Shown: positions 1-64,000 of the stretch, piece after piece
Position numbering within the stretch: the first letter of the stretch is position 1
Layout: each line of letters begins with the position of its first letter
Assembly: GCA_020161405.1 (NCBI GenBank)
Contig: JAIUOD010000003.1
Span: 343,392 to 407,391 of the forward strand
Source of the DNA: Pseudomonadota bacterium
Lineage (GTDB): Bacteria > Pseudomonadota > Alphaproteobacteria > Caulobacterales > Aquidulcibacteraceae
Reading direction: 5' to 3'
Length of the DNA stretch: 64,000 nucleotides
Program-made: the position numbers and the translations under genes
The notes under the pieces: model-generated
Told to the model about the DNA's origin: nothing
Database searches by the model: none
The model's input: only the letters and a program-made list of their open reading frames with translations

Positions 1-1426
1 AGGCAAATATTTCGATAATATTACGCCAATGACAGGCAAAAAAATCTGTGAAGTTCCACGCTCTGATGCCTCTGATATTGAATTAGCATTAGACGCAGCG
101 CATGCAGCAAAAGATGCATGGGGTAAAACTTCTGTTGCAGAACGTGCCAATATTTTGAATAAAATTGCCGATCGCCTTGAAGCAAATTTAGCACTTGTTG
201 CAACTGCTGAAACTTGGGATAATGGTAAGCCAATTCGTGAAACTATGGCGGCGGATATTCCGTTGGCAATCGACCATTTCCGTTATTTCGCGGGCTGTAT
301 CCGTGCAGAAGAAGGTTCAATTGGTGAAATTGATCATGACACTGTTGCATATCACTTCCGTGAACCATTGGGCGTTGTTGGCCAAATCATTCCTTGGAAT
401 TTCCCAATTTTGATGGCAGCATGGAAAGTTGCCCCTGCACTAGCTGCTGGAAACTGCATCGTTTTGAAACCGGCAGAACAAACACCAGTTGGCATATTGG
501 TTGTTATGGAATTAATCCAAGATTTATTACCACCTGGCGTTCTTAACATCGTTAATGGTTTCGGTCTTGAAGCTGGCAAACCACTTGCAACAAATAAAAG
601 AATTGCGAAAATTGCGTTTACAGGCGAAACCACAACTGGTCGCCTAATCATGCAATATGCATCTGAAAATCTTATTCCTGTTACTTTGGAATTGGGCGGT
701 AAATCACCGAATATATTCTTTAAGGATGTTGCCGAAGCAGATGACGCATTCTTTGATAAAGCGATTGAAGGTTTTGTTTTATTCGCACTTAACCAAGGTG
801 AAGTTTGCACCTGCCCTTCACGTGCTTTAATTCATGAAGATATATATGATAAATTTATGGAACGTGCGTTGAAACGCGTTGAAGCAATCATCCAAGGTAG
901 CCCACTTGATTCATCAACCATGATTGGCGCGCAAGCATCATCAGAGCAAAAAGAAAAAATCATGTCTTACTTTGACATCGCACGTCAAGAAGGCGCTGAA
1001 ATTCTTATTGGTGGTGAAGCAAATGAACTTGAAGGTGATTTAGCAGGTGGTTTCTATATTAAGCCAACTGTTATCAAAGGTCATAACCGTATGCGTGTTT
1101 TCCAAGAAGAAATATTTGGTCCAGTTGTTTCAGTCACGACATTTAAAACTGATGAAGAAGCTTTGGCAATTGCAAATGATACACTTTACGGCCTTGGTGC
1201 GGGTGTATGGTCACGCGATGCAAACACTTGCTATCGTTTTGGACGCGCAATTCAAGCTGGCCGCGTATGGACAAATTGCTATCACGCATATCCAGCGGGT
1301 GCTTCGTTCGGTGGTTATAAACAATCAGGTATAGGCCGTGAAACCCATAAAATGATGTTGGATCATTATTCGCAAACCAAAAATATGTTGGTTAGCTATA
1401 ATCCAAACAAATTGGGCTTCTTCTAA
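1..1426 (+). CDS. aldehyde dehydrogenase (NAD+), 5' end cut by window edge
   Basis: Oxidises an aldehyde to its acid with NAD+. The frame is already open at base 2 and reads [13 protein letters not shown] before the first ATG at base 29, a sequence that belongs to the ordinary N-terminus of the AldB/ExaC-like class, so the true start lies upstream of the window (a few tens of residues missing by family length). Visible family signatures are [12 protein letters not shown] (cofactor fold), [10 protein letters not shown] with the general-base Glu, and [11 protein letters not shown] with the catalytic Cys codon at 806-808. The C-terminal [10 protein letters not shown] oligomerisation region is intact. 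The exact substrate cannot be read from sequence; short aliphatic aldehydes such as acetaldehyde are usual for this class. A DUF779 protein, a common partner of this ALDH class, lies two genes downstream. Confidence 0.93.
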
Positions 1427-1494
1427 AAAGTCGTTTTGCCATTGGCAATTACGAAATGTGAATAAGCAATTGCTTTAGTAATAAACAATTGCAG

Positions 1495-1532
1495 CGGGCT
1501 AATTTTCCGCAACTAAATTAGCCCGTCTTTTC
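1495..1532 (+). terminator. intrinsic terminator of the aldehyde dehydrogenase gene
   Basis: Perfect 11-bp stem, CGGGCTAATTT (1495-1505) with AAATTAGCCCG (1515-1525), a 9-nt loop, then a run of T with one C. It lies 68 bp after the dehydrogenase stop and before the next gene. Confidence 0.85.
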
Positions 1533-1566
1533 ACTTTGTTTAAAATAAATCAGACAGGGGAAAAAT

Positions 1567-2229
1567 ATGAAAAAGACTATTATTGCATTAAGTGCAATCG
1601 CGAGCGTGTGTGCAATTCCTGCATTTGCGCAAGACATGACGCCTAAATTTTCAGGAAGCATAACTCTTGCAAATGATTATATTTGGCGCGGTGCAACCCA
1701 AACCGACAATAAAGCTGCCGTATTCTTAGCTGGTCAAGTAAATATCGGTAATTTTTATGTTGGTGCAGGCACTGAAAATGTTGATTTTGGTGGCATCAAT
1801 CAAGAATATGATATTTGGGGCGGCTATGTTGCAAAACTTGGCGAAAAAACAAGCCTTGATATTGGTTTTGTTCGCTATGGTTATGTAGATGCGCCATCAA
1901 ATATTGACACTACTGAATTTAAAGCAGCGCTTACACAAACTATTGGTAAAGGCTCACTTACTGGTTCAGTTTACACAACATCAAATTTCTTTGGTTCAAA
2001 AAAATCAGCGACATATTATGAAGTCGCAGGTGTTGCAAATTTAAGCGAAAAAGTTTCGTTAAGTGGCGCATTGGCCCGTCAAAATGTTGAAGGATCTGGT
2101 GGCGACTATAACACATGGAATCTTGGCGTTGGTTATACTATCAACAAAAATGTTGGTTTGGATTTCCGATATCATGATGCTGAAGATTTAGACTCTGCTT
2201 TCGTAGCATCGGTTAAATTTTCATTCTAA
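1567..2229 (+). CDS. TorF-family putative porin (outer-membrane beta-barrel)
   Basis: 220 residues with a clear signal peptide (MKKTIIAL... cleaved after AFAQ) followed by short alternating amphipathic strands and a C-terminal SVKFSF ending in Phe, the usual signal for outer-membrane barrel assembly. The segment SGSITLANDYIWRGATQT is the characteristic N-terminal motif of the proteobacterial TorF/TIGR02001 family. The role of the family is poorly defined; a small-solute pore is inferred. The start is supported by a strong purine-rich ribosome site (AGGGG, 1556-1560) just before the ATG. It stands between two hairpin terminators and so is probably a single-gene transcript. Confidence 0.85.
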   Translation: MKKTIIALSAIASVCAIPAFAQDMTPKFSGSITLANDYIWRGATQTDNKAAVFLAGQVNIGNFYVGAGTENVDFGGINQEYDIWGGYVAKLGEKTSLDIGFVRYGYVDAPSNIDTTEFKAALTQTIGKGSLTGSVYTTSNFFGSKKSATYYEVAGVANLSEKVSLSGALARQNVEGSGGDYNTWNLGVGYTINKNVGLDFRYHDAEDLDSAFVASVKFSF

Positions 2230-2238
2230 CCCTACACT

Positions 2239-2268
2239 GCCCCGGAGTTATACTTCGGGGCTTTTTTA
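2239..2268 (+). terminator. intrinsic terminator of the TorF-family porin gene
   Basis: Stem GCCCCG(GAG)/(CTT)CGGGGC between 2239 and 2261 with a TTATA loop, followed by six T. It starts 9 bp after the porin stop codon. Confidence 0.9.
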
Positions 2269-2316
2269 TTGGCTAAATTATTCAATTGGGTTAAAATCTT
2301 TTTTCGTGAGGTGCAA

Positions 2317-2712
2317 ATGGATATTGTTCGTGTAAAAGCAACTGATGCTGCATTAGAATTAATAAATGAAATAAAAAAAGATTACCCAAATATTCTTTTT
2401 CATCAATCTGGTGGCTGCTGTGATGGTTCTAGCCCTATGTGTTATCCTGCTGATGATTATCGGGTTGGATCTAATGATATAGAGCTTGGCCAAATCGATG
2501 GCGTTCCATTTTTCATTTCTGAAAGCCAATTTGACGTATGGAAACATACGCAATTAATTTTGGATGTCGTGCCTGGCCGCGGCGGCATGTTTTCGCTTGA
2601 TAATGGACGCGAAAAAAGATTTTTAACGCGATCACGAATGTTTGAAGACAGCGAATTGAAACAGCTTGGTATTGAAAAGCCAAGCGGTACTATTATCGCA
2701 TGCTCAATTTAA
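2317..2712 (+). CDS. DUF779 family protein
   Basis: 131-residue soluble protein of unknown function (DUF779). It carries the family's cysteine cluster SGGCCDGSSPMCY near residues 32-44, which may bind metal or serve redox chemistry (inference). The frame could open earlier at a TTG at 2269, but that codon abuts the upstream terminator and has no ribosome site, whereas ATG 2317 follows GTGAGG and gives the normal family length. DUF779 genes are commonly found beside aldehyde dehydrogenase genes; here the dehydrogenase is two genes upstream with the porin in between. No membrane segment or signal peptide is visible. Confidence 0.85.
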   Translation: MDIVRVKATDAALELINEIKKDYPNILFHQSGGCCDGSSPMCYPADDYRVGSNDIELGQIDGVPFFISESQFDVWKHTQLILDVVPGRGGMFSLDNGREKRFLTRSRMFEDSELKQLGIEKPSGTIIACSI

Positions 2713-2728
2713 TTTAGAAGAATATATA

Positions 2729-2757
2729 AAAAAGCCCCGATAAATCGGGGCTTTTTG
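2729..2757. terminator. bidirectional terminator between DUF779 gene and autotransporter gene
   Basis: GCCCCGA (2734-2740) / TCGGGGC (2745-2751) stem flanked by A-run and T-run, so it can end transcription from both converging genes. Confidence 0.9.
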
Positions 2758-2762
2758 ATTAA

Positions 2763-5700
2763 TTAGAATTGTTTCTTAATTCCAATTTGTACACTTTGAT
2801 CTGAACCACTTCCAGAATTTTGATGGTTTTGGTATTCAATCCTTAGTGATAAATCATCACCATAAAGAATTTCAGTTCCAAATCCTAATAAGAATTGTGA
2901 TCTAGAAATTCCTGTAAGCGAAATTGAATTTTGTGGCCCTGATATTTGATCATAATATACAACGCGTGCATCAGAATTTTGTTCCAAATCATATTGATAT
3001 TCAAACCTGAACATCGGCAAAACCTGACCCCAATCACGATCAATATGTGTTGTGTATCTTGTACCCAATGTTAATGATGAGAAGTCAATATTTTGGTCAT
3101 AATATTTTAGATCAAAAATTGAACCGCTTTTTTCAACATATCCATCAAGTTTCGCGCGGGTTAAATCAAGGCGAGTATAAGGCGTAAATTGCCAATTACC
3201 TTTATCTATATCCGCGCCAGCCGAAACCGATGCAATATATTGATTACCAGAACGATTTGATTTGATTATCGAACCATTAGAAGTCACATATCTATTGATA
3301 TCAAAATCTAACATTTGATAACCACCAAGCCAATCAACATAGAACATTTTGCCTAATTTATGGCTTCCATAAAGGGCAATTGTTTTTGCTTCGCCGCGAG
3401 TTTTAGAGCCATTACTTCCAATGTCTGTATTATCGTGACCGAAACCGAAACCAATACCAGCTGCAAAATCATTATTAAATCTGCGGTCTACACCGAATGA
3501 TACACCATCTGATTTAAATTCTTGCTTGTTCGCACCGGCAATACCCAAATCATCACCAAATCTAATATTACCATTTGCCCATGCAGACCAATTTGAAGTT
3601 GATCCATTATCAGCATTTTGGTTTTTGCCATTTGATGCGTTTTTAGAATTACTAGCGCCATTCAACATATAAGAATTAGAATTTACTTTCTGACATCCTG
3701 AATTGTTCAATACGGCTACTGGAGTAAAGCAATATCTATTTGAAGTTAGACTTACAGAATTATCAAATCCGCCATTGCCAGAATTGTGTAATTTTTCAAG
3801 CCTACTAGTAAAGTTATTGATTTGAGCCGCACTAAAGCGTTTTGTTGAGCTTGCTTGCGCCTGAATAATACCACGGACTTGAACATCATTCGCAGGATTT
3901 GGCCTTGCTATAATGTCCATATTATAGGTTACACTTGCGCTTGCTGGTGTACCACCTGAGCTATCAGTTACCTTAACAGTAAAGTTTGCAGCACCTGAAG
4001 CGGTTGGGTTACCACTTATGACACCTGTTGTAGCATTTAGTGACAATCCACTTGGTAAAGCACCTGCAGATATTGCAAAGCTATATGGGGCAACACCACC
4101 AGTGACACTTATGGTTTGAATATAATCAATTCCTTGCGCACCGTTTGGCAATGAAGTTGGTGTAACAACTAAGGTCGCAACACCAATATTGATTGTCAAA
4201 TTAGCCGTACCGGTTTGACCATTTACATCACGTGCAAGAATTACAAAGTTAAATGTACCCACACGTGTTGGAGTTCCAGCAATCTGACCACTAGAAGATA
4301 TAGTTAAGCCATTAGGTAAAGCACCGCTTGATAAACTATAGCTATATGGCCCAATACCGCCGATTGCACTAAGGTTTGCTGAATATGCATTACCTGACAC
4401 ACCATCAGCAGGGCTTGTTGGTGTTATTGCAATAGTTGGTGCGGCAACATTCAAAGTATAATTATTTTGAACAGAGAATGGTGCACCGCTTCCAGTAGAT
4501 CCCGTATCAGTTGACTTAATCGCAAAGCTGAAATTTCCGCTTTGTGTTGCTGAACCTGACAATAAACCACTATTTGCATTTAGGCTTATACCATTCGGCA
4601 AAGTTCCAATTACAGAATATTGATATGGTCCAATACCGCCACTTGTTGCAAAAGTCTGTGAATATGCACTTGCATAAGTAGCATTCAAACTACCACCATT
4701 AGGTGTCAATGCTAGGTTTGGTGCACCAACAGCTAAAGTGAAGTTTTGTGCGATATTGAATGGACCATTTCCAGTAGAACTGTCGTGTCCACTAACACCA
4801 ATTGTGAAACTTCCTTGTGCACTTGGTTTGCCGCTAATTGTTACGCTATTACTTGTGGATGCTGTTTGTGTAAGACCAGCAGGCAATCCACTTATTGAAT
4901 AATTATTATACGGCCCAAATCCACCATCAAATGTGAAAGTTTGCGAATAATTTTGACCAACATTAGTATTCAATCCATTTGTAGCACTTATAGTTAGTGT
5001 TGGGTTGGCAACATTAATGCTTATTGTCGCATTATTAGAAGTTCCTGTGTTATTAGAAGCATTATAAGTAAAGCTATCAGAACCAGCGAAACCTGCATTA
5101 GGTGTATAATTAATACTAGTTCCACTTACTACTGCATTACCATTTGATGGCGGTGTAACAATTGAAACACTAGTAACAACACCACCACTTAAATTAAGGC
5201 TTATGCTATTTGCAGTGCTGCCATAACCTACATTTTGTGTAACATTACCAACTATCGGCGCTTGTTCAAGAACTTGTAGGCTATACACTCTTGATGCTGT
5301 GTATGGGCCCGTCCCTGTACTATTATCTCTAGCAGTAATTGTGAAATTGAAATTTCCAAAAACTGTTGGTGTGCCAGATATTGTACCGCTTTTTGATAAC
5401 AATAGACCACTAGGTAAAGCACCCGCGCTTACAAAATATGAATATGGCGCAGTACCTCCAGTAGCAGGGTTAATTGGTGCGCTATACACTTGGTTTTGTG
5501 TTCCAACTGGCAAATTAGTTGTTGGAAGTACAATTGTTGGTGCAGCGATACTTATTGAATAAGCTTGGCTTGCACTAAAATTGCTTGTGTCGGTAGCGCT
5601 TATTGTGAAATTGAAATTTCCACCTTCACTTGGCGTACCACTTAATACACCACCACTTGATAATGATAGACCATTTGGTAAAGCGCCAGAAATAATTGTG

Positions 5701-8377
5701 TAATAATAAGAACCAATACCACCACTTGCACTTATAGTTTGTGAGTAATTACCAGCGACAGCACCGCCTGGAAGTGTTGAAGGCGTTATTACTATTGTTG
5801 GCGCACCAACATTAAGTGCAAAGGTTTGGCTAACACTATATGGCCCATTACCTGTTGAAGTGTCTGTAGCAGATACATCTAAATTAAACGTACCAGCTAC
5901 AGTAGCTATTCCTGAAATAGTTACACTATTTGCGGTTGTGCCTGTTATGCTAAGTCCAGATGGCAGATTTGTAACCTGATAATTTGACCAAGGTTGCGCA
6001 CCACCTTCGAAAGTGAATGTCAGGCTATAATTTGTACCTGCATCTGTGTTCAAACTACCATTTGGTGAAATAGTAATAACAGGGTCATCAACATTAATAT
6101 TAATAATAGCAGGCGATGATGTACCACTTGTATTGGTAGCTGTATAAGTAAAGCTATCAGAACCCGCATAACCCGCAACTGGTGTATAGGTTATAGAAGT
6201 TCCAGATGCACTTGCAGTACCGTGAGTTGGTGAACTTGCAATTGCAACACTTGCAGGCGTTCCCCCGCTTATGTTTAAAGTTACACTATTATTGCTACTA
6301 TTATAATTTACGTTTGAGATTACGTTATTTGCAACAGGAACCATATCAATTACTTCTATTGAATATGATTGGTTGCCAATATAAGGGCCGGTTCCTGTGC
6401 TGCTATCAGATACAACAACAGAGAAATTAAATATTCCAATTGAACTTGGCGATCCTGTGATTGCGCCAGTTGAACTATTTAATGACATACCAGATGGAAG
6501 GCTACCTGAAGAAATCACGTAAGAATAAGGCGAAGTTCCGCCGCTTGCTCCTACAAGACTGTCAGAATACGGGGTACTTAAAGTAGCCTGTGACAATGAC
6601 TTTGCAGGTAAATTTATTGTTGGTGGGTCAATAACAAGTGAATAAGCTTTGCTTCCAGTGAATGGTCCAGGCGAATTACTATTATCAGTTGCAGATAAAG
6701 TGAAATTGAATGTTCCACCCGCACTTGGCGTCCCTGAAAGCACACCAGTTGCCGATAAAGTCATACCAGCAGGAAGTAAACCCGCGGTTACACTATAATT
6801 ATATGGCGATGTGCCACCCGATGCACTTATAGTTTGATTATAAGAAAGACCAACTGTGCCATTTGGCAAAGAAGAAGGTGAAAGACTAACAGGAATATCA
6901 TCATTAGTAATTGTTCCAAGGCCACTTGCATCAATGATTGTTGCGTTAGTTGCGCCCGATAAACCAATTGTGAAAGTTTCATCAGCCTCAGGAATTATGT
7001 CGCCATTAATTGCAACAACAACAGTTCTTGTTGTTTGGCTTGGTGTAAATGTTAAAGTTCCAGAAGCACTAACATAATCTGTTCCCACTCCTGCACTGCC
7101 ATCTGCACTAGCATAATTAACACTAACTGTTTGTCCGCTTGCGGCATCAAGTGAAACTGTAAATGTAGCATTGGTTGTGCCACTATCGCCTTCTGAGATG
7201 GTTACATCATTGATTGAAAGCATAGGTAATGGGTCATCATTCGTAATTGTTCCAACACCCTGCCCATCAATTACAACTGAATTGATAACATTTGTTACAT
7301 TAACAAAATAGGTTTCTGTTGGCTCATTTAGAGCGTCACCATTTAATAGAACAGTAAACGAATATGTGCTGCTTCCTGCAGGAATAGTTTGTGAAGTTAA
7401 ACTATTGGCAACATAATCAGCACCATCTGTTGCAGAACCATTTGCAGTCGCAATATCAAATGTAACACCACCGGCAGGCGCAGGCGCACTTAATGAAACC
7501 GTAAAGGTGGCATTAGTTGTTCCAGAATTACCCTCTGTAACAGTCACATCATTTATTGTTAGATTTGGTAAATCATCATTTAAGATATTACCAACAGCAG
7601 AATTAGGAGCACCAACTGTGTAACCAGTTCCAGCATTTAATGTAATACTTACGGTTTCATCACTTTCAATACTCGCGTCCGCGGTTGGATTAATTGTGAT
7701 CGTACCACTTGTATTGCCAGTATTAATTGTAAGTGGCGATGTAACAGTCGCGTAATCAGTACCAGATGTTGCTGTTCCACCAGTTGTGTAGTTTATGCTG
7801 ATTGGATTAAACGCTGCTTGGTTTAGTGTTACTGTATAAACTAAATTAGGAGCACCGTCTTCTGCAACTGATGCAGGCGAAACACTTATTGTTGCTGTTG
7901 GGACGTCATCATTCAAAATTGTTCCAACTGCACTTGAAGGTGCACCAACGATATAACCTGAACCTGCATCAACCACCAAAGTAACAGTTTCATCTGGTTC
8001 AACAACGCTATCAACAATAGGATTAATTGTTATTGTAGCAGTCGTAGCATTTGCAGGAATAGTAACGTTTGCAACGTTTCCAGTATAATCAGTACCTGCG
8101 GCCGCTGTACCGGCGTTTGATATATTAACAGTTAATGGTGAAGCACTGCTAATTGACCGTGTAACTGTATAAGTTAGATTAATTGCACCGTCTTCACTAA
8201 CAGAAGAAGGCGATACAGCAATTGAAACTGTCGGAAGACTCGATACTGTTAAAGTATAATTTTCTACCTCAAAATATTGCCCTGGGCCCGTACTCGCATC
8301 TGTAACCCTTATTGTTACAGGATATGAACCAAGTGCGGCGCTTGTTGTGCCGCTAATAACACCTGACGAGGAAAGGC
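2763..8377 (-). pseudogene. giant repeat autotransporter-like surface protein, main part downstream of a frameshift
   Basis: Continues the protein that starts at 9163, but in a different frame. Reading from about 8377 the protein runs: remainder of a putative-Ig (He_PIG-like) repeat, one Calx-beta repeat, then three more Calx-beta repeats (each ending NDD), nine He_PIG-like repeats with the GGxxPYxYxVxxGxLPxGL pattern, two Ig-like repeats containing GSDSFTY, a short Ser/Asn-rich linker, and a C-terminal autotransporter-type beta-barrel of roughly 260 residues that ends in QF. The region 7979-8377 has no stop and is plainly coding, but has no credible start codon of its own; TTG 7979 lies in the middle of a Calx-beta repeat. 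Likely an adhesin or surface-exposed passenger. Either inactivated by the frameshift or the frameshift is an assembly error. Confidence 0.8.
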
Positions 8378-9163
8378 TAATCCCGCGGGTAAAGAACCTG
8401 TTTCCATCTGATAAGTATAAGGCGCAATACCGCCCGAAGTTGACAATGTTTGCGAGAATGCGACACCCTGCCCCGCCGTACCTGTTGGCGTATCCAAGAT
8501 TAGCGTAGGATTTTGCATAAAATCGCTATAACCTTTATCGGTATAAGCATTAGTAGAATCCGTAGAACGAATTATAAATGAATATAACGCACGTTCTGAT
8601 GGGATACCAGATATTACACCTGACGGGCTAAGACTAAGTCCGGCAGTAAGTGCACCACCAGAGACAGAATATGTGTATGGTCCAACGCCGCCTGTTGACG
8701 TTAACGTTTGATTAAATGAAGCCCCAGTTTTCAGCGTCGGTAGTGTCGTAGGTGCGATAGCAATAGATGAAGTTGGGGGGGTAATTGTAATATTAATTGT
8801 TATACGGTCTTCGTTTTGATCTTCGATTTGAAAAGCATCACTAGTAGCACTATCGCCATTATGAGTATATGTAACAAATTGAGTTCCAGGCCCTGACTGC
8901 AAACCAATTATATATGATCCATGCTGCGGGGCAAGGTCATTTGGGTCATAACCGCCCACACCAATATTCCATGGCCCATCACAATTTGTAACATCAATCA
9001 TTACAGAACCGCCCCTAACAACAGAAGCGTTCAATGTTGGACAGTAAATAGATGTTCCACCAGCTGCATGTGCTTTTAAAGGTGCAATTATTGATAAAGT
9101 TACTACCATCAAAAAGACTGAAACCAACCTAATTAAGGTTCGATTGAATATTCCCAAATTCAT
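8315..9163 (-). CDS. N-terminal fragment of the frameshifted repeat autotransporter-like protein
   Basis: 282 codons. The first ~34 residues are a signal peptide (hydrophobic core LVSVFLMVVTLSIIAPL, ending AHA). A unique ~95-residue segment with a Cys pair follows, then one complete He_PIG-like repeat and the first half of a second, which breaks off after TGSLPAGLAF where neighbouring repeats read LPxGLSLS. Putting one extra T back at about 8378 restores LSLSSSGVISG and joins this fragment to the large downstream frame. The last ~20 residues are out-of-frame sequence and not part of the ancestral protein. With the break repaired the gene spans 2763-9163 and encodes about 2,130 residues. Confidence 0.8.
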   Translation of the reverse strand: MNLGIFNRTLIRLVSVFLMVVTLSIIAPLKAHAAGGTSIYCPTLNASVVRGGSVMIDVTNCDGPWNIGVGGYDPNDLAPQHGSYIIGLQSGPGTQFVTYTHNGDSATSDAFQIEDQNEDRITINITITPPTSSIAIAPTTLPTLKTGASFNQTLTSTGGVGPYTYSVSGGALTAGLSLSPSGVISGIPSERALYSFIIRSTDSTNAYTDKGYSDFMQNPTLILDTPTGTAGQGVAFSQTLSTSGGIAPYTYQMETGSLPAGLAFPRQVLLAAQQAPHLVHIL

Positions 9164-9282
9164 TTAAATCCCCGACCCGCTGAAACGGCTTTTGAGCCCT
9201 ACTGGAGGGCTTAATACTTTGTTAACCAATTGCAATATACTAAATACATATTTTAAGCAACTGAATTATATTACTTTTTTGT

Positions 9283-9298
9283 ATAATATATATATTAT
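9283..9298. promoter_or_regulatory. AT-only perfect palindrome in the divergent promoter region
   Basis: ATAATATATATATTAT is self-complementary over 16 bases. It lies in the 271-bp, very AT-rich spacer (9164-9434) between the autotransporter gene and the ArsR-type regulator. BigR-class ArsR proteins use AT-rich palindromic operators, so it could be the autoregulatory site; in such AT-rich DNA a chance palindrome is also possible. Confidence 0.3.
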
Positions 9299-9434
9299 CT
9301 ATAATTTTTATATTAAATACAATGTTTTAGCCAGTAAATTTTTTTTACTAAATACCGATAAGTATTTATTTATTGCGAATCTTTATCAAAATTTTATGCT
9401 TGCCAATAACAAACAATTTGGGCATAAAAAAAAT

Positions 9435-9749
9435 ATGAATAAACATACAAGTATCAGCTTTGAAGAAATGCAAAAAAACGCTAGTGAAGCGACTATATTG
9501 CTTAAATCAATGGCAAACGAAACGCGGCTTATGATTTTATGCCAATTAGTTGATGGCGAAAAATCTGTTACTAATCTTATGGAGAAAGTACATTTAAGCC
9601 AATCTGCATTATCACAGCATCTTGCAATTTTAAGGCGTGAGCGATTGGTAACAACTAGGCGTGATGCACAATTAGTTTTCTATTCGCTAAACTCATCAAA
9701 TGCCATGGCAATATTGGTTGCATTGGATAAAATATATTGCAATCCATAA
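9435..9749 (+). CDS. ArsR/SmtB-family transcriptional regulator, BigR-like
   Basis: 104-residue winged-helix repressor. The frame is open from 9192, but the upstream part is low-complexity Tyr/Asn/Ile-rich translation of AT-rich spacer; ATG 9435 starts the normal ArsR domain. The recognition helix region reads LSQSALSQHLAILRRE. The metal-binding ELCVCDL box of classical ArsR/SmtB is absent; instead there is Cys36 (MILCQLV) and Cys102 (KIYCNP), the two positions used by persulfide-sensing BigR/YgaV/SqrR proteins. This suggests response to reactive sulfur rather than metal (inference). No sulfur-oxidation gene is adjacent, so its target is unknown. Confidence 0.82.
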   Translation: MNKHTSISFEEMQKNASEATILLKSMANETRLMILCQLVDGEKSVTNLMEKVHLSQSALSQHLAILRRERLVTTRRDAQLVFYSLNSSNAMAILVALDKIYCNP

Positions 9750-9780
9750 AAAAATTATTGATGTATTTGAAAAAAAACAA

Positions 9781-9803
9781 GCCCTGAGTTTCAGGGCTTT
9801 TTT
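9781..9803 (+). terminator. intrinsic terminator of the ArsR-type gene
   Basis: Stem GCCCTGA (9781-9787) / TCAGGGC (9791-9797), 3-nt loop, followed by six T. Confidence 0.9.
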
Positions 9804-9805
9804 AA

Positions 9806-9831
9806 TAAAAAAGCCCGCACGAAGCGGGCTT
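9806..9831 (-). terminator. terminator downstream of tRNA-Ser
   Basis: Stem AGCCCGC (9812-9818) / GCGGGCT (9824-9830) read on the minus strand, followed there by a run of T (A-run 9806-9811 on the plus strand). It begins 3 bp after the tRNA 3' end. Confidence 0.8.
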
Positions 9832-9833
9832 TA

Positions 9834-9925
9834 TGGCGGACAGGGTGGGATTCGAACCCACGGTAGACTTCCACCTACGACGGTTTTCAAGACCGTTGCC
9901 TTAAACCGGACTCGGCCACCTGTCC
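9834..9925 (-). tRNA. tRNA-Ser(UGA)
   Basis: 92 nt including an encoded CCA end. Acceptor stem GGACAGG pairs with CCTGTCC, the anticodon loop is CTTGAAA with anticodon TGA, and there is the long variable arm expected of serine tRNA. The T-loop motif GGTTCGAATCC is intact. Confidence 0.97.
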
Positions 9926-10019
9926 ATAAAGGCTGAAATAAAGAAACTTACAAAAGAAGCAAGCCCTTAAAACATATTTTTACTGCATATTGCAGATAAA
10001 TTACACAATTCATTTACAC

Positions 10020-10053
10020 AAAAAAAGTGGCGGCAACCCAAAGGTCGCCGCCA
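10020..10053 (-). terminator. terminator of the dcaP-like / MHS transporter operon
   Basis: Stem TGGCGGC (10028-10034) / GCCGCCA (10047-10053) with a 12-nt loop; on the minus strand it is followed by a T-run. It lies 24 bp past the transporter stop. Confidence 0.85.
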
Positions 10054-10076
10054 AAACAGAGGCACTATAGAGACAA

Positions 10077-11744
10077 TTAATCGATATTGCGTTTGTAAGT
10101 TTCAGGCAAGAATAACATGCCAAGAACTAATGTTACACCAGCAATAACGATTGGATACCAAAGGCCATAGAAAATATCGCCTTTAGATGCTACCATCGCA
10201 AAAGCGATAGTTGGCAAGAATCCGCCGAACCAACCATTACCGATATGATATGGTAATGACATAGAGGTATAGCGAATACGGGTTGGGAACAATTCAACAA
10301 GCAATGCCGCGATTGGACCATAAACCATAGTTACAAGAATTACCAAATAAGCAAGGATTGCAATCACTAATGGACCATTAGTAGATGCAGGGTCAGCCTT
10401 GTCTGGATAACCAGCAGCTTTAAGACCAGTTTTTACATCTTTTTGGAACTTATCAATTGCTGCTTTTTTGGCATCACCAGTAAGAGCAGGATCTTTTGCA
10501 TTTGGTGCCGCAATTACTGTTTCACCAATTTTAACAGAGGCAATTGTACCAGGTGCAGCATCAGTTTGCGCATAGCTTACACCACTTTTTGCCAAAAAGT
10601 TTTTAGCAATATCGCATGAATTTTTATCAAATTTAGTTTTGCCAACAGGGTCAAACTGAACTGAACATTCTGCTTTATCAACTGACACTGAAACCGGTGA
10701 ATTAGCCAAAGCTTTTGCCAAAGCAGGGTTAGCTGCGTTTGTTAAAGAATGGAAAACTGGGAAATAAGTGAAAGTTGCAAGTGCAAGGCCAGCCATAATA
10801 ATTGGCTTACGACCAATTTTATCAGACAACCAACCAAAGAATATAAAGAATGGTGTACCGATAGCAAGTGAAATTGCAATCATATAGTTAGCAGTCAATG
10901 ATTCAACTTTAAGCATTTTTTCCAAGAAGAATAATGCATAGAATTGACCAGTGTACCAAACCACAGCTTGACCAGCTACTGCACCGAATAAGCAGATGAA
11001 TACATATTTCAAGTTGCCCCATTTACCGAATGCTTCTGCTAATGGTGCTTTTGAAACTGTACCTTCTTCTTTCATCAACTGATATACTGGGCTTTCGTTT
11101 AGTCTTAAACGAATTACCATAGAAACACCAAGCAAAAGAATAGATACTAGGAATGGAATACGCCAGCCCCAAGCCTCAAATGCTTCTTTTGGCATTGCTT
11201 GTTTACAAAGAATAACAACCAACAATGCAGCAAACAAACCAAATGTAGCAGTTGTTTGAATCCACGAAGTGTACAAACCACGTTTATTATTTGGCGCGTG
11301 TTCAGCAACATAAGTAGCCGCACCACCATATTCACCGCCCAATGCAAGACCTTGAACAAGGCGCATAAGAATAAGTAGAATTGGAGCAGCAATACCAATT
11401 GTATTATAGCTTGGCAAAATACCCACACCAAAAGTAGCAAGACCCATAAGCCCCATAGTTACTAAGAATGTATATTTGCGTCCAACCAAATCACCTAAGC
11501 GACCAAAAACAACCGCACCAAATGGACGAACAGCAAAGCCAGCTGCAAACGCTGCCAATGCGAAAATGAAACCAGTTCCCGGATCCACTGCTGAGAAGAA
11601 ATTAGCGGTAATTTGCGAAGCTAGCAAACCATATAGATAAAAATCATACCACTCAAAAACTGTGCCAAGCGAACTTGCACCGATGACCATTTTCTCGTCA
11701 TGCGTCGCTTTGTGATGCTTTGGCAAACCATCAATATCTGACAT
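10077..11744 (-). CDS. MHS-family MFS transporter (metabolite:H+ symporter)
   Basis: 555 residues, inner membrane, 12 predicted spans. Family marks are GTVFEWYDFYLYG at the N-terminus, the motif-A copies GRLGDLVGRKYTF and GWLSDKIGRKPI, and RLVQGLALGGEYGGA. MHS permeases carry organic acids, betaines or similar solutes with protons. Unusual is an insertion of about 120 residues (about 335-455) between spans 9 and 10, on the periplasmic side by topology, rich in Lys/Ala/Asp and holding two Cys. It lies 21 bp downstream of the dcaP-like gene and probably shares its transcript. ATG 11744 has AGGGAGAG as ribosome site. The substrate is not readable; proximity to PrpE and CrbS/R suggests a short-chain organic acid. 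Confidence 0.88.
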   Translation of the reverse strand: MSDIDGLPKHHKATHDEKMVIGASSLGTVFEWYDFYLYGLLASQITANFFSAVDPGTGFIFALAAFAAGFAVRPFGAVVFGRLGDLVGRKYTFLVTMGLMGLATFGVGILPSYNTIGIAAPILLILMRLVQGLALGGEYGGAATYVAEHAPNNKRGLYTSWIQTTATFGLFAALLVVILCKQAMPKEAFEAWGWRIPFLVSILLLGVSMVIRLRLNESPVYQLMKEEGTVSKAPLAEAFGKWGNLKYVFICLFGAVAGQAVVWYTGQFYALFFLEKMLKVESLTANYMIAISLAIGTPFFIFFGWLSDKIGRKPIIMAGLALATFTYFPVFHSLTNAANPALAKALANSPVSVSVDKAECSVQFDPVGKTKFDKNSCDIAKNFLAKSGVSYAQTDAAPGTIASVKIGETVIAAPNAKDPALTGDAKKAAIDKFQKDVKTGLKAAGYPDKADPASTNGPLVIAILAYLVILVTMVYGPIAALLVELFPTRIRYTSMSLPYHIGNGWFGGFLPTIAFAMVASKGDIFYGLWYPIVIAGVTLVLGMLFLPETYKRNID

Positions 11745-11765
11745 TTTACTCTCCCTATTTAATTA

Positions 11766-13112
11766 TTAAAACGAATATTTAGCGGCAAATTCGATACGGT
11801 TTAATGAACCATCAAGGCCATTAACCAATTCACGTTTGCCAAGACGATATTCGACCCCCAAATCGATACCTTTTACTGGCGAATAGAAAATATTCGCAGC
11901 AACTGATTGTGATTTTTTAGTGTAAGCGCTGAAAGCACCAGTTACAAAACCTGCAGGATAATCAGCTGACTGATATGAACCCATCAAATTCACACGTGTC
12001 ATCGGATTAATCATGAAACGCACTGAACCAGTTGCCGCAAAATTATTTACTTTGAAAAGGCTGTTATTCGCATAAATCGCGTCTGGAACCATATTCAAAC
12101 CAACATAACGGCCAATACCATTACCGGCAGTTACCAAAAAGCGAACATCATTTGCTTTCTTTTCACCAAACGGAATTTTACCACCGATACTAATACCTGT
12201 TCCTGTATCTTTTGCAGTAACAACGCCATTGTTTACAGCCAATTCACGCACAAGACCTGCAACGGAAAATTCACCAACTTTTGTGTTAAACTGAATGCGC
12301 GCTGCTAAATCAGGCAATCTATCATCATCATTTTCAGTTAATGCTGGACTTCCAGAGACTGCAGAAGCTGTTTCAGAATTTTCAAGTGAAATATTAAAGG
12401 TTGTAATTGGTGAAATCTTTTTAGTATAACGAACTAAAGGTTGACGTGCGAACACCGTACCTTCTGTTATGCCTACAAAGTCTGTAGATTCAGGTATTGC
12501 ACCTAAATATTGGAATGTTGTCCAATCTTGACCAATTGTTAGACCATCTAACTGAACATATGCACGACGAACCGCCATATTATAACCGTTCGTTGTACGT
12601 TCAGAACCAGCACCTGCAGTAGTTTGGAAATCTGCCTCAATATAACCTTTTACCGTATGACCAGCAACGTCAGTAGTTAGGTTAGTCCAAAGGCGTGTTT
12701 GTTTTGCGGATGCATCAAATACACGTGAACCACGACCTGTTCCTGTTGGAATTTGACCTGGTAAATAGAAATCGCGTCCTAAAGCATTTGCAGCTACTTC
12801 ACCCGACGAAAAATTAGAGAATGTGCCTACAGTTTTAATAAAACCGCCAACTTTAACAGTCGTATTGCCAACCCTAAAACCTTCAGCTGGTGCAGAAGCA
12901 GGTGCAGCTGCGGCAGGTGCAGGCGTTGATTTTGCTTTTGCAAGTTCTGCTTTTAATGCATCCATTGATGCTTCAAGTTGTTTCAAACGTGCTTCTAATT
13001 GCGCAGTGTCTGCTGATTGCGCCATTGCACTTTGAGGTGCGCAAAGCGGCAATGCAATCGCCATTGCAGTAGTAGCCAAAAGAACAACATTTTTACGTGT
13101 CGAAATTTTCAT
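11766..13112 (-). CDS. DcaP-like trimeric outer-membrane channel
   Basis: 448 residues. Signal peptide (MKISTRKNVVLLATTAMAIAL..., cleaved after AMAQ), then a short coiled coil (LEARLKQLEASMDALKAELAKAK), an Ala/Pro hinge and a beta-barrel that ends in Phe (FAAKYSF). This order, periplasmic coiled coil followed by barrel, is typical of DcaP, which passes dicarboxylates and other small anions. The frame is open to 13262, but ATG 13112 starts a standard signal peptide and has a purine-rich site AAGGGGAG plus AGG upstream. It is first in an operon with the MHS transporter: outer- and inner-membrane steps for one substrate (inference). Confidence 0.85.
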   Translation of the reverse strand: MKISTRKNVVLLATTAMAIALPLCAPQSAMAQSADTAQLEARLKQLEASMDALKAELAKAKSTPAPAAAAPASAPAEGFRVGNTTVKVGGFIKTVGTFSNFSSGEVAANALGRDFYLPGQIPTGTGRGSRVFDASAKQTRLWTNLTTDVAGHTVKGYIEADFQTTAGAGSERTTNGYNMAVRRAYVQLDGLTIGQDWTTFQYLGAIPESTDFVGITEGTVFARQPLVRYTKKISPITTFNISLENSETASAVSGSPALTENDDDRLPDLAARIQFNTKVGEFSVAGLVRELAVNNGVVTAKDTGTGISIGGKIPFGEKKANDVRFLVTAGNGIGRYVGLNMVPDAIYANNSLFKVNNFAATGSVRFMINPMTRVNLMGSYQSADYPAGFVTGAFSAYTKKSQSVAANIFYSPVKGIDLGVEYRLGKRELVNGLDGSLNRIEFAAKYSF

Positions 13113-13464
13113 CCTTGTTAATCTCCCCTTGCGTATATCGTTTGCTTCTTTCAAATAAATTTGTAACGCAAATCGACAAAATTTCGCGTTTGGATGTTTG
13201 CGGGAAGTTTGACAAATTCGTAAGATAGACCTTGGTATTATGAACTTTTGTATAGCTGCCATGAATTATTGCAATGCACAAATAATTGTGCGGCGCACTA
13301 AATAAATATTATTATTTATATATTTCAATAATTTACTATATATTTCATAGTGATTTTCACATTTGGATTTTAGAACTCACTAATGTAATGAGGATAAAGC
13401 ATTTACATTCTGTTTTTTTTGAACAATAGTTATAGTGTGAGAAAAATATATATCGGGGGTTATT
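13113..13464. other. 352-bp divergent intergenic region between dcaP-like gene and crbR
   Basis: No gene seen. It must hold the promoters of both diverging genes. It is very AT-rich on the crbR side. The only clear symmetrical element is GCACAA-ATAA-TTGTGC at 13276-13291. No terminator-type hairpin was found. Confidence 0.6.
13276..13291. promoter_or_regulatory. possible operator (perfect dyad)
   Basis: GCACAA and TTGTGC, perfect 6-bp arms 4 bases apart, about 165 bp upstream of the dcaP-like start and 175 bp upstream of the crbR start. The binding protein is unknown; CrbR is one candidate. Confidence 0.3.
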
Positions 13465-14100
13465 TTGACTAAGCGTATTCTTATTGTTGATGACCACCCA
13501 TTATTCCGCCAAGCACTTGTAATGGCGACTAATAATGTGGATGCTGACGCGCAAATTACACAAGCAGGAAACTTAGAAGCTGCTGTAAATGCTGTTTCTG
13601 AAAATTCTGATTTTTCGCTTATTCTTTTAGACTTAAAGATACCAGGGGCAAATGGCTATTCTGGTGTTGCGCTTATTCATTCTGAAGCGCCAGATTCACC
13701 AATTCTTGTTATTTCAAGCGCAGAGCCTGCAAAAGCCGCATCAGAGGCTAAAAGATTTGGTGCTATCGGCTTCATATCAAAAGATAATGACCTTGGTGCA
13801 ATTGAAATTGCAATTAAAGACGCTTTAGATGGCAAATTCAACCAATCATCATCGGAAAATAATTATTCTATTGATGCTGAAGTTGATGATATGGCACAAA
13901 AAGTTGCATCACTTACACCAATGCAATTGCGTGTTCTTTTAGGCGTTTTAAGCGGAAGACTTAATAAGCAAATCGCATATGACCTTGGAATTAGTGAAGC
14001 CACTGTAAAGGCGCATTTAACGGCAATTTTCAAAAAACTTGACGTCGGAAATAGAACTCAAGCTGCCCTTGCCGCCCGCGCATTAGGAATTGGTTCTTAG
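13465..14100 (+). CDS. crbR: CrbR-type response regulator (REC + LuxR HTH)
   Basis: 211 residues. Receiver domain at residues 1-120 with acidic pocket D9/D10, phospho-acceptor D56 (LILLDLKIPG) and K106; LuxR-type helix-turn-helix at about 150-205 (LTPMQLRVLLGVLSGRLNKQIA...). The start is TTG at 13465; it is preceded by GGGGG 6 nt upstream and the protein begins exactly at the receiver fold, so a TTG start is credible. Its partner is the kinase gene on the opposite strand; their 3' ends overlap by 18 bp. CrbR-type regulators (ErdR in Pseudomonas) activate acyl-CoA synthetase genes for acetate use. By analogy it should control prpE and perhaps the dcaP-MHS pair (inference). Confidence 0.8.
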   Translation: MTKRILIVDDHPLFRQALVMATNNVDADAQITQAGNLEAAVNAVSENSDFSLILLDLKIPGANGYSGVALIHSEAPDSPILVISSAEPAKAASEAKRFGAIGFISKDNDLGAIEIAIKDALDGKFNQSSSENNYSIDAEVDDMAQKVASLTPMQLRVLLGVLSGRLNKQIAYDLGISEATVKAHLTAIFKKLDVGNRTQAALAARALGIGS

Positions 14101-17100
14101 GTTTTTGCTAATCCAATTTAATAATGCTTCTTGCGCAAGTGGTTTGCGTAAAATCTCTATGTCATCGTAATCAAGGCCAGATGTAAATTCATCAATTGTA
14201 TTTGCCGTGATTATTGCAATTTTTGCGGTTTCATTAACAGATTTAATTGCATGCGCCAAATCAAAACCATTAGGACCAGAACCAAAATCATAGTCTAAAA
14301 AATATGCGTCATAATGCGCATTGTCGGCAACTGCATCATGATATTTATGATAGGTTTTTACTATATGCCCTAATTGGCGCATCAAAGTTTCCATTGCTTC
14401 GGCAACAATCATATCATCATCAACAATCATAAATGACATTGATTTCATATCATCATGATTTTCATCCAAAATAATATTCTCACTTGAATCATTATATTCT
14501 TGTTGGATTGGAATAATTATTTCAGATTTTTGCGTAATGATTTCTTTATAAGGTAAGGAAACGCTAAAACGACTTCCCTTGCCTTCATTGCTTTTTAAAT
14601 TGATATTTGCGCCTAATAATCTCGCGGTTCGTTCAACGATAGATAGGCCAAGACCAATTCCGCCCTCTTCATTATTTTCCAGACGCTCAAATTCTTGGAA
14701 GATTTTTTCTTGCTTTTCAATTGGAATACCGGGGCCGGTATCATAAACCTCAACAATAATTTTCTTATTATGTTTTCTTATGCCGACCAAAACACCACCT
14801 TTTTTAGTGTACCGAATGGCATTAGATATTAGATTTTGAACAATTGAACGTAATAAAGTTGGGTCTGTTTCTATAATAGCATCAATACCCGCAAATCGAA
14901 TTTCCAAACCTTTTTCAAGGGCTTGCGGCCTAAATATTTCTACAACTTCGGCAATTTTCGCTTTAATTGGAAACTCTCTTACTTGTGGAACAACACCCCC
15001 TGCATCAAGTTTTGATATATCAAGCAATCTTCTAAGAAGCTTTTCACCTGCTTCAATAGATTGGTCAACTTTGTTCAATAATTGCTTTTTCTCTTCTGGA
15101 ATTTGTCGTGATAAAGCCGCGGCAAATAATCGTGCCGCGTGAAGTGGTTGCAACAAATCATGGCTTGCCGCAGCTAAAAACCGTGTCTTATCTGCAGTGG
15201 CTTGTGCGAGTGCACGATTTGCACGTGATAATTCTGAAGTTCTTTGTCCAACCCGAATTTCAAGCTCAGTACGTGCCTTTTCAAGGCCAATTCGCGCTTT
15301 TGCTTCGTTTGTAATATCCGTAAAGCACATTACATAGCCGCCACCAGGCATAGGCCCACCAACAGTTTTGAAAACTCGACCATCTTCGCGAACACGTTCA
15401 AATGAGTGGCGGTTTCTTCTACGCATATGATTAAGCCTGCGTTCGACATGATTCTCTACTTCACCTGGGCCACATTCGCCGCGCAAGGCATTATATCTTA
15501 TTAAATCGGCAACTGGTGCGCCAACTCTTACCATACCTGGGGGATAATTGAATAAATCAAGATATCGGCTATTCCATGCAACTAAATTAAGATTTCTATC
15601 GACCACGCTTACACCAGGGTCAATATGCTCAAGGGTTGCGGCCAATAAATCCTTTGAAAATTGAAGGCTTTGGCCAGTATGGTCAAGCATTTGCGTAATA
15701 TCTGAAATCGTTATGCTTGAACCTGATAATGCAGACGACATAAGCGCACGCGCAGATGGCGCACCAATAACACTTGCAATCATTCTTTCTGCAGAGCGCG
15801 CCATAACCCTATCAATTGGAAGGTTAAGTGGGTTTGTCTCATCATCAGTATTTTTTATTAATTTTGTTTGCGCCTGTTCCTTGCCAACAAATCTTCCTAC
15901 TAAATCGATTAATTCGCCAACACTTGTAACTTGTTGAACTGAAACTTTGCGACCTAATTTGAATGGTAATTTTGCAGGATTGAAACTTCTTGCCGCTACC
16001 ATTGCGTGAACAGTAAGATTTAATCCAATGCTCCAGATTGTGCCGTGTGAAATTGGGCTTAAACCACCAATGTTCAATAATGCAGATGGGTCTAATAGAG
16101 TGCCATTTAATGGCAATAACAAATTATCATCAATTATATTTGGTATAAGTAATGTATATGCCCAAACCAAAAGCCCAGTCAGCAAACCCGCTTTTGCGGC
16201 TACGGGGTCGCGGTTTGGACTGTATACACTCATTATTAAAGCAGGCGCAAATTGGGCAACTGCAGCAAAAGCTATAAGGCCAATTGAAGCAAGTCTTTCA
16301 CCCGCCGGGATTTTTGTTGCATATAGAAATGCCACACTCATAAGTGCGACAATCATAATTCGCCTTACAATTAGCATTACATGACCAAAATTCGTATTTT
16401 TTGACCATTTAGTATTTTGCATCAATAATGGGGCAATCAAATCATTTGAAACCATTGTTGAAAGGGCAATTGTTTCAACAATAACCATTCCTGTTGCCGC
16501 CGAAAAACCGCCAAGAAAAACAACCAAAGCAAGCAATGTGTGCTGTTTCTGAAGTGCGATATCAATAACTAAAAGATCGGCACGAAAACCATTTGGCAAA
16601 ATTGCAAAACTTGCAATCGCAATCGGTAGTGCAACAATTGTTGTTGTTAGAAGATATGAAACAAAAGGCCACCTTGCCTTTCTTATATCATCCGCACCAC
16701 TTGCTTGAATAATTCCCACATAAAATTGGCGCGGCAAACAAATAACGGCAATCGAGGCAAGAAAGCCAAGAACAAAGAAATCTATATTTATTTTGCGCGG
16801 GTTAAAATTGGCAATTATACGCTCTATACCATAATTTTGCGCCTCGGTTGGGGCTGAAAAAAATGCAATTATTGCAAATATTCCAATTGCAAGAAATGCA
16901 ACTAATTTGACAATCGATTCTGCTGCAATCGCAAATAATACGCCATCATTGCGGCTTGCCGCTTCATATGATCTTGTACCGAACAACATTGCAAAAACAC
17001 CCAAAGTAAGGGCAGTTAACGCCATCGGCCCCGTTGGGTCACTTTCATGGGCAAGCCTTACAAAACTTGAACCAACAGACCTTAATTGAAGTGCAAGATA

Positions 17101-17502
17101 TGGCACAGTCCCCAAAAGTGCCAATAAAGTTACAAGCGCGGCAACACCACGTGAATTAGAATATCTTGAACCGATAAAATGCGATATCGATGTTGCGCCT
17201 TCTTGTTTTACAGCCTCGACCAATCTTTCAAGGAAATTAGAACCGAAAACAAAAAGTAATATTGGTCCTAAATATATTGGCAAATATGGCCAACCTTCGG
17301 CAAATGCTGTTCCAACTGCGCCAAAAAATGTCCATGATGTACAATATACGGCAAGTGCCAGACTATAGGCATAAGTTCGTGTCTTTGGCTTGAACATAAC
17401 AGAGCCAAAACCTTTACCGCCATTTTCCTTTGCCCAATTTGCAAGAACGAATAATAAACTTGCGTAAAGACCTGCTACTATAAATACTGTTGCACCCGGC
17501 AT
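14083..17502 (-). CDS. crbS: CrbS-type hybrid sensor kinase with sodium/solute-symporter-like membrane domain
   Basis: 1139 residues from ATG 17502 (a GTG at 17511 is also possible). About residues 1-520 form a multi-span SSF/SLC5-like transporter domain; then a PAS domain (about 640-740, VVDRNLNLVAWNSRYLDLF), a coiled stretch, HisKA with phospho-acceptor His781 (SHDLLQPLHAARLF), HATPase with NLISNAIRYTKKG and YDTGPGIP, and a C-terminal receiver with phospho-acceptor D1070 (FLDYDFG). This is the layout of CrbS/MxtR, which monitors acetate-type carbon supply with CrbR/ErdR. Whether the membrane domain transports or only senses is open. The gene is divergent from prpE (139 bp) and convergent with crbR. 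Confidence 0.85.
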   Translation of the reverse strand: MPGATVFIVAGLYASLLFVLANWAKENGGKGFGSVMFKPKTRTYAYSLALAVYCTSWTFFGAVGTAFAEGWPYLPIYLGPILLFVFGSNFLERLVEAVKQEGATSISHFIGSRYSNSRGVAALVTLLALLGTVPYLALQLRSVGSSFVRLAHESDPTGPMALTALTLGVFAMLFGTRSYEAASRNDGVLFAIAAESIVKLVAFLAIGIFAIIAFFSAPTEAQNYGIERIIANFNPRKINIDFFVLGFLASIAVICLPRQFYVGIIQASGADDIRKARWPFVSYLLTTTIVALPIAIASFAILPNGFRADLLVIDIALQKQHTLLALVVFLGGFSAATGMVIVETIALSTMVSNDLIAPLLMQNTKWSKNTNFGHVMLIVRRIMIVALMSVAFLYATKIPAGERLASIGLIAFAAVAQFAPALIMSVYSPNRDPVAAKAGLLTGLLVWAYTLLIPNIIDDNLLLPLNGTLLDPSALLNIGGLSPISHGTIWSIGLNLTVHAMVAARSFNPAKLPFKLGRKVSVQQVTSVGELIDLVGRFVGKEQAQTKLIKNTDDETNPLNLPIDRVMARSAERMIASVIGAPSARALMSSALSGSSITISDITQMLDHTGQSLQFSKDLLAATLEHIDPGVSVVDRNLNLVAWNSRYLDLFNYPPGMVRVGAPVADLIRYNALRGECGPGEVENHVERRLNHMRRRNRHSFERVREDGRVFKTVGGPMPGGGYVMCFTDITNEAKARIGLEKARTELEIRVGQRTSELSRANRALAQATADKTRFLAAASHDLLQPLHAARLFAAALSRQIPEEKKQLLNKVDQSIEAGEKLLRRLLDISKLDAGGVVPQVREFPIKAKIAEVVEIFRPQALEKGLEIRFAGIDAIIETDPTLLRSIVQNLISNAIRYTKKGGVLVGIRKHNKKIIVEVYDTGPGIPIEKQEKIFQEFERLENNEEGGIGLGLSIVERTARLLGANINLKSNEGKGSRFSVSLPYKEIITQKSEIIIPIQQEYNDSSENIILDENHDDMKSMSFMIVDDDMIVAEAMETLMRQLGHIVKTYHKYHDAVADNAHYDAYFLDYDFGSGPNGFDLAHAIKSVNETAKIAIITANTIDEFTSGLDYDDIEILRKPLAQEALLNWISKNLRTNS

Positions 17503-17641
17503 AATCACCACACTTTTTATTGAATTTTATTTTTGTAGGAAATAAAAATAAAGGCAAGTAAGTTTTACAAATAAGACCTTAGCCTAATATAAGTAGCCTG
17601 CCAAATTTGCTATTTAAACACCCAACAAGGGGAAATTTACA

Positions 17642-19513
17642 ATGGCAGACAAATATGACCTAGTATACCAAGAAAGTGTAAGCAATCCTTCGGCTTTCTG
17701 GTTGAAGGCTGCGCAAAATATTGATTGGATAAAAGAACCAAAAATTGGACATGATGGTAATGCATGGTTTCCTGATGGCGAGCTTAATACTTGTTACAAT
17801 GCAATTGATCGCCATGTTGAAGCAGGTCGTGGAAATAGTGTTGCCCTTATCTATGATAGCCCCGTTACAAATACGGTTAAAAAATATAGCTTTTTTGATT
17901 TATTAGAGCGCGTTTCTAAAACCGCTGGTATGCTTGCTTCCAATGGCGTTAAAAAAGGTGACCGTGTAATTATTTATATGCCAATGGTGCCTGAAGCAAT
18001 TTTTGCGATGCTTGCTTGCGCACGCTTAGGTGCAATTCATTCGGTTGTTTTTGGCGGCTTTGCCCCCGCTGAACTTGCAAAGCGTATTGATGATGCAAAA
18101 CCAACATTAATTCTTACCGCTTCATGTGGTATTGAACCTGGGCGTTTGGTTGAATATAAACCGCTTCTTGATAATGCGCGCCATCTTGCAGTGCATAAAG
18201 TTGATAAAGCGATTGTGTTGCAACGCGAAGTTCACCCTGCACATCTTGATGCACAAAATGATTTAAATTGGGCGCATGAATATAATAAAGCTGCGCCACA
18301 TAATTGCGTTACAGTAAAATCAACTGACCCACTTTATATTCTATATACTTCAGGGACCACTGGTATTCCAAAGGGTGTTGTTCGTGATAATGGTGGTCAT
18401 GCGGTTGCACTTAATTGGTCGATGGAAAATGTTTATGGTATGCAACCTAATGAAGCATTTTGGGCGGCGTCTGATATTGGTTGGGTTGTTGGACATTCAT
18501 ATATTGTCTATGGACCATTAATTCGTGGTTGCACAACAATTGTGTTTGAAGGTAAGCCAGTTGGAACACCAAATGCAGGCACATTCTGGCGCATTATTCG
18601 TGATTATAATGTTGATGTATTCTTTACTGCGCCAACCGCAATTCGCGCTGTTCGCCGTGATGATCCAGAAGGTAGCTTTATAGCGAATGAAGGAATTGGA
18701 AAATTACGTGCTTTATTCCTTGCAGGTGAACGCGCTGATCCTGAAACAGTTAAATGGGCGCAGGAAAATCTTAAAAAACCTGTTATTGACCATTGGTGGC
18801 AGACTGAAATTGGTTGGCCCGCTATGGCGACATGTTTGGGTCTTGGGCGTACCGAAACCCTTGCGGGTTCTGCTGGTCACCCTGTACCGGGCTTTATTAT
18901 CAAAGTTCTTGACGAAGACCATAATGAATTAGCGGCGGATGAAATTGGTGAAATCGCAATTAAAATGCCAATGCCGCCGGGATGTTTACCAACCCTATGG
19001 CAACGTCATGACCATTTTGTAGCTTCATATCTCGAACGTCATCCTGGTTTTTATACCGCGGGTGATGCGGGGACAATTGACACAAATGGCCGCGTCCATG
19101 TCATGAGCCGTATTGACGATATCATCAATGTCGCAGGTCATCGCTTATCCACAGGTCAAATGGAGCAAGTAGTAGCACAACATCCTGCTGTCGCAGAATG
19201 CGCAGTAATTGGCGTGCCTGATGAATTAAAAGGTGAGCACCCATTGGCCTTTGTTGTTCTTAAAAACGGTCATTATGTTGAACCGGGCGTATTGGTACAC
19301 GAATTAATCGCCGCTGTTCGTAAAGAAATTGGCCCTGTTGCGGCATTTAAAGATGCCCATGTGGTTGAAAAACTTCCAAAAACTAGGTCTGGTAAAATTT
19401 TACGTGCAACAATGCGCAAAATAGCTTCTGGCGAAAATGTTCCAGTACCTCCGACAATCGAAGACCCCGATGCATTGCGATATATCAAAGAAGCAATGGG
19501 GCATGAATATTAG
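17642..19513 (+). CDS. prpE: propionyl-CoA synthetase (acyl-CoA synthetase)
   Basis: 623 residues. Activates propionate (and probably acetate) to the CoA thioester through an acyl-adenylate. Adenylate-forming motifs are YTSGTTGIPKG (P-loop), WWQTEIGWP, YTAGDAG and the C-terminal KTRSGK with catalytic Lys585. The sequence GVVRDNGGHAVAL after the P-loop is the PrpE/ACSS3 signature rather than that of Acs, so propionate is the more likely main substrate. Lys585 is the residue that protein acetyltransferases modify in this family. The start ATG 17642 has AAGGGG 7 nt upstream. It is divergent from crbS, in keeping with CrbS/R control. Confidence 0.9.
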   Translation: MADKYDLVYQESVSNPSAFWLKAAQNIDWIKEPKIGHDGNAWFPDGELNTCYNAIDRHVEAGRGNSVALIYDSPVTNTVKKYSFFDLLERVSKTAGMLASNGVKKGDRVIIYMPMVPEAIFAMLACARLGAIHSVVFGGFAPAELAKRIDDAKPTLILTASCGIEPGRLVEYKPLLDNARHLAVHKVDKAIVLQREVHPAHLDAQNDLNWAHEYNKAAPHNCVTVKSTDPLYILYTSGTTGIPKGVVRDNGGHAVALNWSMENVYGMQPNEAFWAASDIGWVVGHSYIVYGPLIRGCTTIVFEGKPVGTPNAGTFWRIIRDYNVDVFFTAPTAIRAVRRDDPEGSFIANEGIGKLRALFLAGERADPETVKWAQENLKKPVIDHWWQTEIGWPAMATCLGLGRTETLAGSAGHPVPGFIIKVLDEDHNELAADEIGEIAIKMPMPPGCLPTLWQRHDHFVASYLERHPGFYTAGDAGTIDTNGRVHVMSRIDDIINVAGHRLSTGQMEQVVAQHPAVAECAVIGVPDELKGEHPLAFVVLKNGHYVEPGVLVHELIAAVRKEIGPVAAFKDAHVVEKLPKTRSGKILRATMRKIASGENVPVPPTIEDPDALRYIKEAMGHEY

Positions 19514-19547
19514 AATTCGTTAGAAACAATTTTTCTGGGGAACTTAG

Positions 19548-19574
19548 GGGCGCATTTTGCGCCCTTCTTTTTTA
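19548..19574 (+). terminator. intrinsic terminator of prpE
   Basis: Stem GGGCGCA (19548-19554) / TGCGCCC (19558-19564), TTT loop, then TTCTTTTTT. Confidence 0.9.
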
Positions 19575-19656
19575 TTCAATTTAGGCTTTTACAGAGAAAA
19601 TCGTATCAATTCATCCAAATAATTTTTTGGTTGAGAATAAAAAGCAAAAAATTTAT

Positions 19657-20027
19657 CAGATGGTCTATAAGCCGGGTTCTGTATCCATTGCTGGATGGCG
19701 ATTATTCATCTTGGATAAGGATTACCCCTTACCTCACGCGACCTACCCGAACATCGGCATGCATTTTGCCATTGGTTACCCAAAACGTGTTCCTATTCGG
19801 TCTTGCTCCTGACGGGGTTTACCATGCCTCTATTGTTACCAATAAAGCGGTGGGCTCTTACCCCACCTTTTCACCCTTACCCAATATATTAGGCGGTTTG
19901 TTTTCTGTGGCACTTTCCCTAAAGTCACCTTTGGCGGACATTATCCGCCGTCATTAATGCTTGGAGCCCGGACTTTCCTCACCACCTACCTTTTGGCAAT
20001 TAGTGGTGCAATCGCCCGACCATCTGA
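19657..20027 (-). ncRNA. rnpB: RNase P RNA (bacterial type A)
   Basis: On the minus strand the RNA reads from TCAGATGGTCGGGCGATTGC through the conserved GAGGAAAGTCCGGGCTCC (CR-I), the GTAAGAGCCCACCG region, and ends AACCCGGCTTATAGACCATCTGA, whose ends pair to form P1 (CAGATGGTC with GACCATCTG). The length of about 371 nt fits. It trims the 5' leader of pre-tRNAs as the catalytic subunit of RNase P. No protein-coding frame in this interval is credible. Confidence 0.97.
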
Positions 20028-20059
20028 TAATGATAAAATGGCTTATTTACTTAGTAATA

Positions 20060-20947
20060 TCAAGCAGGCGAAACAATTTTTGCCAGTCTTTCGATTTTAC
20101 CCAAAGTATCGACATCAAGAAGCCCCATAACATCACTTTGTCTAAAACGTCTTTGGAAGGCGACTAATACAGGCGTAAAATCAAGGTCATAAATACCATT
20201 TAAATTAACGCCATAACCAATCATTTTTAGGCCTTTTTGGGCACGTAAAACATAATCATTAGATGTGCCGATAAGACTTGCAAGAATAGTTTTATCATTA
20301 TCTTCTTTGGAGTGTGGAATATTTAATGAAATTCCCCTGTCCGCAAATTTTTGCCAAGGGAATTTTTCACCAGGGTCAAGTTTTCTTTTTGGCGCCCAAT
20401 CTGCGTGACCAATAATATGCTGTTTATCAAGGCCGTGGCGTTTTTTTATTTGTTCAACTAACCACATTACAGAATTTATTTGCGCAACTGGAAAATCAGG
20501 AATGCCAAAATCATGACCACCATTGGCAATTTCAATACCGATTGAGTGTGAATTCATATCTTTTACACCAGCATAATCGCCGCCACCTGCATGCCACGCA
20601 CGCTTACTTTCATCAACCAATTGGAAAATACGCCCGTCATCATAAACCAAATAATGCGCTGAAACACGATGTAAATTTGGCGGTGGTGCAACAACACTAC
20701 CATCAGGGTTTGGTTTAGGAACCTGAACAACATCATTATTATAATTAACGCGCCTTGGATCTTTATCACATAATAATTTTAGCGCCGCCTCTTGGCTTTT
20801 CATACCTGTATAATGAAGGATTACAAACCTTATAATACCATTTCTTTCATCAAAATTTGGTGATGGGTTTTGTATTATTTCATACTTTTCTTCGACGCTT
20901 TTATGCATTCGCTTTGGCTTTGGTGCATGGGTAGAAAATGGTATCAT
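20060..20947 (-). CDS. N-acetylmuramoyl-L-alanine amidase (Amidase_2 + peptidoglycan-binding domain)
   Basis: 295 residues. The amidase_2 (AmpD/AmiD-like) domain covers about residues 38-200, with zinc ligands likely H45 (FVILHYTG), the His of WHAGGGDYAG or of IGHADWAP, and the Asp of KLDPGEKFPW; GIEIAN supplies the catalytic Glu. A C-terminal PG_binding_1 domain follows (about 225-290, RAQKGLKMIGYGV). It cleaves the lactyl-amide bond between MurNAc and the stem peptide in cell-wall recycling or remodelling. No convincing signal peptide is visible, so the compartment is uncertain. ATG 20947 overlaps the stop of the upstream transporter (TGATG), indicating translational coupling. Confidence 0.88.
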   Translation of the reverse strand: MIPFSTHAPKPKRMHKSVEEKYEIIQNPSPNFDERNGIIRFVILHYTGMKSQEAALKLLCDKDPRRVNYNNDVVQVPKPNPDGSVVAPPPNLHRVSAHYLVYDDGRIFQLVDESKRAWHAGGGDYAGVKDMNSHSIGIEIANGGHDFGIPDFPVAQINSVMWLVEQIKKRHGLDKQHIIGHADWAPKRKLDPGEKFPWQKFADRGISLNIPHSKEDNDKTILASLIGTSNDYVLRAQKGLKMIGYGVNLNGIYDLDFTPVLVAFQRRFRQSDVMGLLDVDTLGKIERLAKIVSPA

Positions 20948-21831
20948 CAAATTACTTCGTGTTTAGGTGTGTTCATAAATTTTATTGATTTAAAATCAAT
21001 ACTTAGCAGCGTAATTCCAAAAGCACAAATAATTGCCCCTATAAAGATTTTTGGATCAACATGTTCACCAAATACAAACCTTGCAATTAATACAGTCCAA
21101 AATGGTGTTGTCGCAGTATAAGGAACAACTTGGCTTAAATCATATTTTTTCAATAATCTAAAATAAGATGTATGCGCAAAAATTGTAACAAAAAAAACAG
21201 AAAAAAATAATACAGATACAATCTTAAATTCATTAAGCCAAAGATGATGCTCATCTATCCTCTCGGAGAAATAAGAACCAATGGCAACCGGAAAAAACGA
21301 AAAAAGCGATATCCAAGCTTGTAATTTAATTGCGCTAATAGGTTTTACTTTTTTAAGTAAAATATTTCCAAATGCCGTTAATGCAGCCGATGCAAGAACA
21401 TATAATACCCCAATTCCAGGTTTAAAATGAATTGGTTTATATATACTAAGCCATACGCCAATAAACGCAATTATAATGCCCAAAATCCTATATTTTGATG
21501 GGCGCTCACCAAGAAGTATAACACTAAAAACAATACTCATGGGCAAAGACATTTGGCCTAATATAGCCGATATGCTTGATGGTGTAGTTTCAAGGCCATA
21601 ATATAGAAAAACGAAGTTTAAACCGCCCACTAACATCGCGATTAAAAATATTTTGAATATCTCACGCGGGACTGGAAATGCAAAGGGCAATAAAATTATC
21701 GCAACGCTAAAGAAACGACATGCCGCAAAAAACATTGGCGGGGCATCATGCAATGCCCATTGCGTTAATGGAACATTAGCGCCCCAAAACAGGCAACATA
21801 TTAAAATAAGGCCAATGTCAATTATTTTCAT
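20947..21831 (-). CDS. EamA/DMT-family transporter
   Basis: 294 residues made of two EamA repeats, about ten membrane spans (for example GLILICCLFWGANVPLTQW at the start and IFIGAIICAFGITLLSIDF near the end). Drug/metabolite transporters of this type are mostly exporters of amino acids or other small metabolites; the substrate cannot be predicted here. The stop overlaps the amidase start (TGATG), so the two are in one operon. Confidence 0.85.
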   Translation of the reverse strand: MKIIDIGLILICCLFWGANVPLTQWALHDAPPMFFAACRFFSVAIILLPFAFPVPREIFKIFLIAMLVGGLNFVFLYYGLETTPSSISAILGQMSLPMSIVFSVILLGERPSKYRILGIIIAFIGVWLSIYKPIHFKPGIGVLYVLASAALTAFGNILLKKVKPISAIKLQAWISLFSFFPVAIGSYFSERIDEHHLWLNEFKIVSVLFFSVFFVTIFAHTSYFRLLKKYDLSQVVPYTATTPFWTVLIARFVFGEHVDPKIFIGAIICAFGITLLSIDFKSIKFMNTPKHEVI

Positions 21832-21871
21832 TAAATCAATCTTGCCATATTTTTTTCAATTTACCACTTAG

Positions 21872-22570
21872 TTAGGTGCTTAAATTATTTCTTTGCGATC
21901 TTATTTTTGCATAAGCAGCATTAGCTAAAGCAGTTTGTTCATTAGCAATGCGAAGAAATTCTTTTGGTTCCCCGCGCGCAATAAAATTATCAGGATGATT
22001 TTGCGTTACAATTTTAAGCCATGCAGACTTGATTTTAGCATCATCATCTTCTTCATGAACCCCAAGTACGACATAAGGGTTAAGGTTTTCTTCTTTTATA
22101 AATAATTGCGATACCCTTGAATAATCACTTTCTGTCAGGCCAAGATTTTGCGAAACAGAAAATAAAAAATCCTTTTCAACTGCCTTAATTTGACCATCGG
22201 CAGCCGCAACAAGAAATAAAATTGCTAAAATATCCATTTTTAATACTCGATTTTGTGGGTATTTACGGGCAATTTTTTTCGCATAACTTTCATAACCCAA
22301 CACACTTGATCCCGCTAATGAGAATAATTTATCAATAATAATTTCATCCTTGGGATTTATAGGAAATGCGGCACGAAATGCCTGGGCTTCTTCTATAGTT
22401 GTTATGCCATCTGCTTTCGCCATTTTTGCAGCAAGTGCAACAATTGACGATGCAAAATCAATATCCATCTGTTCTGAATTTATTATTAGTGCCCGACTAT
22501 CGCTTGGCTTTTTGTTCGTGGGCCAAAATAGCGTTACAGCCTTGGCAAAAATATCTCTCCAGATTGACAT
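21872..22570 (-). CDS. DjlA-like co-chaperone (TerB domain + C-terminal J domain)
   Basis: 232 residues. A helical TerB-like domain spans about residues 35-150 (KMAKADGITTIEE, LVAAADGQIKAVE, the repeated acidic motifs of the family) and a C-terminal J domain spans about 163-228 with the essential HPD tripeptide at 192-194. It stimulates DnaK ATPase. Classical DjlA has an N-terminal membrane anchor; here the first residues include only a short hydrophobic patch, so membrane attachment is doubtful. It lies 40 bp upstream of the EamA transporter gene on the same strand. Confidence 0.85.
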   Translation of the reverse strand: MSIWRDIFAKAVTLFWPTNKKPSDSRALIINSEQMDIDFASSIVALAAKMAKADGITTIEEAQAFRAAFPINPKDEIIIDKLFSLAGSSVLGYESYAKKIARKYPQNRVLKMDILAILFLVAAADGQIKAVEKDFLFSVSQNLGLTESDYSRVSQLFIKEENLNPYVVLGVHEEDDDAKIKSAWLKIVTQNHPDNFIARGEPKEFLRIANEQTALANAAYAKIRSQRNNLST

Positions 22571-22641
22571 GATTTATATTATCCCATTGAGCAGATATAA
22601 TTCAATAGTAAAATAATAAAAAAATATTCCCTTAATTGGAT

Positions 22642-22661
22642 AATTGGCACACCAATTGCGT
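22642..22661 (+). promoter_or_regulatory. sigma-54-like -24/-12 promoter match, also a perfect dyad
   Basis: TGGCAC (22645-22650), five bases, TTGC (22656-22659) matches the core sigma-54 consensus with correct spacing and orientation for the following gene. The predicted start of transcription would fall at about 22671, on the first ATG of that gene. The same bases form the dyad AATTGG-CACA-CCAATT (22642-22657), so a repressor operator is an alternative reading. Confidence 0.35.
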
Positions 22662-22670
22662 GTATAGGGC

Positions 22671-22958
22671 ATGATAATTGAAACTGTCTCAAATTGGATC
22701 AATGCAAATTATGGTGAACAAAAGACCATGTTCATGATGATTCCGATTGCTACATTCTTATTTTTATCAATTTTTAGCCGTATTACTAGGCCGCGCGATT
22801 ACTCATTAACTAGCCGTCAAACAAAACTTGAAGGTCCAGGTGTTGGCGCCTTTGTTATTGGCTTCCTTGTAATTTTTTGTGTAATAGTCTGCCTGAAAAG
22901 ATATGCAGATGTCGATGTTGTTGAAACTACACAAAATTTTGTAATGCGTTTAATTTGA
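22671..22958 (+). CDS. small membrane protein of unknown function
   Basis: 95 residues, not recognised. Two hydrophobic spans, about residues 21-35 (MMIPIATFLFLSIF) and 57-74 (GVGAFVIGFLVIFCVIVCL), flank a basic, polar loop (RITRPRDYSLTSRQTK). The ATG at 22671 has AGGG almost touching it, which is too close for a normal ribosome site; ATG 22728 (76 residues, GGTGA upstream) is a possible true start and would fit the sigma-54-like promoter better. Its layout, two spans separated by a polar basic loop, is the same as in the next small gene. Confidence 0.6.
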   Translation: MIIETVSNWINANYGEQKTMFMMIPIATFLFLSIFSRITRPRDYSLTSRQTKLEGPGVGAFVIGFLVIFCVIVCLKRYADVDVVETTQNFVMRLI

Positions 22959-23017
22959 TTAAAAAAACTTTTTATTCACCAGTTTTTGCTAATATGTAAA
23001 AAAAGGTGGGGGAAAAC

Positions 23018-23320
23018 ATGTTTTTTGCTGAATTATTTCAGAGGATTTCATCAATTGTGGGTGTGCCTGTAAATATTCTTATTATTGTTCCACTTGTATT
23101 AGCTTTATCATTTCACATCATAAAAAAGAGTGAAAACACGAAAAATTTTGCCACCTACTCACGTAGCAAAATGGAACGAAAATATTTGCATCAGAAAAAT
23201 GATTCAGTTGCAATTCTATCTTTGGCACTATTGATAGTTTCTGGTTACGTGTCTTATGTGACCTTTCAGACACGCAATATACCAAAAATTGAAATTGAAA
23301 ATTTACGCCTCAGAAACTAA
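23018..23320 (+). CDS. small membrane protein of unknown function
   Basis: 100 residues, not recognised. Two spans, about residues 15-34 ([17 protein letters not shown]) and 66-84 ([19 protein letters not shown]), separated by a basic loop ([14 protein letters not shown]). A very strong ribosome site GGTGGGGG (23005-23012) sits 5 nt before ATG 23018, so the earlier in-frame GTG at 23006 is part of that site rather than the start. The 3' end overlaps the metH stop region on the other strand by 4 bp. Confidence 0.65.
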
Positions 23321-25965
23321 GCATCATAATTAAGAATTGGTGCAAGCCAACGTTCACAGGTTTTAATATCCCAATTTTTACGATTGGCATAATCTTCAAC
23401 TTGGTCTTTTTCAATTCTACCAACGCCAAAATACTCACTTGAATTATGCGCAAAATATAGACCGCTCACAGATGATGGGGGATTCATTGCCATTGAAGTG
23501 GTAAGTTCAATGCCTGTATTCTTCGTTGCATCAAGAAGCTTGAAAAGTGTAAGTTTTTCAGTGTGATCAGGTTGGGCAGGATAGCCAGCGGCTGGTCGAA
23601 TACCTCGGTATTTTTCACCAATTATATCTTTCACAGATAGATTTTCGTCAGGTGCATAAGCCCAAAATTCTTTACGAACCCTGTAATGAATATGCTCTGC
23701 CAAAGCCTCCGCAAGTCTATCGCATAAAGACTGAAATAAAATTGCCGAATAATCATCATTATTGGCCTTAAATTCCTCGGCCTTATTTACTTCACCAATG
23801 CCAGAAGTAACGGCAAAACCGCCAATATAATCATTCATTCCAATTGGTGCGATATAATCAGAAAGTGCAAAATTAGGTTTTGAGGAATCTTTTTGCATTT
23901 GTTGGCGCAAAGTATGGAAAGTTGCGATTTGGTTTTGGCAAGTTTCATCATCAAAGATTGCGACATCGTCACCAATTTGATTAGCAGGCCAAAAGCCGAT
24001 TACAGCGCGTGCTTTTATCCATTTTTCTGCAACAAGTTTTTCAAGCATTTTTTGCGCATCATTGAATAAATTAGTCGCCGCCTCACCGATTAAATCATCT
24101 TGCAAAATTGCTGGGTATGAACCGGCCAACTGCCACGATGAAAAGAATGGCGTCCAATCAATGAAGGGCACTAAATCATTCAGTGGATAATTATCAAAAA
24201 CCTTGGTTCCAAGAAATTTAGGTTTTACAGGTGAATATTCAAGTTTTGGCGCGTTTGCCCTTGCCTCTGTAAGCGTTGCACGCTTCCTTTTATCTTGGCC
24301 GCTTGCATGGGCAATGCGCGATTTTTCTTGATCTTGTTTAATAGATTTAATAAAATCAGCGCGTTCATCACCTAATAATTTTTGTACTACTGGAACGGCG
24401 CGACTTGCATCACTTACATATAAAGTTACGCCACTAAAGTTTTGTGCAATCTTGACCGCAGTATGGGTTTTCGATGTGGTCGCACCACCAATTAGCAATG
24501 GAATATCTTTTAATCCCGCTTTTTCCATCTCTTGCGCAACATAGCACATTTCATCAAGCGATGGCGTGATAAGACCCGATAGGCCAATTATATCAACTTT
24601 ATGATTAATTGCTTCTTCAATGATTTTCTCGGTCGGAACCATAACGCCCAAATCGACAACCTCAAAACCATTACATTGTAAAACAACGCCCACAATATTC
24701 TTACCAATATCGTGAACATCGCCTTTTACAGTTGCCATAAGGATTTTACCGTTTGACTTACCTACTAGGCCCATTCTTTCTTTTTCTTCTTCAAGATATG
24801 GAATTAAATGGGCAACCGCTTCTTTCATTACACGCGCTGATTTAACAACTTGGGGCAAAAACATTTTTCCTGCGCCAAATAAATCGCCAACCACATTCAT
24901 GCCATCCATTAATGGGCCTTCGATAACATGTAGTGGGCGTTCGCATTCAAGACGGGCTTCTTCTGTATCTTGAACGATAAATTCATTTATGCCTTTAACC
25001 ATTGCATGGGTTAGGCGTTCACGCACTGGTAATTGGCGCCATGATAAATCAGGGCCAGTATCTTTTTTGCTTGCAGCGCCTGCGTATTTTTGGGCTATAT
25101 CAAGTAATCTTTCGGTGGCGTCGTCACGACGATTTAGAATTACATCTTCGCACGCATCGCGTAATTCGGGTTCTATTTCATCATAAATTCCCAATTGCCC
25201 TGCATTAACAATACCCATATCCATGCCGTTTTTGATTGCATGATAAAGGAATACTGTGTGCATAGCCTCACGAACGATTTCATTACCACGGAAAGAGAAT
25301 GAAACATTCGAAACGCCACCCGAAATATGACAATGTGGAAGGCTTTCACGTATAATTCGTGTTGCTTCTATGAAATCTACGGCATAATTATTATGTTCTT
25401 CTATGCCAGTTGCAACGGCGAAAATATTGGGGTCGAAAATTATATCCTCAGGCGGAAAGCCAATTTTATCTACAAGTAAGTGATAAGCGCGCATACAAAT
25501 TTCAACTTTGCGCTGTTTTGTATCCGCCTGCCCTTGTTCGTCAAATGCCATTACGACAGTTGCGGCACCATATTTTTTAATTTTTCGTGCAAGTTCAAGG
25601 AATTTTTCTTCCCCTTCTTTAAGGGAAATTGAATTTACAATCGCCTTTCCTTGGGTGCATTTCAAACCTTGTTCGATAATTTCCCATTTGGAACTATCAA
25701 TCATAAGCGGAATTTTGGCAATGTCAGGTTCGGTTGCAACAAGATTTAAAAATGTGCGCATTGCCTTTACGCCATCAATCATGGCAGCATCAACATTCAC
25801 ATCAAGAATATTTGCCCCGCCATCAACTTGTTGCCTTGCAACCGCAAGTGCACCGACATAATCGTCATTCTCAATAAGTTTACGGAATTTTGCTGAACCT
25901 GTTACGTTTGTTCTTTCGCCAACAATAACAAAGGCGCGTGGTGATAAAATATTTTCTTGGGTCAT
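23317..25965 (-). CDS. metH: methionine synthase, cobalamin-dependent: folate, B12 and reactivation domains
   Basis: 882 residues. It holds the C-terminal three-quarters of MetH: pterin-binding barrel (about 8-270, [18 protein letters not shown]), B12 cap, Rossmann B12 domain with D416-x-H418-x-x-G ([13 protein letters not shown]) where His418 is the lower cobalt ligand, and the AdoMet-binding reactivation domain ([17 protein letters not shown]). It takes methyl from 5-methyl-THF to cobalamin and on to homocysteine, which is bound by the separate upstream polypeptide. Splitting MetH after the homocysteine domain is known in several alphaproteobacteria. Only 3 bp separate the two genes. Confidence 0.95.
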
Positions 25966-25968
25966 AAT

Positions 25969-27036
25969 CTATGCATGTACAAAAGGTTCAAGGCCAGAAA
26001 GGCGAAGTGCGGTTTCGTGTTGTGGGATTTGACGCGGTTTCTTACCTTCAACCCCGTGTGCAATATGTTTAATATGATCAGGTGTTGTGCCGCAGCAGCC
26101 ACCAACAATATTCACCATGCCATCAAGTGCCCAATGCGAAATCACATCACACATATCCTGCGGTGTTTCATCATAGCCGCCAAAGGCATTTGGAAGGCCA
26201 GCATTTGGGTGGCACGAAATTTTAGTTTCGGCAACACGCGCCAAATCCGCTAAAAACGCACGCATCTGCTTTGGCCCTAATGCGCAATTAAGGCCAATTG
26301 ACCATGGATTTGCATGACGCACACTATTATAAAACGCCTCAACGGTTTGCCCCGATAAAGTACGCCCCGACATATCGGTAATTGTTCCAGAAATCATAAT
26401 TGGCAATTGTTCACCGATTTCGTCAAAAATTTCTTCAGCCGCATAAATTGCCGCTTTGGCATTCAATGTGTCGGTTATAGTTTCAATCAAAAGAACATCG
26501 GAACCGCCATCAATAAGACCGCGTATCTGCTCTTTAAAAGCTGCCATCATTGTATCAAAATCAATATCCCTGAATGCAGGATCATCAACTTTTGGTGATA
26601 AAGACAATAATTTTGTAGTTGGGCCAATTGAACCAGCAACTAATTTTGGGCTTTCTCTGGTTTCATATTTATCAGCCGCAAGACGCGCGATTTTCGCGGC
26701 CTCTCTATTCATTTCATATGAAATATCTTCCATCCCATAATCAGCCTGCGAAACGCGCTGCGCGCCGAAAGTATTGGTTTCAACAATATCAATACCAGCA
26801 GCAAAGTAATTTTCGTGAAGTTTTTGGATTGCATCTGGCTGTGTAATAACCAAAAGGTCATTATTGCCTTTTTGCGATATTTTCACATCTTTAAAACGTT
26901 CACCGCGAAAATCATCCTCATTAAATCCAAGACCTTGAATAAGCGAACCCATAGCGCCATCAAGCACTAAGATTTTGGTTTTTGCTAATTCCTCAATAGC
27001 TATGAAACGTTCTTTTCGTGAATTAAAAATTGCCAT
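25969..27036 (-). CDS. metH: methionine synthase, homocysteine S-methyltransferase domain (separate subunit)
   Basis: 355 residues. Stand-alone homocysteine-binding barrel of MetH (LVLDGAMGSLIQ near the start), with zinc-ligand cysteines in GLNCALGPKQMR and the C-terminal pair NIVGGCCGTTP. In E. coli the same domain is the N-terminus of a single 1,200-residue chain. It works with the product of the next gene to make methionine. It overlaps metF by one base (stop/start) and is followed 3 bp later by the second metH piece, so the three genes are one transcript. Confidence 0.95.
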   Translation of the reverse strand: MAIFNSRKERFIAIEELAKTKILVLDGAMGSLIQGLGFNEDDFRGERFKDVKISQKGNNDLLVITQPDAIQKLHENYFAAGIDIVETNTFGAQRVSQADYGMEDISYEMNREAAKIARLAADKYETRESPKLVAGSIGPTTKLLSLSPKVDDPAFRDIDFDTMMAAFKEQIRGLIDGGSDVLLIETITDTLNAKAAIYAAEEIFDEIGEQLPIMISGTITDMSGRTLSGQTVEAFYNSVRHANPWSIGLNCALGPKQMRAFLADLARVAETKISCHPNAGLPNAFGGYDETPQDMCDVISHWALDGMVNIVGGCCGTTPDHIKHIAHGVEGKKPRQIPQHETALRLSGLEPFVHA

Positions 27037-27896
27037 TATATTTTCTCTTTTGCCTTTACACCAAGGCGACGGCAGGTTGCCAAACTAAGTGCGGCTTTAT
27101 TTAAAGTATAAAAATGAAAGTCTTTAACGCCTTCGCCCTGAAGCTTTGTGCATAAATCACTAGCAACTGATGCTGCGACTAAGTCACGAACTTCGGGACT
27201 ATCATCAAGGCCATTAAAGGCTTCACTAAACCATTGCGGGATTTCAGTATTACATGCTTGCGCCATGCGCATATAACCTTTGACCGAACCAACTGGCATA
27301 ATCCCTGGTAATAATGGAATATTGATACCAGCCTTGGTTGCTGCATCCCTAAAGCGTAAATATTTATCAGCCTCACAAAAAAATTGTGAAATAGCACGAT
27401 TTGCTCCTGCATCTATTTTTGCTTTTAAAACATCAATATCGTGATCAAGACTTGGGGATTCAGGGTGTTTTTCAGGGTAAAAACTAACTGAAATGTCAAA
27501 GTCCGCAATTCTCTTTGCAGCTTTCACAACTTCGGTGGCATTATTATATCCATTTGGGCGCGGGATAAACTTTGTACCAACACCTGATGGCGGGTCACCG
27601 CGTAATGCAACAATGCTTTTTACGCCTGATGCCCAATATTCACGTAAAACCGCATCGACTTCATCGCTACTTGCATCAACACATGTCAGGTGTGCGGCGG
27701 GCTTAAGATTGGTTTCTTTAAGAATTCTATTTACTGTTCTATGCGTTCTTTCGCGTGTTGAACCGCCCGCACCGTATGTTACCGATACAAATTCTGGCGA
27801 TAATGGGGCAAGCAAATTTATGCTTTCCCATAATTTTTCTTCCATAATCTCAGTTTTGGGCGGAAAGAATTCAAAAGATATTCTTAAGTCAGTCAT
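27036..27896 (-). CDS. metF: methylenetetrahydrofolate reductase
   Basis: 286 residues. FAD-dependent reduction of 5,10-methylene-THF to 5-methyl-THF, the methyl donor for MetH. Family marks are SFEFFPPKT at the N-terminus, VTYGAGGSTR, ALRGDPPSG and the FAD-contact region AISQFFCEADKY. It overlaps the upstream regulator gene by 4 bp and the metH gene downstream by 1 bp, a tightly coupled operon. Confidence 0.95.
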   Translation of the reverse strand: MTDLRISFEFFPPKTEIMEEKLWESINLLAPLSPEFVSVTYGAGGSTRERTHRTVNRILKETNLKPAAHLTCVDASSDEVDAVLREYWASGVKSIVALRGDPPSGVGTKFIPRPNGYNNATEVVKAAKRIADFDISVSFYPEKHPESPSLDHDIDVLKAKIDAGANRAISQFFCEADKYLRFRDAATKAGINIPLLPGIMPVGSVKGYMRMAQACNTEIPQWFSEAFNGLDDSPEVRDLVAASVASDLCTKLQGEGVKDFHFYTLNKAALSLATCRRLGVKAKEKI

Positions 27897-28897
27897 ACAA
27901 ATTCTCTATTATTATTTATTGGTGTATCTATTTTTATAGTTTTTGGTCGCATTTTAAATTTCATGACATGCACGTTCAAAAGTGGCTTGTCAGTATTTTT
28001 TGTTGATTGTGTGCCCCCAACTAATTGACCATCGATAAATTCGAAACCACAATCATCACACCATTTTTGAATTTCTTGATTAGTAAAACCAAGGCGCTTA
28101 TGGCCGTGTTTATCGCGCAATTCTTCAAACTGATGTGGTGCAAAATCGGCAATCAACAATATGCCGTTTGATTTTATTACGCGCGCAGCTTCTTTTAGCG
28201 CATCACGTGGATCATCTAAATAATGTAGAACTTGATGAATTGTTATTAAATCTGCGACATTATCTTCATATGGAAGATTAAAAATATCCCCCATACGAAT
28301 TGAAATATTCGCGCCCTTTATTTCATCAAGGCGCGAACGTGCAAGGGCAAGCATAGAACGGCTTTTATCAATCCCCTCAGAACGTTTGGTTTGCCCCGAA
28401 AATAAATCTAATATTTTGCCTGTGCCGGCACCCAAATCAATATGAAATTCGAATTCTGATTTTTTTACTAATGATAATAACGCATCTTCAACCAATTTTT
28501 CAGGTTGTTGAAGTTTGCGTAAACTTTCCCATTCGGGCGCAATTGCATCAAAATAGTTTTGTGCCGCAATTTCGCGTGCTTTGCGTATGTCTGCTAATTT
28601 ATGTGTATCTTTTGAAATAATATAATCGTCAGCGGCAATGGCTTCAATTATTGGATTTATTATCGATAATAGTTTTGGATCAGATGATAATTTTGCAAAT
28701 ACCCATGAGCCTTCGGCACGCTTTTCAATTATACCTGCTTCAGCAAGTAATTTAATATGGCGCGAAACACGTGGTTGACTTTGACCCAACACATTTGAAA
28801 TCTCTTGCGCGGCAAGTTCACCTTGCGCTAAAAGCGCAATTATGCGAAGTCTTGTATCTTCGCCAGCGGCTTTTAAAATTTCAATTACTTCTTTCAA
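27893..28897 (-). CDS. ArsR-type regulator fused to a SAM-dependent methyltransferase domain
   Basis: 334 residues. ArsR winged helix at residues 1-85 (AAQEISNVLGQSQPRVSRHIKLLAEAGI), then a class I methyltransferase fold from about 135 (FHIDLGAGTGKILDLF, motif I; IRMGDIFNLPYEDN; ILLIADFAPH). This fusion is common upstream of metF in alphaproteobacteria and is related to the SahR group that controls methionine-cycle genes, with SAM or SAH as the presumed ligand. The start is TTG 28897, supported by GAGGTG 6 nt upstream and by the lack of a better codon. It heads the metF-metH operon. Confidence 0.85.
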   Translation of the reverse strand: MKEVIEILKAAGEDTRLRIIALLAQGELAAQEISNVLGQSQPRVSRHIKLLAEAGIIEKRAEGSWVFAKLSSDPKLLSIINPIIEAIAADDYIISKDTHKLADIRKAREIAAQNYFDAIAPEWESLRKLQQPEKLVEDALLSLVKKSEFEFHIDLGAGTGKILDLFSGQTKRSEGIDKSRSMLALARSRLDEIKGANISIRMGDIFNLPYEDNVADLITIHQVLHYLDDPRDALKEAARVIKSNGILLIADFAPHQFEELRDKHGHKRLGFTNQEIQKWCDDCGFEFIDGQLVGGTQSTKNTDKPLLNVHVMKFKMRPKTIKIDTPINNNREFV

Positions 28898-28921
28898 ATC
28901 ACACCTCGAAAATCATTTCAA

Positions 28922-28943
28922 CATATAAACATATCTTTATATG
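28922..28943. promoter_or_regulatory. probable operator of the methionine-cycle operon
   Basis: Perfect 8-bp dyad CATATAAA / TTTATATG around a 6-bp centre, 25 bp upstream of the regulator's start codon. Position and symmetry fit autoregulation by the ArsR-type protein encoded first in the operon. Confidence 0.55.
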
Positions 28944-29010
28944 ATTTGGCAAGCGAAAAATACCTGTAAAAACCTAATGCACAATTTACAAAGCATATTA
29001 TTGCTTCTTT

Positions 29011-29448
29011 ATGTCAAAAAAACTTGTTGAAATTTTTACTGATGGTGCATGTTCTGGTAATCCTGGACCTGGTGGTTGGGGTGCAATATTACGTTATGGC
29101 GATAAAGAGCGTGAACTTTCGGGTGGAGAAAAAGATACAACCAATAATCGCATGGAATTAATGGCCGCAATTATTGCACTTGAAACCCTTAAAGAGCCTT
29201 GTGAAGTTTCACTAACTACTGACAGTAAATATGTGATGGACGGCATTACAAAATGGATTTTTGGTTGGAAAAAGAAAAATTGGAAAAAAGCCGATAATAA
29301 GCCAGTTTTAAACGCCGATTTATGGCAAAGACTTGATGTTGCAAACGCGCGGCATAAAGTTAATTGGAATTGGGTTAAAGGACATGCAGGACATGCTGAA
29401 AATGAGCGTTGCGATGAATTGGCAAGAATGGCGATAAAGGCTTTATAA
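29011..29448 (+). CDS. rnhA: ribonuclease HI
   Basis: 145 residues. Degrades RNA in RNA-DNA hybrids (R-loops, primers). The metal-binding active-site set D11, E49, D71, D135 is complete ([36 protein letters not shown]), with H125 in the KGHAGH loop. Its basic handle region [12 protein letters not shown] is present. It is divergent from the methionine operon, and its stop overlaps the start of the next gene by one base (TAATG). Confidence 0.96.
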
Positions 29449-29975
29449 TGGGGAAAATTGGAAAAATCCTTGCATTTTCTGGAAGCGTACGCTCACAAAG
29501 CACTAATTCATTATTCCTCGAATTTTTAAGCAAATATGCGCCAAATAATTTAAAAATTGAAATTTATGCTTCTGTTAAATCATTACCAATTTTTGACATT
29601 GATGATATTGAAAACCCGCCACAAATTATGAAACAATTATTGGATAAAATAAGAGATTGCGATGCAATTCTTATTTCATGCCCTGAATATATTCATTCAA
29701 TCCCAGGTGGCATTAAAAACCTTATAGACTGGCTTGTTCCAAACGAAGAAATAATTGATAAGCATATTTTCATTGTTCACGCATCACATCGCGGCGAAGA
29801 TTTGCTTGAACAATTAAGGCTTGTTCTGCGCACGGTTTCAAACAATTTCCATGAAGATATTTTCATCAGATTTGGTTTAATGAACAAAAACCGTGACGAA
29901 ATTTTTGAAATTCTAAATCAAAATATGACGCAGATTAATGAGTTCTTTGATAAGGTTTTTGAAAAAATATCATAA
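29448..29975 (+). CDS. NAD(P)H-dependent FMN reductase-like flavoprotein
   Basis: 175 residues with a flavodoxin-like fold: phosphate-binding loop GSVRSQSTN at residues 12-20 and the isoalloxazine-contacting motif CPEYIHSIPGGIKNLIDW. Relatives reduce quinones, azo dyes or chromate with NAD(P)H; the physiological substrate is unknown. Start and rnhA stop overlap (TAATG), so it is translationally coupled to rnhA. The 3' end overlaps that of the convergent hydrolase gene by 6 bp. Confidence 0.85.
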   Translation: MGKIGKILAFSGSVRSQSTNSLFLEFLSKYAPNNLKIEIYASVKSLPIFDIDDIENPPQIMKQLLDKIRDCDAILISCPEYIHSIPGGIKNLIDWLVPNEEIIDKHIFIVHASHRGEDLLEQLRLVLRTVSNNFHEDIFIRFGLMNKNRDEIFEILNQNMTQINEFFDKVFEKIS

Positions 29976-30497
29976 TCTTTCCAAAATCTTACGCCCAATT
30001 TCCCATTCGCCAAGCTTTGAATCAGAATTTATATGCCCCTGTGCGCCAATATTTTCAAATTCGGAACCCCAAATTTTCGAATATTCTTCTGCTTTTTCAA
30101 TATTAATCCATATATCATTTGTGCTTGCGACTATTATTGTTGGGAATTTCAGCTTTTCAAGTGGCATTGGGGCAAAACCTGTTGCATCAATTGGTTGCGC
30201 TAATTCGTCAACATTGGTTGGGGCAACTAATAGTGCACCACGTATTTTATGACCATATTGATTTGCCCAATGAATTATTGTGGCAACACCCAATGAATGA
30301 CCGATTAAGATGACTTGTGATAAATCCTCATGATTTAGAGCATCAACAAGGTGTGAAACCCAATCATCTTTTGTAACATTTGCGCCCCAATTATCTTGAT
30401 TTACAAGATGGGCATTCGGAATTGATTTAAGCCAATATGATTGCCAATGATTTTCATCACTTCCACGAAACCCAGGAATTAAAAAATATTTTGCCAT
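29970..30497 (-). CDS. RBBP9/YdeN-family serine hydrolase
   Basis: 175 residues, compact alpha/beta hydrolase. Catalytic triad visible as Ser in GHSLG, Asp in STNDIW and His in QGHINSDS; oxyanion region FLIPGFRGSDENHWQ. Family members are small esterases of unclear natural substrate. Single gene, convergent with the flavoprotein gene; its stop lies inside the end of that gene. Confidence 0.85.
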   Translation of the reverse strand: MAKYFLIPGFRGSDENHWQSYWLKSIPNAHLVNQDNWGANVTKDDWVSHLVDALNHEDLSQVILIGHSLGVATIIHWANQYGHKIRGALLVAPTNVDELAQPIDATGFAPMPLEKLKFPTIIVASTNDIWINIEKAEEYSKIWGSEFENIGAQGHINSDSKLGEWEIGRKILERL

Positions 30498-30541
30498 AAC
30501 ATCTCCAATAGTTTTGGAATGATATCAATATAGCAATTATT

Positions 30542-30567
30542 ATTAAGCATCAAAAATAGAGCTTAAT
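30542..30567 (-). terminator. possible weak terminator downstream of valS
   Basis: ATTAAGC (30542-30548) pairs with GCTTAAT (30561-30567) around a 12-nt loop, 50 bp past the valS stop on the minus strand. The stem is A/T-rich and the T-run after it is poor. Confidence 0.3.
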
Positions 30568-30617
30568 GACTATATTCTTTGTGTGATTAGAATATTATTC
30601 TATAAAAATAGTTAATA

Positions 30618-33344
30618 TTAAATCTCAGATAAAGTCTTTAATATGTTGTTATATTGTGTTTTTTCCAATTCATAAGATGCCATACGTTCGCGTTGTTCTT
30701 CAATAACTTCGACAGGGGCGCGGGCAACAAAATTTTCATTTGAGAGTTTGCCAGCTACCTTGCCAATTTCCATTTCACAACGTGCAATTTCTTTCTTTAA
30801 ACGCGCAACTTCTGCATTTACGTCCAGAACACCTTCAAGCGGAAGCGCCAAAATTGCTTCATTATGAACGAAACTTACCGCCCCTTTCGGTGTTTCTTTT
30901 GCAGTCGTAGAATATTCAAGGCGCGCAAGACGATCAATCTCGCTTTGATATTTTTCAAGTAATTTGGCGCTTTCATCATTTGCACCAACCAATATAGCAG
31001 GGATTTTTGCACCAGCAGAAATATTGGCTTGTGCACGTAAAGAACGAATACCATTTATAAGGTCAATCACCCAATTTATTTCTTTATTAGATGCATCATT
31101 TATAAACCCATCACCAAATTTTGGCCATTGCTCACTAATCAATAGGCCATCGCGTTTAAGTGTAAATTCAGCGGTTTTTTCCCACAAGTCTTCGGTTAGG
31201 AATGGCATGAAAGGGTGCAATAATTTAAGTGTGTTTTCAATTGCCCAAGCCAAAGTTTGGCGGGTTTCATTTTTTGCAATCTCATCATCACCATTTAATA
31301 ATGGTTTGATAAGTTCAACATACCAATCACACAAAACGCCCCAAATGAAATTATAAAGTCCAGTTGCCGCTTCATCAAAACGATGAACCGATAATGCGTT
31401 TTCAACATTATTGGCAGTTTTTGCGATTTCAGAAACAATCCATTTATTAATTGTATTTTCAACTTTTAAAGGATCAAAATTAGCGCCAAGCACGCATTCA
31501 TTCATCTGTGCAAATCGTGCGGCATTCCATAATTTTGTGCCAAAATTACGATAACCTTCAACGCGTTTCGCACTCATACGAATATCGCGCCCAGGCCCAG
31601 CGGCAATTGCAAGGCAGAAACGTAAGCTATCGGCGCCAAATTCGTCAATCAAAGGAACAGGGTCAATAATATTACCCTTTGATTTTGACATTTTCTTACC
31701 TTTTTCATCAACCACGCGACTGTGAATAATGATGTTTTTAAATGGTGGCGAACCTGTGAAATGGCAACCAAACATCATCATACGCGCAACCCAGAAGAAG
31801 ATAATATCAAACATGGTTACAAGTGTTGAAGTTGGGTAAAAACGCGCAAGTTCCGGTGTTTGTTCAGGCCAACCAAGCGTTGAAAATGGCCAAAGGCCAG
31901 ATGAGAACCAAGTATCAAGAACGTCATCATCGCGGCGTAATTCAACGTCTTTACCATGTTTTGCTTTTGCGGCGGCAATTGCTTCTTCTTCGGTTTCTTC
32001 AACGAAAATATTGCCATCTTGGTCGTACCAAGCAGGAATTCTATGTCCCCACCATAATTGACGCGAAACGCACCAAGGTTCGATATTTTCCATCCATTGA
32101 TAATAAGTTTCTTTCCATGTGTCAGGAACAAACTTAACTTCACCTGATTTAACCGCTTCAAGCGCGGGAATTGCCAGAGTTTTGGCATCAACATACCATT
32201 GATCGGTCAAATATGGTTCGATAACAACCCCTGACCTATCACCAATTGGTTGCATGATTTTTTTATCTTCAACTTTTTCAAGCAAGCCAAGTTCATCAAT
32301 ATCGGCAACAACTTGTTTGCGCGCATCAAATCTATCAAGGCCGCGATATTTTGCAGGCACATAATCGGCATCCATCATGCGTGCTTGTTCATCCATAAGG
32401 ATATACATTGGCAAATCATGGCGTTTTGCAACTTTATAATCGTTGAAATCATGTGCACCAGTAATTTTCACTCCACCCGAACCAAAATCAGGGTCAGGAT
32501 ATTCGTCGGCAATGATTGGAATATATCTATCAGCAAGCGGAAGTAAAACACGTTTGCCAACAATTGGCGCATAACGTTTATCTGATGGGTGAACCGCAAC
32601 CGCGCCATCACCTAGCATTGTTTCTGGGCGTGTAGTTGCGATTGCAATATAATTGCGTGTTTCAAATTCGGTTGGATTGCCTTCATCATCATAGGCAATT
32701 GGGAATTCATAGGTTTCGCCATTTTCAAGTGGATATTTGAAATGCCAAAAATGCCCGTCTTTTTCCTCATTAATAACTTCAAGGTCTGAAATGGCGGTTT
32801 GGAAATGCGGATCCCAATTTACTAGGCGTTTATCGCGGTAAATCAAACCTTCTTTATGTAATTGAACAAAAACTTTGCGAACCGCCGCTGACAAGCCCTC
32901 GTCCATTGTGAAGCGTTCGCGTGACCAATCACATGATGCACCTAGCCTTCTAAGCTGGGATACAATTGTTCCACCAGATTCGGCTTTCCATTCCCATACA
33001 CGTTCTATAAATTTTTCACGACCTAATGATGCACGGCTTTCATTACCACCCGCTTGCGCCAATTGGCGTTCAACCACCATTTGCGTGGCAATACCTGCGT
33101 GATCAAGGCCTGGTTGCCACAAAACCGCTTTACCGCGCATACGCTCGAACCGTGCCAATATATCTTGCAAAGTATTATTAAGCGCATGGCCAAGATGCAA
33201 TGAACCAGTAACATTTGGCGGTGGAATCACCATTGAGAATGTTTGCGCATTCTTATCTTCTATTGGTGAAAATGCGCCTGACTTTTCCCATTTTTCATAA
33301 ATTTTTGGTTCAGATGAATTTGGCGTGAAATGTTGATCAATCAT
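30618..33344 (-). CDS. valS: valyl-tRNA synthetase
   Basis: 908 residues, class Ia. HIGH-type motif in GSLHLGHAL near residue 47 and KMSKSKGN at about 550; editing domain with the TTRPETMLGD region (about 235); anticodon-binding helices; and the C-terminal coiled-coil arm (INAEVARLKKEIA-like, residues about 845-905), which is typical of ValRS. Charges tRNA-Val and hydrolyses mischarged Thr-tRNA-Val. Downstream of popZ on the same strand, with a terminator hairpin in the 121-bp gap. Confidence 0.97.
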   Translation of the reverse strand: MIDQHFTPNSSEPKIYEKWEKSGAFSPIEDKNAQTFSMVIPPPNVTGSLHLGHALNNTLQDILARFERMRGKAVLWQPGLDHAGIATQMVVERQLAQAGGNESRASLGREKFIERVWEWKAESGGTIVSQLRRLGASCDWSRERFTMDEGLSAAVRKVFVQLHKEGLIYRDKRLVNWDPHFQTAISDLEVINEEKDGHFWHFKYPLENGETYEFPIAYDDEGNPTEFETRNYIAIATTRPETMLGDGAVAVHPSDKRYAPIVGKRVLLPLADRYIPIIADEYPDPDFGSGGVKITGAHDFNDYKVAKRHDLPMYILMDEQARMMDADYVPAKYRGLDRFDARKQVVADIDELGLLEKVEDKKIMQPIGDRSGVVIEPYLTDQWYVDAKTLAIPALEAVKSGEVKFVPDTWKETYYQWMENIEPWCVSRQLWWGHRIPAWYDQDGNIFVEETEEEAIAAAKAKHGKDVELRRDDDVLDTWFSSGLWPFSTLGWPEQTPELARFYPTSTLVTMFDIIFFWVARMMMFGCHFTGSPPFKNIIIHSRVVDEKGKKMSKSKGNIIDPVPLIDEFGADSLRFCLAIAAGPGRDIRMSAKRVEGYRNFGTKLWNAARFAQMNECVLGANFDPLKVENTINKWIVSEIAKTANNVENALSVHRFDEAATGLYNFIWGVLCDWYVELIKPLLNGDDEIAKNETRQTLAWAIENTLKLLHPFMPFLTEDLWEKTAEFTLKRDGLLISEQWPKFGDGFINDASNKEINWVIDLINGIRSLRAQANISAGAKIPAILVGANDESAKLLEKYQSEIDRLARLEYSTTAKETPKGAVSFVHNEAILALPLEGVLDVNAEVARLKKEIARCEMEIGKVAGKLSNENFVARAPVEVIEEQRERMASYELEKTQYNNILKTLSEI

Positions 33345-33365
33345 AATATACCTGTGCGATTTATC

Positions 33366-33403
33366 GCTTAATAAAATACCCTCGCGCTATTATCACGCGA
33401 GGG
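33366..33403 (-). terminator. hairpin terminator between popZ and valS
   Basis: CCCTCGCG (33379-33386) pairs perfectly with CGCGAGGG (33396-33403); on the minus strand TATTTTATT follows. It ends popZ transcripts only about 25 bp before the valS start codon, so it may act as an attenuator for valS. Confidence 0.75.
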
Positions 33404-33465
33404 AATGAAATTTGAAGCCTAAAAAGCCTTAAAACTGAAATAAATAGTGCAATTTAATGCAATAT

Positions 33466-34116
33466 TTAGAACCCACGACGCGCAATACGCGCAAGTTCAG
33501 CCTCTACACGCTCTTCAACGATGCGTGGAAGATTATTATCAAGCCATTCTTTAAGCATTGGTTTAAGCAAATAAGCCACCAATTCTTCAACACTTGCACC
33601 AGATGCAAAATGACCAGGTAAAGCAGGGCCAAGCTTAGCAAAAGAATCAGAAACGGCGTTCGCAGCACCAGCACCAATCAAACCAATTGATTCTGCAAGA
33701 TGTGGCGGGATATTAGTTGTACGCGGTGTATAATCCCTTGGCTCTTGATATGTTTGCGGCTCGTCAAAAGAAACAGGCTCAGGGCGTGCGAAAACTGGTT
33801 CAGGCTCTGGTTCATAATCAACAGCAATTACTTCATCTTCTTCATCAAACTGATGAATTTCAGGCTCTTCAAAAGCAGGCTCTGGCTCAACACCTAAAGA
33901 ATCAAAGTCAAAATCCGCCTCAACATGTTGTGGTTCAGGCTCATTAGCTGCCACAGGTTCAGGTGCAGAACTAAGTTCTAGGACATCATCAAAGCCACCT
34001 ACATCGGAAGAAATTACATCTTCCTGAGGTTTCACATCATCTTCAGATATAATCTTACGAATAGAGGCAAGGATTTCCTCCATGGTCGGTTCTGATTGTG
34101 CTTCTGCCGCGCTCAT
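33466..34116 (-). CDS. popZ: PopZ-like polar organizing protein (DUF2497)
   Basis: 216 residues. N-terminal helix EPTMEEILASIRKIISED, a long Pro/Glu/Asp-rich disordered middle (repeated EPEP runs), and a C-terminal helical oligomerisation domain (VEELVAYLLKPMLKEWLDNNLPRIVEERV...). This three-part build is that of PopZ, which forms a polar matrix that anchors the ParB-bound chromosome origin. The frame is open to 34140, but ATG 34116 has GGGGG 7 nt upstream and gives the conserved MSAAEAQSEP beginning. The linked genes pcm-like and valS are its usual neighbours. Confidence 0.88.
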   Translation of the reverse strand: MSAAEAQSEPTMEEILASIRKIISEDDVKPQEDVISSDVGGFDDVLELSSAPEPVAANEPEPQHVEADFDFDSLGVEPEPAFEEPEIHQFDEEDEVIAVDYEPEPEPVFARPEPVSFDEPQTYQEPRDYTPRTTNIPPHLAESIGLIGAGAANAVSDSFAKLGPALPGHFASGASVEELVAYLLKPMLKEWLDNNLPRIVEERVEAELARIARRGF

Positions 34117-34255
34117 ATAGCCCCCTAAACTTGGCTGCATATCAATTTGAAAGGAATCACTTTCAAATTTGGTTTAAACCAAATGATACGATTACCCGAT
34201 TCAATTAATAAATAAACAAAATTTTCACTAGACTTTTTTCTGGTGCATTCTGCAA

Positions 34256-34873
34256 CTATAGGGTAAATTCCGCCTGACGAATAAATTCAGGCATTTTTGG
34301 CGGTTTTGCCTCGAAATAATTTTTTGAAGCTACCACATTATTAGACTTAACATAAATTTGCGCAACGCCAACATTAGTAAGGTAATTAATAACAGCAAGA
34401 CGCCCGTTGTTTTTTAATTTTGCAAACCAATTTTTTGAAATTGTTTCAACACCACCATCGACAAATATCAAATCAAAAGAATCATCGGCAATGTTCTCAA
34501 GCTTATCAAGGTTAGATGATACAAAGTTTTTAAAATCACATTTGATAGAATCAACAATCGTTACATCCGCACCAATTTGGGCAAATACTTCGGCGCTATA
34601 ACCAGAAGAACCACCAATAATAAGTACTTTTTCGCCAGAATTAACTTTTGCAGCTTGCGCTAGTTTTGAAAAGTCACGAACTTTCATCAATGGGCGCCCA
34701 GTTTTAGATTTTACTTCTAATTCTGCATATGCAAATCTTTTATTACCTTCATCAACGAAGTTTTCACGTGCAACGATAGACATAGCGTTTATTAGAGCAA
34801 GATCAGAAACGTCATTTGTTCTAACTTGGCTTTCAATCATATTTTTGCGTTGCTCTTCATAAGAAACTGTCAC
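34256..34873 (-). CDS. protein-L-isoaspartate O-methyltransferase-like protein
   Basis: 205 residues. PCMT fold: MIESQVRTNDV near the N-terminus, SAM-binding GEKVLIIGGSSGYSAEVFAQIGA (motif I) and DLIFVDGGVE. The canonical glycine-rich motif I of Pcm (GTGSGYQ) is altered to GGSSGYS, as in the alphaproteobacterial branch encoded beside tolC/popZ, and repair activity on isoaspartate has not been shown for that branch to my knowledge. In many relatives a tolC gene stands between this gene and popZ; here only 139 bp without a gene separate them. Confidence 0.8.
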   Translation of the reverse strand: MTVSYEEQRKNMIESQVRTNDVSDLALINAMSIVARENFVDEGNKRFAYAELEVKSKTGRPLMKVRDFSKLAQAAKVNSGEKVLIIGGSSGYSAEVFAQIGADVTIVDSIKCDFKNFVSSNLDKLENIADDSFDLIFVDGGVETISKNWFAKLKNNGRLAVINYLTNVGVAQIYVKSNNVVASKNYFEAKPPKMPEFIRQAEFTL

Positions 34874-34978
34874 GGTTAAATTCCTGCATAAAATTGCATA
34901 TTGAATGCGATTAATACCATATATATGTTATAAATCTGCAATATCGCAGACTGGACAAAAGGTCTATACGCCAAATGA

Positions 34979-34997
34979 ACTAATACCACTTATTAGT
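34979..34997. promoter_or_regulatory. dyad in the region between pcm-like gene and tRNA-Cys
   Basis: ACTAATA / TATTAGT, perfect 7-bp arms 5 bases apart, about 105 bp upstream of the pcm-like start. Function unknown. The rest of the 254-bp spacer 34874-35127 holds a short TCTGC/GCAGA dyad and the tRNA-Cys promoter. Confidence 0.3.
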
Positions 34998-35088
34998 GCA
35001 TGACGCAAATCTGAATTTGCTAAAGATTCTCAAAAGCTAGTAGTCAATTATAATTGCAGTTTAATTTTAAAAAATACATTTAAAATTA

Positions 35089-35117
35089 TTGAGTGTTTAT
35101 ATTTCCTCTGATAGATA
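35089..35117 (+). promoter_or_regulatory. promoter of tRNA-Cys
   Basis: -35 TTGAGT (35089-35094), 17-bp spacer, -10 TAGATA (35112-35117), ten bases before the tRNA 5' end. Confidence 0.6.
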
Positions 35118-35127
35118 GCGCCTTGTT

Positions 35128-35201
35128 GGCCTCGTGGCGGAGTGGTGACGCAGCGGATTGCAAATCCGTGTACCCCGGTTCGATTCCGGGCGAGGCCTCC
35201 A
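35128..35201 (+). tRNA. tRNA-Cys(GCA)
   Basis: 74 nt with encoded CCA. Acceptor GGCCTCG pairs with CGAGGCC, anticodon stem-loop GGATTGCAAATCC with anticodon GCA, T-arm CCCCGGTTCGATTCCGGG. Confidence 0.97.
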
Positions 35202-35389
35202 ACTTTTCCTTTTAAATTATTTAGCGCACATTCAATTTCACAATTATTTGGGAAATTTGCGCAAAGCTGTTCGTTTTTTAACGCTTCATTAAGGTTATTA
35301 ATCTATTAACCATAATGTCTTCTCTTTTAGACACCCCACCATACCCAACACTTCCAAGCGGGGAACCTCTGGTTCTCCGTTATTTTTTT
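35202..35389 (+). ncRNA. candidate small RNA or tRNA-Cys trailer ending in a strong terminator
   Basis: The 281-bp gap between tRNA-Cys and tRNA-Asn ends its first part with an excellent terminator (35359-35389), yet no recognisable gene precedes it. Either tRNA-Cys has a long 3' trailer or a separate RNA of up to about 180 nt starts in between. A 31-codon frame from ATG 35315 to the TGA at 35408-35410 (beginning MSSLLDTPPYPTL) crosses the hairpin but lacks a ribosome site. No known RNA family is recognised. Confidence 0.35.
35359..35389 (+). terminator. strong intrinsic terminator
   Basis: Stem CGGGGAACC (35359-35367) / GGTTCTCCG (35371-35379) with one G-U pair and a TCT loop, followed by TTATTTTTTT. 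Confidence 0.85.
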
Positions 35390-35440
35390 GTGTTTAAATT
35401 AAGTATGTGACATTGTTGTGTTATTTGTATGCAAACAGTA

Positions 35441-35469
35441 CTTGCCAATTCAAATCACATTGCTTAAAC
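35441..35469 (+). promoter_or_regulatory. promoter of tRNA-Asn
   Basis: -35 CTTGCC (35441-35446), 17-bp spacer, -10 TTAAAC (35464-35469), 13 bases before the tRNA. The -10 is weak but the -35 resembles those before rpsB and the small SOS peptide gene. Confidence 0.45.
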
Positions 35470-35482
35470 ACCCCCTCGTTGT

Positions 35483-35558
35483 TCCTCGATAGCTCAGTCG
35501 GTAGAGCAAGCGACTGTTAATCGCTGGGTCGCAGGTTCGAGCCCTGCTCGGGGAGCCA
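35483..35558 (+). tRNA. tRNA-Asn(GUU)
   Basis: 76 nt with encoded CCA. Acceptor TCCTCGA pairs with TCGGGGA (one T-G pair), anticodon loop CTGTTAA with anticodon GTT, T-arm GCAGGTTCGAGCCCTGC. Confidence 0.97.
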
Positions 35559-35583
35559 CTTTAAATACTACCGACAAAAATTG

Positions 35584-35609
35584 CCGCAGGTTTATACCTG
35601 CGGTTTTTT
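35584..35609 (+). terminator. terminator of tRNA-Asn
   Basis: Stem CCGCAGGT (35584-35591) / ACCTGCGG (35596-35603), TTAT loop, six T. Confidence 0.9.
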
Positions 35610-35722
35610 GTTTTTACATTAGCGTCTGTGCATAGCGAATTTGCCTTTAAGGATTTAGTGCATATATTCATGTTAATGTAATGAAAAAGACCTATTTAAA
35701 AACAATAAGAATGTGAGGAAGA

Positions 35723-36280
35723 ATGAAAATAAATTCTATTTGTGTGTATTGCAGCGCTTCTAACAAAGCAGATAAAAAATATATTGATCTTGCGACAAGC
35801 CTTGGCAAACTAATTGCCCAATCTGGAAGGCGTTTGGTTTATGGTGGTGGTGATGTTGGCCTTATGGGCGCCTCTAGCCGTGCAGCGCATGAATTGGGCG
35901 GAAAAGTTCTAGGTGTAATGCCACATTTCCTTACAAAATGGGAATTGCCACATCCAGAAATCGAAACAATTATGGTTGATACAATGCATGAGCGCAAATG
36001 GCTTTTATTCGCCGAATCAGACGCTTTCGCCGTTCTTCCTGGTGGCATTGGAACATTGGAAGAAGTGGTTGAAACTTTATCATGGCACCGCCTTGAACTT
36101 CATAAAAAGCCAATTGTTTTTGTTGATAAAAAATTCTGGCAACCACTTATTGATTTAATCGAACAATTTGCAAAACAAAACCTTGTTCCAGAAGCTTTTT
36201 TAACTTCTTATCGCGTTGTTGATAGTGCCGAAGAAGTTATTCCGGCGATGGAAGATATGATAAAAAATACTGTAATATAA
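35723..36280 (+). CDS. LOG-family protein (cytokinin-riboside phosphoribohydrolase type)
   Basis: 185 residues, Rossmann fold. The family motifs YGGGDVGLMGASSRAA and PGGIGTLEEV (nucleotide monophosphate binding and catalysis) are both complete. LOG enzymes split N6-modified or plain AMP into base and ribose-5-phosphate; in bacteria outside plant pathogens the role is probably nucleotide salvage or housecleaning. Starts at ATG 35723 after GAGGAAG. Single gene between two terminators. Confidence 0.9.
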   Translation: MKINSICVYCSASNKADKKYIDLATSLGKLIAQSGRRLVYGGGDVGLMGASSRAAHELGGKVLGVMPHFLTKWELPHPEIETIMVDTMHERKWLLFAESDAFAVLPGGIGTLEEVVETLSWHRLELHKKPIVFVDKKFWQPLIDLIEQFAKQNLVPEAFLTSYRVVDSAEEVIPAMEDMIKNTVI

Positions 36281-36296
36281 ATTACAATATAAAAGA

Positions 36297-36323
36297 AAAG
36301 CCCCGATATCGGGGCTTTTTTTA
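36297..36323. terminator. bidirectional terminator between LOG gene and gltX1
   Basis: Palindromic stem GCCCCG (36300-36305) / CGGGGC (36310-36315), ATAT loop, A-run before and T-run after. Its right edge overlaps the gltX1 stop. Confidence 0.9.
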
Positions 36324-37652
36324 TGATTTTTGACCTTGTAATCTTGATTTCGATTTTTCCAAACCAATCATCGGAAATAATCGACCCATATCAGGGCCAT
36401 GTGATTGCCCCGTAAGTGCTTTACGAAGAGGCATAAAAAGGTCCTTACCTTTCGCACCGGTCAATTCTTTAACTTTGTTAGTGAATTGCGACCATGATTC
36501 TAAATTTAAACTGTCATTTGGCAAACAAGTAATCGCCTTTTCGCAAAATTGTGCGTCATCAATGATTGGATCAATTGCGCCATTCACAACATCAACCCAA
36601 ATTTTCGAGTCTTCAATTTTGTGAATATTAGGGCGAATAATTTCCCAAAAATCAGAACCTAAATCAGCATTTAGTACGCTCAATTTTTCTTTTACTTCAT
36701 TATATGAAGACATATGAAGCAATTGAATATCAAGGCGTGCAACATCGTCGGGCGAAAAGCGTGCTGGTGCACGGCCAATTTTTGTAAAACTAAAGCCAGC
36801 AATCAAGTCATCAATTTTTTTAACTGCTTCAACAGGGTCAGAAGTTCCAAGTTTTGCAAGCAGGCTTAGAATTGCCATTGGCGACGTACCATCATGGCGC
36901 ATACTTTCGATTGAAAGCGAACCAAGGCGTTTTGAAAGCCCCTCGCCGTCTTTTCCAACCAATAATGGGAAGTGGCCAAATTCAGGCCTTGTGCCAGATA
37001 TTGCCTCAAAAATTTCAATTTGTGCACCAGTATTAGTTACATGGTCTTCACCACGAATCACATGTGTCACCGCCAAATCAACATCATCAACCACACTTGG
37101 AAGTGTATATAAATAAGCACCATCCTCGCGGATTAGAACTGGGTCAGACATTGATGAAGTATCAACAGTTTGTTGCCCACGAACCAAATCATTCCAAACA
37201 ACGCGTTTACCAGATAGCTTAAAGCGATAATGTGGTTTACGCCCACTTGCTTCCAATGCTTTTCTTTCTTCATCACTAAGTTTTAATGCAGCCCTATCAT
37301 AAATTGGGGGCTTACCCATTGATGTAAGAATTTTGCGCTTTACATCCAATTCTTCGGCATCTTCATAGCAAGGGTATAAAAGACCTTTTGCAATTAAATC
37401 ATCACGTGCCTTATCATAAATATCGCTTCTTTTTGACTGATATTCAATTTCATCCCATTTGATTCCAAGCCAATTTAAATCAGTACGAATACCTTCTTCA
37501 AATTCCTTTGTTGAGCGAACAAAATCAGTATCATCAATACGAAGTAAAAATTTACCTTCGTTAGCCTTACAATACAAATAATTCATGAGTGCGACGCGGA
37601 TGTTGCCAACATGCAATTTTCCGGTCGGTGATGGTGCAAATCTTACTTTCAT
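36321..37652 (-). CDS. gltX: glutamyl-tRNA synthetase, copy 1
   Basis: 443 residues, class Ic. Begins MKVRFAPSPTGKLHVGN with the HIGH-type motif HVGN and has the KMSKS-type motif GLSKRLGS, in which Lys and Arg are kept. It is clearly different in sequence from the second copy at 40712 (for example LRIDDTD against LRIEDTD). Many alphaproteobacteria have two GluRS and make Gln-tRNA by way of Glu-tRNA(Gln) and GatCAB; one copy may prefer tRNA(Gln). Its promoter region is shared with lexA and contains an outward-facing SOS box, so it may be damage-responsive (inference). Confidence 0.93.
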   Translation of the reverse strand: MKVRFAPSPTGKLHVGNIRVALMNYLYCKANEGKFLLRIDDTDFVRSTKEFEEGIRTDLNWLGIKWDEIEYQSKRSDIYDKARDDLIAKGLLYPCYEDAEELDVKRKILTSMGKPPIYDRAALKLSDEERKALEASGRKPHYRFKLSGKRVVWNDLVRGQQTVDTSSMSDPVLIREDGAYLYTLPSVVDDVDLAVTHVIRGEDHVTNTGAQIEIFEAISGTRPEFGHFPLLVGKDGEGLSKRLGSLSIESMRHDGTSPMAILSLLAKLGTSDPVEAVKKIDDLIAGFSFTKIGRAPARFSPDDVARLDIQLLHMSSYNEVKEKLSVLNADLGSDFWEIIRPNIHKIEDSKIWVDVVNGAIDPIIDDAQFCEKAITCLPNDSLNLESWSQFTNKVKELTGAKGKDLFMPLRKALTGQSHGPDMGRLFPMIGLEKSKSRLQGQKS

Positions 37653-37743
37653 ATAAAACCCTTAGAACAAATAAGTTAAAATGGCAAAAACCCGCATCAC
37701 AATATCTATGCTAAAATTCATATTAATACTTTACATTTCAAAA

Positions 37744-37773
37744 GAACATAGATAGAACGTTCTTGATTAGTTC
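37744..37773. promoter_or_regulatory. two back-to-back SOS (LexA) boxes
   Basis: GAAC-N7-GAAC at 37744-37758 is followed with no gap by GTTC-N7-GTTC at 37759-37773. Each is a perfect alphaproteobacterial LexA direct repeat and they face opposite ways, forming a 30-bp inverted arrangement 70 bp before lexA and 92 bp before gltX copy 1. Confidence 0.9.
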
Positions 37774-37842
37774 ACATTTTGTGAAGGTTTTTAAATTAGA
37801 TTCGCTTTATCGTTTCTAAATTTATTTAAGGGAGTTTTTGAA

Positions 37843-38505
37843 TTGCTTACTTCAAAACAACACGAATTACTTTTATTCATCAACGAGCGTTTACAAAAAG
37901 ACGGCGTATCGCCTTCATTTGATGAGATGAAAGATGCCCTTAACCTTGCTTCTAAATCGGGTATTCACCGCCTTATCTCAGCATTAGAAGAACGTGGCTT
38001 TTTGCGTCGCCTTGCACATCGTGCGCGCGCACTTGAAGTCATCAAACTTCCGCAATTGGAAAATACTTCTTCGACCAAACCACGCAATGTTGTTGAATTT
38101 GAAAAGCCAACGCATTCCAGTGTTGCAAATCAAAATATTCCAATCCTTGGCAAAATCGCGGCAGGTGTTCCAATCGCTGCAATTCAAAACGAAATTGGAA
38201 GTGTGAATGCGCCCGATACACTAGCACCTGAAATGCATTATGCCCTTGAGGTACGTGGTGATTCTATGATTGAAGCAGGTATCTTAGAGGGTGATATTGT
38301 AATTCTGCGCAGAACCGAAAGCGCCGAAACTGGTGATATAGTTGTTGCCCTTATTGATGACGAAGAAGCAACATTAAAACGTATTCGCAAACGTGGAAAA
38401 TCAATCGCTTTAGAAGCTGCAAATCCAAGATACGAAACACGTATTTTTGGCCCTGATCAAGTTAAGGTTCAAGGTGTTCTTGTGTCGCTTTATCGACGTT
38501 ATTAA
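37843..38505 (+). CDS. lexA: LexA repressor
   Basis: 220 residues. N-terminal winged helix (residues 1-70), self-cleavage site Ala107-Gly108 ([10 protein letters not shown]), catalytic Ser141 ([10 protein letters not shown]) and Lys179 (EATLKRI). RecA-stimulated autocleavage relieves SOS repression. The start is TTG 37843 with AAGGGAG 8 nt upstream, and it fits the conserved beginning [13 protein letters not shown]. Autoregulation is supported by the two LexA boxes upstream. Convergent with comEC, with 6 bp between the stops. Confidence 0.96.
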
Positions 38506-38511
38506 TACTTA

Positions 38512-40677
38512 CTATTGTTCAATAATATTTTCGCCGATTTGCGATTTTATATTGGCATTCCATGGCGTGATCTTGAAACTTGAATCAATGAATAAATCAT
38601 CGTCTTTTCGTTTCATAATTGCGCCATTTGGCGTATGATTTGCGTCAATTATGTAGTTTTTACCACGTAGCAAGACAGATATAAGAGTTTTTGTATCTTT
38701 TTTTGTAAAATTATTATTTTTATTTGATTTTTCATTTTTTAGGAAATGCGCCTCCCAGTCACCATTTCCTATTGAACATGGTTTTGAATAAGTTTGCGCA
38801 ATTTCATCAATTTTATTAGCCCTCTGCGCCCTATCAATTTGGCTTAAATTAATTAATTGTCGTGCACTAAATTTTCCACTTTTTTCAAAGCATAAATTAG
38901 AATCATTCAGGTTAAACATTGCGGCGCCATCGGCGCTAAAATATGCCTCATATTTTGGTGCATTTGTCCAAATAAAAAATGAAAAAAATATTGGAATAAT
39001 TGCATAATATCTAATTTTTGAATGTAAAAAACAAAACCATATTATTGCAAAAACGCACAAAAATGCACAGATTTCGTCAAAGCCATGAACATAGGTTGTG
39101 GAATTTGGTAAATTCGCAAAATAGCCTGCTATATCTAGTACTTTTTGTAAGCCCCAAATTGCAATATTCAAAAACCAATTACCAATCACTGTGCCCTGAA
39201 AACTAACCCCTATTATTGCACTTGGTGCAATTATAAAGTCATTTAAGGGCGCGCAAATCACATTTGTAATTAAACCATAAGTGTTCATGCTTTGAAAATT
39301 ATATAATGCGATTGGAATTGTTGCGATGCCCGCGACAAGACTTGTAAGAATTGCACCAATTAGCCAAAAAATTAGTCTCTCAAACCAATTCAATGGTTTT
39401 GGTATATTTGATTTTTGCCAAAACTCCCAAAGGCTGACTAATGCCATTGTTGCCAAAAAACTCATCAAAAATCCAGAATCCAAAGAGTTTTCAGGATGCC
39501 ATGCAAGTAAAAATAGGGCAGCAATCGAAAGGCCACGCATCGAAATGGCACGTCTATTTATTAGAATTGCAATAGTAGCCGCACAAAACATTATCATTGA
39601 ACGTAAGGCTGGCGCTTCTGCACCCGTAAAAAAAGTATAAAGTATAACAATTGCAAGGCTTAAAATGGCGGCAATCTTCTTTGTATCAGATTTCAAAGCT
39701 ATGATTGGAAATAAAGAAAGAAACTTTCTAAAAACAAAAAATAAAATTCCGCCCAATAAGCCCACATGTAAACCTGAAACCGATATTATATGTGCAAGCC
39801 CCGAAGTTTGAAGGTTTTGCGTGTCTTCTTGTGATAAATATGACCTATCACCTGTTGCAATTGCGGCAAGGAAACCTGCACCACCACCAACGCGATTTTG
39901 CGTAATTTGCGCTGCTTTCTTACTTCTTAAATACGATAATTGCCCTATAATGTTATTTTTAACATTATCTGTTTGCGTGTTTATAACTTTAAATTCGCCT
40001 TTACATTTACCTATCACGCCAATTTGTGAGAAATATGCCCACATTCTAAAATCATAAGAATTAGGAAGAACTTTATTGGATGGTGGCGCTAAAAATGCAT
40101 TACATTCAAGGATTTTACCAATATCGTCATAATGCAAACCCTCAAGATTAATTCTTGCATATTTTGGTAAATCAGAGGTTTTAACATTATCAATTGACTT
40201 AATTCTTATTTTTGCGCGCTGTGCCCCATAAGTGGATCGATTTATTGATATTATTTCGCCCGAAATCTTGGCATCATATAATATTGTATTTAAAATAGGC
40301 GCCTTTACCTGCATGATGCGTAATTTTGCACTTATAAAACCACAATCGGCAATAAGAAGCATAAAAATAAATAGAAGAAATGAATGCAATATAATCGAAT
40401 TTGATTTATTCGATTTAATAGCAAGCAAAACAATTATAGCAGAAAATATGATTGCTAAAATAACTGCGGGCTTGATGGATGATAGAGAATAGAAACTTAT
40501 TGCAAAAGCGGCGCCACAACCGAATAAAAAAGGTGCAAATAAAATAATTCTATTTTTTTCTTTTTTTGTTATTTCTGGTGCATTAATTTCTAAAAAAAGC
40601 TTCAAACTTGTAAAAAATGTTGTGGCATTATTAATTATCTGCGATTTTAGCTTTAAAGCCGCATTTTCATCAGGCAT
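38512..40677 (-). CDS. comEC: ComEC/Rec2-family DNA-uptake channel protein
   Basis: 721 residues, inner membrane. N-terminal hydrophobic segment, the DUF4131/OB-like region (about 150-260), and the Competence domain with SGLAHIISVSGLHVGLLGG followed by about eight spans. The C-terminal ~110 residues are soluble and short, without a recognisable HxHxDH metallo-beta-lactamase motif, unlike full ComEC. The frame is open to 40809, overlapping gltX copy 2; ATG 40677 avoids the overlap and leaves 34 bp between the two starts. No other competence gene is in the window. Confidence 0.85.
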   Translation of the reverse strand: MPDENAALKLKSQIINNATTFFTSLKLFLEINAPEITKKEKNRIILFAPFLFGCGAAFAISFYSLSSIKPAVILAIIFSAIIVLLAIKSNKSNSIILHSFLLFIFMLLIADCGFISAKLRIMQVKAPILNTILYDAKISGEIISINRSTYGAQRAKIRIKSIDNVKTSDLPKYARINLEGLHYDDIGKILECNAFLAPPSNKVLPNSYDFRMWAYFSQIGVIGKCKGEFKVINTQTDNVKNNIIGQLSYLRSKKAAQITQNRVGGGAGFLAAIATGDRSYLSQEDTQNLQTSGLAHIISVSGLHVGLLGGILFFVFRKFLSLFPIIALKSDTKKIAAILSLAIVILYTFFTGAEAPALRSMIMFCAATIAILINRRAISMRGLSIAALFLLAWHPENSLDSGFLMSFLATMALVSLWEFWQKSNIPKPLNWFERLIFWLIGAILTSLVAGIATIPIALYNFQSMNTYGLITNVICAPLNDFIIAPSAIIGVSFQGTVIGNWFLNIAIWGLQKVLDIAGYFANLPNSTTYVHGFDEICAFLCVFAIIWFCFLHSKIRYYAIIPIFFSFFIWTNAPKYEAYFSADGAAMFNLNDSNLCFEKSGKFSARQLINLSQIDRAQRANKIDEIAQTYSKPCSIGNGDWEAHFLKNEKSNKNNNFTKKDTKTLISVLLRGKNYIIDANHTPNGAIMKRKDDDLFIDSSFKITPWNANIKSQIGENIIEQ

Positions 40678-40711
40678 AGCCGAATTATTAATAGAATGGC
40701 ATTTTAAAGAC

Positions 40712-42118
40712 ATGAATTCAGACAATTCGCAAAATAAAATTGTTACACGCTTTGCACCTTCACCAACTGGATATTTACATATTGGTGGGGCGCGAACCGC
40801 ATTGTTCAACTATTTATTCGCAAAGCGCAATGGTGGAAAGTTCCTTCTTCGCATTGAAGACACAGATAGGGAAAGATCAACCGAACAGGCAGTTGATGCA
40901 ATTTTATATGGTCTTGATTGGCTTGGTCTTAATGCAGATGAAGAACCAGTTTTTCAATTTGAACGCGCAAATCGCCATGCCGAAATCGCGCATGAATTGG
41001 TTAAACAAGGAAAAGCATTCAAATGCTTCATGACTGAAGAAGAAATAAACGCACAACGTGAAATTGCAATGTCAGAAGGCCGCGCCTTAAGAAGCCTTTG
41101 GCGCGATAAAGACGGTAATGGCGATGGTAAATACGTTGTACGGCTACGTGCACCGGATGATGAAGCGCAAATAGTTATTGATGATAAAGTCCAAGGAAAA
41201 GTGACAACCAAGGGTAGAAATATTGACGACTTGGTACTTTTACGCTCGGATGGAACCCCAACTTATATGCTTGCGGTTGTTGTTGACGATTATGACATGG
41301 GAATCACACACATAATTCGTGGCGATGACCATTTAACAAATGCTGCGCGCCAAAGCGTTATTATTGATGCAATGGGATGGCAAAGGCCGATTTATGCGCA
41401 TATCCCACTTATTCATGGTGACGATGGAAAGAAACTTTCTAAACGTCATGGCGCACTTGCTGTTGGTGAATATGAAAATTTTGGCTATTTACCAGAAGCA
41501 ATGCTTTCATATTTGTTGCGTCTTGGATGGTCAAAAGGCGATTTAGATATCGTCCCTATTGAAGAAGCAATACAATTATTTGATCTAGAAGGATTAGGCA
41601 AAAGCCCTTCAAGACTTGATTTTGCAAAACTTGCGCAGGTAAATTCGCACTTTATAAAAATCGCAGATGATAAAAGACTTTTGGAATTGACGCTTAAATT
41701 TGCGCCATCAAAAAACCTGCAATTTGATGATAATCAAAAGCAGAAAATATTAGATGCAATTCCCTTTATCAAGGAACGTGCAAAAACAATTATTGAACTT
41801 ATCGATTTAACTGAATTTGCGTGGCGAACTAGCCCAATTTTAATAAATGAAAAAGCGCAAAAACAAATTGAAAATGATGAAAATAATATAATTGACGAAG
41901 CCATAAAAAGTCTTAAAGAAGTTGTTGATTGGAATGGCGACAATATAAAAGAAGTTATTCATAAAATCGCCGAAAATAAAGGCTTAGGATTAGGTAAAGT
42001 TGGGCCGATTATACGTGCTGCTGTAACTGGCGGGTTAATTGCACCTGATATTCATATTACTTTAGCATTAATCGGTAAGAATGAGACTTTAGTAAGACTT
42101 GAAGCCGCACGCAAATAA
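40712..42118 (+). CDS. gltX: glutamyl-tRNA synthetase, copy 2
   Basis: 468 residues. HIGH-type motif in RFAPSPTGYLHIGGARTALFNYLFA, LRIEDTDRERST, and KMSKS-type KLSKRHG. This copy is closest in pattern to the standard bacterial GltX, and the place before gltA is the usual gltX location in alphaproteobacteria. The frame is open from 40622, but ATG 40712 gives the normal N-terminus and lies just outside comEC. Confidence 0.95.
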   Translation: MNSDNSQNKIVTRFAPSPTGYLHIGGARTALFNYLFAKRNGGKFLLRIEDTDRERSTEQAVDAILYGLDWLGLNADEEPVFQFERANRHAEIAHELVKQGKAFKCFMTEEEINAQREIAMSEGRALRSLWRDKDGNGDGKYVVRLRAPDDEAQIVIDDKVQGKVTTKGRNIDDLVLLRSDGTPTYMLAVVVDDYDMGITHIIRGDDHLTNAARQSVIIDAMGWQRPIYAHIPLIHGDDGKKLSKRHGALAVGEYENFGYLPEAMLSYLLRLGWSKGDLDIVPIEEAIQLFDLEGLGKSPSRLDFAKLAQVNSHFIKIADDKRLLELTLKFAPSKNLQFDDNQKQKILDAIPFIKERAKTIIELIDLTEFAWRTSPILINEKAQKQIENDENNIIDEAIKSLKEVVDWNGDNIKEVIHKIAENKGLGLGKVGPIIRAAVTGGLIAPDIHITLALIGKNETLVRLEAARK

Positions 42119-42175
42119 TGCTTGAGAAAGCTGTTAAAAGTCATATATGGCAATTGAGTTTTTAGGGGATAGAAT

Positions 42176-43480
42176 ATGGAAAGCAAAGCAAAACCAAATG
42201 GCTCAGCAACCTTAGAAGTTAATGGTAATAAAATTGAATTACCTGTATTTTCAGGTTCGACTGGTCCGGATGTAATCGATATACGCAAACTATATGCGCA
42301 AACTGGTATGTTTACTTACGATCCAGGTTTTACATCAACTGCATCATGCGAAAGCCAAATTACTTATATTGATGGTGACGCGGGCGTTTTGCTTCACCGC
42401 GGTTATCCAATTGACCAATTGGCTGAAAAATCAAACTTCTTGGAAGTTTGCTATTTGCTACTAAAAGGCGAATTGCCAAGTGTTGGTGATTTTGATAATT
42501 TCAAAACCACAATTACACGTCACACAATGCTTCATGCACAATTTGATCGCTTCTTTGAAGGCTATCGCCGTGATGCACATCCAATGGCGGTTATGGTTGG
42601 TACAGTTGGTGCATTGTCTGCATTCTATCATGATAGTTTGGATATTAATGATCCAGTTCAACGCATGATTACTCAGCACCGTTTGATTGCAAAAATGCCA
42701 ACAATTGCGGCACGTGCATATAAATATTGGATTGGTCAACCATTCGTTAGCCCACGCAATGATTTAGATTATGCGTCAAATTTCCTTCGCATGTGCTTTG
42801 CTGTACCTGCTGAAGATTATGTTGTTAATCCTGTGCTTGCAAAAGCGATGGATAAAATCTTTATTCTTCACGCGGACCACGAACAAAATGCATCAACATC
42901 AACTGTTCGTTTGGCGGGTTCTTCTGATGCAAATCCATTTGCATGTATCGCAGCAGGTATTGTCTCACTTTGGGGCCCTGCGCATGGCGGCGCCAACGAA
43001 GCATGTTTAAAAATGCTTGAAGAAATTGGTACAAAAGAAAATATCCCTGCTTTTATCGAAAAAGTTAAGGATAAAAATTCTGGCGTAAAACTTATGGGCT
43101 TTGGTCACCGTGTTTATAAAAACTATGACCCACGCGCAAAAGTTATGCAAAAAGCATGTCATGAAGTATTTAAAGCGGTTGGTGTTCAGGATGATCCATT
43201 GCTTGAAATTGCGGTTGAATTGGAAAAAATCGCACTTTCTGACCCATATTTCATCGAACGTAAATTATATCCAAATATCGATTTCTATTCTGGTATAACA
43301 CTTCGAGCGATGGGCTTCCCTGTTGAAATGTTCACTGTATTGTTTGCTTTGGCACGTACAGTTGGATGGATTTCACAATGGACAGAAATGAACGAAGATT
43401 CTGCACAAAAAATTGGTCGTCCACGCCAATTATATACTGGTGCAACTACGCGTGATTATACACCTGCTGATAAACGTTAG
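42176..43480 (+). CDS. gltA: citrate synthase (type II)
   Basis: 434 residues. Condenses acetyl-CoA and oxaloacetate in the TCA cycle. Catalytic residues lie in the motifs [15 protein letters not shown] (His), [14 protein letters not shown] (His) and [14 protein letters not shown] (Asp). Length and the N-terminal beta domain are those of the hexameric, NADH-sensitive type. Transcribed with gltX copy 2 in the same direction, 57 bp apart. Confidence 0.97.
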
Positions 43481-43500
43481 AAATTATAAGACATTAAGAA

Positions 43501-43528
43501 AAAGCCCCGGAAATTCGGGGCTTTTTTT
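43501..43528. terminator. bidirectional terminator between gltA and lpxB
   Basis: GCCCCG (43504-43509) / CGGGGC (43516-43521), flanked by A-run and T-run. It closes both gltA and the long minus-strand operon. Confidence 0.9.
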
Positions 43529-44669
43529 ATTTCAACAATAAGTTTGCGGCGCGAACTGCCGTAGTGTCTGAACCACGCCCCATTTTTTCCAGTGCAAGAT
43601 TTTGTGCTTTAATTTGCGCTAATCTTTTGTTTGGTTCTGATAGAGTTTTTAAAATATAATTTGATATATTTTGAGCGTTCAAATCACCTTGAAGATATTC
43701 AGGGGCAATTTCATTATCCGCAGCGACATTAATCAAAGTAACAAACTTTGATTTAAGCAAGAAATTACGCGCTATAAAAAATGTCAAACCATCCAAACGA
43801 TAACCAACACAAAATGGCACGCCTGCAAGCCCAATTTCAGTTGTAACAGTTCCCGAACATGCCATTGCAACATCCATAGATGCAAAGGCATCAGCTTTTT
43901 CATCCTCATCAAAAATTTGCCAATTAAATCCACAATTTTCTTTAAATGGCATTATCATTTCACGAACATTTTTAGCCGCAATTGTTACAAAAACTGCGTC
44001 ATCAAATTTATTCGCAATTATTTTTGCCGCTTCAATAAAATCTGGCAAAACATTGGTGATTTCTTTTTTCCGAGAACCAGGCAAAAGACCGATAATTTTA
44101 TTACCATCTAAATTATGATTTTTCAAAAAATTATTTTTATTGCCAATAATTGCACGACCAATTGCAGGATTACCGACAACTTGCGTTTTTATTCCAAGCC
44201 CATCATAATATGGCAATTCAAAATCATGTATGCACCAAATTTCGTCAAAACTTTTTGCAAGTGTTTTGGCGCGCCCTGCACGTGTTGCCCATACTTGCGG
44301 GCCAACAAATTTTATTAAACGCGTATTTGGCGAATATTTTTTGATTGCACGGGCCGCCCTAAGGTTAAACCCCCATGAATCAATTAAAACGGCAGCATCA
44401 GGTTTAAACTCTTGCGCCAAAAGCCCGACTTCATCTGCACGTTTAACCGCGGTTTTCCATGCACCCAATGCTTCTACAAGACCAAGAATGGCAAGACCAT
44501 CAAGTGAAATTTCACTTTTGACACCCATTTGCGCCATTTTATCAAGGCCAACACCGCGAATTTCAATATTTGGTGATTTATCGCGCAATGCTTGAATAAA
44601 TTCAGCACCTAATTCATCGCCAGAAGGTTCGGCAGCAACAATAAGAACCTTATTAATATTATTCATCAT
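43527..44669 (-). CDS. lpxB: lipid-A-disaccharide synthase
   Basis: 380 residues, GT19 glycosyltransferase. Joins UDP-diacylglucosamine and lipid X to the lipid A disaccharide at the inner membrane. Visible marks: VAAEPSGDELGAEF at the N-terminus, KFVGPQVWATRAGRAK, LLPGSRKKEI and CSGTVTTEIGLAGVPFCVGYR. Start overlaps the end of lpxI by 11 bp; last gene of the operon. Confidence 0.96.
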   Translation of the reverse strand: MMNNINKVLIVAAEPSGDELGAEFIQALRDKSPNIEIRGVGLDKMAQMGVKSEISLDGLAILGLVEALGAWKTAVKRADEVGLLAQEFKPDAAVLIDSWGFNLRAARAIKKYSPNTRLIKFVGPQVWATRAGRAKTLAKSFDEIWCIHDFELPYYDGLGIKTQVVGNPAIGRAIIGNKNNFLKNHNLDGNKIIGLLPGSRKKEITNVLPDFIEAAKIIANKFDDAVFVTIAAKNVREMIMPFKENCGFNWQIFDEDEKADAFASMDVAMACSGTVTTEIGLAGVPFCVGYRLDGLTFFIARNFLLKSKFVTLINVAADNEIAPEYLQGDLNAQNISNYILKTLSEPNKRLAQIKAQNLALEKMGRGSDTTAVRAANLLLK

Positions 44670-45519
44670 CTATATCTTTGCTATCAAAACCATAAATGAA
44701 CATATTATTTTCGTTTGCGGCATTAATTAATTCAATTTTTTGAGAGATAAGACCAGCACCTGCCTCAATTGCAATACCTTTTAAGTTTGCATTTTTTGCA
44801 TTTTTAAAAGTTTCAAGCCCGATAACAGGAAGATCAATTCTTTTATCTTGTATCGGTTTGGCAGCCTTTAATAAAATACCGCGTCTTTCACTATCAGAAC
44901 CAATCAAGTGCGGCGGAAGGCTATTAATACGCGACAACATCGCATCCGTTCCTTCTTGGGCTTCGATTGCAAGAATATTACCATCGCAAATTACAATTGC
45001 CTGACCTATATCAAAGCGACCAGTTGTATGAACTATTTTTGCGGCCTTTTTTATGTCTTCTAAGTCATTGTCGTTAGGTATAATTTCACCTAATACACCA
45101 ATAGGCGCTAAAAGATTTTGCAAAATTACTTCGGGGCCAACAATTTCAATATTATTATTTTCAAATTCACCAAGGACAGTGCGCATAATTGCGTCATCGC
45201 CTTTTTTTGCTGACAAAAGAATTTTTGGCAATATTTTAAGGCCAGTAGCGTCAAATGCAATTTTACTAAAATCTGGGCGCTTCACATAACCTGCAATGGC
45301 AAGTTTTTTAATTTCATTATTTTTAATAATCTTTATAATTTTACCAATTTCGCCAATTCCAACAATATCATTAGCAAGTTCAATTACATTTGCATCGCTA
45401 ATGCCATTAAGCGCAATTACGTATAAATTTATATTATTATTACGTGCATTTATTATGATTTCATACGCCAATGCGCCAGAGCCAGCGATAAAGGCAAAAT
45501 CATAAGTGCTATTATTCAT
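44659..45519 (-). CDS. lpxI: UDP-2,3-diacylglucosamine diphosphatase LpxI
   Basis: 286 residues (DUF1009 family). Makes lipid X from UDP-2,3-diacylglucosamine, the step done by LpxH in E. coli; LpxI is the alphaproteobacterial replacement. Marks: IAGSGALAYEI at the start, and the C-terminal catalytic part with IEAQEGTDAMLSR and GIAIEAGAGLI. Sits between lpxA and lpxB as usual: 1 bp after lpxA, overlapping lpxB. Confidence 0.94.
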   Translation of the reverse strand: MNNSTYDFAFIAGSGALAYEIIINARNNNINLYVIALNGISDANVIELANDIVGIGEIGKIIKIIKNNEIKKLAIAGYVKRPDFSKIAFDATGLKILPKILLSAKKGDDAIMRTVLGEFENNNIEIVGPEVILQNLLAPIGVLGEIIPNDNDLEDIKKAAKIVHTTGRFDIGQAIVICDGNILAIEAQEGTDAMLSRINSLPPHLIGSDSERRGILLKAAKPIQDKRIDLPVIGLETFKNAKNANLKGIAIEAGAGLISQKIELINAANENNMFIYGFDSKDIDDE

Positions 45520-45520
45520 C

Positions 45521-46309
45521 TTAATCTCTTGGCAAACAAAGCGGCCTTGAAGTTTCCACTTTTACAAAATCAATAATTTCCATTGCTTCTGGAATATTTG
45601 CAAATCTTTCGATTACATCGTCAATACGCTCTTGTAATGTGCCTTCTTCGGCGAATAACATACGATATGCGGCGCGCAATTCATGAATTTGTGCGCGCGA
45701 AAAACCACGTCGTTTAAGGCCGACAATATTCAAACCTGCCAAATGCGCATGAACCCCGACAACAGAGCCATAAGGTATAACATCTGCAACAACCGCAGCA
45801 AGACCTCCAACAAAAGCATGGCGACCAACACGGCAATGCTGATGAACCGCAGACAGGCCACCTAATATCACACGTTCACCAATTGTAACGTGACCCGCAA
45901 GTGCAACACTATTCGCCATAATTACGTTATTACCCACAACGCAATCATGCCCAACATGCGAATTTGCCATAAAATAGCATTCGTCACCAATTTTTGTAAC
46001 CGCTTTACCGTTTGGCGTCCCCCTGCTCATAGTAACATATTCACGTATATGACAACGATTACCAATTATCAGTTTAGTAGGTTCATTTTTATAGGATAAA
46101 TCCTGTGGCGCGCCGCCTAAAACGGCGAACGCATCTACCACGCAATCTTCACCCAATTCAGTATGATTTCTAATTACGCAATTATTTTTTAAAATGGTTC
46201 GTGCACCAATTATTGTATTGGCTTCAACAATACAAAAAGGGCCAATTTCCACATCTGCACCAATAACGGCGCCTTTATCCACAAATGCAGTTGGATGAAT
46301 ATTTGCCAT
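45521..46309 (-). CDS. lpxA: UDP-N-acetylglucosamine acyltransferase
   Basis: 262 residues, left-handed beta-helix of hexapeptide repeats (IGADVEIGPFCIVEANTIIG...). The catalytic His is in MANSHVGHDCVVGNNVIMAN. First committed step of lipid A synthesis: transfer of a 3-hydroxyacyl chain from ACP to UDP-GlcNAc. The C-terminal helices (AYRMLFAEEGTLQERIDDV) are complete. Confidence 0.96.
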   Translation of the reverse strand: MANIHPTAFVDKGAVIGADVEIGPFCIVEANTIIGARTILKNNCVIRNHTELGEDCVVDAFAVLGGAPQDLSYKNEPTKLIIGNRCHIREYVTMSRGTPNGKAVTKIGDECYFMANSHVGHDCVVGNNVIMANSVALAGHVTIGERVILGGLSAVHQHCRVGRHAFVGGLAAVVADVIPYGSVVGVHAHLAGLNIVGLKRRGFSRAQIHELRAAYRMLFAEEGTLQERIDDVIERFANIPEAMEIIDFVKVETSRPLCLPRD

Positions 46310-46318
46310 TATCGCCCC

Positions 46319-46771
46319 CTAAATATCAACTTTCATTGCCGCCCATTCGGCTTCACAGGCAAGTTCACCTTCAACCAAAGCTTGGCCTTTAAATTTGAAA
46401 ATATTGCGCCTTGCAAGTGTTACTTCAACATTCATCGTTAATACGTCACCTGGGCGCACTGGACGGCGAAACTTTGCGCCATCAACAGACATAAACATAA
46501 TACCCGCTTTTGAAATATCAACATCAAGGGTCTTTGACATTAAGACCGCACTCGCCTGTGCCATTGCTTCAATAATTAAAACACCGGGCATAATTGGGCG
46601 GTTTGGAAAATGCCCTTGAAAAAAAGGTTCATTAAAGGTGACATTTTTAATGCCAACAATCGATTTACCTTCAAAATAAGAATGACATTTATCGACTAAC
46701 AAAAATGGGTAGCGGTGCGGAATACGTTTCGTTATTTCATCGCAATCAAGATATTCCAATACTTGTGTCAT
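46319..46771 (-). CDS. fabZ: 3-hydroxyacyl-ACP dehydratase FabZ
   Basis: 150 residues, hot-dog fold. Catalytic His in PHRYPFLLVDKC and Glu in MPGVLIIEAMAQ; the signature FFQGHFPNRPIMPG is complete. Dehydrates 3-hydroxyacyl-ACP in fatty-acid elongation and competes with LpxA and LpxD for the same substrate, which explains its place between them. Confidence 0.97.
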   Translation of the reverse strand: MTQVLEYLDCDEITKRIPHRYPFLLVDKCHSYFEGKSIVGIKNVTFNEPFFQGHFPNRPIMPGVLIIEAMAQASAVLMSKTLDVDISKAGIMFMSVDGAKFRRPVRPGDVLTMNVEVTLARRNIFKFKGQALVEGELACEAEWAAMKVDI

Positions 46772-46786
46772 TAATGCCCCTCAAAT

Positions 46787-47785
46787 TTATTTTTTGCTTT
46801 TGTCGATTAATTTAGACAAAGCAATTGTTTCTTTCATCCACTTTATTTTGGGTTTAGCAGGATATCCAGCAAAAGTCTCACCTGCGCCTACATCAGACAA
46901 AACCGCCGCCCCCGCAGCAAGCTTTGCCCCATCCCCAATTTTAAAATGGTCACCAATTCCAACGCGACCACCCATCATTACATAATTACCAATTTCAACA
47001 GAACCTGAAATGCCACCAAATGCCGCAATTACCACACCCTGCCCCAATTTTGAATTGTGACCAATATGGCAATGATTATCAATTTTAGAATTCAAACCTA
47101 TAATTGTGTCATCAAATGCACCGCGGTCGATTGTGCATAATGCCCCAATAGTAACATCATCTTGAATTATTACGCGTCCAAATTGCGGCACATCAATTAA
47201 GTTACCACTATCAACAGCAACCCCAAAACCCGACTTTCCGATAACGCTATTGGCGCCAATACGAACATTATCGCCAATAAAAGTACAATTGATAGTAACA
47301 CCATTTTCGATTAAGCAATTTCGGCCAATTGAAACACCTGGACCGATAATAACATTATGCCCAATTCTTGTGTTATTTCCTATTGATGCACTATCTGCAA
47401 TAATTGCATTAGCCCCAATTTTTATATTTTCTTCTAAATTCGGGGCGCCAAAGTCATAGTCCAGATCACATAATGGCTTCACTAAATGTGTAGCGATTTT
47501 TGAAAATGCGGCACGCGGAGATTTAACAATTATAATATTATTTTTTGGCGAATATTTTTCAAAATCCTTCGCGCTAATAAGAATAATGCCTGCTTGGGCT
47601 TCAAGCAGGCTATCATTTGCATTTTCGCAAAAACTTAAATCGCTTTTTTTTGCTTCATTAAGAGGGGCAATATTATCAATTGAAATATCACCACCAATGA
47701 AGCAATCACCTGATAGACCCAAAAACTCACAGATATAAGAAGATTTAATATTACTTTTTATTTCATAGAATTTTGGGTCAATCAT
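46787..47785 (-). CDS. lpxD: UDP-3-O-acylglucosamine N-acyltransferase
   Basis: 332 residues. N-terminal uridine-binding domain (about 1-105) and a long hexapeptide-repeat beta-helix (IGANAIIADSASIGNNTRIGHN...), catalytic His in KIDNHCHIGHNSKLG. Adds the second acyl chain in lipid A synthesis. 15 bp upstream of fabZ. Confidence 0.96.
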   Translation of the reverse strand: MIDPKFYEIKSNIKSSYICEFLGLSGDCFIGGDISIDNIAPLNEAKKSDLSFCENANDSLLEAQAGIILISAKDFEKYSPKNNIIIVKSPRAAFSKIATHLVKPLCDLDYDFGAPNLEENIKIGANAIIADSASIGNNTRIGHNVIIGPGVSIGRNCLIENGVTINCTFIGDNVRIGANSVIGKSGFGVAVDSGNLIDVPQFGRVIIQDDVTIGALCTIDRGAFDDTIIGLNSKIDNHCHIGHNSKLGQGVVIAAFGGISGSVEIGNYVMMGGRVGIGDHFKIGDGAKLAAGAAVLSDVGAGETFAGYPAKPKIKWMKETIALSKLIDKSKK

Positions 47786-47802
47786 ATTAAATTACCATTA
47801 TA

Positions 47803-48549
47803 TTATTGCACTTTTTGTGGTGCAGCTGGCTTTTTAGGTGCAGGTGTTGCGCCAGGGTTAGCTTGTGCAGGTGCTTCACGCGGAACTTTAACACGTGCAA
47901 CAGGAACTGTTTTAGTTGCAGAATTAAATTTTGCTAATAATTCATCAGAAACATCAACAGAATCAACAAAATAAGCAATGCTTTGTGGCGAAGCATTCAA
48001 TAAAATGTCAGCATTTTTTGACGCAACCAATGATTTAATAACTGGATTTAATGCCTTACCCAATTCACGGATTGATGCTTCGTCTGTTGCTTTAATATCT
48101 GCAACCGCAAATTGATAAAGCCTTGAAAAATCATTTTCTTTCTTTTGGTAAGCGTTTAATTGAGTTTGGTAATCGCCATATTTTTTCAAGAAATCACCAT
48201 CTTTTTGTGGAATGCCACCTTTATCAGTGATGCTTTTCTCTAGTTTTGCGATATCATCTTCAATTTTCGCAATACGATCTTGCTCTGCTTTAAGGGCATT
48301 AGCTTGTGGTTCAACTTCTTTTTGAATAGTTGCACGGATTTTATCCATTTCGCCAGCACGATATTTGCCCGCATCACTCATAAGTAATACATAAGTAATA
48401 TCAGCAACTAAAACAGGAGTACGTGCGCCAACGCTTGTAGCTGGTTTAGGCGGCTGAACACTTGCAATTGGTGCAGGTGCAGTTTGCGCCATAGCACTAG
48501 AAGCAACAAGGCCAAATGCAGTGGCACTTATCAAGATTTTTTTTAACAT
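47803..48549 (-). CDS. skp: OmpH/Skp-family periplasmic chaperone
   Basis: 248 residues from ATG 48549 (an upstream in-frame start at 48576 only adds residues before the signal peptide). Signal peptide MLKKILISATAFGLVASSAMA, then long helices with coiled-coil character (VEPQANALKAEQDRIAKIEDDIAKLEKS) as in the Skp tentacles, and a Pro/Ala-rich tail that is longer than in E. coli Skp. Carries unfolded outer-membrane proteins to BamA, which is encoded 36 bp upstream. Confidence 0.9.
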   Translation of the reverse strand: MLKKILISATAFGLVASSAMAQTAPAPIASVQPPKPATSVGARTPVLVADITYVLLMSDAGKYRAGEMDKIRATIQKEVEPQANALKAEQDRIAKIEDDIAKLEKSITDKGGIPQKDGDFLKKYGDYQTQLNAYQKKENDFSRLYQFAVADIKATDEASIRELGKALNPVIKSLVASKNADILLNASPQSIAYFVDSVDVSDELLAKFNSATKTVPVARVKVPREAPAQANPGATPAPKKPAAPQKVQ

Positions 48550-48585
48550 TTTTAAAACTCCCTTTGTGGGTAACACCCAATAGAA

Positions 48586-51027
48586 TTAGAAACTAGTCGA
48601 AGTAGAGAAACGGAAATTCTCTGGGCGGTCGTATGATTCTTTTAAGAATGGATAAGAGAAGTCAAAACGAACAGGCCCAAATGGCGATTCCCAAAACACA
48701 CTCAAGCCAGCAGAAGCACGTAATGCTAATCCATCACGTGTTGTGCCATAAATACCAGGGGCAATATCACCCTTATATTTATCGGCAGAATCAAGCAAAC
48801 CTAACGAACCAACATCCATAAATAATGCGGCACCAATTTTATAGCTTTCAGGAAGCGGTGAAGGAACCGAAAGTTCAAAAGTACCAATATAATAGGCTTT
48901 ACCACCCAATGCTTCGCCATTTATATATTTTGGCGCATCAGTACAGCCGGTTTTGGTTGTAGTATTGAAAGTACATTCAGCGCGCACAATACGCGGACCA
49001 ATACCAGCGATTTTAAAACCTCTAAATTCTTGGCCGCCTTTAAAGAAGCGATCACGAATTCTAACTTGGTCGCCACCATATCCCGTAATATAACCAGCGG
49101 ACAATTTAGCACTTGCAACCCAACCAGGTGCAATACCGTGATAAATGGCACTATTAAATTCATTGCGAATATATTTTACACCAGTTCCAATACCGGCAAA
49201 TTGCTGACTAAATTGAACATCCCAACCGCGTGTTGGGCGGAATGGCATATTTCTTCTATCCCAATCAAATGTATAACCAAGTAAAGAAGTCACATAATTA
49301 CCCGCAGACGAACAGATTGTGTCTGCGTTTGGAAGCAATACGCCATTAATATCATAGCAAGAGGAGCGCGGAACTTCGATATTATCTTTACGATACGTAT
49401 AATTAAGACCAAGATTCATATCTTCGCTTAATTGGAAACCACTACGTAAATTTAGACCAGTTGTATTAGAAATGAAGTTCGCATATTGCAAATAATCCGT
49501 CTGAACAGAGAAGATATCAATACCCGCGGCAATATTACGACCCATAAATCTTGGTTCAGTGAAGCGAATATCAACATTTTTAGAATATGCAGAAGATGCA
49601 ACCCTGAAGCGGAAGAATTGGCCACGTCCACGTAAGTTACGTTCGGTGATTGAAACGTCGACCTGATAAGCCTCTTGTGATGAATACCCTAAAGAGAATG
49701 CAAGCTCACCTGTTGGTTGTTCTTCAACCTTAACCTCAACCACGGTACGGTCGGGTAAAGAACCTTTTTTCTCATCAATATCAACCTCTTTAAAGAAGCC
49801 AAGTGCTTTTACGCGATTTTTTGAACTATCAATAAGAACCCTATTGAATGCATCACCTTCAGATAGTCTAAGTTCACGGCGTATCACATGATCAAGAGTT
49901 GCAGTATTACCGATAATATCGATACGTTCAATATAAACACGTGGGCCTTCATCAACATCGAATACAAGGTCAACAGTTCTTTTTTCACGATTAGGAACTT
50001 CACGTGGACGCACATCAACAAAGGCATAACCAGCAGCACCAGCAGCAAAAGTAATTGCCTCAACAGATTTTTCAATCTGGTCGCGTTGATATATCGCACC
50101 AGACTTAATAGGTACAACAGCTCGTAAAATTTCAGGCGAAAGGCGCGCTAATTGAGCATTAACTTTAACATCGCCAATTTTATATTTTTCACCCTCTTGC
50201 ATTGAGAATGTAAGCAAAAAGTCTTTTTGATTTGGGCTTAATTCAGCAATAGCAGAATTGATTGCAAAGTCATAATAACCATTGTTTAGGTAATATTTAT
50301 TCAATTCCTCGCGGTCATATTCCAATTTATCTGGATCATAATTGTCGCGGCTTGAAAAGAATTTCCACCATTTCGATTCTTGAGTTGCAATTACGCCCTT
50401 CAATTGGTCATCGCTAAATTGATTGTTTCCAATGAAATTAATCGCACGAATACCAGTTTTTGGTCCTTCTTTAATTTCGAAAACCAAATCAACGCGATTT
50501 TGTGGTTTTTCAATAATTTTAGGCGTAATTTGCGTAGAGAAATAGCCAGATTTACGATAAACTTCTATAAGTCGTTTTTTATCAGCTTGAACACGTCCGA
50601 CAGTAAACCAAGCGCGCGGTTTAATCTGAACCTCTTTTTCCAATTTTTCAGTCGTAAGATTGTGCTGACCTTCAAATAAAACTTGGTTTACAGTTGGGTT
50701 TTCTTTTACGTTTAAAACCAAAGTATTTCCAACTTGTTCAAATTGAACATCGGCAAAAAAGCCGGTCGCAAAAAGCGATTTCAACGAAGCATCTGCAAGC
50801 TCTGAATTAAAAGCTTGCCCAACGCCAAGTGCAAGATATGCAAGAATAGTTTCAGTTTCTACCCTTTGATTACCTTTAACTTCAATTGCTCTGATAATCG
50901 TTGGGCTTGGCGCAGTTGGCGCAACTGGTGCTGGTTGTTCTTGTGCAAATGCGGGCTTCCCAATCATTGCACATGTAAGCGCCATCACAGCAACACTATT
51001 CAAAACTATAAATCTTACGCTTTTCAT
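48586..51027 (-). CDS. bamA: outer-membrane protein assembly factor BamA
   Basis: 813 residues. Signal peptide (MKSVRFIVLNSVAVMALTC..., cut after AFAQ), five POTRA domains (about 40-440; the first begins IRAIEVKGNQRVETETILA), and an Omp85 barrel ending in Phe. The conserved loop-6 motif is present as QEFRGFKIAGIGPR. Inserts beta-barrel proteins into the outer membrane. Its 146-bp leader before ATG 51027 contains a two-level hairpin. Confidence 0.96.
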   Translation of the reverse strand: MKSVRFIVLNSVAVMALTCAMIGKPAFAQEQPAPVAPTAPSPTIIRAIEVKGNQRVETETILAYLALGVGQAFNSELADASLKSLFATGFFADVQFEQVGNTLVLNVKENPTVNQVLFEGQHNLTTEKLEKEVQIKPRAWFTVGRVQADKKRLIEVYRKSGYFSTQITPKIIEKPQNRVDLVFEIKEGPKTGIRAINFIGNNQFSDDQLKGVIATQESKWWKFFSSRDNYDPDKLEYDREELNKYYLNNGYYDFAINSAIAELSPNQKDFLLTFSMQEGEKYKIGDVKVNAQLARLSPEILRAVVPIKSGAIYQRDQIEKSVEAITFAAGAAGYAFVDVRPREVPNREKRTVDLVFDVDEGPRVYIERIDIIGNTATLDHVIRRELRLSEGDAFNRVLIDSSKNRVKALGFFKEVDIDEKKGSLPDRTVVEVKVEEQPTGELAFSLGYSSQEAYQVDVSITERNLRGRGQFFRFRVASSAYSKNVDIRFTEPRFMGRNIAAGIDIFSVQTDYLQYANFISNTTGLNLRSGFQLSEDMNLGLNYTYRKDNIEVPRSSCYDINGVLLPNADTICSSAGNYVTSLLGYTFDWDRRNMPFRPTRGWDVQFSQQFAGIGTGVKYIRNEFNSAIYHGIAPGWVASAKLSAGYITGYGGDQVRIRDRFFKGGQEFRGFKIAGIGPRIVRAECTFNTTTKTGCTDAPKYINGEALGGKAYYIGTFELSVPSPLPESYKIGAALFMDVGSLGLLDSADKYKGDIAPGIYGTTRDGLALRASAGLSVFWESPFGPVRFDFSYPFLKESYDRPENFRFSTSTSF

Positions 51028-51043
51028 TTAATACTCTTAAACT

Positions 51044-51088
51044 AACACTGTTTTCGAATAGCCAAGATTTTGGCAATTTCATAGTGTT
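51044..51088 (-). other. two-level hairpin in the bamA leader / rseP trailer
   Basis: Outer pair AACACT (51044-51049) / AGTGTT (51083-51088) encloses GCCAA (51061-51065) / TTGGC (51070-51074). It lacks a T-run on the minus strand, so it is not a standard terminator; it could be a processing site or a translation-control element. Confidence 0.4.
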
Positions 51089-51173
51089 ATTAATGGAAAA
51101 AGAAGTGATTTGTCATCATTATACAGGTTAATTTTCCGCAACAATACCAATTTCAATGATAATGTAAAACAAA

Positions 51174-52370
51174 TTAATGCCCAAATATCTTAAATAACCC
51201 AAATCTATCAAGGTCTTGTATCGTCGCAAACACGAATAAAAACATCAAACAAGCAAAACCAACTTTATAACTTGCGGCCTGAATATTATGTGAAACAGGC
51301 TTGCCTCTTAATGCTTCAATAGCCTGAAAAACCAAATGTCCGCCATCAAGAATTGGTAGAGGTAATAAGTTCATAAAACCAATTGCAATCGATAAAATAC
51401 TTGATAATTCAATAAGCCCGATGCCAAGTGATGCAACTTTATCAATGAAGCTTGCGTCTGGACCTGCACTATTAATGCTAGATTTTGCAACTAATTCTGC
51501 GCTTTGACCAATACCTAGCGGGCCACTTAGATGCCCCGGCGACATTGCACCGCGTAACAATGCGCCAATGAATTTAACCTGCATTGTTATTACTTCATAT
51601 ACTTTATTAACACTTTTGGTAAATGCACTAAATATATTGTATTTTTTCTCACTCAAGACCGAACGTTCTGAAGAGAAATTAATACCAAGGAAACCCTGTT
51701 TCTCTTTATCGCCAAATGGTGTTTCACGTTCTGTAACATTAGGCGTTACAACTAAAGGAACTTCAACGCCTGACCTGCGAACAATTATTTTAAGTTTTTC
51801 ACCGCCCGAAGTAACAACCATACGTTGTACATCTGATGCATTTTCAACAAAATTATTGTTAATTTTTACAAATTCATCACCAGATAAAAGACCCGCTTTT
51901 TGTGCCGCGCCGCCTTCCATCACTGTGCCGATTACAGGCTTTCTAATGGTTTCACCAAGGCTGGCATAAAGAATTGTAAAAACTAAAACTGAAAATATAA
52001 AATTGAACATTGGGCCAGCAATTGTAACCGATGAACGAACCCAAACTGGCATAAAATGGAATAATCCTTTTTTATCCTCAATATTTAAAACTTCAGCATC
52101 TTCATGAATATCATCTGGAAAAGAACTTGCGTCTTTATCACCAGTAAATTTTACATATCCACCAAGCGGCAGCATTCCAATACGCCATCTTACGCCTTGT
52201 TTATCGTTCCAAGCAGCTAATTCTTTACCAAAACCAATTGAGAAAGCATCAATTTTTACACCTAGCCAACGCGCAACTTGAAAATGCCCAAATTCATGAA
52301 CGAAAACCACAATTGACAACACAAATATAAAAGATGTCGCCCCTAATAGGAAATCTAAAACCGCACTCAT
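51174..52370 (-). CDS. rseP: RseP-type site-2 intramembrane metalloprotease
   Basis: 398 residues. Zinc motif H25-E26-x-x-H29 (VHEFGHFQVARWLG) in the first span, one clear PDZ domain (GGAAQKAGLLSGDEFVKIN, about residues 125-205), and the second active-site region NLLPLPILDGGHL with the ligand Asp. Cleaves membrane-anchored anti-sigma factors or signal-peptide remnants. Position between dxr and bamA is the conserved one. Confidence 0.95.
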   Translation of the reverse strand: MSAVLDFLLGATSFIFVLSIVVFVHEFGHFQVARWLGVKIDAFSIGFGKELAAWNDKQGVRWRIGMLPLGGYVKFTGDKDASSFPDDIHEDAEVLNIEDKKGLFHFMPVWVRSSVTIAGPMFNFIFSVLVFTILYASLGETIRKPVIGTVMEGGAAQKAGLLSGDEFVKINNNFVENASDVQRMVVTSGGEKLKIIVRRSGVEVPLVVTPNVTERETPFGDKEKQGFLGINFSSERSVLSEKKYNIFSAFTKSVNKVYEVITMQVKFIGALLRGAMSPGHLSGPLGIGQSAELVAKSSINSAGPDASFIDKVASLGIGLIELSSILSIAIGFMNLLPLPILDGGHLVFQAIEALRGKPVSHNIQAASYKVGFACLMFLFVFATIQDLDRFGLFKIFGH

Positions 52371-52387
52371 AAAAAACCCTATTCTAT

Positions 52388-53575
52388 TTATTTGGACAAT
52401 TCTTCAAAAGTTTTGGCGCGTGCCCATTCGTCCGCATTAAAAACTTCGCTCAAATCATTTAAGGCCACAATGTTACCATTTCCTTGCGCCATATCCAAAA
52501 TCTTGCACACTATTGTCGGAATTTGCATAAAAGGCAATTTACAATTCAGAAATTCATTGACCGCGACTTCGTTTGCTGCATTTAAAATTGTTGTTGCAGA
52601 CCCGCCAAGGCGCATTGCCAATCTTGCCAAACCCAGTGCAGGAAAACGATTATTATCGGGGGCGTGGAATTCTAAATTTCTAATTTGGGCCAAATTAAGC
52701 CTTGGGCTATCAATTTGAAGCCGATTTGGCCAACCCATACAATATGAAATAGGAATGCGCATATCAGGTGTCCCCAATTGCGCTAAAAAAGACCCATCTT
52801 TGTATGAAACCATTGAATGAATTATTGATTGCGGATGTATTAAAACATCAATTCTATCTTCTGGCATTTCAAAAAGCATCGATGCCTCAATTAATTCCAA
52901 GCCTTTATTCATAAGGCTTGCACAATCAACCGATATTTTACGCCCCATTTGCCAATTAGGATGCGCCACTGCCTGTTCTGGTGTGACATTATATAAATTA
53001 TCAATATTCGTATTTAAAAATGGCCCGCCAGAAGCCGTTAATATTAGTTTTTCAACCTCATTTGGGTTTTGCAAGACTTGAAAAATGGCATTATGCTCAG
53101 AATCAACAGGTAAAATTTTTGCACCATTTTGCTTTGCAGTTTTAAGAAAAACTTCACCTGCACAAACAAGACATTCTTTATTAGCAAGCAATATATTTGC
53201 GCCGCGTTTTGCCGCTTCAATTGTTGGCCCAAGCCCCGCCGCACCAACAATTGCCGCCATAATCATATCAGATTGCATTTGAGCAGCTTCGATAAGCGCA
53301 TCGGAACCAAAGCTAATTTTTATGCCTAAAGGCTTAAGTTCGCTAATTAGTTCATCGCCATGCTCTTTTTCGACCAAAACAACCATTTTTGGTTTAAATT
53401 TTTTTGCTTGCTCAATAAGTTGTCTATGTGCACGGTTTGCAGTTAAAGCGACAATTTCAAATTTAACATCGCCAATGCCATTGGAAAAATTATTATTAGT
53501 CTTCTCAATAACATCAAGTGTTGAACAACCGATTGAGCCAGTTGATCCCAAAATACTAATAGTTTTTATACTCAA
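52388..53575 (-). CDS. dxr: 1-deoxy-D-xylulose-5-phosphate reductoisomerase
   Basis: 395 residues. Second step of the MEP isoprenoid pathway. NADPH loop ILGSTGSIGCSTLDVI at the N-terminus, metal/substrate motifs LPVDSEHNAIFQ and SVDCASLMNKGLELIEA, and GTPDMRIPISYCMGWP. Overlaps cdsA by 4 bp (start/stop), so it is translationally coupled; supplies precursors that UppS uses. Confidence 0.96.
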   Translation of the reverse strand: MSIKTISILGSTGSIGCSTLDVIEKTNNNFSNGIGDVKFEIVALTANRAHRQLIEQAKKFKPKMVVLVEKEHGDELISELKPLGIKISFGSDALIEAAQMQSDMIMAAIVGAAGLGPTIEAAKRGANILLANKECLVCAGEVFLKTAKQNGAKILPVDSEHNAIFQVLQNPNEVEKLILTASGGPFLNTNIDNLYNVTPEQAVAHPNWQMGRKISVDCASLMNKGLELIEASMLFEMPEDRIDVLIHPQSIIHSMVSYKDGSFLAQLGTPDMRIPISYCMGWPNRLQIDSPRLNLAQIRNLEFHAPDNNRFPALGLARLAMRLGGSATTILNAANEVAVNEFLNCKLPFMQIPTIVCKILDMAQGNGNIVALNDLSEVFNADEWARAKTFEELSK

Positions 53576-54453
53576 TGCAAAAGCCCCGAAATTTGGGGAA
53601 TTAGAACAAATATTTGCAACATCAAAGCAACCGCAAAATGCCCATCAAGCCTATCTAAAAGACCGCCATGCCCCGGTATTAAAGAAGACGTATCCTTTAC
53701 ACCAAAAAATCTTTTAACTAATGATTCTAATAAATCGCCAACTTGGCATGAAATAGCCAAAACAAAGCCAACACCCATCCATGGCATTAAAGTTCTAAAT
53801 AATGATTTTGAAGGCAAATCTTGGTGGCCAAAAAGGATTTCAACACCATTCACTAATATGGAATACAGGCCAGCGGCCAAAGTGCCAACTATTATGCCGC
53901 CTATAAAACCCGACCATGTTTTATTCGGACTTGCAATTGGCATTAATTTTGGCCCTTTTAACCAGCGACCAATTGCATAAGCAGAACTATCCGTTGCCCA
54001 AACAACAGAAAACAAGCCAAAAATCCACAATAAACCCCATTGCGGATCCATCCGTAAATTTGCAAACGAGTATCCGCATAATGCAATATAGGTTGAACCA
54101 ATAATTCCAATCGCCCCGCCCCTCAAACTTGCAATACTAAGCGCGGATGCAAAAACAACACACGAAATCAATTGAATTTGCGGGTTGCCAATTACAAAAA
54201 GAAGACCACATATTGTAGAAATTATTATTGTAGTAATTCTTACTTTATTGCTTGCACTTGCAAGGCTTGCCCATTCATGCGCAGTTACGGCCATAATAAA
54301 AGCGGCGGCAATTCCCCAAAGCGGGCCCCCAATAATCGCAGCGCCCAATCCACCCGCCATCATCAAAAATGAATAAATCACGCGTTGTCGCAATTCACTC
54401 TTTGGTTTGACACCATCATTTGGTTGTGACGATGCATTAGCCTCCGACACCAT
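53572..54453 (-). CDS. cdsA: phosphatidate cytidylyltransferase
   Basis: 293 residues, about eight membrane spans. Makes CDP-diacylglycerol from phosphatidic acid and CTP. The CDS signature is present near the C-terminus (KRFFGVKDTSSLIPGHGGLLDRLDG). Start shares a base with the uppS stop; the end overlaps the start of dxr by 4 bp. Confidence 0.94.
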   Translation of the reverse strand: MVSEANASSQPNDGVKPKSELRQRVIYSFLMMAGGLGAAIIGGPLWGIAAAFIMAVTAHEWASLASASNKVRITTIIISTICGLLFVIGNPQIQLISCVVFASALSIASLRGGAIGIIGSTYIALCGYSFANLRMDPQWGLLWIFGLFSVVWATDSSAYAIGRWLKGPKLMPIASPNKTWSGFIGGIIVGTLAAGLYSILVNGVEILFGHQDLPSKSLFRTLMPWMGVGFVLAISCQVGDLLESLVKRFFGVKDTSSLIPGHGGLLDRLDGHFAVALMLQIFVLIPQISGLLH

Positions 54454-55199
54454 TAAATCCCCCCAAAACGGCGTTTGCGTTTCTTAAATTCATTTATCGC
54501 CATTTCAAAATCTTTTGTTTCAAAATCAGGCCACAAAACTTGTGTGAATACTAATTCTGAATAAGCACTTTGCCACATCAAAAAATTCGATAATCTTTGC
54601 TCACCTGCGGTGCGAATTATCAAATCTGGATGCGACCACCCTGCACTATTGAGATGTTTTTCAAAAGTTTCAATATCTATTTCATCGACCTTGATTTCAC
54701 CTGAAAGAACTTTGGTCGCAATAGCTTTGGTGGCATCTAAAATTTCCGCCTGTCCACCATAATTGAAGCAAATTACAAGTGTAAGTTTATTGTTGTTTTT
54801 TGTTTTTTCTTCAGCTTCATCAATCAGTGATAAAATTTCATTATTAAGGCCTTCACGGCGCCCTTGTATTCTTATTCTAACGCCGTTTTTATGGAGCGTT
54901 GTCAGATCATTACGCACAAATTGCTTTAATAAAGCAAAAAGACCATCAATTTCATCTTGCGGTCTGCGCCAGTTTTCAGTTGAAAATGCATATATTGTAA
55001 GGATTTCAATATTATAATTTATTGCGCAATGAACAATATTTCTTAGAGCTTCGACACCTGCATTATGACCAAAAATTCGTGGCATATGGCGCGCCTTTGC
55101 CCAGCGCCCATTACCATCCATAATAATCGCAACGTGTGAAGGCATTTCCCCTTCACACGTTTCATTTTTTTTTGAATCATCAGGTTCGATGCGTCCCAT
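54453..55199 (-). CDS. uppS: undecaprenyl diphosphate synthase
   Basis: 248 residues, cis-prenyltransferase. Catalytic Asp and phosphate-binding in IIMDGNGRWAKARHMPRIFGH; later motifs AFSTENWRRP and LIIRTAGEQRLSNFLMWQSAY are complete. Makes the C55 carrier lipid for peptidoglycan and polysaccharide export. Begins 1 bp after the frr stop. Confidence 0.96.
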   Translation of the reverse strand: MGRIEPDDSKKNETCEGEMPSHVAIIMDGNGRWAKARHMPRIFGHNAGVEALRNIVHCAINYNIEILTIYAFSTENWRRPQDEIDGLFALLKQFVRNDLTTLHKNGVRIRIQGRREGLNNEILSLIDEAEEKTKNNNKLTLVICFNYGGQAEILDATKAIATKVLSGEIKVDEIDIETFEKHLNSAGWSHPDLIIRTAGEQRLSNFLMWQSAYSELVFTQVLWPDFETKDFEMAINEFKKRKRRFGGI

Positions 55200-55200
55200 C

Positions 55201-55758
55201 TTAAACCTGCATAATCTCTTCTTCTTTTGTTTTTAATAATGCATCGGCCTGTTTAACAAATGAATCAGTTGCTTCTTGAACATTAAGAGATAGTTTTTTA
55301 TGCTCATCTTCTGAGATTTTGCCGTCTTTTTCGTTCTTCTTAAGCATATCCATGCCATCGCGGCGCACATTACGAATTGCAACCCTTGCTGCTTCTGCAT
55401 ATTTTGCAGCAAGTTTTACAAGGTCGCGGCGACGCTCTTCATTCAATGGCGGTATTGGAAGGCGTAAAGACATTCCATCAACAATTGGATTTAAACCAAG
55501 ACCAGAATTGCGAATAGCTTTCTCAACACTTACAACAGTGCCTTTATCCCACACAGTGACAACCAACATTCTTGGCTCTGGTGCTGATACTGATGCAACT
55601 TGGTTAAGTGGCACAGTTGAACCATATGCATCAACCATAATTGGATCAAGCAAATTAATGTTTGCACGCCCTGTTCTTAAACCCTGAAATTCAGATTTAA
55701 GGGATGCAAGCGCACCATCCATACGACGTTTAATTTCATCAATAGAAAAATCACTCAT
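55201..55758 (-). CDS. frr: ribosome recycling factor
   Basis: 185 residues from ATG 55758, the standard length of the family; an upstream GTG at 55770 would add four residues. Triple-helix bundle plus small domain, with [20 protein letters not shown] and the C-terminal half [17 protein letters not shown]. Splits post-termination ribosomes with EF-G. Confidence 0.96.
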
Positions 55759-55770
55759 AATCTTACTCAC

Positions 55771-56541
55771 TTATTTTCCACAAATTGTTGTACAAATACC
55801 TTGCCCATTAATTACTTGTTTTAATCTATCTTTTTCACGAATGTTAAAAACTATAATTGGGATTGCATTTTCACGCATCAAGCTAATGGCGGTAGCGTCC
55901 ATAATTCTTAGGTTTTTTTGCAAAACCTCAGTATATGATAAATTATCATATCTTGTTGCATTTGGATCTTTTTTCGGGTCGGCAGAATAAACACCATCAA
56001 CACTTGTGCCTTTATAAAGTGCCTCGCACCCCATTTCTGCGGCACGTAGTGCAGCACCAGTATCGGTTGTAAAGAACGGGCTTCCAACCCCTGCTGCGAA
56101 TATAACGACGCGCCCTTTTTCCATATGGCGTTGGGCGCGGCGTCTAATATATGGTTCACAAATACTTGAAACTTGAATTGCAGATTGAACACGGGTTGGA
56201 ACACCAATTGTTTCAAGCGCATTTTGAACCGCAAGTGCGTTCATAATCGTTGCAAGCATACCCATATAATCGGCTGTCGCACGTTCCATACCTTGTGCAG
56301 CGCCAGAAATACCACGGAATATATTACCGCCGCCAATTACAAGGCAAACCTCTATCCCTGAATCATATACTTCTTTAACTTCTTTGGCAAAGGCGGCACA
56401 AGTTGCCGGATCAATCCCAAAGGCCGAATCCCCCATCAAAGCCTCGCCAGACATTTTAAGTAAAATTCGGCGCTTTTTTATAGGGGCATTTATTTCCACG
56501 CTTTGATTAGGTGCACTGGATGCATTGGCATTTTCGGACAT
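55771..56541 (-). CDS. pyrH: uridylate kinase
   Basis: 256 residues from ATG 56541, the first start that gives a normal protein (MSENANASS...); an earlier frame extension to 56613 runs through the intergenic hairpin. Amino-acid-kinase fold: [37 protein letters not shown]. Phosphorylates UMP. Contains a short N-terminal extension (about 20 residues) rich in Asn/Ser/Ala before the conserved core. Confidence 0.95.
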
Positions 56542-56616
56542 ATGAACCTCTAAAATTAACAATGCCACAAATGAATCATTTTGGCGAACAATAATTACTT
56601 CCTCTATTTGCACAAA

Positions 56617-56640
56617 GGGCGGTACGCAAGCGCACCGCCC
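56617..56640 (-). other. GC-rich hairpin between tsf and pyrH
   Basis: GGGCGGT (56617-56623) / ACCGCCC (56634-56640), the strongest stem in this operon. On the minus strand it is followed by TTTGTG, a poor T-run, so partial termination or RNA processing between tsf and pyrH is likely. Confidence 0.6.
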
Positions 56641-56664
56641 TAAATTAAACAGTTGTTCTTAAAA

Positions 56665-57582
56665 TTATGCGCCTTGAGTCATAGAAGCAACTTCAGCAGC
56701 GAAGTCATCTTCTTTCTTCTCAATACCTTCACCAAGTTTGAAAATCGCAAAGCCAGTTACCGCAGCTTTGCCACCAGTTGCTTCTTTAACAAAGTCAGCA
56801 ACGGTTTGGTCAGGGTTCATAACGAATGGTTGTTTAAGCAAAACAACTTCTTCTTCAAATTTGCGCATACGGCCTTCAATCATTTTCTCGATTACGGCTT
56901 CTGGCTTGCCAGATTCGCGTGCTGTATCGATTTGAACTTGACGTTCACGCTCAACAACCGCAGGGTCCAAATCATCAGATGACAAAGCCAATGGGCCAGT
57001 TGCCGCAACGTGCATTGCAACTTTACGACCGATATCAGTAAGTGAAGCTACATCGCCTTCACCTTCAACACCAACCAAAACGCCAATACGACCCAAGCCA
57101 TCAGAAACAGCAGAGTGAATGTATGGTGCAACTACGCCGTTTGAAACTGAAACTTTTGCCATGCGGCGCAAAGCCATATTTTCACCGATAGTTGCAATAA
57201 GGTTGGTCAAGAAGTCATTTACGCTACCTTCGCCACTATGTGCAGGTTTTGCAGACAATTCTTCAACATCATTTGCGCCCAATGCAATTTTTGTAATTGC
57301 AGATGCAGCAGCTTGGAATTGCTCATTGCGAGATACGAAATCTGTTTCCGCATTCAATTCAACAAGAACACCAGTAGTTCCCTCAACAGCAACACCAACC
57401 AAACCTTCCGCAGCAACGCGGTCAGCTTTTTTAGCAGCTTTTGAAAGGCCTTTTGCGCGCAGCCAATCGATAGATGCTTCTAAATCGCCATTGTTTTCCG
57501 CAAGGGCTTTTTTGCAATCCATCATGCCAACGCCAGTTTTTTCACGAAGTTCTTTTACTAAACTTGCAGTAATCTCGGCCAT
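56665..57582 (-). CDS. tsf: elongation factor Ts
   Basis: 305 residues. N-terminal UBA-like domain with [19 protein letters not shown], the core [10 protein letters not shown] motif, and the C-terminal dimerisation part with [14 protein letters not shown]. Exchanges GDP for GTP on EF-Tu. Second gene after rpsB. Confidence 0.97.
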
Positions 57583-57616
57583 TGCCGATCTCCTTTATTT
57601 TAGAAATTATAAAATG

Positions 57617-57640
57617 TTTGGGTTAGGTATCTAACCCAAA
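57617..57640 (-). other. hairpin between rpsB and tsf
   Basis: TTTGGGTTA (57617-57625) pairs perfectly with TAACCCAAA (57632-57640). In the 68-bp rpsB-tsf spacer; CATTTT follows on the minus strand. Possible attenuator or processing site. Confidence 0.5.
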
Positions 57641-57650
57641 ATTGTGACGA

Positions 57651-58448
57651 TTAAGCTTCAGCGCTAGGTGCAGCTTCAACTTCTACAGCAACAGTTTCTT
57701 CAATCAATGCTTCAACAGGATTTACCGCTTCACCCAAATCAACACCCATATCAGATTGTGATTGCGCAAGGCCGTCTAAAGCTGCGCCAGCGATTAAATC
57801 AGCAAATAAAGAAATTGAACGTGCCGCATCATCATTACCAGGGATTGGCATATCAACTTCATCAGGGTCGCAGTTTGAATCAACCAAAGCGATAACAGGG
57901 ATACCCAATTTACGTGCTTCTTTGATTGCGATTGCTTCTTTATTTGTGTCGATTACAAACATCAAATCAGGAATGCCGCCCATATTTGCGATACCGCCCA
58001 ATGAACGCTCTAATTTTTCATATTCGCGTGAAAGGTTCAAAACTTCTTTTTTAGTTAAGCCTTTAGGGTTTTCACCTTGGGTCAAAGCTTCAACTTCGCG
58101 CATACGTGCAATTGATTTTGAAACTGTTTGCCAGTTAGTCAAAGTACCACCCAACCAACGGTGATTTACATAATATTGTGCGCAACGTTTTGCAGCATTA
58201 GCAACAGGGTCAGAAGCCTGACGTTTTGTACCAACGAATAATACGCGGCCACCTTTTGCAACAACTTCACGAACTTTTACCAATGCTTGGTGAAGCATAG
58301 GAACAGTTTGTGATAAATCCAAAATATGGATGTTTGCACGGTCACCAAAAATGTATTTTTGCATTTTTGGATTCCAACGGTGTGTTTGGTGACCAAAGTG
58401 TGCGCCAGCTTCTAATAGCTCACGCATAGTGAATTCAGGTAGTGCCAT
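57651..58448 (-). CDS. rpsB: 30S ribosomal protein S2
   Basis: 265 residues from ATG 58448 with AAAAGGA upstream. Conserved blocks [47 protein letters not shown] and [12 protein letters not shown] are complete. The open frame runs on to 58589, but that part is leader sequence. The C-terminal acidic tail ([20 protein letters not shown]) is longer than in E. coli, which is common in alphaproteobacteria. Confidence 0.97.
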
Positions 58449-58462
58449 AATAATAATCCTTT

Positions 58463-58517
58463 TCCGGCTAGCCTCCGCAAGCAGGTGCGATTTGGGACCA
58501 CCCCAAAAAGCGCCGGA
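58463..58517 (-). other. structured 5' leader of rpsB
   Basis: On the minus strand TCCGGC closes with GCCGGA (arms 58512-58517 and 58463-58468), enclosing an inner TTGGG/CCCAA hairpin and a second G/C-rich arm; the stem ends right before the ribosome site of rpsB. Looks like an autoregulatory S2 leader; not matched to a known family here. Confidence 0.45.
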
Positions 58518-58571
58518 CGGACATTTTGATATTTTCAAAACGGCCAAGGCTTGCGTGTGAATTGGCGTTCG

Positions 58572-58600
58572 CCATAGAAAAAAAAGCATAAAAAAGCAAG
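58572..58600 (-). promoter_or_regulatory. promoter of the rpsB operon
   Basis: Minus strand -35 CTTGCT (58600-58595), 17-bp T-rich spacer, -10 CTATGG (58577-58572), about 125 bp before the rpsB start, leaving room for the structured leader. Confidence 0.5.
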
Positions 58601-58648
58601 ACTTGAATTGCCAAAAACAGCTAATTTCAATGGTATTTAGCAGTTAAA

Positions 58649-61600
58649 CTAATATTCAACTATATTGGCAATGCCACCAATTGATTTTAATGCACGCCGC
58701 GCACCAATATCTAGCGGATATCGCCCAGGAAGCAAGACTTCAATTTCACGCGCGTCACTTGATTCAAAAACTAATCTAATCTCGCCAAAATTTGTTGATT
58801 CCATTCCTGAAATTGCTTCTGTAACTTTCTTGATGTCGTCAAAATTTGCATCATTTTCAAGATATAGTTTAGCGCCTTCATACCTTGTATTGGCAATGTT
58901 TTCGACATTATCAAATCTTGATGCGCTTAGTTTTAAATCGCCATCAAGCATTTTGGCATTTGCAACACATGAAACCGCGCGCCCGACAACAACAAATTGG
59001 CGTGCCTGCTCCAAATCTTCGGGACGAACAAAAACTTCATATTCACCCGTTGGGTCAGATAATGTCACCCATGCAAACTTACCGCCACGTTTTGCCGGTC
59101 GCTCTTTAGCGGCACGAACAACGCCCGCCATTCTGAAAACCGCCTCATTAGTTTGCATATATTCTTCAATTTGACCGTAGAAAATGGTTTTGCGTGCGAT
59201 TAATTCTTGCGAAATATCATCAAGTGGATGCCCAGAAAGGAAAAGACCCATTGCGGCAAATTCATTAGATAATCTATCTTGTTCCCCCCAATTGGAAACA
59301 TTTGATAGGGGTGCGCGTGGCGGTGTTGCGCTTTCACCAAAAAGACTAAATTGGTTTTGATCAGCCTCGTTATTTGTTGCTGACGCATGTGACATTAATT
59401 GGTCGGCATTGGCGCAAACCTTTGCCCTATTTGGTTCAATAATGTCAAATGCACCAGCTTTAGCAAGATTTTCAACAGCACGTTTGTTTAAATTACGTGG
59501 GCCAACACGTTCGAAAACTTCGTAAATATTGGTGAAAGAACCACCTTCTTCACGTATTTCAACAAGTTTTTCCATGGCTTTAACGCCAACGTTTTTAACT
59601 GCGCCCAATGCATAAAGTATTTCGCCATTTTCAATCGCAAAATTTGCCTGTGAACGGTTAATATCAGGGCGATTTACAACTATTCCAAGGCGCTTTGCTT
59701 CCTGAACATAAGCACCCAATTTATTTGTATCCTCGATATCGAGTGTCATGGCGGCAACCAAGAACTCAACGGGATAGTGCGCTTTTAAATATGCGGTTTG
59801 ATAGGAAATTACCGCATAAGCCGCCGCGTGTGATTTATTGAAACCATAGCCTGCAAATTTTTGAACCAAATCGAAAATTGTACCCGCAAGGCTTTTGTCG
59901 ATACCTTTTTTGTCAGCACCTTCTGCAAATCTTAGGCGCTGTTGATCCATTTCTTCTTTTAGCTTTTTACCCATTGCACGGCGAAGCATGTCAGCTTCAC
60001 CTAATGAATAACCGGAAAGGATTTGGGCGATTTGCATAACTTGTTCTTGGTAAATTATTACGCCATGGGTTTCTTTTAGAACAGGCAAAAGACTTGGATG
60101 CAAATAATCGGCATTTTGTCGTCCGGCTTTAACATCGCAATAGGTTGGAATATTTTCCATTGGCCCCGGTCTATAAAGCGAAATCAAAGCGATAATATCT
60201 TCAAGGCATGTCGGAACCATTCTGCGAAGAGTATCACGCATACCCTGCCCCTCCAGCTGGAACACGCCAAGCGTTTGGCCTGTTGCAAGGAAGTCAAAAA
60301 CCATTTTATCATCATATCGTTGGGTTGAAAAATCAACTTCGATGCCGCGATTGCGTAATAATTCTATTGCTTTTTGGATAACAGTTAGGGTTTTCAGTCC
60401 CAAGAAGTCAAATTTAACTAGGCCCGCAGATTCCGACCATTTCATATTATATTGGGTAGCGGGAATATCTGATTTTGGGTCTTTATAAAGTGGTACTAAT
60501 TCTTTTAATGGACGCCCCGCAATTACCACGCCCGCAGCATGGGTTGAACAATTACGATAAAGCCCCTCAAGCTCCAATGCAGTATCCAAAAGACCACGAT
60601 GAAGTTCATTTGTATCATATTTTTCTTTTAATTTTGGTTCTATTTCTAGCGCTTTGGCAAGTGTCACGGGATTTGCGGGATTATTTGGAATAAGTTTGGT
60701 AATTTCAGATACTTCATTAAATGACATATCCAAAACCCGCCCCACATCGCGAACCGCCGCGCGTGCTTGTAAAGTTCCGAAAGTGATAATTTGCGAAACT
60801 CGCTCGAAACCGTATTTTTCTTGAACGTAAGATATAACTTCGTCACGCCTTGTTTGGCAAAAGTCGATATCAAAATCGGGCATTGAAATACGTTCTGGAT
60901 TAAGGAAACGCTCAAAAAGAAGGCCAAATTCAAGTGGATCAAGGTCAGTAATTTTAAGCACATAGGCAACCAAAGAACCTGCGCCAGAACCACGACCAGG
61001 GCCAACCGGAATATCATGTGCTTTGGCCCATTTGATAAAGTCCGATACTATCAAGAAATAGCCCGAAAAACCCATTCGATTAATAATATCTAATTCAAAT
61101 TCAAGGCGTGAATTATATTCTTCGACACTTGTAACGGGGGGGCGTTTGCTTAAACGTTCTTGCAGGCCTTCGCGTGCCTGAACTGCCAATTCTTCACTTT
61201 CGCTAAGTCCTTGACCTGATGGAAAACTAGGAAGGATTGGTTTGCGCTTTTTAGCACGTATTGCGCAGCGTTTTGCAATTTCAACAGTATTTTCAATGCA
61301 TTCTGGTAAATCAGCAAAAAGCGCAATCATTTCCTCATCTGTCTTGAAATAATGCTCTTCGGTAAGGCGTTTACGATTATTGTCGGAAAGACGTGAGCCT
61401 TCATTTATACAAGTCAAAACTTCATGCGGATAATGTTTTTCGCGTTTATCATAACGAACATCATTTGTGCCAACAATTGGAATATCTAATTCATAGGCTT
61501 TTTCGAGAAGCGAATTTTCGGTTTGTAATTCATCTTCGCGGCCGTGTCGCCCAATTTCAATATAAAATCTATCTTTGAAAATATTAGATAATTTATGGGT

Positions 61601-62068
61601 TAGAAAATCAAAACCCAAAATATCATTTGCAATAATTGCATTATTTAAAATGCCTTCAAATCCGCCACTTAGGCAAATTAGACCATCTGATAATTCGGCA
61701 ATCAGTTCAATATCAATGCCGTCATCAATATTCTCAATCTCAAGAAATGTAGCAGATGATAAAGCGCAAATATTAGCAAAACCAATTTCATTTTGTGCAT
61801 AAAGCGCGATGCGACCTTTTAATTCATGCGCTTCTGGTTCTTCAATTTTTGCTTTAATAACAACATTAAGGCCAATTATAGGCTGAACACCAGATGCAGC
61901 CAAACTTTCGGAAAATTCAAGCGCGCCAAATAAATTATTATCACAAATCGCAAGCGCAGGTAATGAACGCGATTTGGCAATATTATTAATCTTCTTAACT
62001 GTCATCGCCCCATCAAGCAATGAATAAGCAGATTTCACTTTTAAATGAACAAATTGCGGCGTCGCCAT
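58649..62068 (-). CDS. dnaE: DNA polymerase III alpha subunit
   Basis: 1139 residues from ATG 62068 (GGGGT upstream; the frame is open to 62197 but that part is not conserved). PHP domain at residues 1-280 (FVHLKVKSAYSLLDGAM), polymerase palm with MPDFDIDFC near residue 395, helix-hairpin-helix region and a C-terminal OB domain (FRMAGVVRAAKERPAKRGGKFAW). Main replicative polymerase. The length and PHP start are those of DnaE1, not of the error-prone DnaE2/ImuC, so the nearby SOS box probably serves the small upstream gene, not dnaE. Confidence 0.97.
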   Translation of the reverse strand: MATPQFVHLKVKSAYSLLDGAMTVKKINNIAKSRSLPALAICDNNLFGALEFSESLAASGVQPIIGLNVVIKAKIEEPEAHELKGRIALYAQNEIGFANICALSSATFLEIENIDDGIDIELIAELSDGLICLSGGFEGILNNAIIANDILGFDFLTHKLSNIFKDRFYIEIGRHGREDELQTENSLLEKAYELDIPIVGTNDVRYDKREKHYPHEVLTCINEGSRLSDNNRKRLTEEHYFKTDEEMIALFADLPECIENTVEIAKRCAIRAKKRKPILPSFPSGQGLSESEELAVQAREGLQERLSKRPPVTSVEEYNSRLEFELDIINRMGFSGYFLIVSDFIKWAKAHDIPVGPGRGSGAGSLVAYVLKITDLDPLEFGLLFERFLNPERISMPDFDIDFCQTRRDEVISYVQEKYGFERVSQIITFGTLQARAAVRDVGRVLDMSFNEVSEITKLIPNNPANPVTLAKALEIEPKLKEKYDTNELHRGLLDTALELEGLYRNCSTHAAGVVIAGRPLKELVPLYKDPKSDIPATQYNMKWSESAGLVKFDFLGLKTLTVIQKAIELLRNRGIEVDFSTQRYDDKMVFDFLATGQTLGVFQLEGQGMRDTLRRMVPTCLEDIIALISLYRPGPMENIPTYCDVKAGRQNADYLHPSLLPVLKETHGVIIYQEQVMQIAQILSGYSLGEADMLRRAMGKKLKEEMDQQRLRFAEGADKKGIDKSLAGTIFDLVQKFAGYGFNKSHAAAYAVISYQTAYLKAHYPVEFLVAAMTLDIEDTNKLGAYVQEAKRLGIVVNRPDINRSQANFAIENGEILYALGAVKNVGVKAMEKLVEIREEGGSFTNIYEVFERVGPRNLNKRAVENLAKAGAFDIIEPNRAKVCANADQLMSHASATNNEADQNQFSLFGESATPPRAPLSNVSNWGEQDRLSNEFAAMGLFLSGHPLDDISQELIARKTIFYGQIEEYMQTNEAVFRMAGVVRAAKERPAKRGGKFAWVTLSDPTGEYEVFVRPEDLEQARQFVVVGRAVSCVANAKMLDGDLKLSASRFDNVENIANTRYEGAKLYLENDANFDDIKKVTEAISGMESTNFGEIRLVFESSDAREIEVLLPGRYPLDIGARRALKSIGGIANIVEY

Positions 62069-62256
62069 AATTACCCCATAGAGCGTTTCCCAAAAAATGT
62101 TAAGCGGTTTTTGGATAGAAACGCGACAAAAGAAGGAATCTAGAGTTGAATTTCGATTCAGTCGAAATGGAACACTAGAATAAAAAGGTTGTGCCAAAAT
62201 TCGAATAATATGTCAGTATGAATTAACAATCATACCCAACAAAAAACACCTTACCA

Positions 62257-62355
62257 CTAGCCGAATAAAGCACCAAAAGCCGACGCAACCATAGAAAAAC
62301 CAACGATAGCGGCGAAACCAAGAATATCTTCCCAGCGCAATAATTGTAAATTCAT
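62257..62355 (-). CDS. 32-residue single-span membrane peptide, SOS-regulated, SidA-like candidate
   Basis: Begins MNLQLLRWEDILGF and ends GALFG; 32 codons plus TAG. A short polar start with a Trp/Glu/Asp patch is followed by one hydrophobic span (residues 12-32, rich in Ala, Gly, Val, Phe). AGGGG stands 7 nt before the ATG. A perfect LexA box lies 19 bp upstream over the expected transcription start. Caulobacter SidA is a 29-residue LexA-controlled inner-membrane peptide that stops division through FtsW/FtsN; size, topology and control agree, but homology by sequence is not tested here. The gene lies between lolD and dnaE. A longer frame in another register (62213-62416) covers this region but has no ribosome site and an unlikely composition. 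Confidence 0.7.
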   Translation of the reverse strand: MNLQLLRWEDILGFAAIVGFSMVASAFGALFG

Positions 62356-62366
62356 AACAAACCCCT

Positions 62367-62395
62367 GAAATAAGTTCTTTGTTTGTTCTTATTTC
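62367..62395. promoter_or_regulatory. dyad enclosing the SOS box of the small peptide gene
   Basis: GAAATAAG (62367-62374) and CTTATTTC (62388-62395) are perfect 8-bp arms around 13 bases; the arms share their inner base with the two GTTC half-sites of the LexA box. Could be a second operator or a hairpin at the mRNA 5' end. Confidence 0.5.
62374..62388 (-). promoter_or_regulatory. SOS (LexA) box upstream of the 32-residue peptide gene
   Basis: GTTC-TTTGTTT-GTTC on the plus strand (GAAC-N7-GAAC on the minus strand), a perfect alphaproteobacterial LexA site with the same form as the two boxes before lexA in this window. It lies directly downstream of the predicted -10, where LexA would block initiation. 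Confidence 0.85.
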
Positions 62396-62417
62396 ATGTT
62401 TTGTTCTCATTGGCAAG
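62389..62417 (-). promoter_or_regulatory. promoter of the 32-residue peptide gene
   Basis: Minus strand -35 CTTGCC (62417-62412), 17-bp spacer, -10 AAATAA (62394-62389). Start of transcription expected near 62382, inside the LexA box. Confidence 0.5.
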
Positions 62418-62434
62418 TGTTTTTTTGAAATTTT

Positions 62435-63112
62435 TTATATTTTATGCAAATACCCATTTTCAAGGCGCACAATTGCATCCATTTTATCTGCTAATTCAAG
62501 ATTATGAGTGCCAACTAATGCGGCAACATTTTCCTCTTTTGCAAGTTTTGTAAAGATTTCGAACACTTGAATAGATGTTGTCGGATCAAGATTTCCCGTT
62601 GGCTCATCTGCAAGCAATAAGATTGGCTCATTGGCGAGCGCGCGCCCTATCGCAACCCTTTGCTGTTCCCCTCCCGATAATTGCGCAGGTTTATGCTTCA
62701 TGCGCTCTTTTAATCCAAGTAATTCAAGAAGATATTCAGCACGCTCAAGCGCATGAACAAAAGATTTGCCATTTATCAATTGTGGTAAAGCAATATTTTC
62801 GCGTGCATCAAATTCAGGCAGTAAATTATGAAATTGATATACAAAGCCGATTTTCTCACGCCTAATTAAAGTGCGTGAATTATCGTCTTTGGTAACAATT
62901 TGACCGTCAATTTTTATTTCACCATCTTGTGGCTCTTCTAATAGTCCAGCAGAATGCAAAAGTGATGATTTTCCAGAGCCTGATGGGCCGATAAGGCCGA
63001 TAATTTCACCACGTTTTATGTTTAAATCAACGCCTTTCAAAACCTCTAATTCGCCCGCAAGGGTTTTATAAGTTCTTTTTAGGCCTTTAATTGATAAAGC
63101 TAAATCACTCAT
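62435..63112 (-). CDS. lolD: lipoprotein-releasing ABC transporter ATP-binding protein LolD
   Basis: 225 residues from ATG 63112. Walker A GLIGPSGSGKSSLLH, signature LSGGEQQRVAIGRALA, Walker B LLLADEPTGNLD, and the H-loop GTHNLELA. The ATPase that drives release of outer-membrane lipoproteins from the inner membrane to LolA. Overlaps the stop of the upstream lolC/E gene by 8 bp. Confidence 0.94.
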   Translation of the reverse strand: MSDLALSIKGLKRTYKTLAGELEVLKGVDLNIKRGEIIGLIGPSGSGKSSLLHSAGLLEEPQDGEIKIDGQIVTKDDNSRTLIRREKIGFVYQFHNLLPEFDARENIALPQLINGKSFVHALERAEYLLELLGLKERMKHKPAQLSGGEQQRVAIGRALANEPILLLADEPTGNLDPTTSIQVFEIFTKLAKEENVAALVGTHNLELADKMDAIVRLENGYLHKI

Positions 63113-64000
63113 AACGTAGTGCCTCAACTGGGTCGAGATTGGCGGCGCGCCAAGCCGGCGGAATTGTTACCAAGACACTCATGATGAGTGCAAAAACTGC
63201 GGTATAGATAACTTCTGACCATTCAACATGCGCGGGAATTTGCGATAGAAAATAAACTTCTGATGGAAAAACAGGACCGAAAACAGTCTCAACACCTTTT
63301 TGAATAAGGCCGATATTTACGCAAAATAATGTTCCGAATAAAACACCGCAAATCGTACCCAAGACACCAATACTTGCGCCAATCATAATGAAAATACGCA
63401 TTATTGATAAACGCGTTGCACCCATTGTTCTAAGAACGGCAATATCGCGCCCCTTATTTTTAACAAGCATAACAAGGCCAGAAATGATATTAAGCGCGGC
63501 AATCAAAACCAAAAGCATAAGGATAAGGCGCATTACAACACGCTCTGTACCCAATGCTGAAACAAGGCTTGCCGATTGATTACGCCAATCACTTAATAAT
63601 GAGCCATCAACATAATTTGCCAATTGCCCCATGATTTTACTACTTTCATCGGGATTTTTGACACGCAATTCAATCATGTCAATTCGCATGTCACGACTAA
63701 AAAATAATTGTGCTTGCTCTAATGGCATATAAATAAGGCTCTTGTCATATTCACTCATGCCAATATTGAAAACTGCGCCAATTTTATAGTCTTTTGAACG
63801 TGGCGTTGAACCAAAGGCGGTTTGCGCCCCATCTGGTGCAAGCAATGTTATATAATCACCCGCCATAACACCTAATTGACGCGCAAGACCAGTTCCGACA
63901 ATTATTTCATCGCCACCATATTCACCCTTGCCATATTCGTTCAAAGAACCATCAACAATATGTTCAGATATTGTCTTTAATTCCATTATATCATCGCGGC
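63105..64000 (-). CDS. lolC: lipoprotein-releasing ABC transporter permease LolC/LolE, N-terminus outside window
   Basis: 298 codons visible; the frame is open to the window edge (RDDIMELKT... at 63995-63969), so ATG 63986 is internal and roughly the first quarter of the protein is missing. Periplasmic MacB-like domain (GGDEIIVGTGLARQLGVMAGDY), then three spans: VMRLILMLLVLIAALNIISGLVMLV, a second with IFIMIGASIGVLGTICGVLFG, a third near the end, and the characteristic terminal PAWRAANLDPVEALRYE. Works with LolD. Many alphaproteobacteria have one permease that merges the LolC and LolE roles, so the symbol is approximate. Confidence 0.9.
   Translation of the reverse strand, partial: RDDIMELKTISEHIVDGSLNEYGKGEYGGDEIIVGTGLARQLGVMAGDYITLLAPDGAQTAFGSTPRSKDYKIGAVFNIGMSEYDKSLIYMPLEQAQLFFSRDMRIDMIELRVKNPDESSKIMGQLANYVDGSLLSDWRNQSASLVSALGTERVVMRLILMLLVLIAALNIISGLVMLVKNKGRDIAVLRTMGATRLSIMRIFIMIGASIGVLGTICGVLFGTLFCVNIGLIQKGVETVFGPVFPSEVYFLSQIPAHVEWSEVIYTAVFALIMSVLVTIPPAWRAANLDPVEALRYE

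Follow-up and report, generated by a model that had tools for sequence, protein, structure and literature searches.

To our knowledge, SOS-induced arrest of cell division in Alphaproteobacteria without SulA is mainly known from Caulobacter. Caulobacter SidA, which has a length of 29 residues, acts on FtsW/FtsN, and changes in ftsW or ftsI suppress SidA (PMC4211646). The gene is CCNA_02004 (PMC10769358), its start codon was corrected (PMC4117421), and dnaE is CC1926 (PMC1839093). In the present study, the SidA sequence was fixed through the curated model NF033228 (div_inhib_SidA) and the locus tags, and the adjacency of sidA and dnaE was taken from the DNA rather than from these papers. In C. 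vibrioides DSM 9893, dnaE is preceded by LexA boxes and by a frame; read from its second ATG, this frame encodes exactly 29 residues, and the resulting peptide scores 72.4 bits against NF033228 (cut-off 35). In the Caulobacter loci L162-L173 (e.g., L163:2343-2466), an in-frame upstream ATG located inside the operator would give a SidA of 40 residues, and the earlier misannotation of the sidA start may have arisen from this ATG. Among 14 named control genomes, NF033228 matched C. vibrioides only. The model is narrow because many genuine Caulobacteraceae sidA genes score 18-33 bits and, thus, fall below its cut-off. In the literature, which was covered in part, we found no mention of sidA outside Caulobacter.

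DidA of Caulobacter is a small, single-span, damage-induced division inhibitor that acts on FtsW/I/N (PMC4211646). The gene described below is likened to it in these respects, its own role being predicted; however, DidA has 71 residues, is SOS-independent, is controlled by DriD, and lies at another locus. YneA of Bacillus acts on FtsW (PMC13396833). YneA and SosA of Staphylococcus are similar to the putative product of the present gene in being SOS-induced single-span division inhibitors, but are larger and have no known sequence or locus relation to it. SulA of Escherichia coli (PF03846) resembles it in its predicted role as a LexA-controlled division inhibitor. However, SulA is a soluble inhibitor of FtsZ, and the present peptide did not match PF03846 or any other Pfam or NCBIfam model. 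A search with PF03846 did not detect SulA in the genome under study; therefore, the lack of a classical SulA, which the first-pass annotation had assumed for alphaproteobacteria, holds for this genome.

Results

The window (the whole stretch of 64,000 nucleotides analyzed here) carries a lolC-like gene, a lolD-like gene, a 32-codon frame, and dnaE in this order on its minus strand (Table 1). The first-pass annotation had described a short minus-strand frame with a good ribosome-binding site, a single hydrophobic span, and a perfect LexA box, and each of these features was confirmed in the sequence. The spacing between AGGGG and the ATG is 6 nt. The peptide of 32 residues has a best 17-residue mean hydropathy of 2.14, and its single hydrophobic span is predicted to be a membrane span.

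Table 1. Positions of the candidate gene, its regulatory sites, and related genes in the window
Feature	Position	Strand	Basis or remark
Adjoining pair of GAACN7GAAC boxes, one on each strand	37744..37773	.	Divergent gap between gltX-like gene and lexA
lexA, putative repressor of the 32-codon frame	37843..38505	+	TIGR00498, 166 bits
dnaE (DNA polymerase III alpha)	58649..62068	-	NCBIfam/Pfam; 188 nt downstream of the 32-codon frame
sidA ortholog candidate, 32-residue frame with one hydrophobic span	62257..62355	-	Reads MNLQLLRWEDILGFAAIVGFSMVASAFGALFG*
Ribosome-binding site AGGGG	62362..62366	-	Sequence; kept in G003
LexA box 2, GAACAAACAAAGAAC, perfect	62374..62388	-	Only the spacer differs in G003
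LexA box 1, GAACAAAACATGAAA, one mismatch	62392..62406	-	18 bp from box 2; overlooked in the first-pass annotation
Probable -35, TTGCCA	62411..62416	-	Kept in the sidA promoters of several relatives
lolD-type ABC transporter ATPase, upstream neighbor	62435..63127	-	ABC_tran; LolD assignment from the neighborhood, with a lolC-like gene before it

G003, a genome of the same genus, encodes exactly the same 32 residues. The two frames differ at 10 bases, all of which are silent third positions, and nine codons and the stop codon are changed. Changes across close strains were overwhelmingly synonymous: the numbers of silent and replacement codons were 14/0 between G018 and G022, 8/0 in a pair from family f125, and 7/0 in a pair from f14. 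Both the LexA box and the frame are kept in relatives. Judging from this substitution pattern, the 32-codon frame is coding. A longer overlapping frame in another register (62213-62416) was rejected. Since all of the differences from G003 are silent third positions of the 32-codon frame, the longer frame is spurious, as initially supposed. The only terminator-like stem detected lies inside the 32-codon frame and is probably spurious as a terminator. An Rfam search near the frame gave RF02599, a Brucella sRNA model, as the sole match (25 bits against a gathering score of 398, E 2.3e-4). The stretch that resembles part of this model, 62081-62125 of the window, lies in the dnaE leader on the opposite strand and may be a shared intergenic element instead of an RNA.

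The operator consists of two boxes in tandem, with the layout TTGCCA, GAACAAAACATGAAA, TAA, and GAACAAACAAAGAAC. Both boxes are kept in G003, in which changes are confined to the spacers. The perfect box had been placed between a plausible -10 and the ATG. The box itself was verified, whereas a -10 of good consensus was not: the candidate AATAAG is weak, and a consensus scan of the window promoter for a sigma-70 site returned none. In shuffled sequences, GAACN7GAAC occurred approximately once per 64-kb window (both strands); because of this rate, the probability of a box on the right strand less than 100 bp from a given start is near 0.001. The window contains four such sites, two of which are in front of lexA.

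The whole genome (2.98 Mb) has 43 GAACN7GAAC sites, many of them by chance. An SOS box set is present before the expected repair genes: near-start boxes precede lexA, recA, ruvC, uvrD, and genes for UvrA-like, IMS-family polymerase, and alkyltransferase-like proteins. The other SOS boxes examined in this genome have no genuine 18-bp tandem partner. Two DUF559 genes (PF04480, Vsr/restriction-endonuclease-like) each have a box that begins 19 bp before their start (GAACAAATAATGAAC and GAACATATATAGAAC; G000:C2:23854-23868 [L206] and G000:C5:236893-236907 [L230]), and the position of these boxes suggests that the putative nucleases belong to the SOS regulon. At G000:C5:286089-286114 (L235), two overlapping GAACN7GAAC sites, 11 bp apart, are located 66-77 bp before a gene for a ComM/ChlI-type ATPase.

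A tandem operator pattern (GAACnnAAnnnGAA-N1-6-GAACN7GAAC) was run on 200 genomes of the order together with a reversed control. The pattern was found in 52 genomes, with one site in each, and the reversed control gave one match in all 200. We inspected 50 of these sites, and a short hydrophobic frame begins 4-96 bp after every one of them. At 49, dnaE follows 140-480 bp downstream of the operator; no dnaE was detected at the remaining site. The sites span the family of the window (f1), f3, f4, and f5. Named loci suggest that f3, to which G038 belongs, is Caulobacteraceae, and 98 of its 119 genomes match the family peptide. The strongest support for the view that the window gene is sidA by descent, which we hold to be very probable, comes from this operator test.

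NF033228 did not match the window peptide or any peptide in the listed f1 genomes, and we do not claim the window gene as a member of this model as curated. A direct search with the 32-residue peptide revealed one strong relative outside this genome, namely, that in G003, and weak matches were sorted by locus. Against a profile of Caulobacteraceae SidA alone, the window peptide was marginal (2.7-3.4 bits, with 93-131 of 2000 shuffles scoring as well), and another f1 member, G007, reached 10.5 bits (1-2 of 2000 shuffles). Against a profile of f3, f4, and f5, evaluated with a decoy set without true SidA sequences, the window peptide scored 7.5 bits (best decoy, 6.2; 11-29 of 2000 shuffles as good) and G009 15.4 bits; G009 and G007 were above all 2000 shuffles. 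A profile-profile comparison of f1 with SidA gave E = 2.5e-4 at a probability of only 43%. Of 29 aligned peptides, 26 have an acidic residue where the span begins. By these scores, the likeness of the window peptide itself to SidA is weak, and it is clear through intermediates.

Discussion

The window gene and SidA (NF033228, CCNA_02004) have in common the slot directly upstream of dnaE, a tandem LexA operator over the promoter, a length of 28-32 residues, a single hydrophobic span, and an acidic residue before this span. However, SidA has an FVW motif and an ARE(S/T) N terminus, both of which are absent from the window peptide. The N terminus of the window family is acidic and lacks the basic, arginine-containing context of SidA, and the gap to dnaE is 188 nt in the window versus approximately 35 in C. 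vibrioides. We consider the window gene to be very probably a positional ortholog of sidA that has diverged beyond the curated model, rather than an analogue, because the dnaE slot, the tandem LexA operator, and the sequence linkage via intermediate families all point to it. The first-pass annotation had proposed an analogue of SidA; the present results support this proposal and go beyond it.

The best explanation, which we regard as likely, is that this sidA ortholog is a LexA-repressed, damage-induced gene, the product of which arrests the late divisome. By orthology with SidA, LexA dimers on the two tandem boxes 18 bp apart would cover the promoter and keep the gene off. Following DNA damage, active RecA would lead to the cleavage of LexA, and the single-span peptide would be synthesized and inserted into the inner membrane. 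It may then hold the late divisome (FtsW/FtsI/FtsN) inactive, and cells would elongate instead of dividing over damaged DNA until LexA returns. The genome encodes two FtsW-family proteins, neither of which reaches the curated ftsW cut-off, with one falling just short of it.

The peptide may instead have retained the sidA locus and acquired another target, acting as an SOS-induced small membrane peptide in depolarization or dormancy similar to TisB or DinQ of E. coli. A role of this type would also be consistent with its size, its one span, and its control by LexA, and the peptide has drifted strongly from SidA, to the extent that NF033228 does not match. However, the locus and tandem operator are those of sidA, the constraint on the peptide is strong, and no known toxin RNA regulator is present nearby, with the single Rfam match being far below its gathering score. 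We consider such a change of target to be improbable. It is very unlikely that the frame is a leader that tunes the expression of dnaE, with the peptide itself being unimportant. The frame is on the same strand as dnaE and upstream of it, and is even nearer in Caulobacter. However, its amino acids are kept while its codons change, the corresponding frame of C. vibrioides is the SidA protein, and the spacing between the operator and dnaE varies over the range given above. A sidA ortholog that arrests division remains our preferred explanation.

In f1, the gene was recovered in 16 of 60 genomes, and only in genera g1, g4, g6, and g7; most other genera, including the large g12, had no match. The gap between lolD and dnaE is short in several of the inspected f1 genomes without a sidA match. 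To cover the class as well as the order, 110 dnaE upstream regions were sampled by DnaE similarity and kinship, and not by the presence of a box. A box within 500 bp was found on the same strand in 32 of the 110 regions, on the opposite strand in 2, and in 0.9 after shuffling. A short hydrophobic ATG frame followed 28 of the 32 boxes (1.9 expected) and was present in 2 of the 78 boxless regions. With only 32 codons in AT-rich DNA, the frame might be taken for one that arose by chance next to an equally fortuitous LexA box; these conservation data and the silent substitutions relative to G003 refute this explanation.

Outside the order are 18 of the 32 boxed regions, in nine families. The peptide profile of the order matched f8, f14, f23, f62, f125, and f130 at 11-19.5 bits (best decoy, 8.1), and these peptides exceeded nearly all shuffles. 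SidA-like boxed peptides outside the order were noted in the dnaE upstream regions L013-L022, L029, L064, and L070. Families f9, f46, and f127 share the locus type and box only, and were not counted as homologs because sequence homology was not detectable.

SidA does not appear to be confined to Caulobacteraceae. We lean toward the view that much of Alphaproteobacteria has an old SOS division checkpoint in the form of a single-span peptide under LexA control encoded at the dnaE locus, and that this checkpoint escaped notice due to the tiny size and fast evolution of the peptide. sidA may be co-transcribed with dnaE, in which case division arrest and the supply of polymerase would rise together. 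This kind of checkpoint is already known; its probable reach beyond Caulobacteraceae is what the present study adds. A concrete candidate gene is now available in the organism of the window, and locus and operator point to candidates in many other families as well; therefore, the question is directly testable in several lineages. Moreover, these very divergent natural variants may serve as material for elucidating how such a tiny peptide holds FtsW/I/N inactive.
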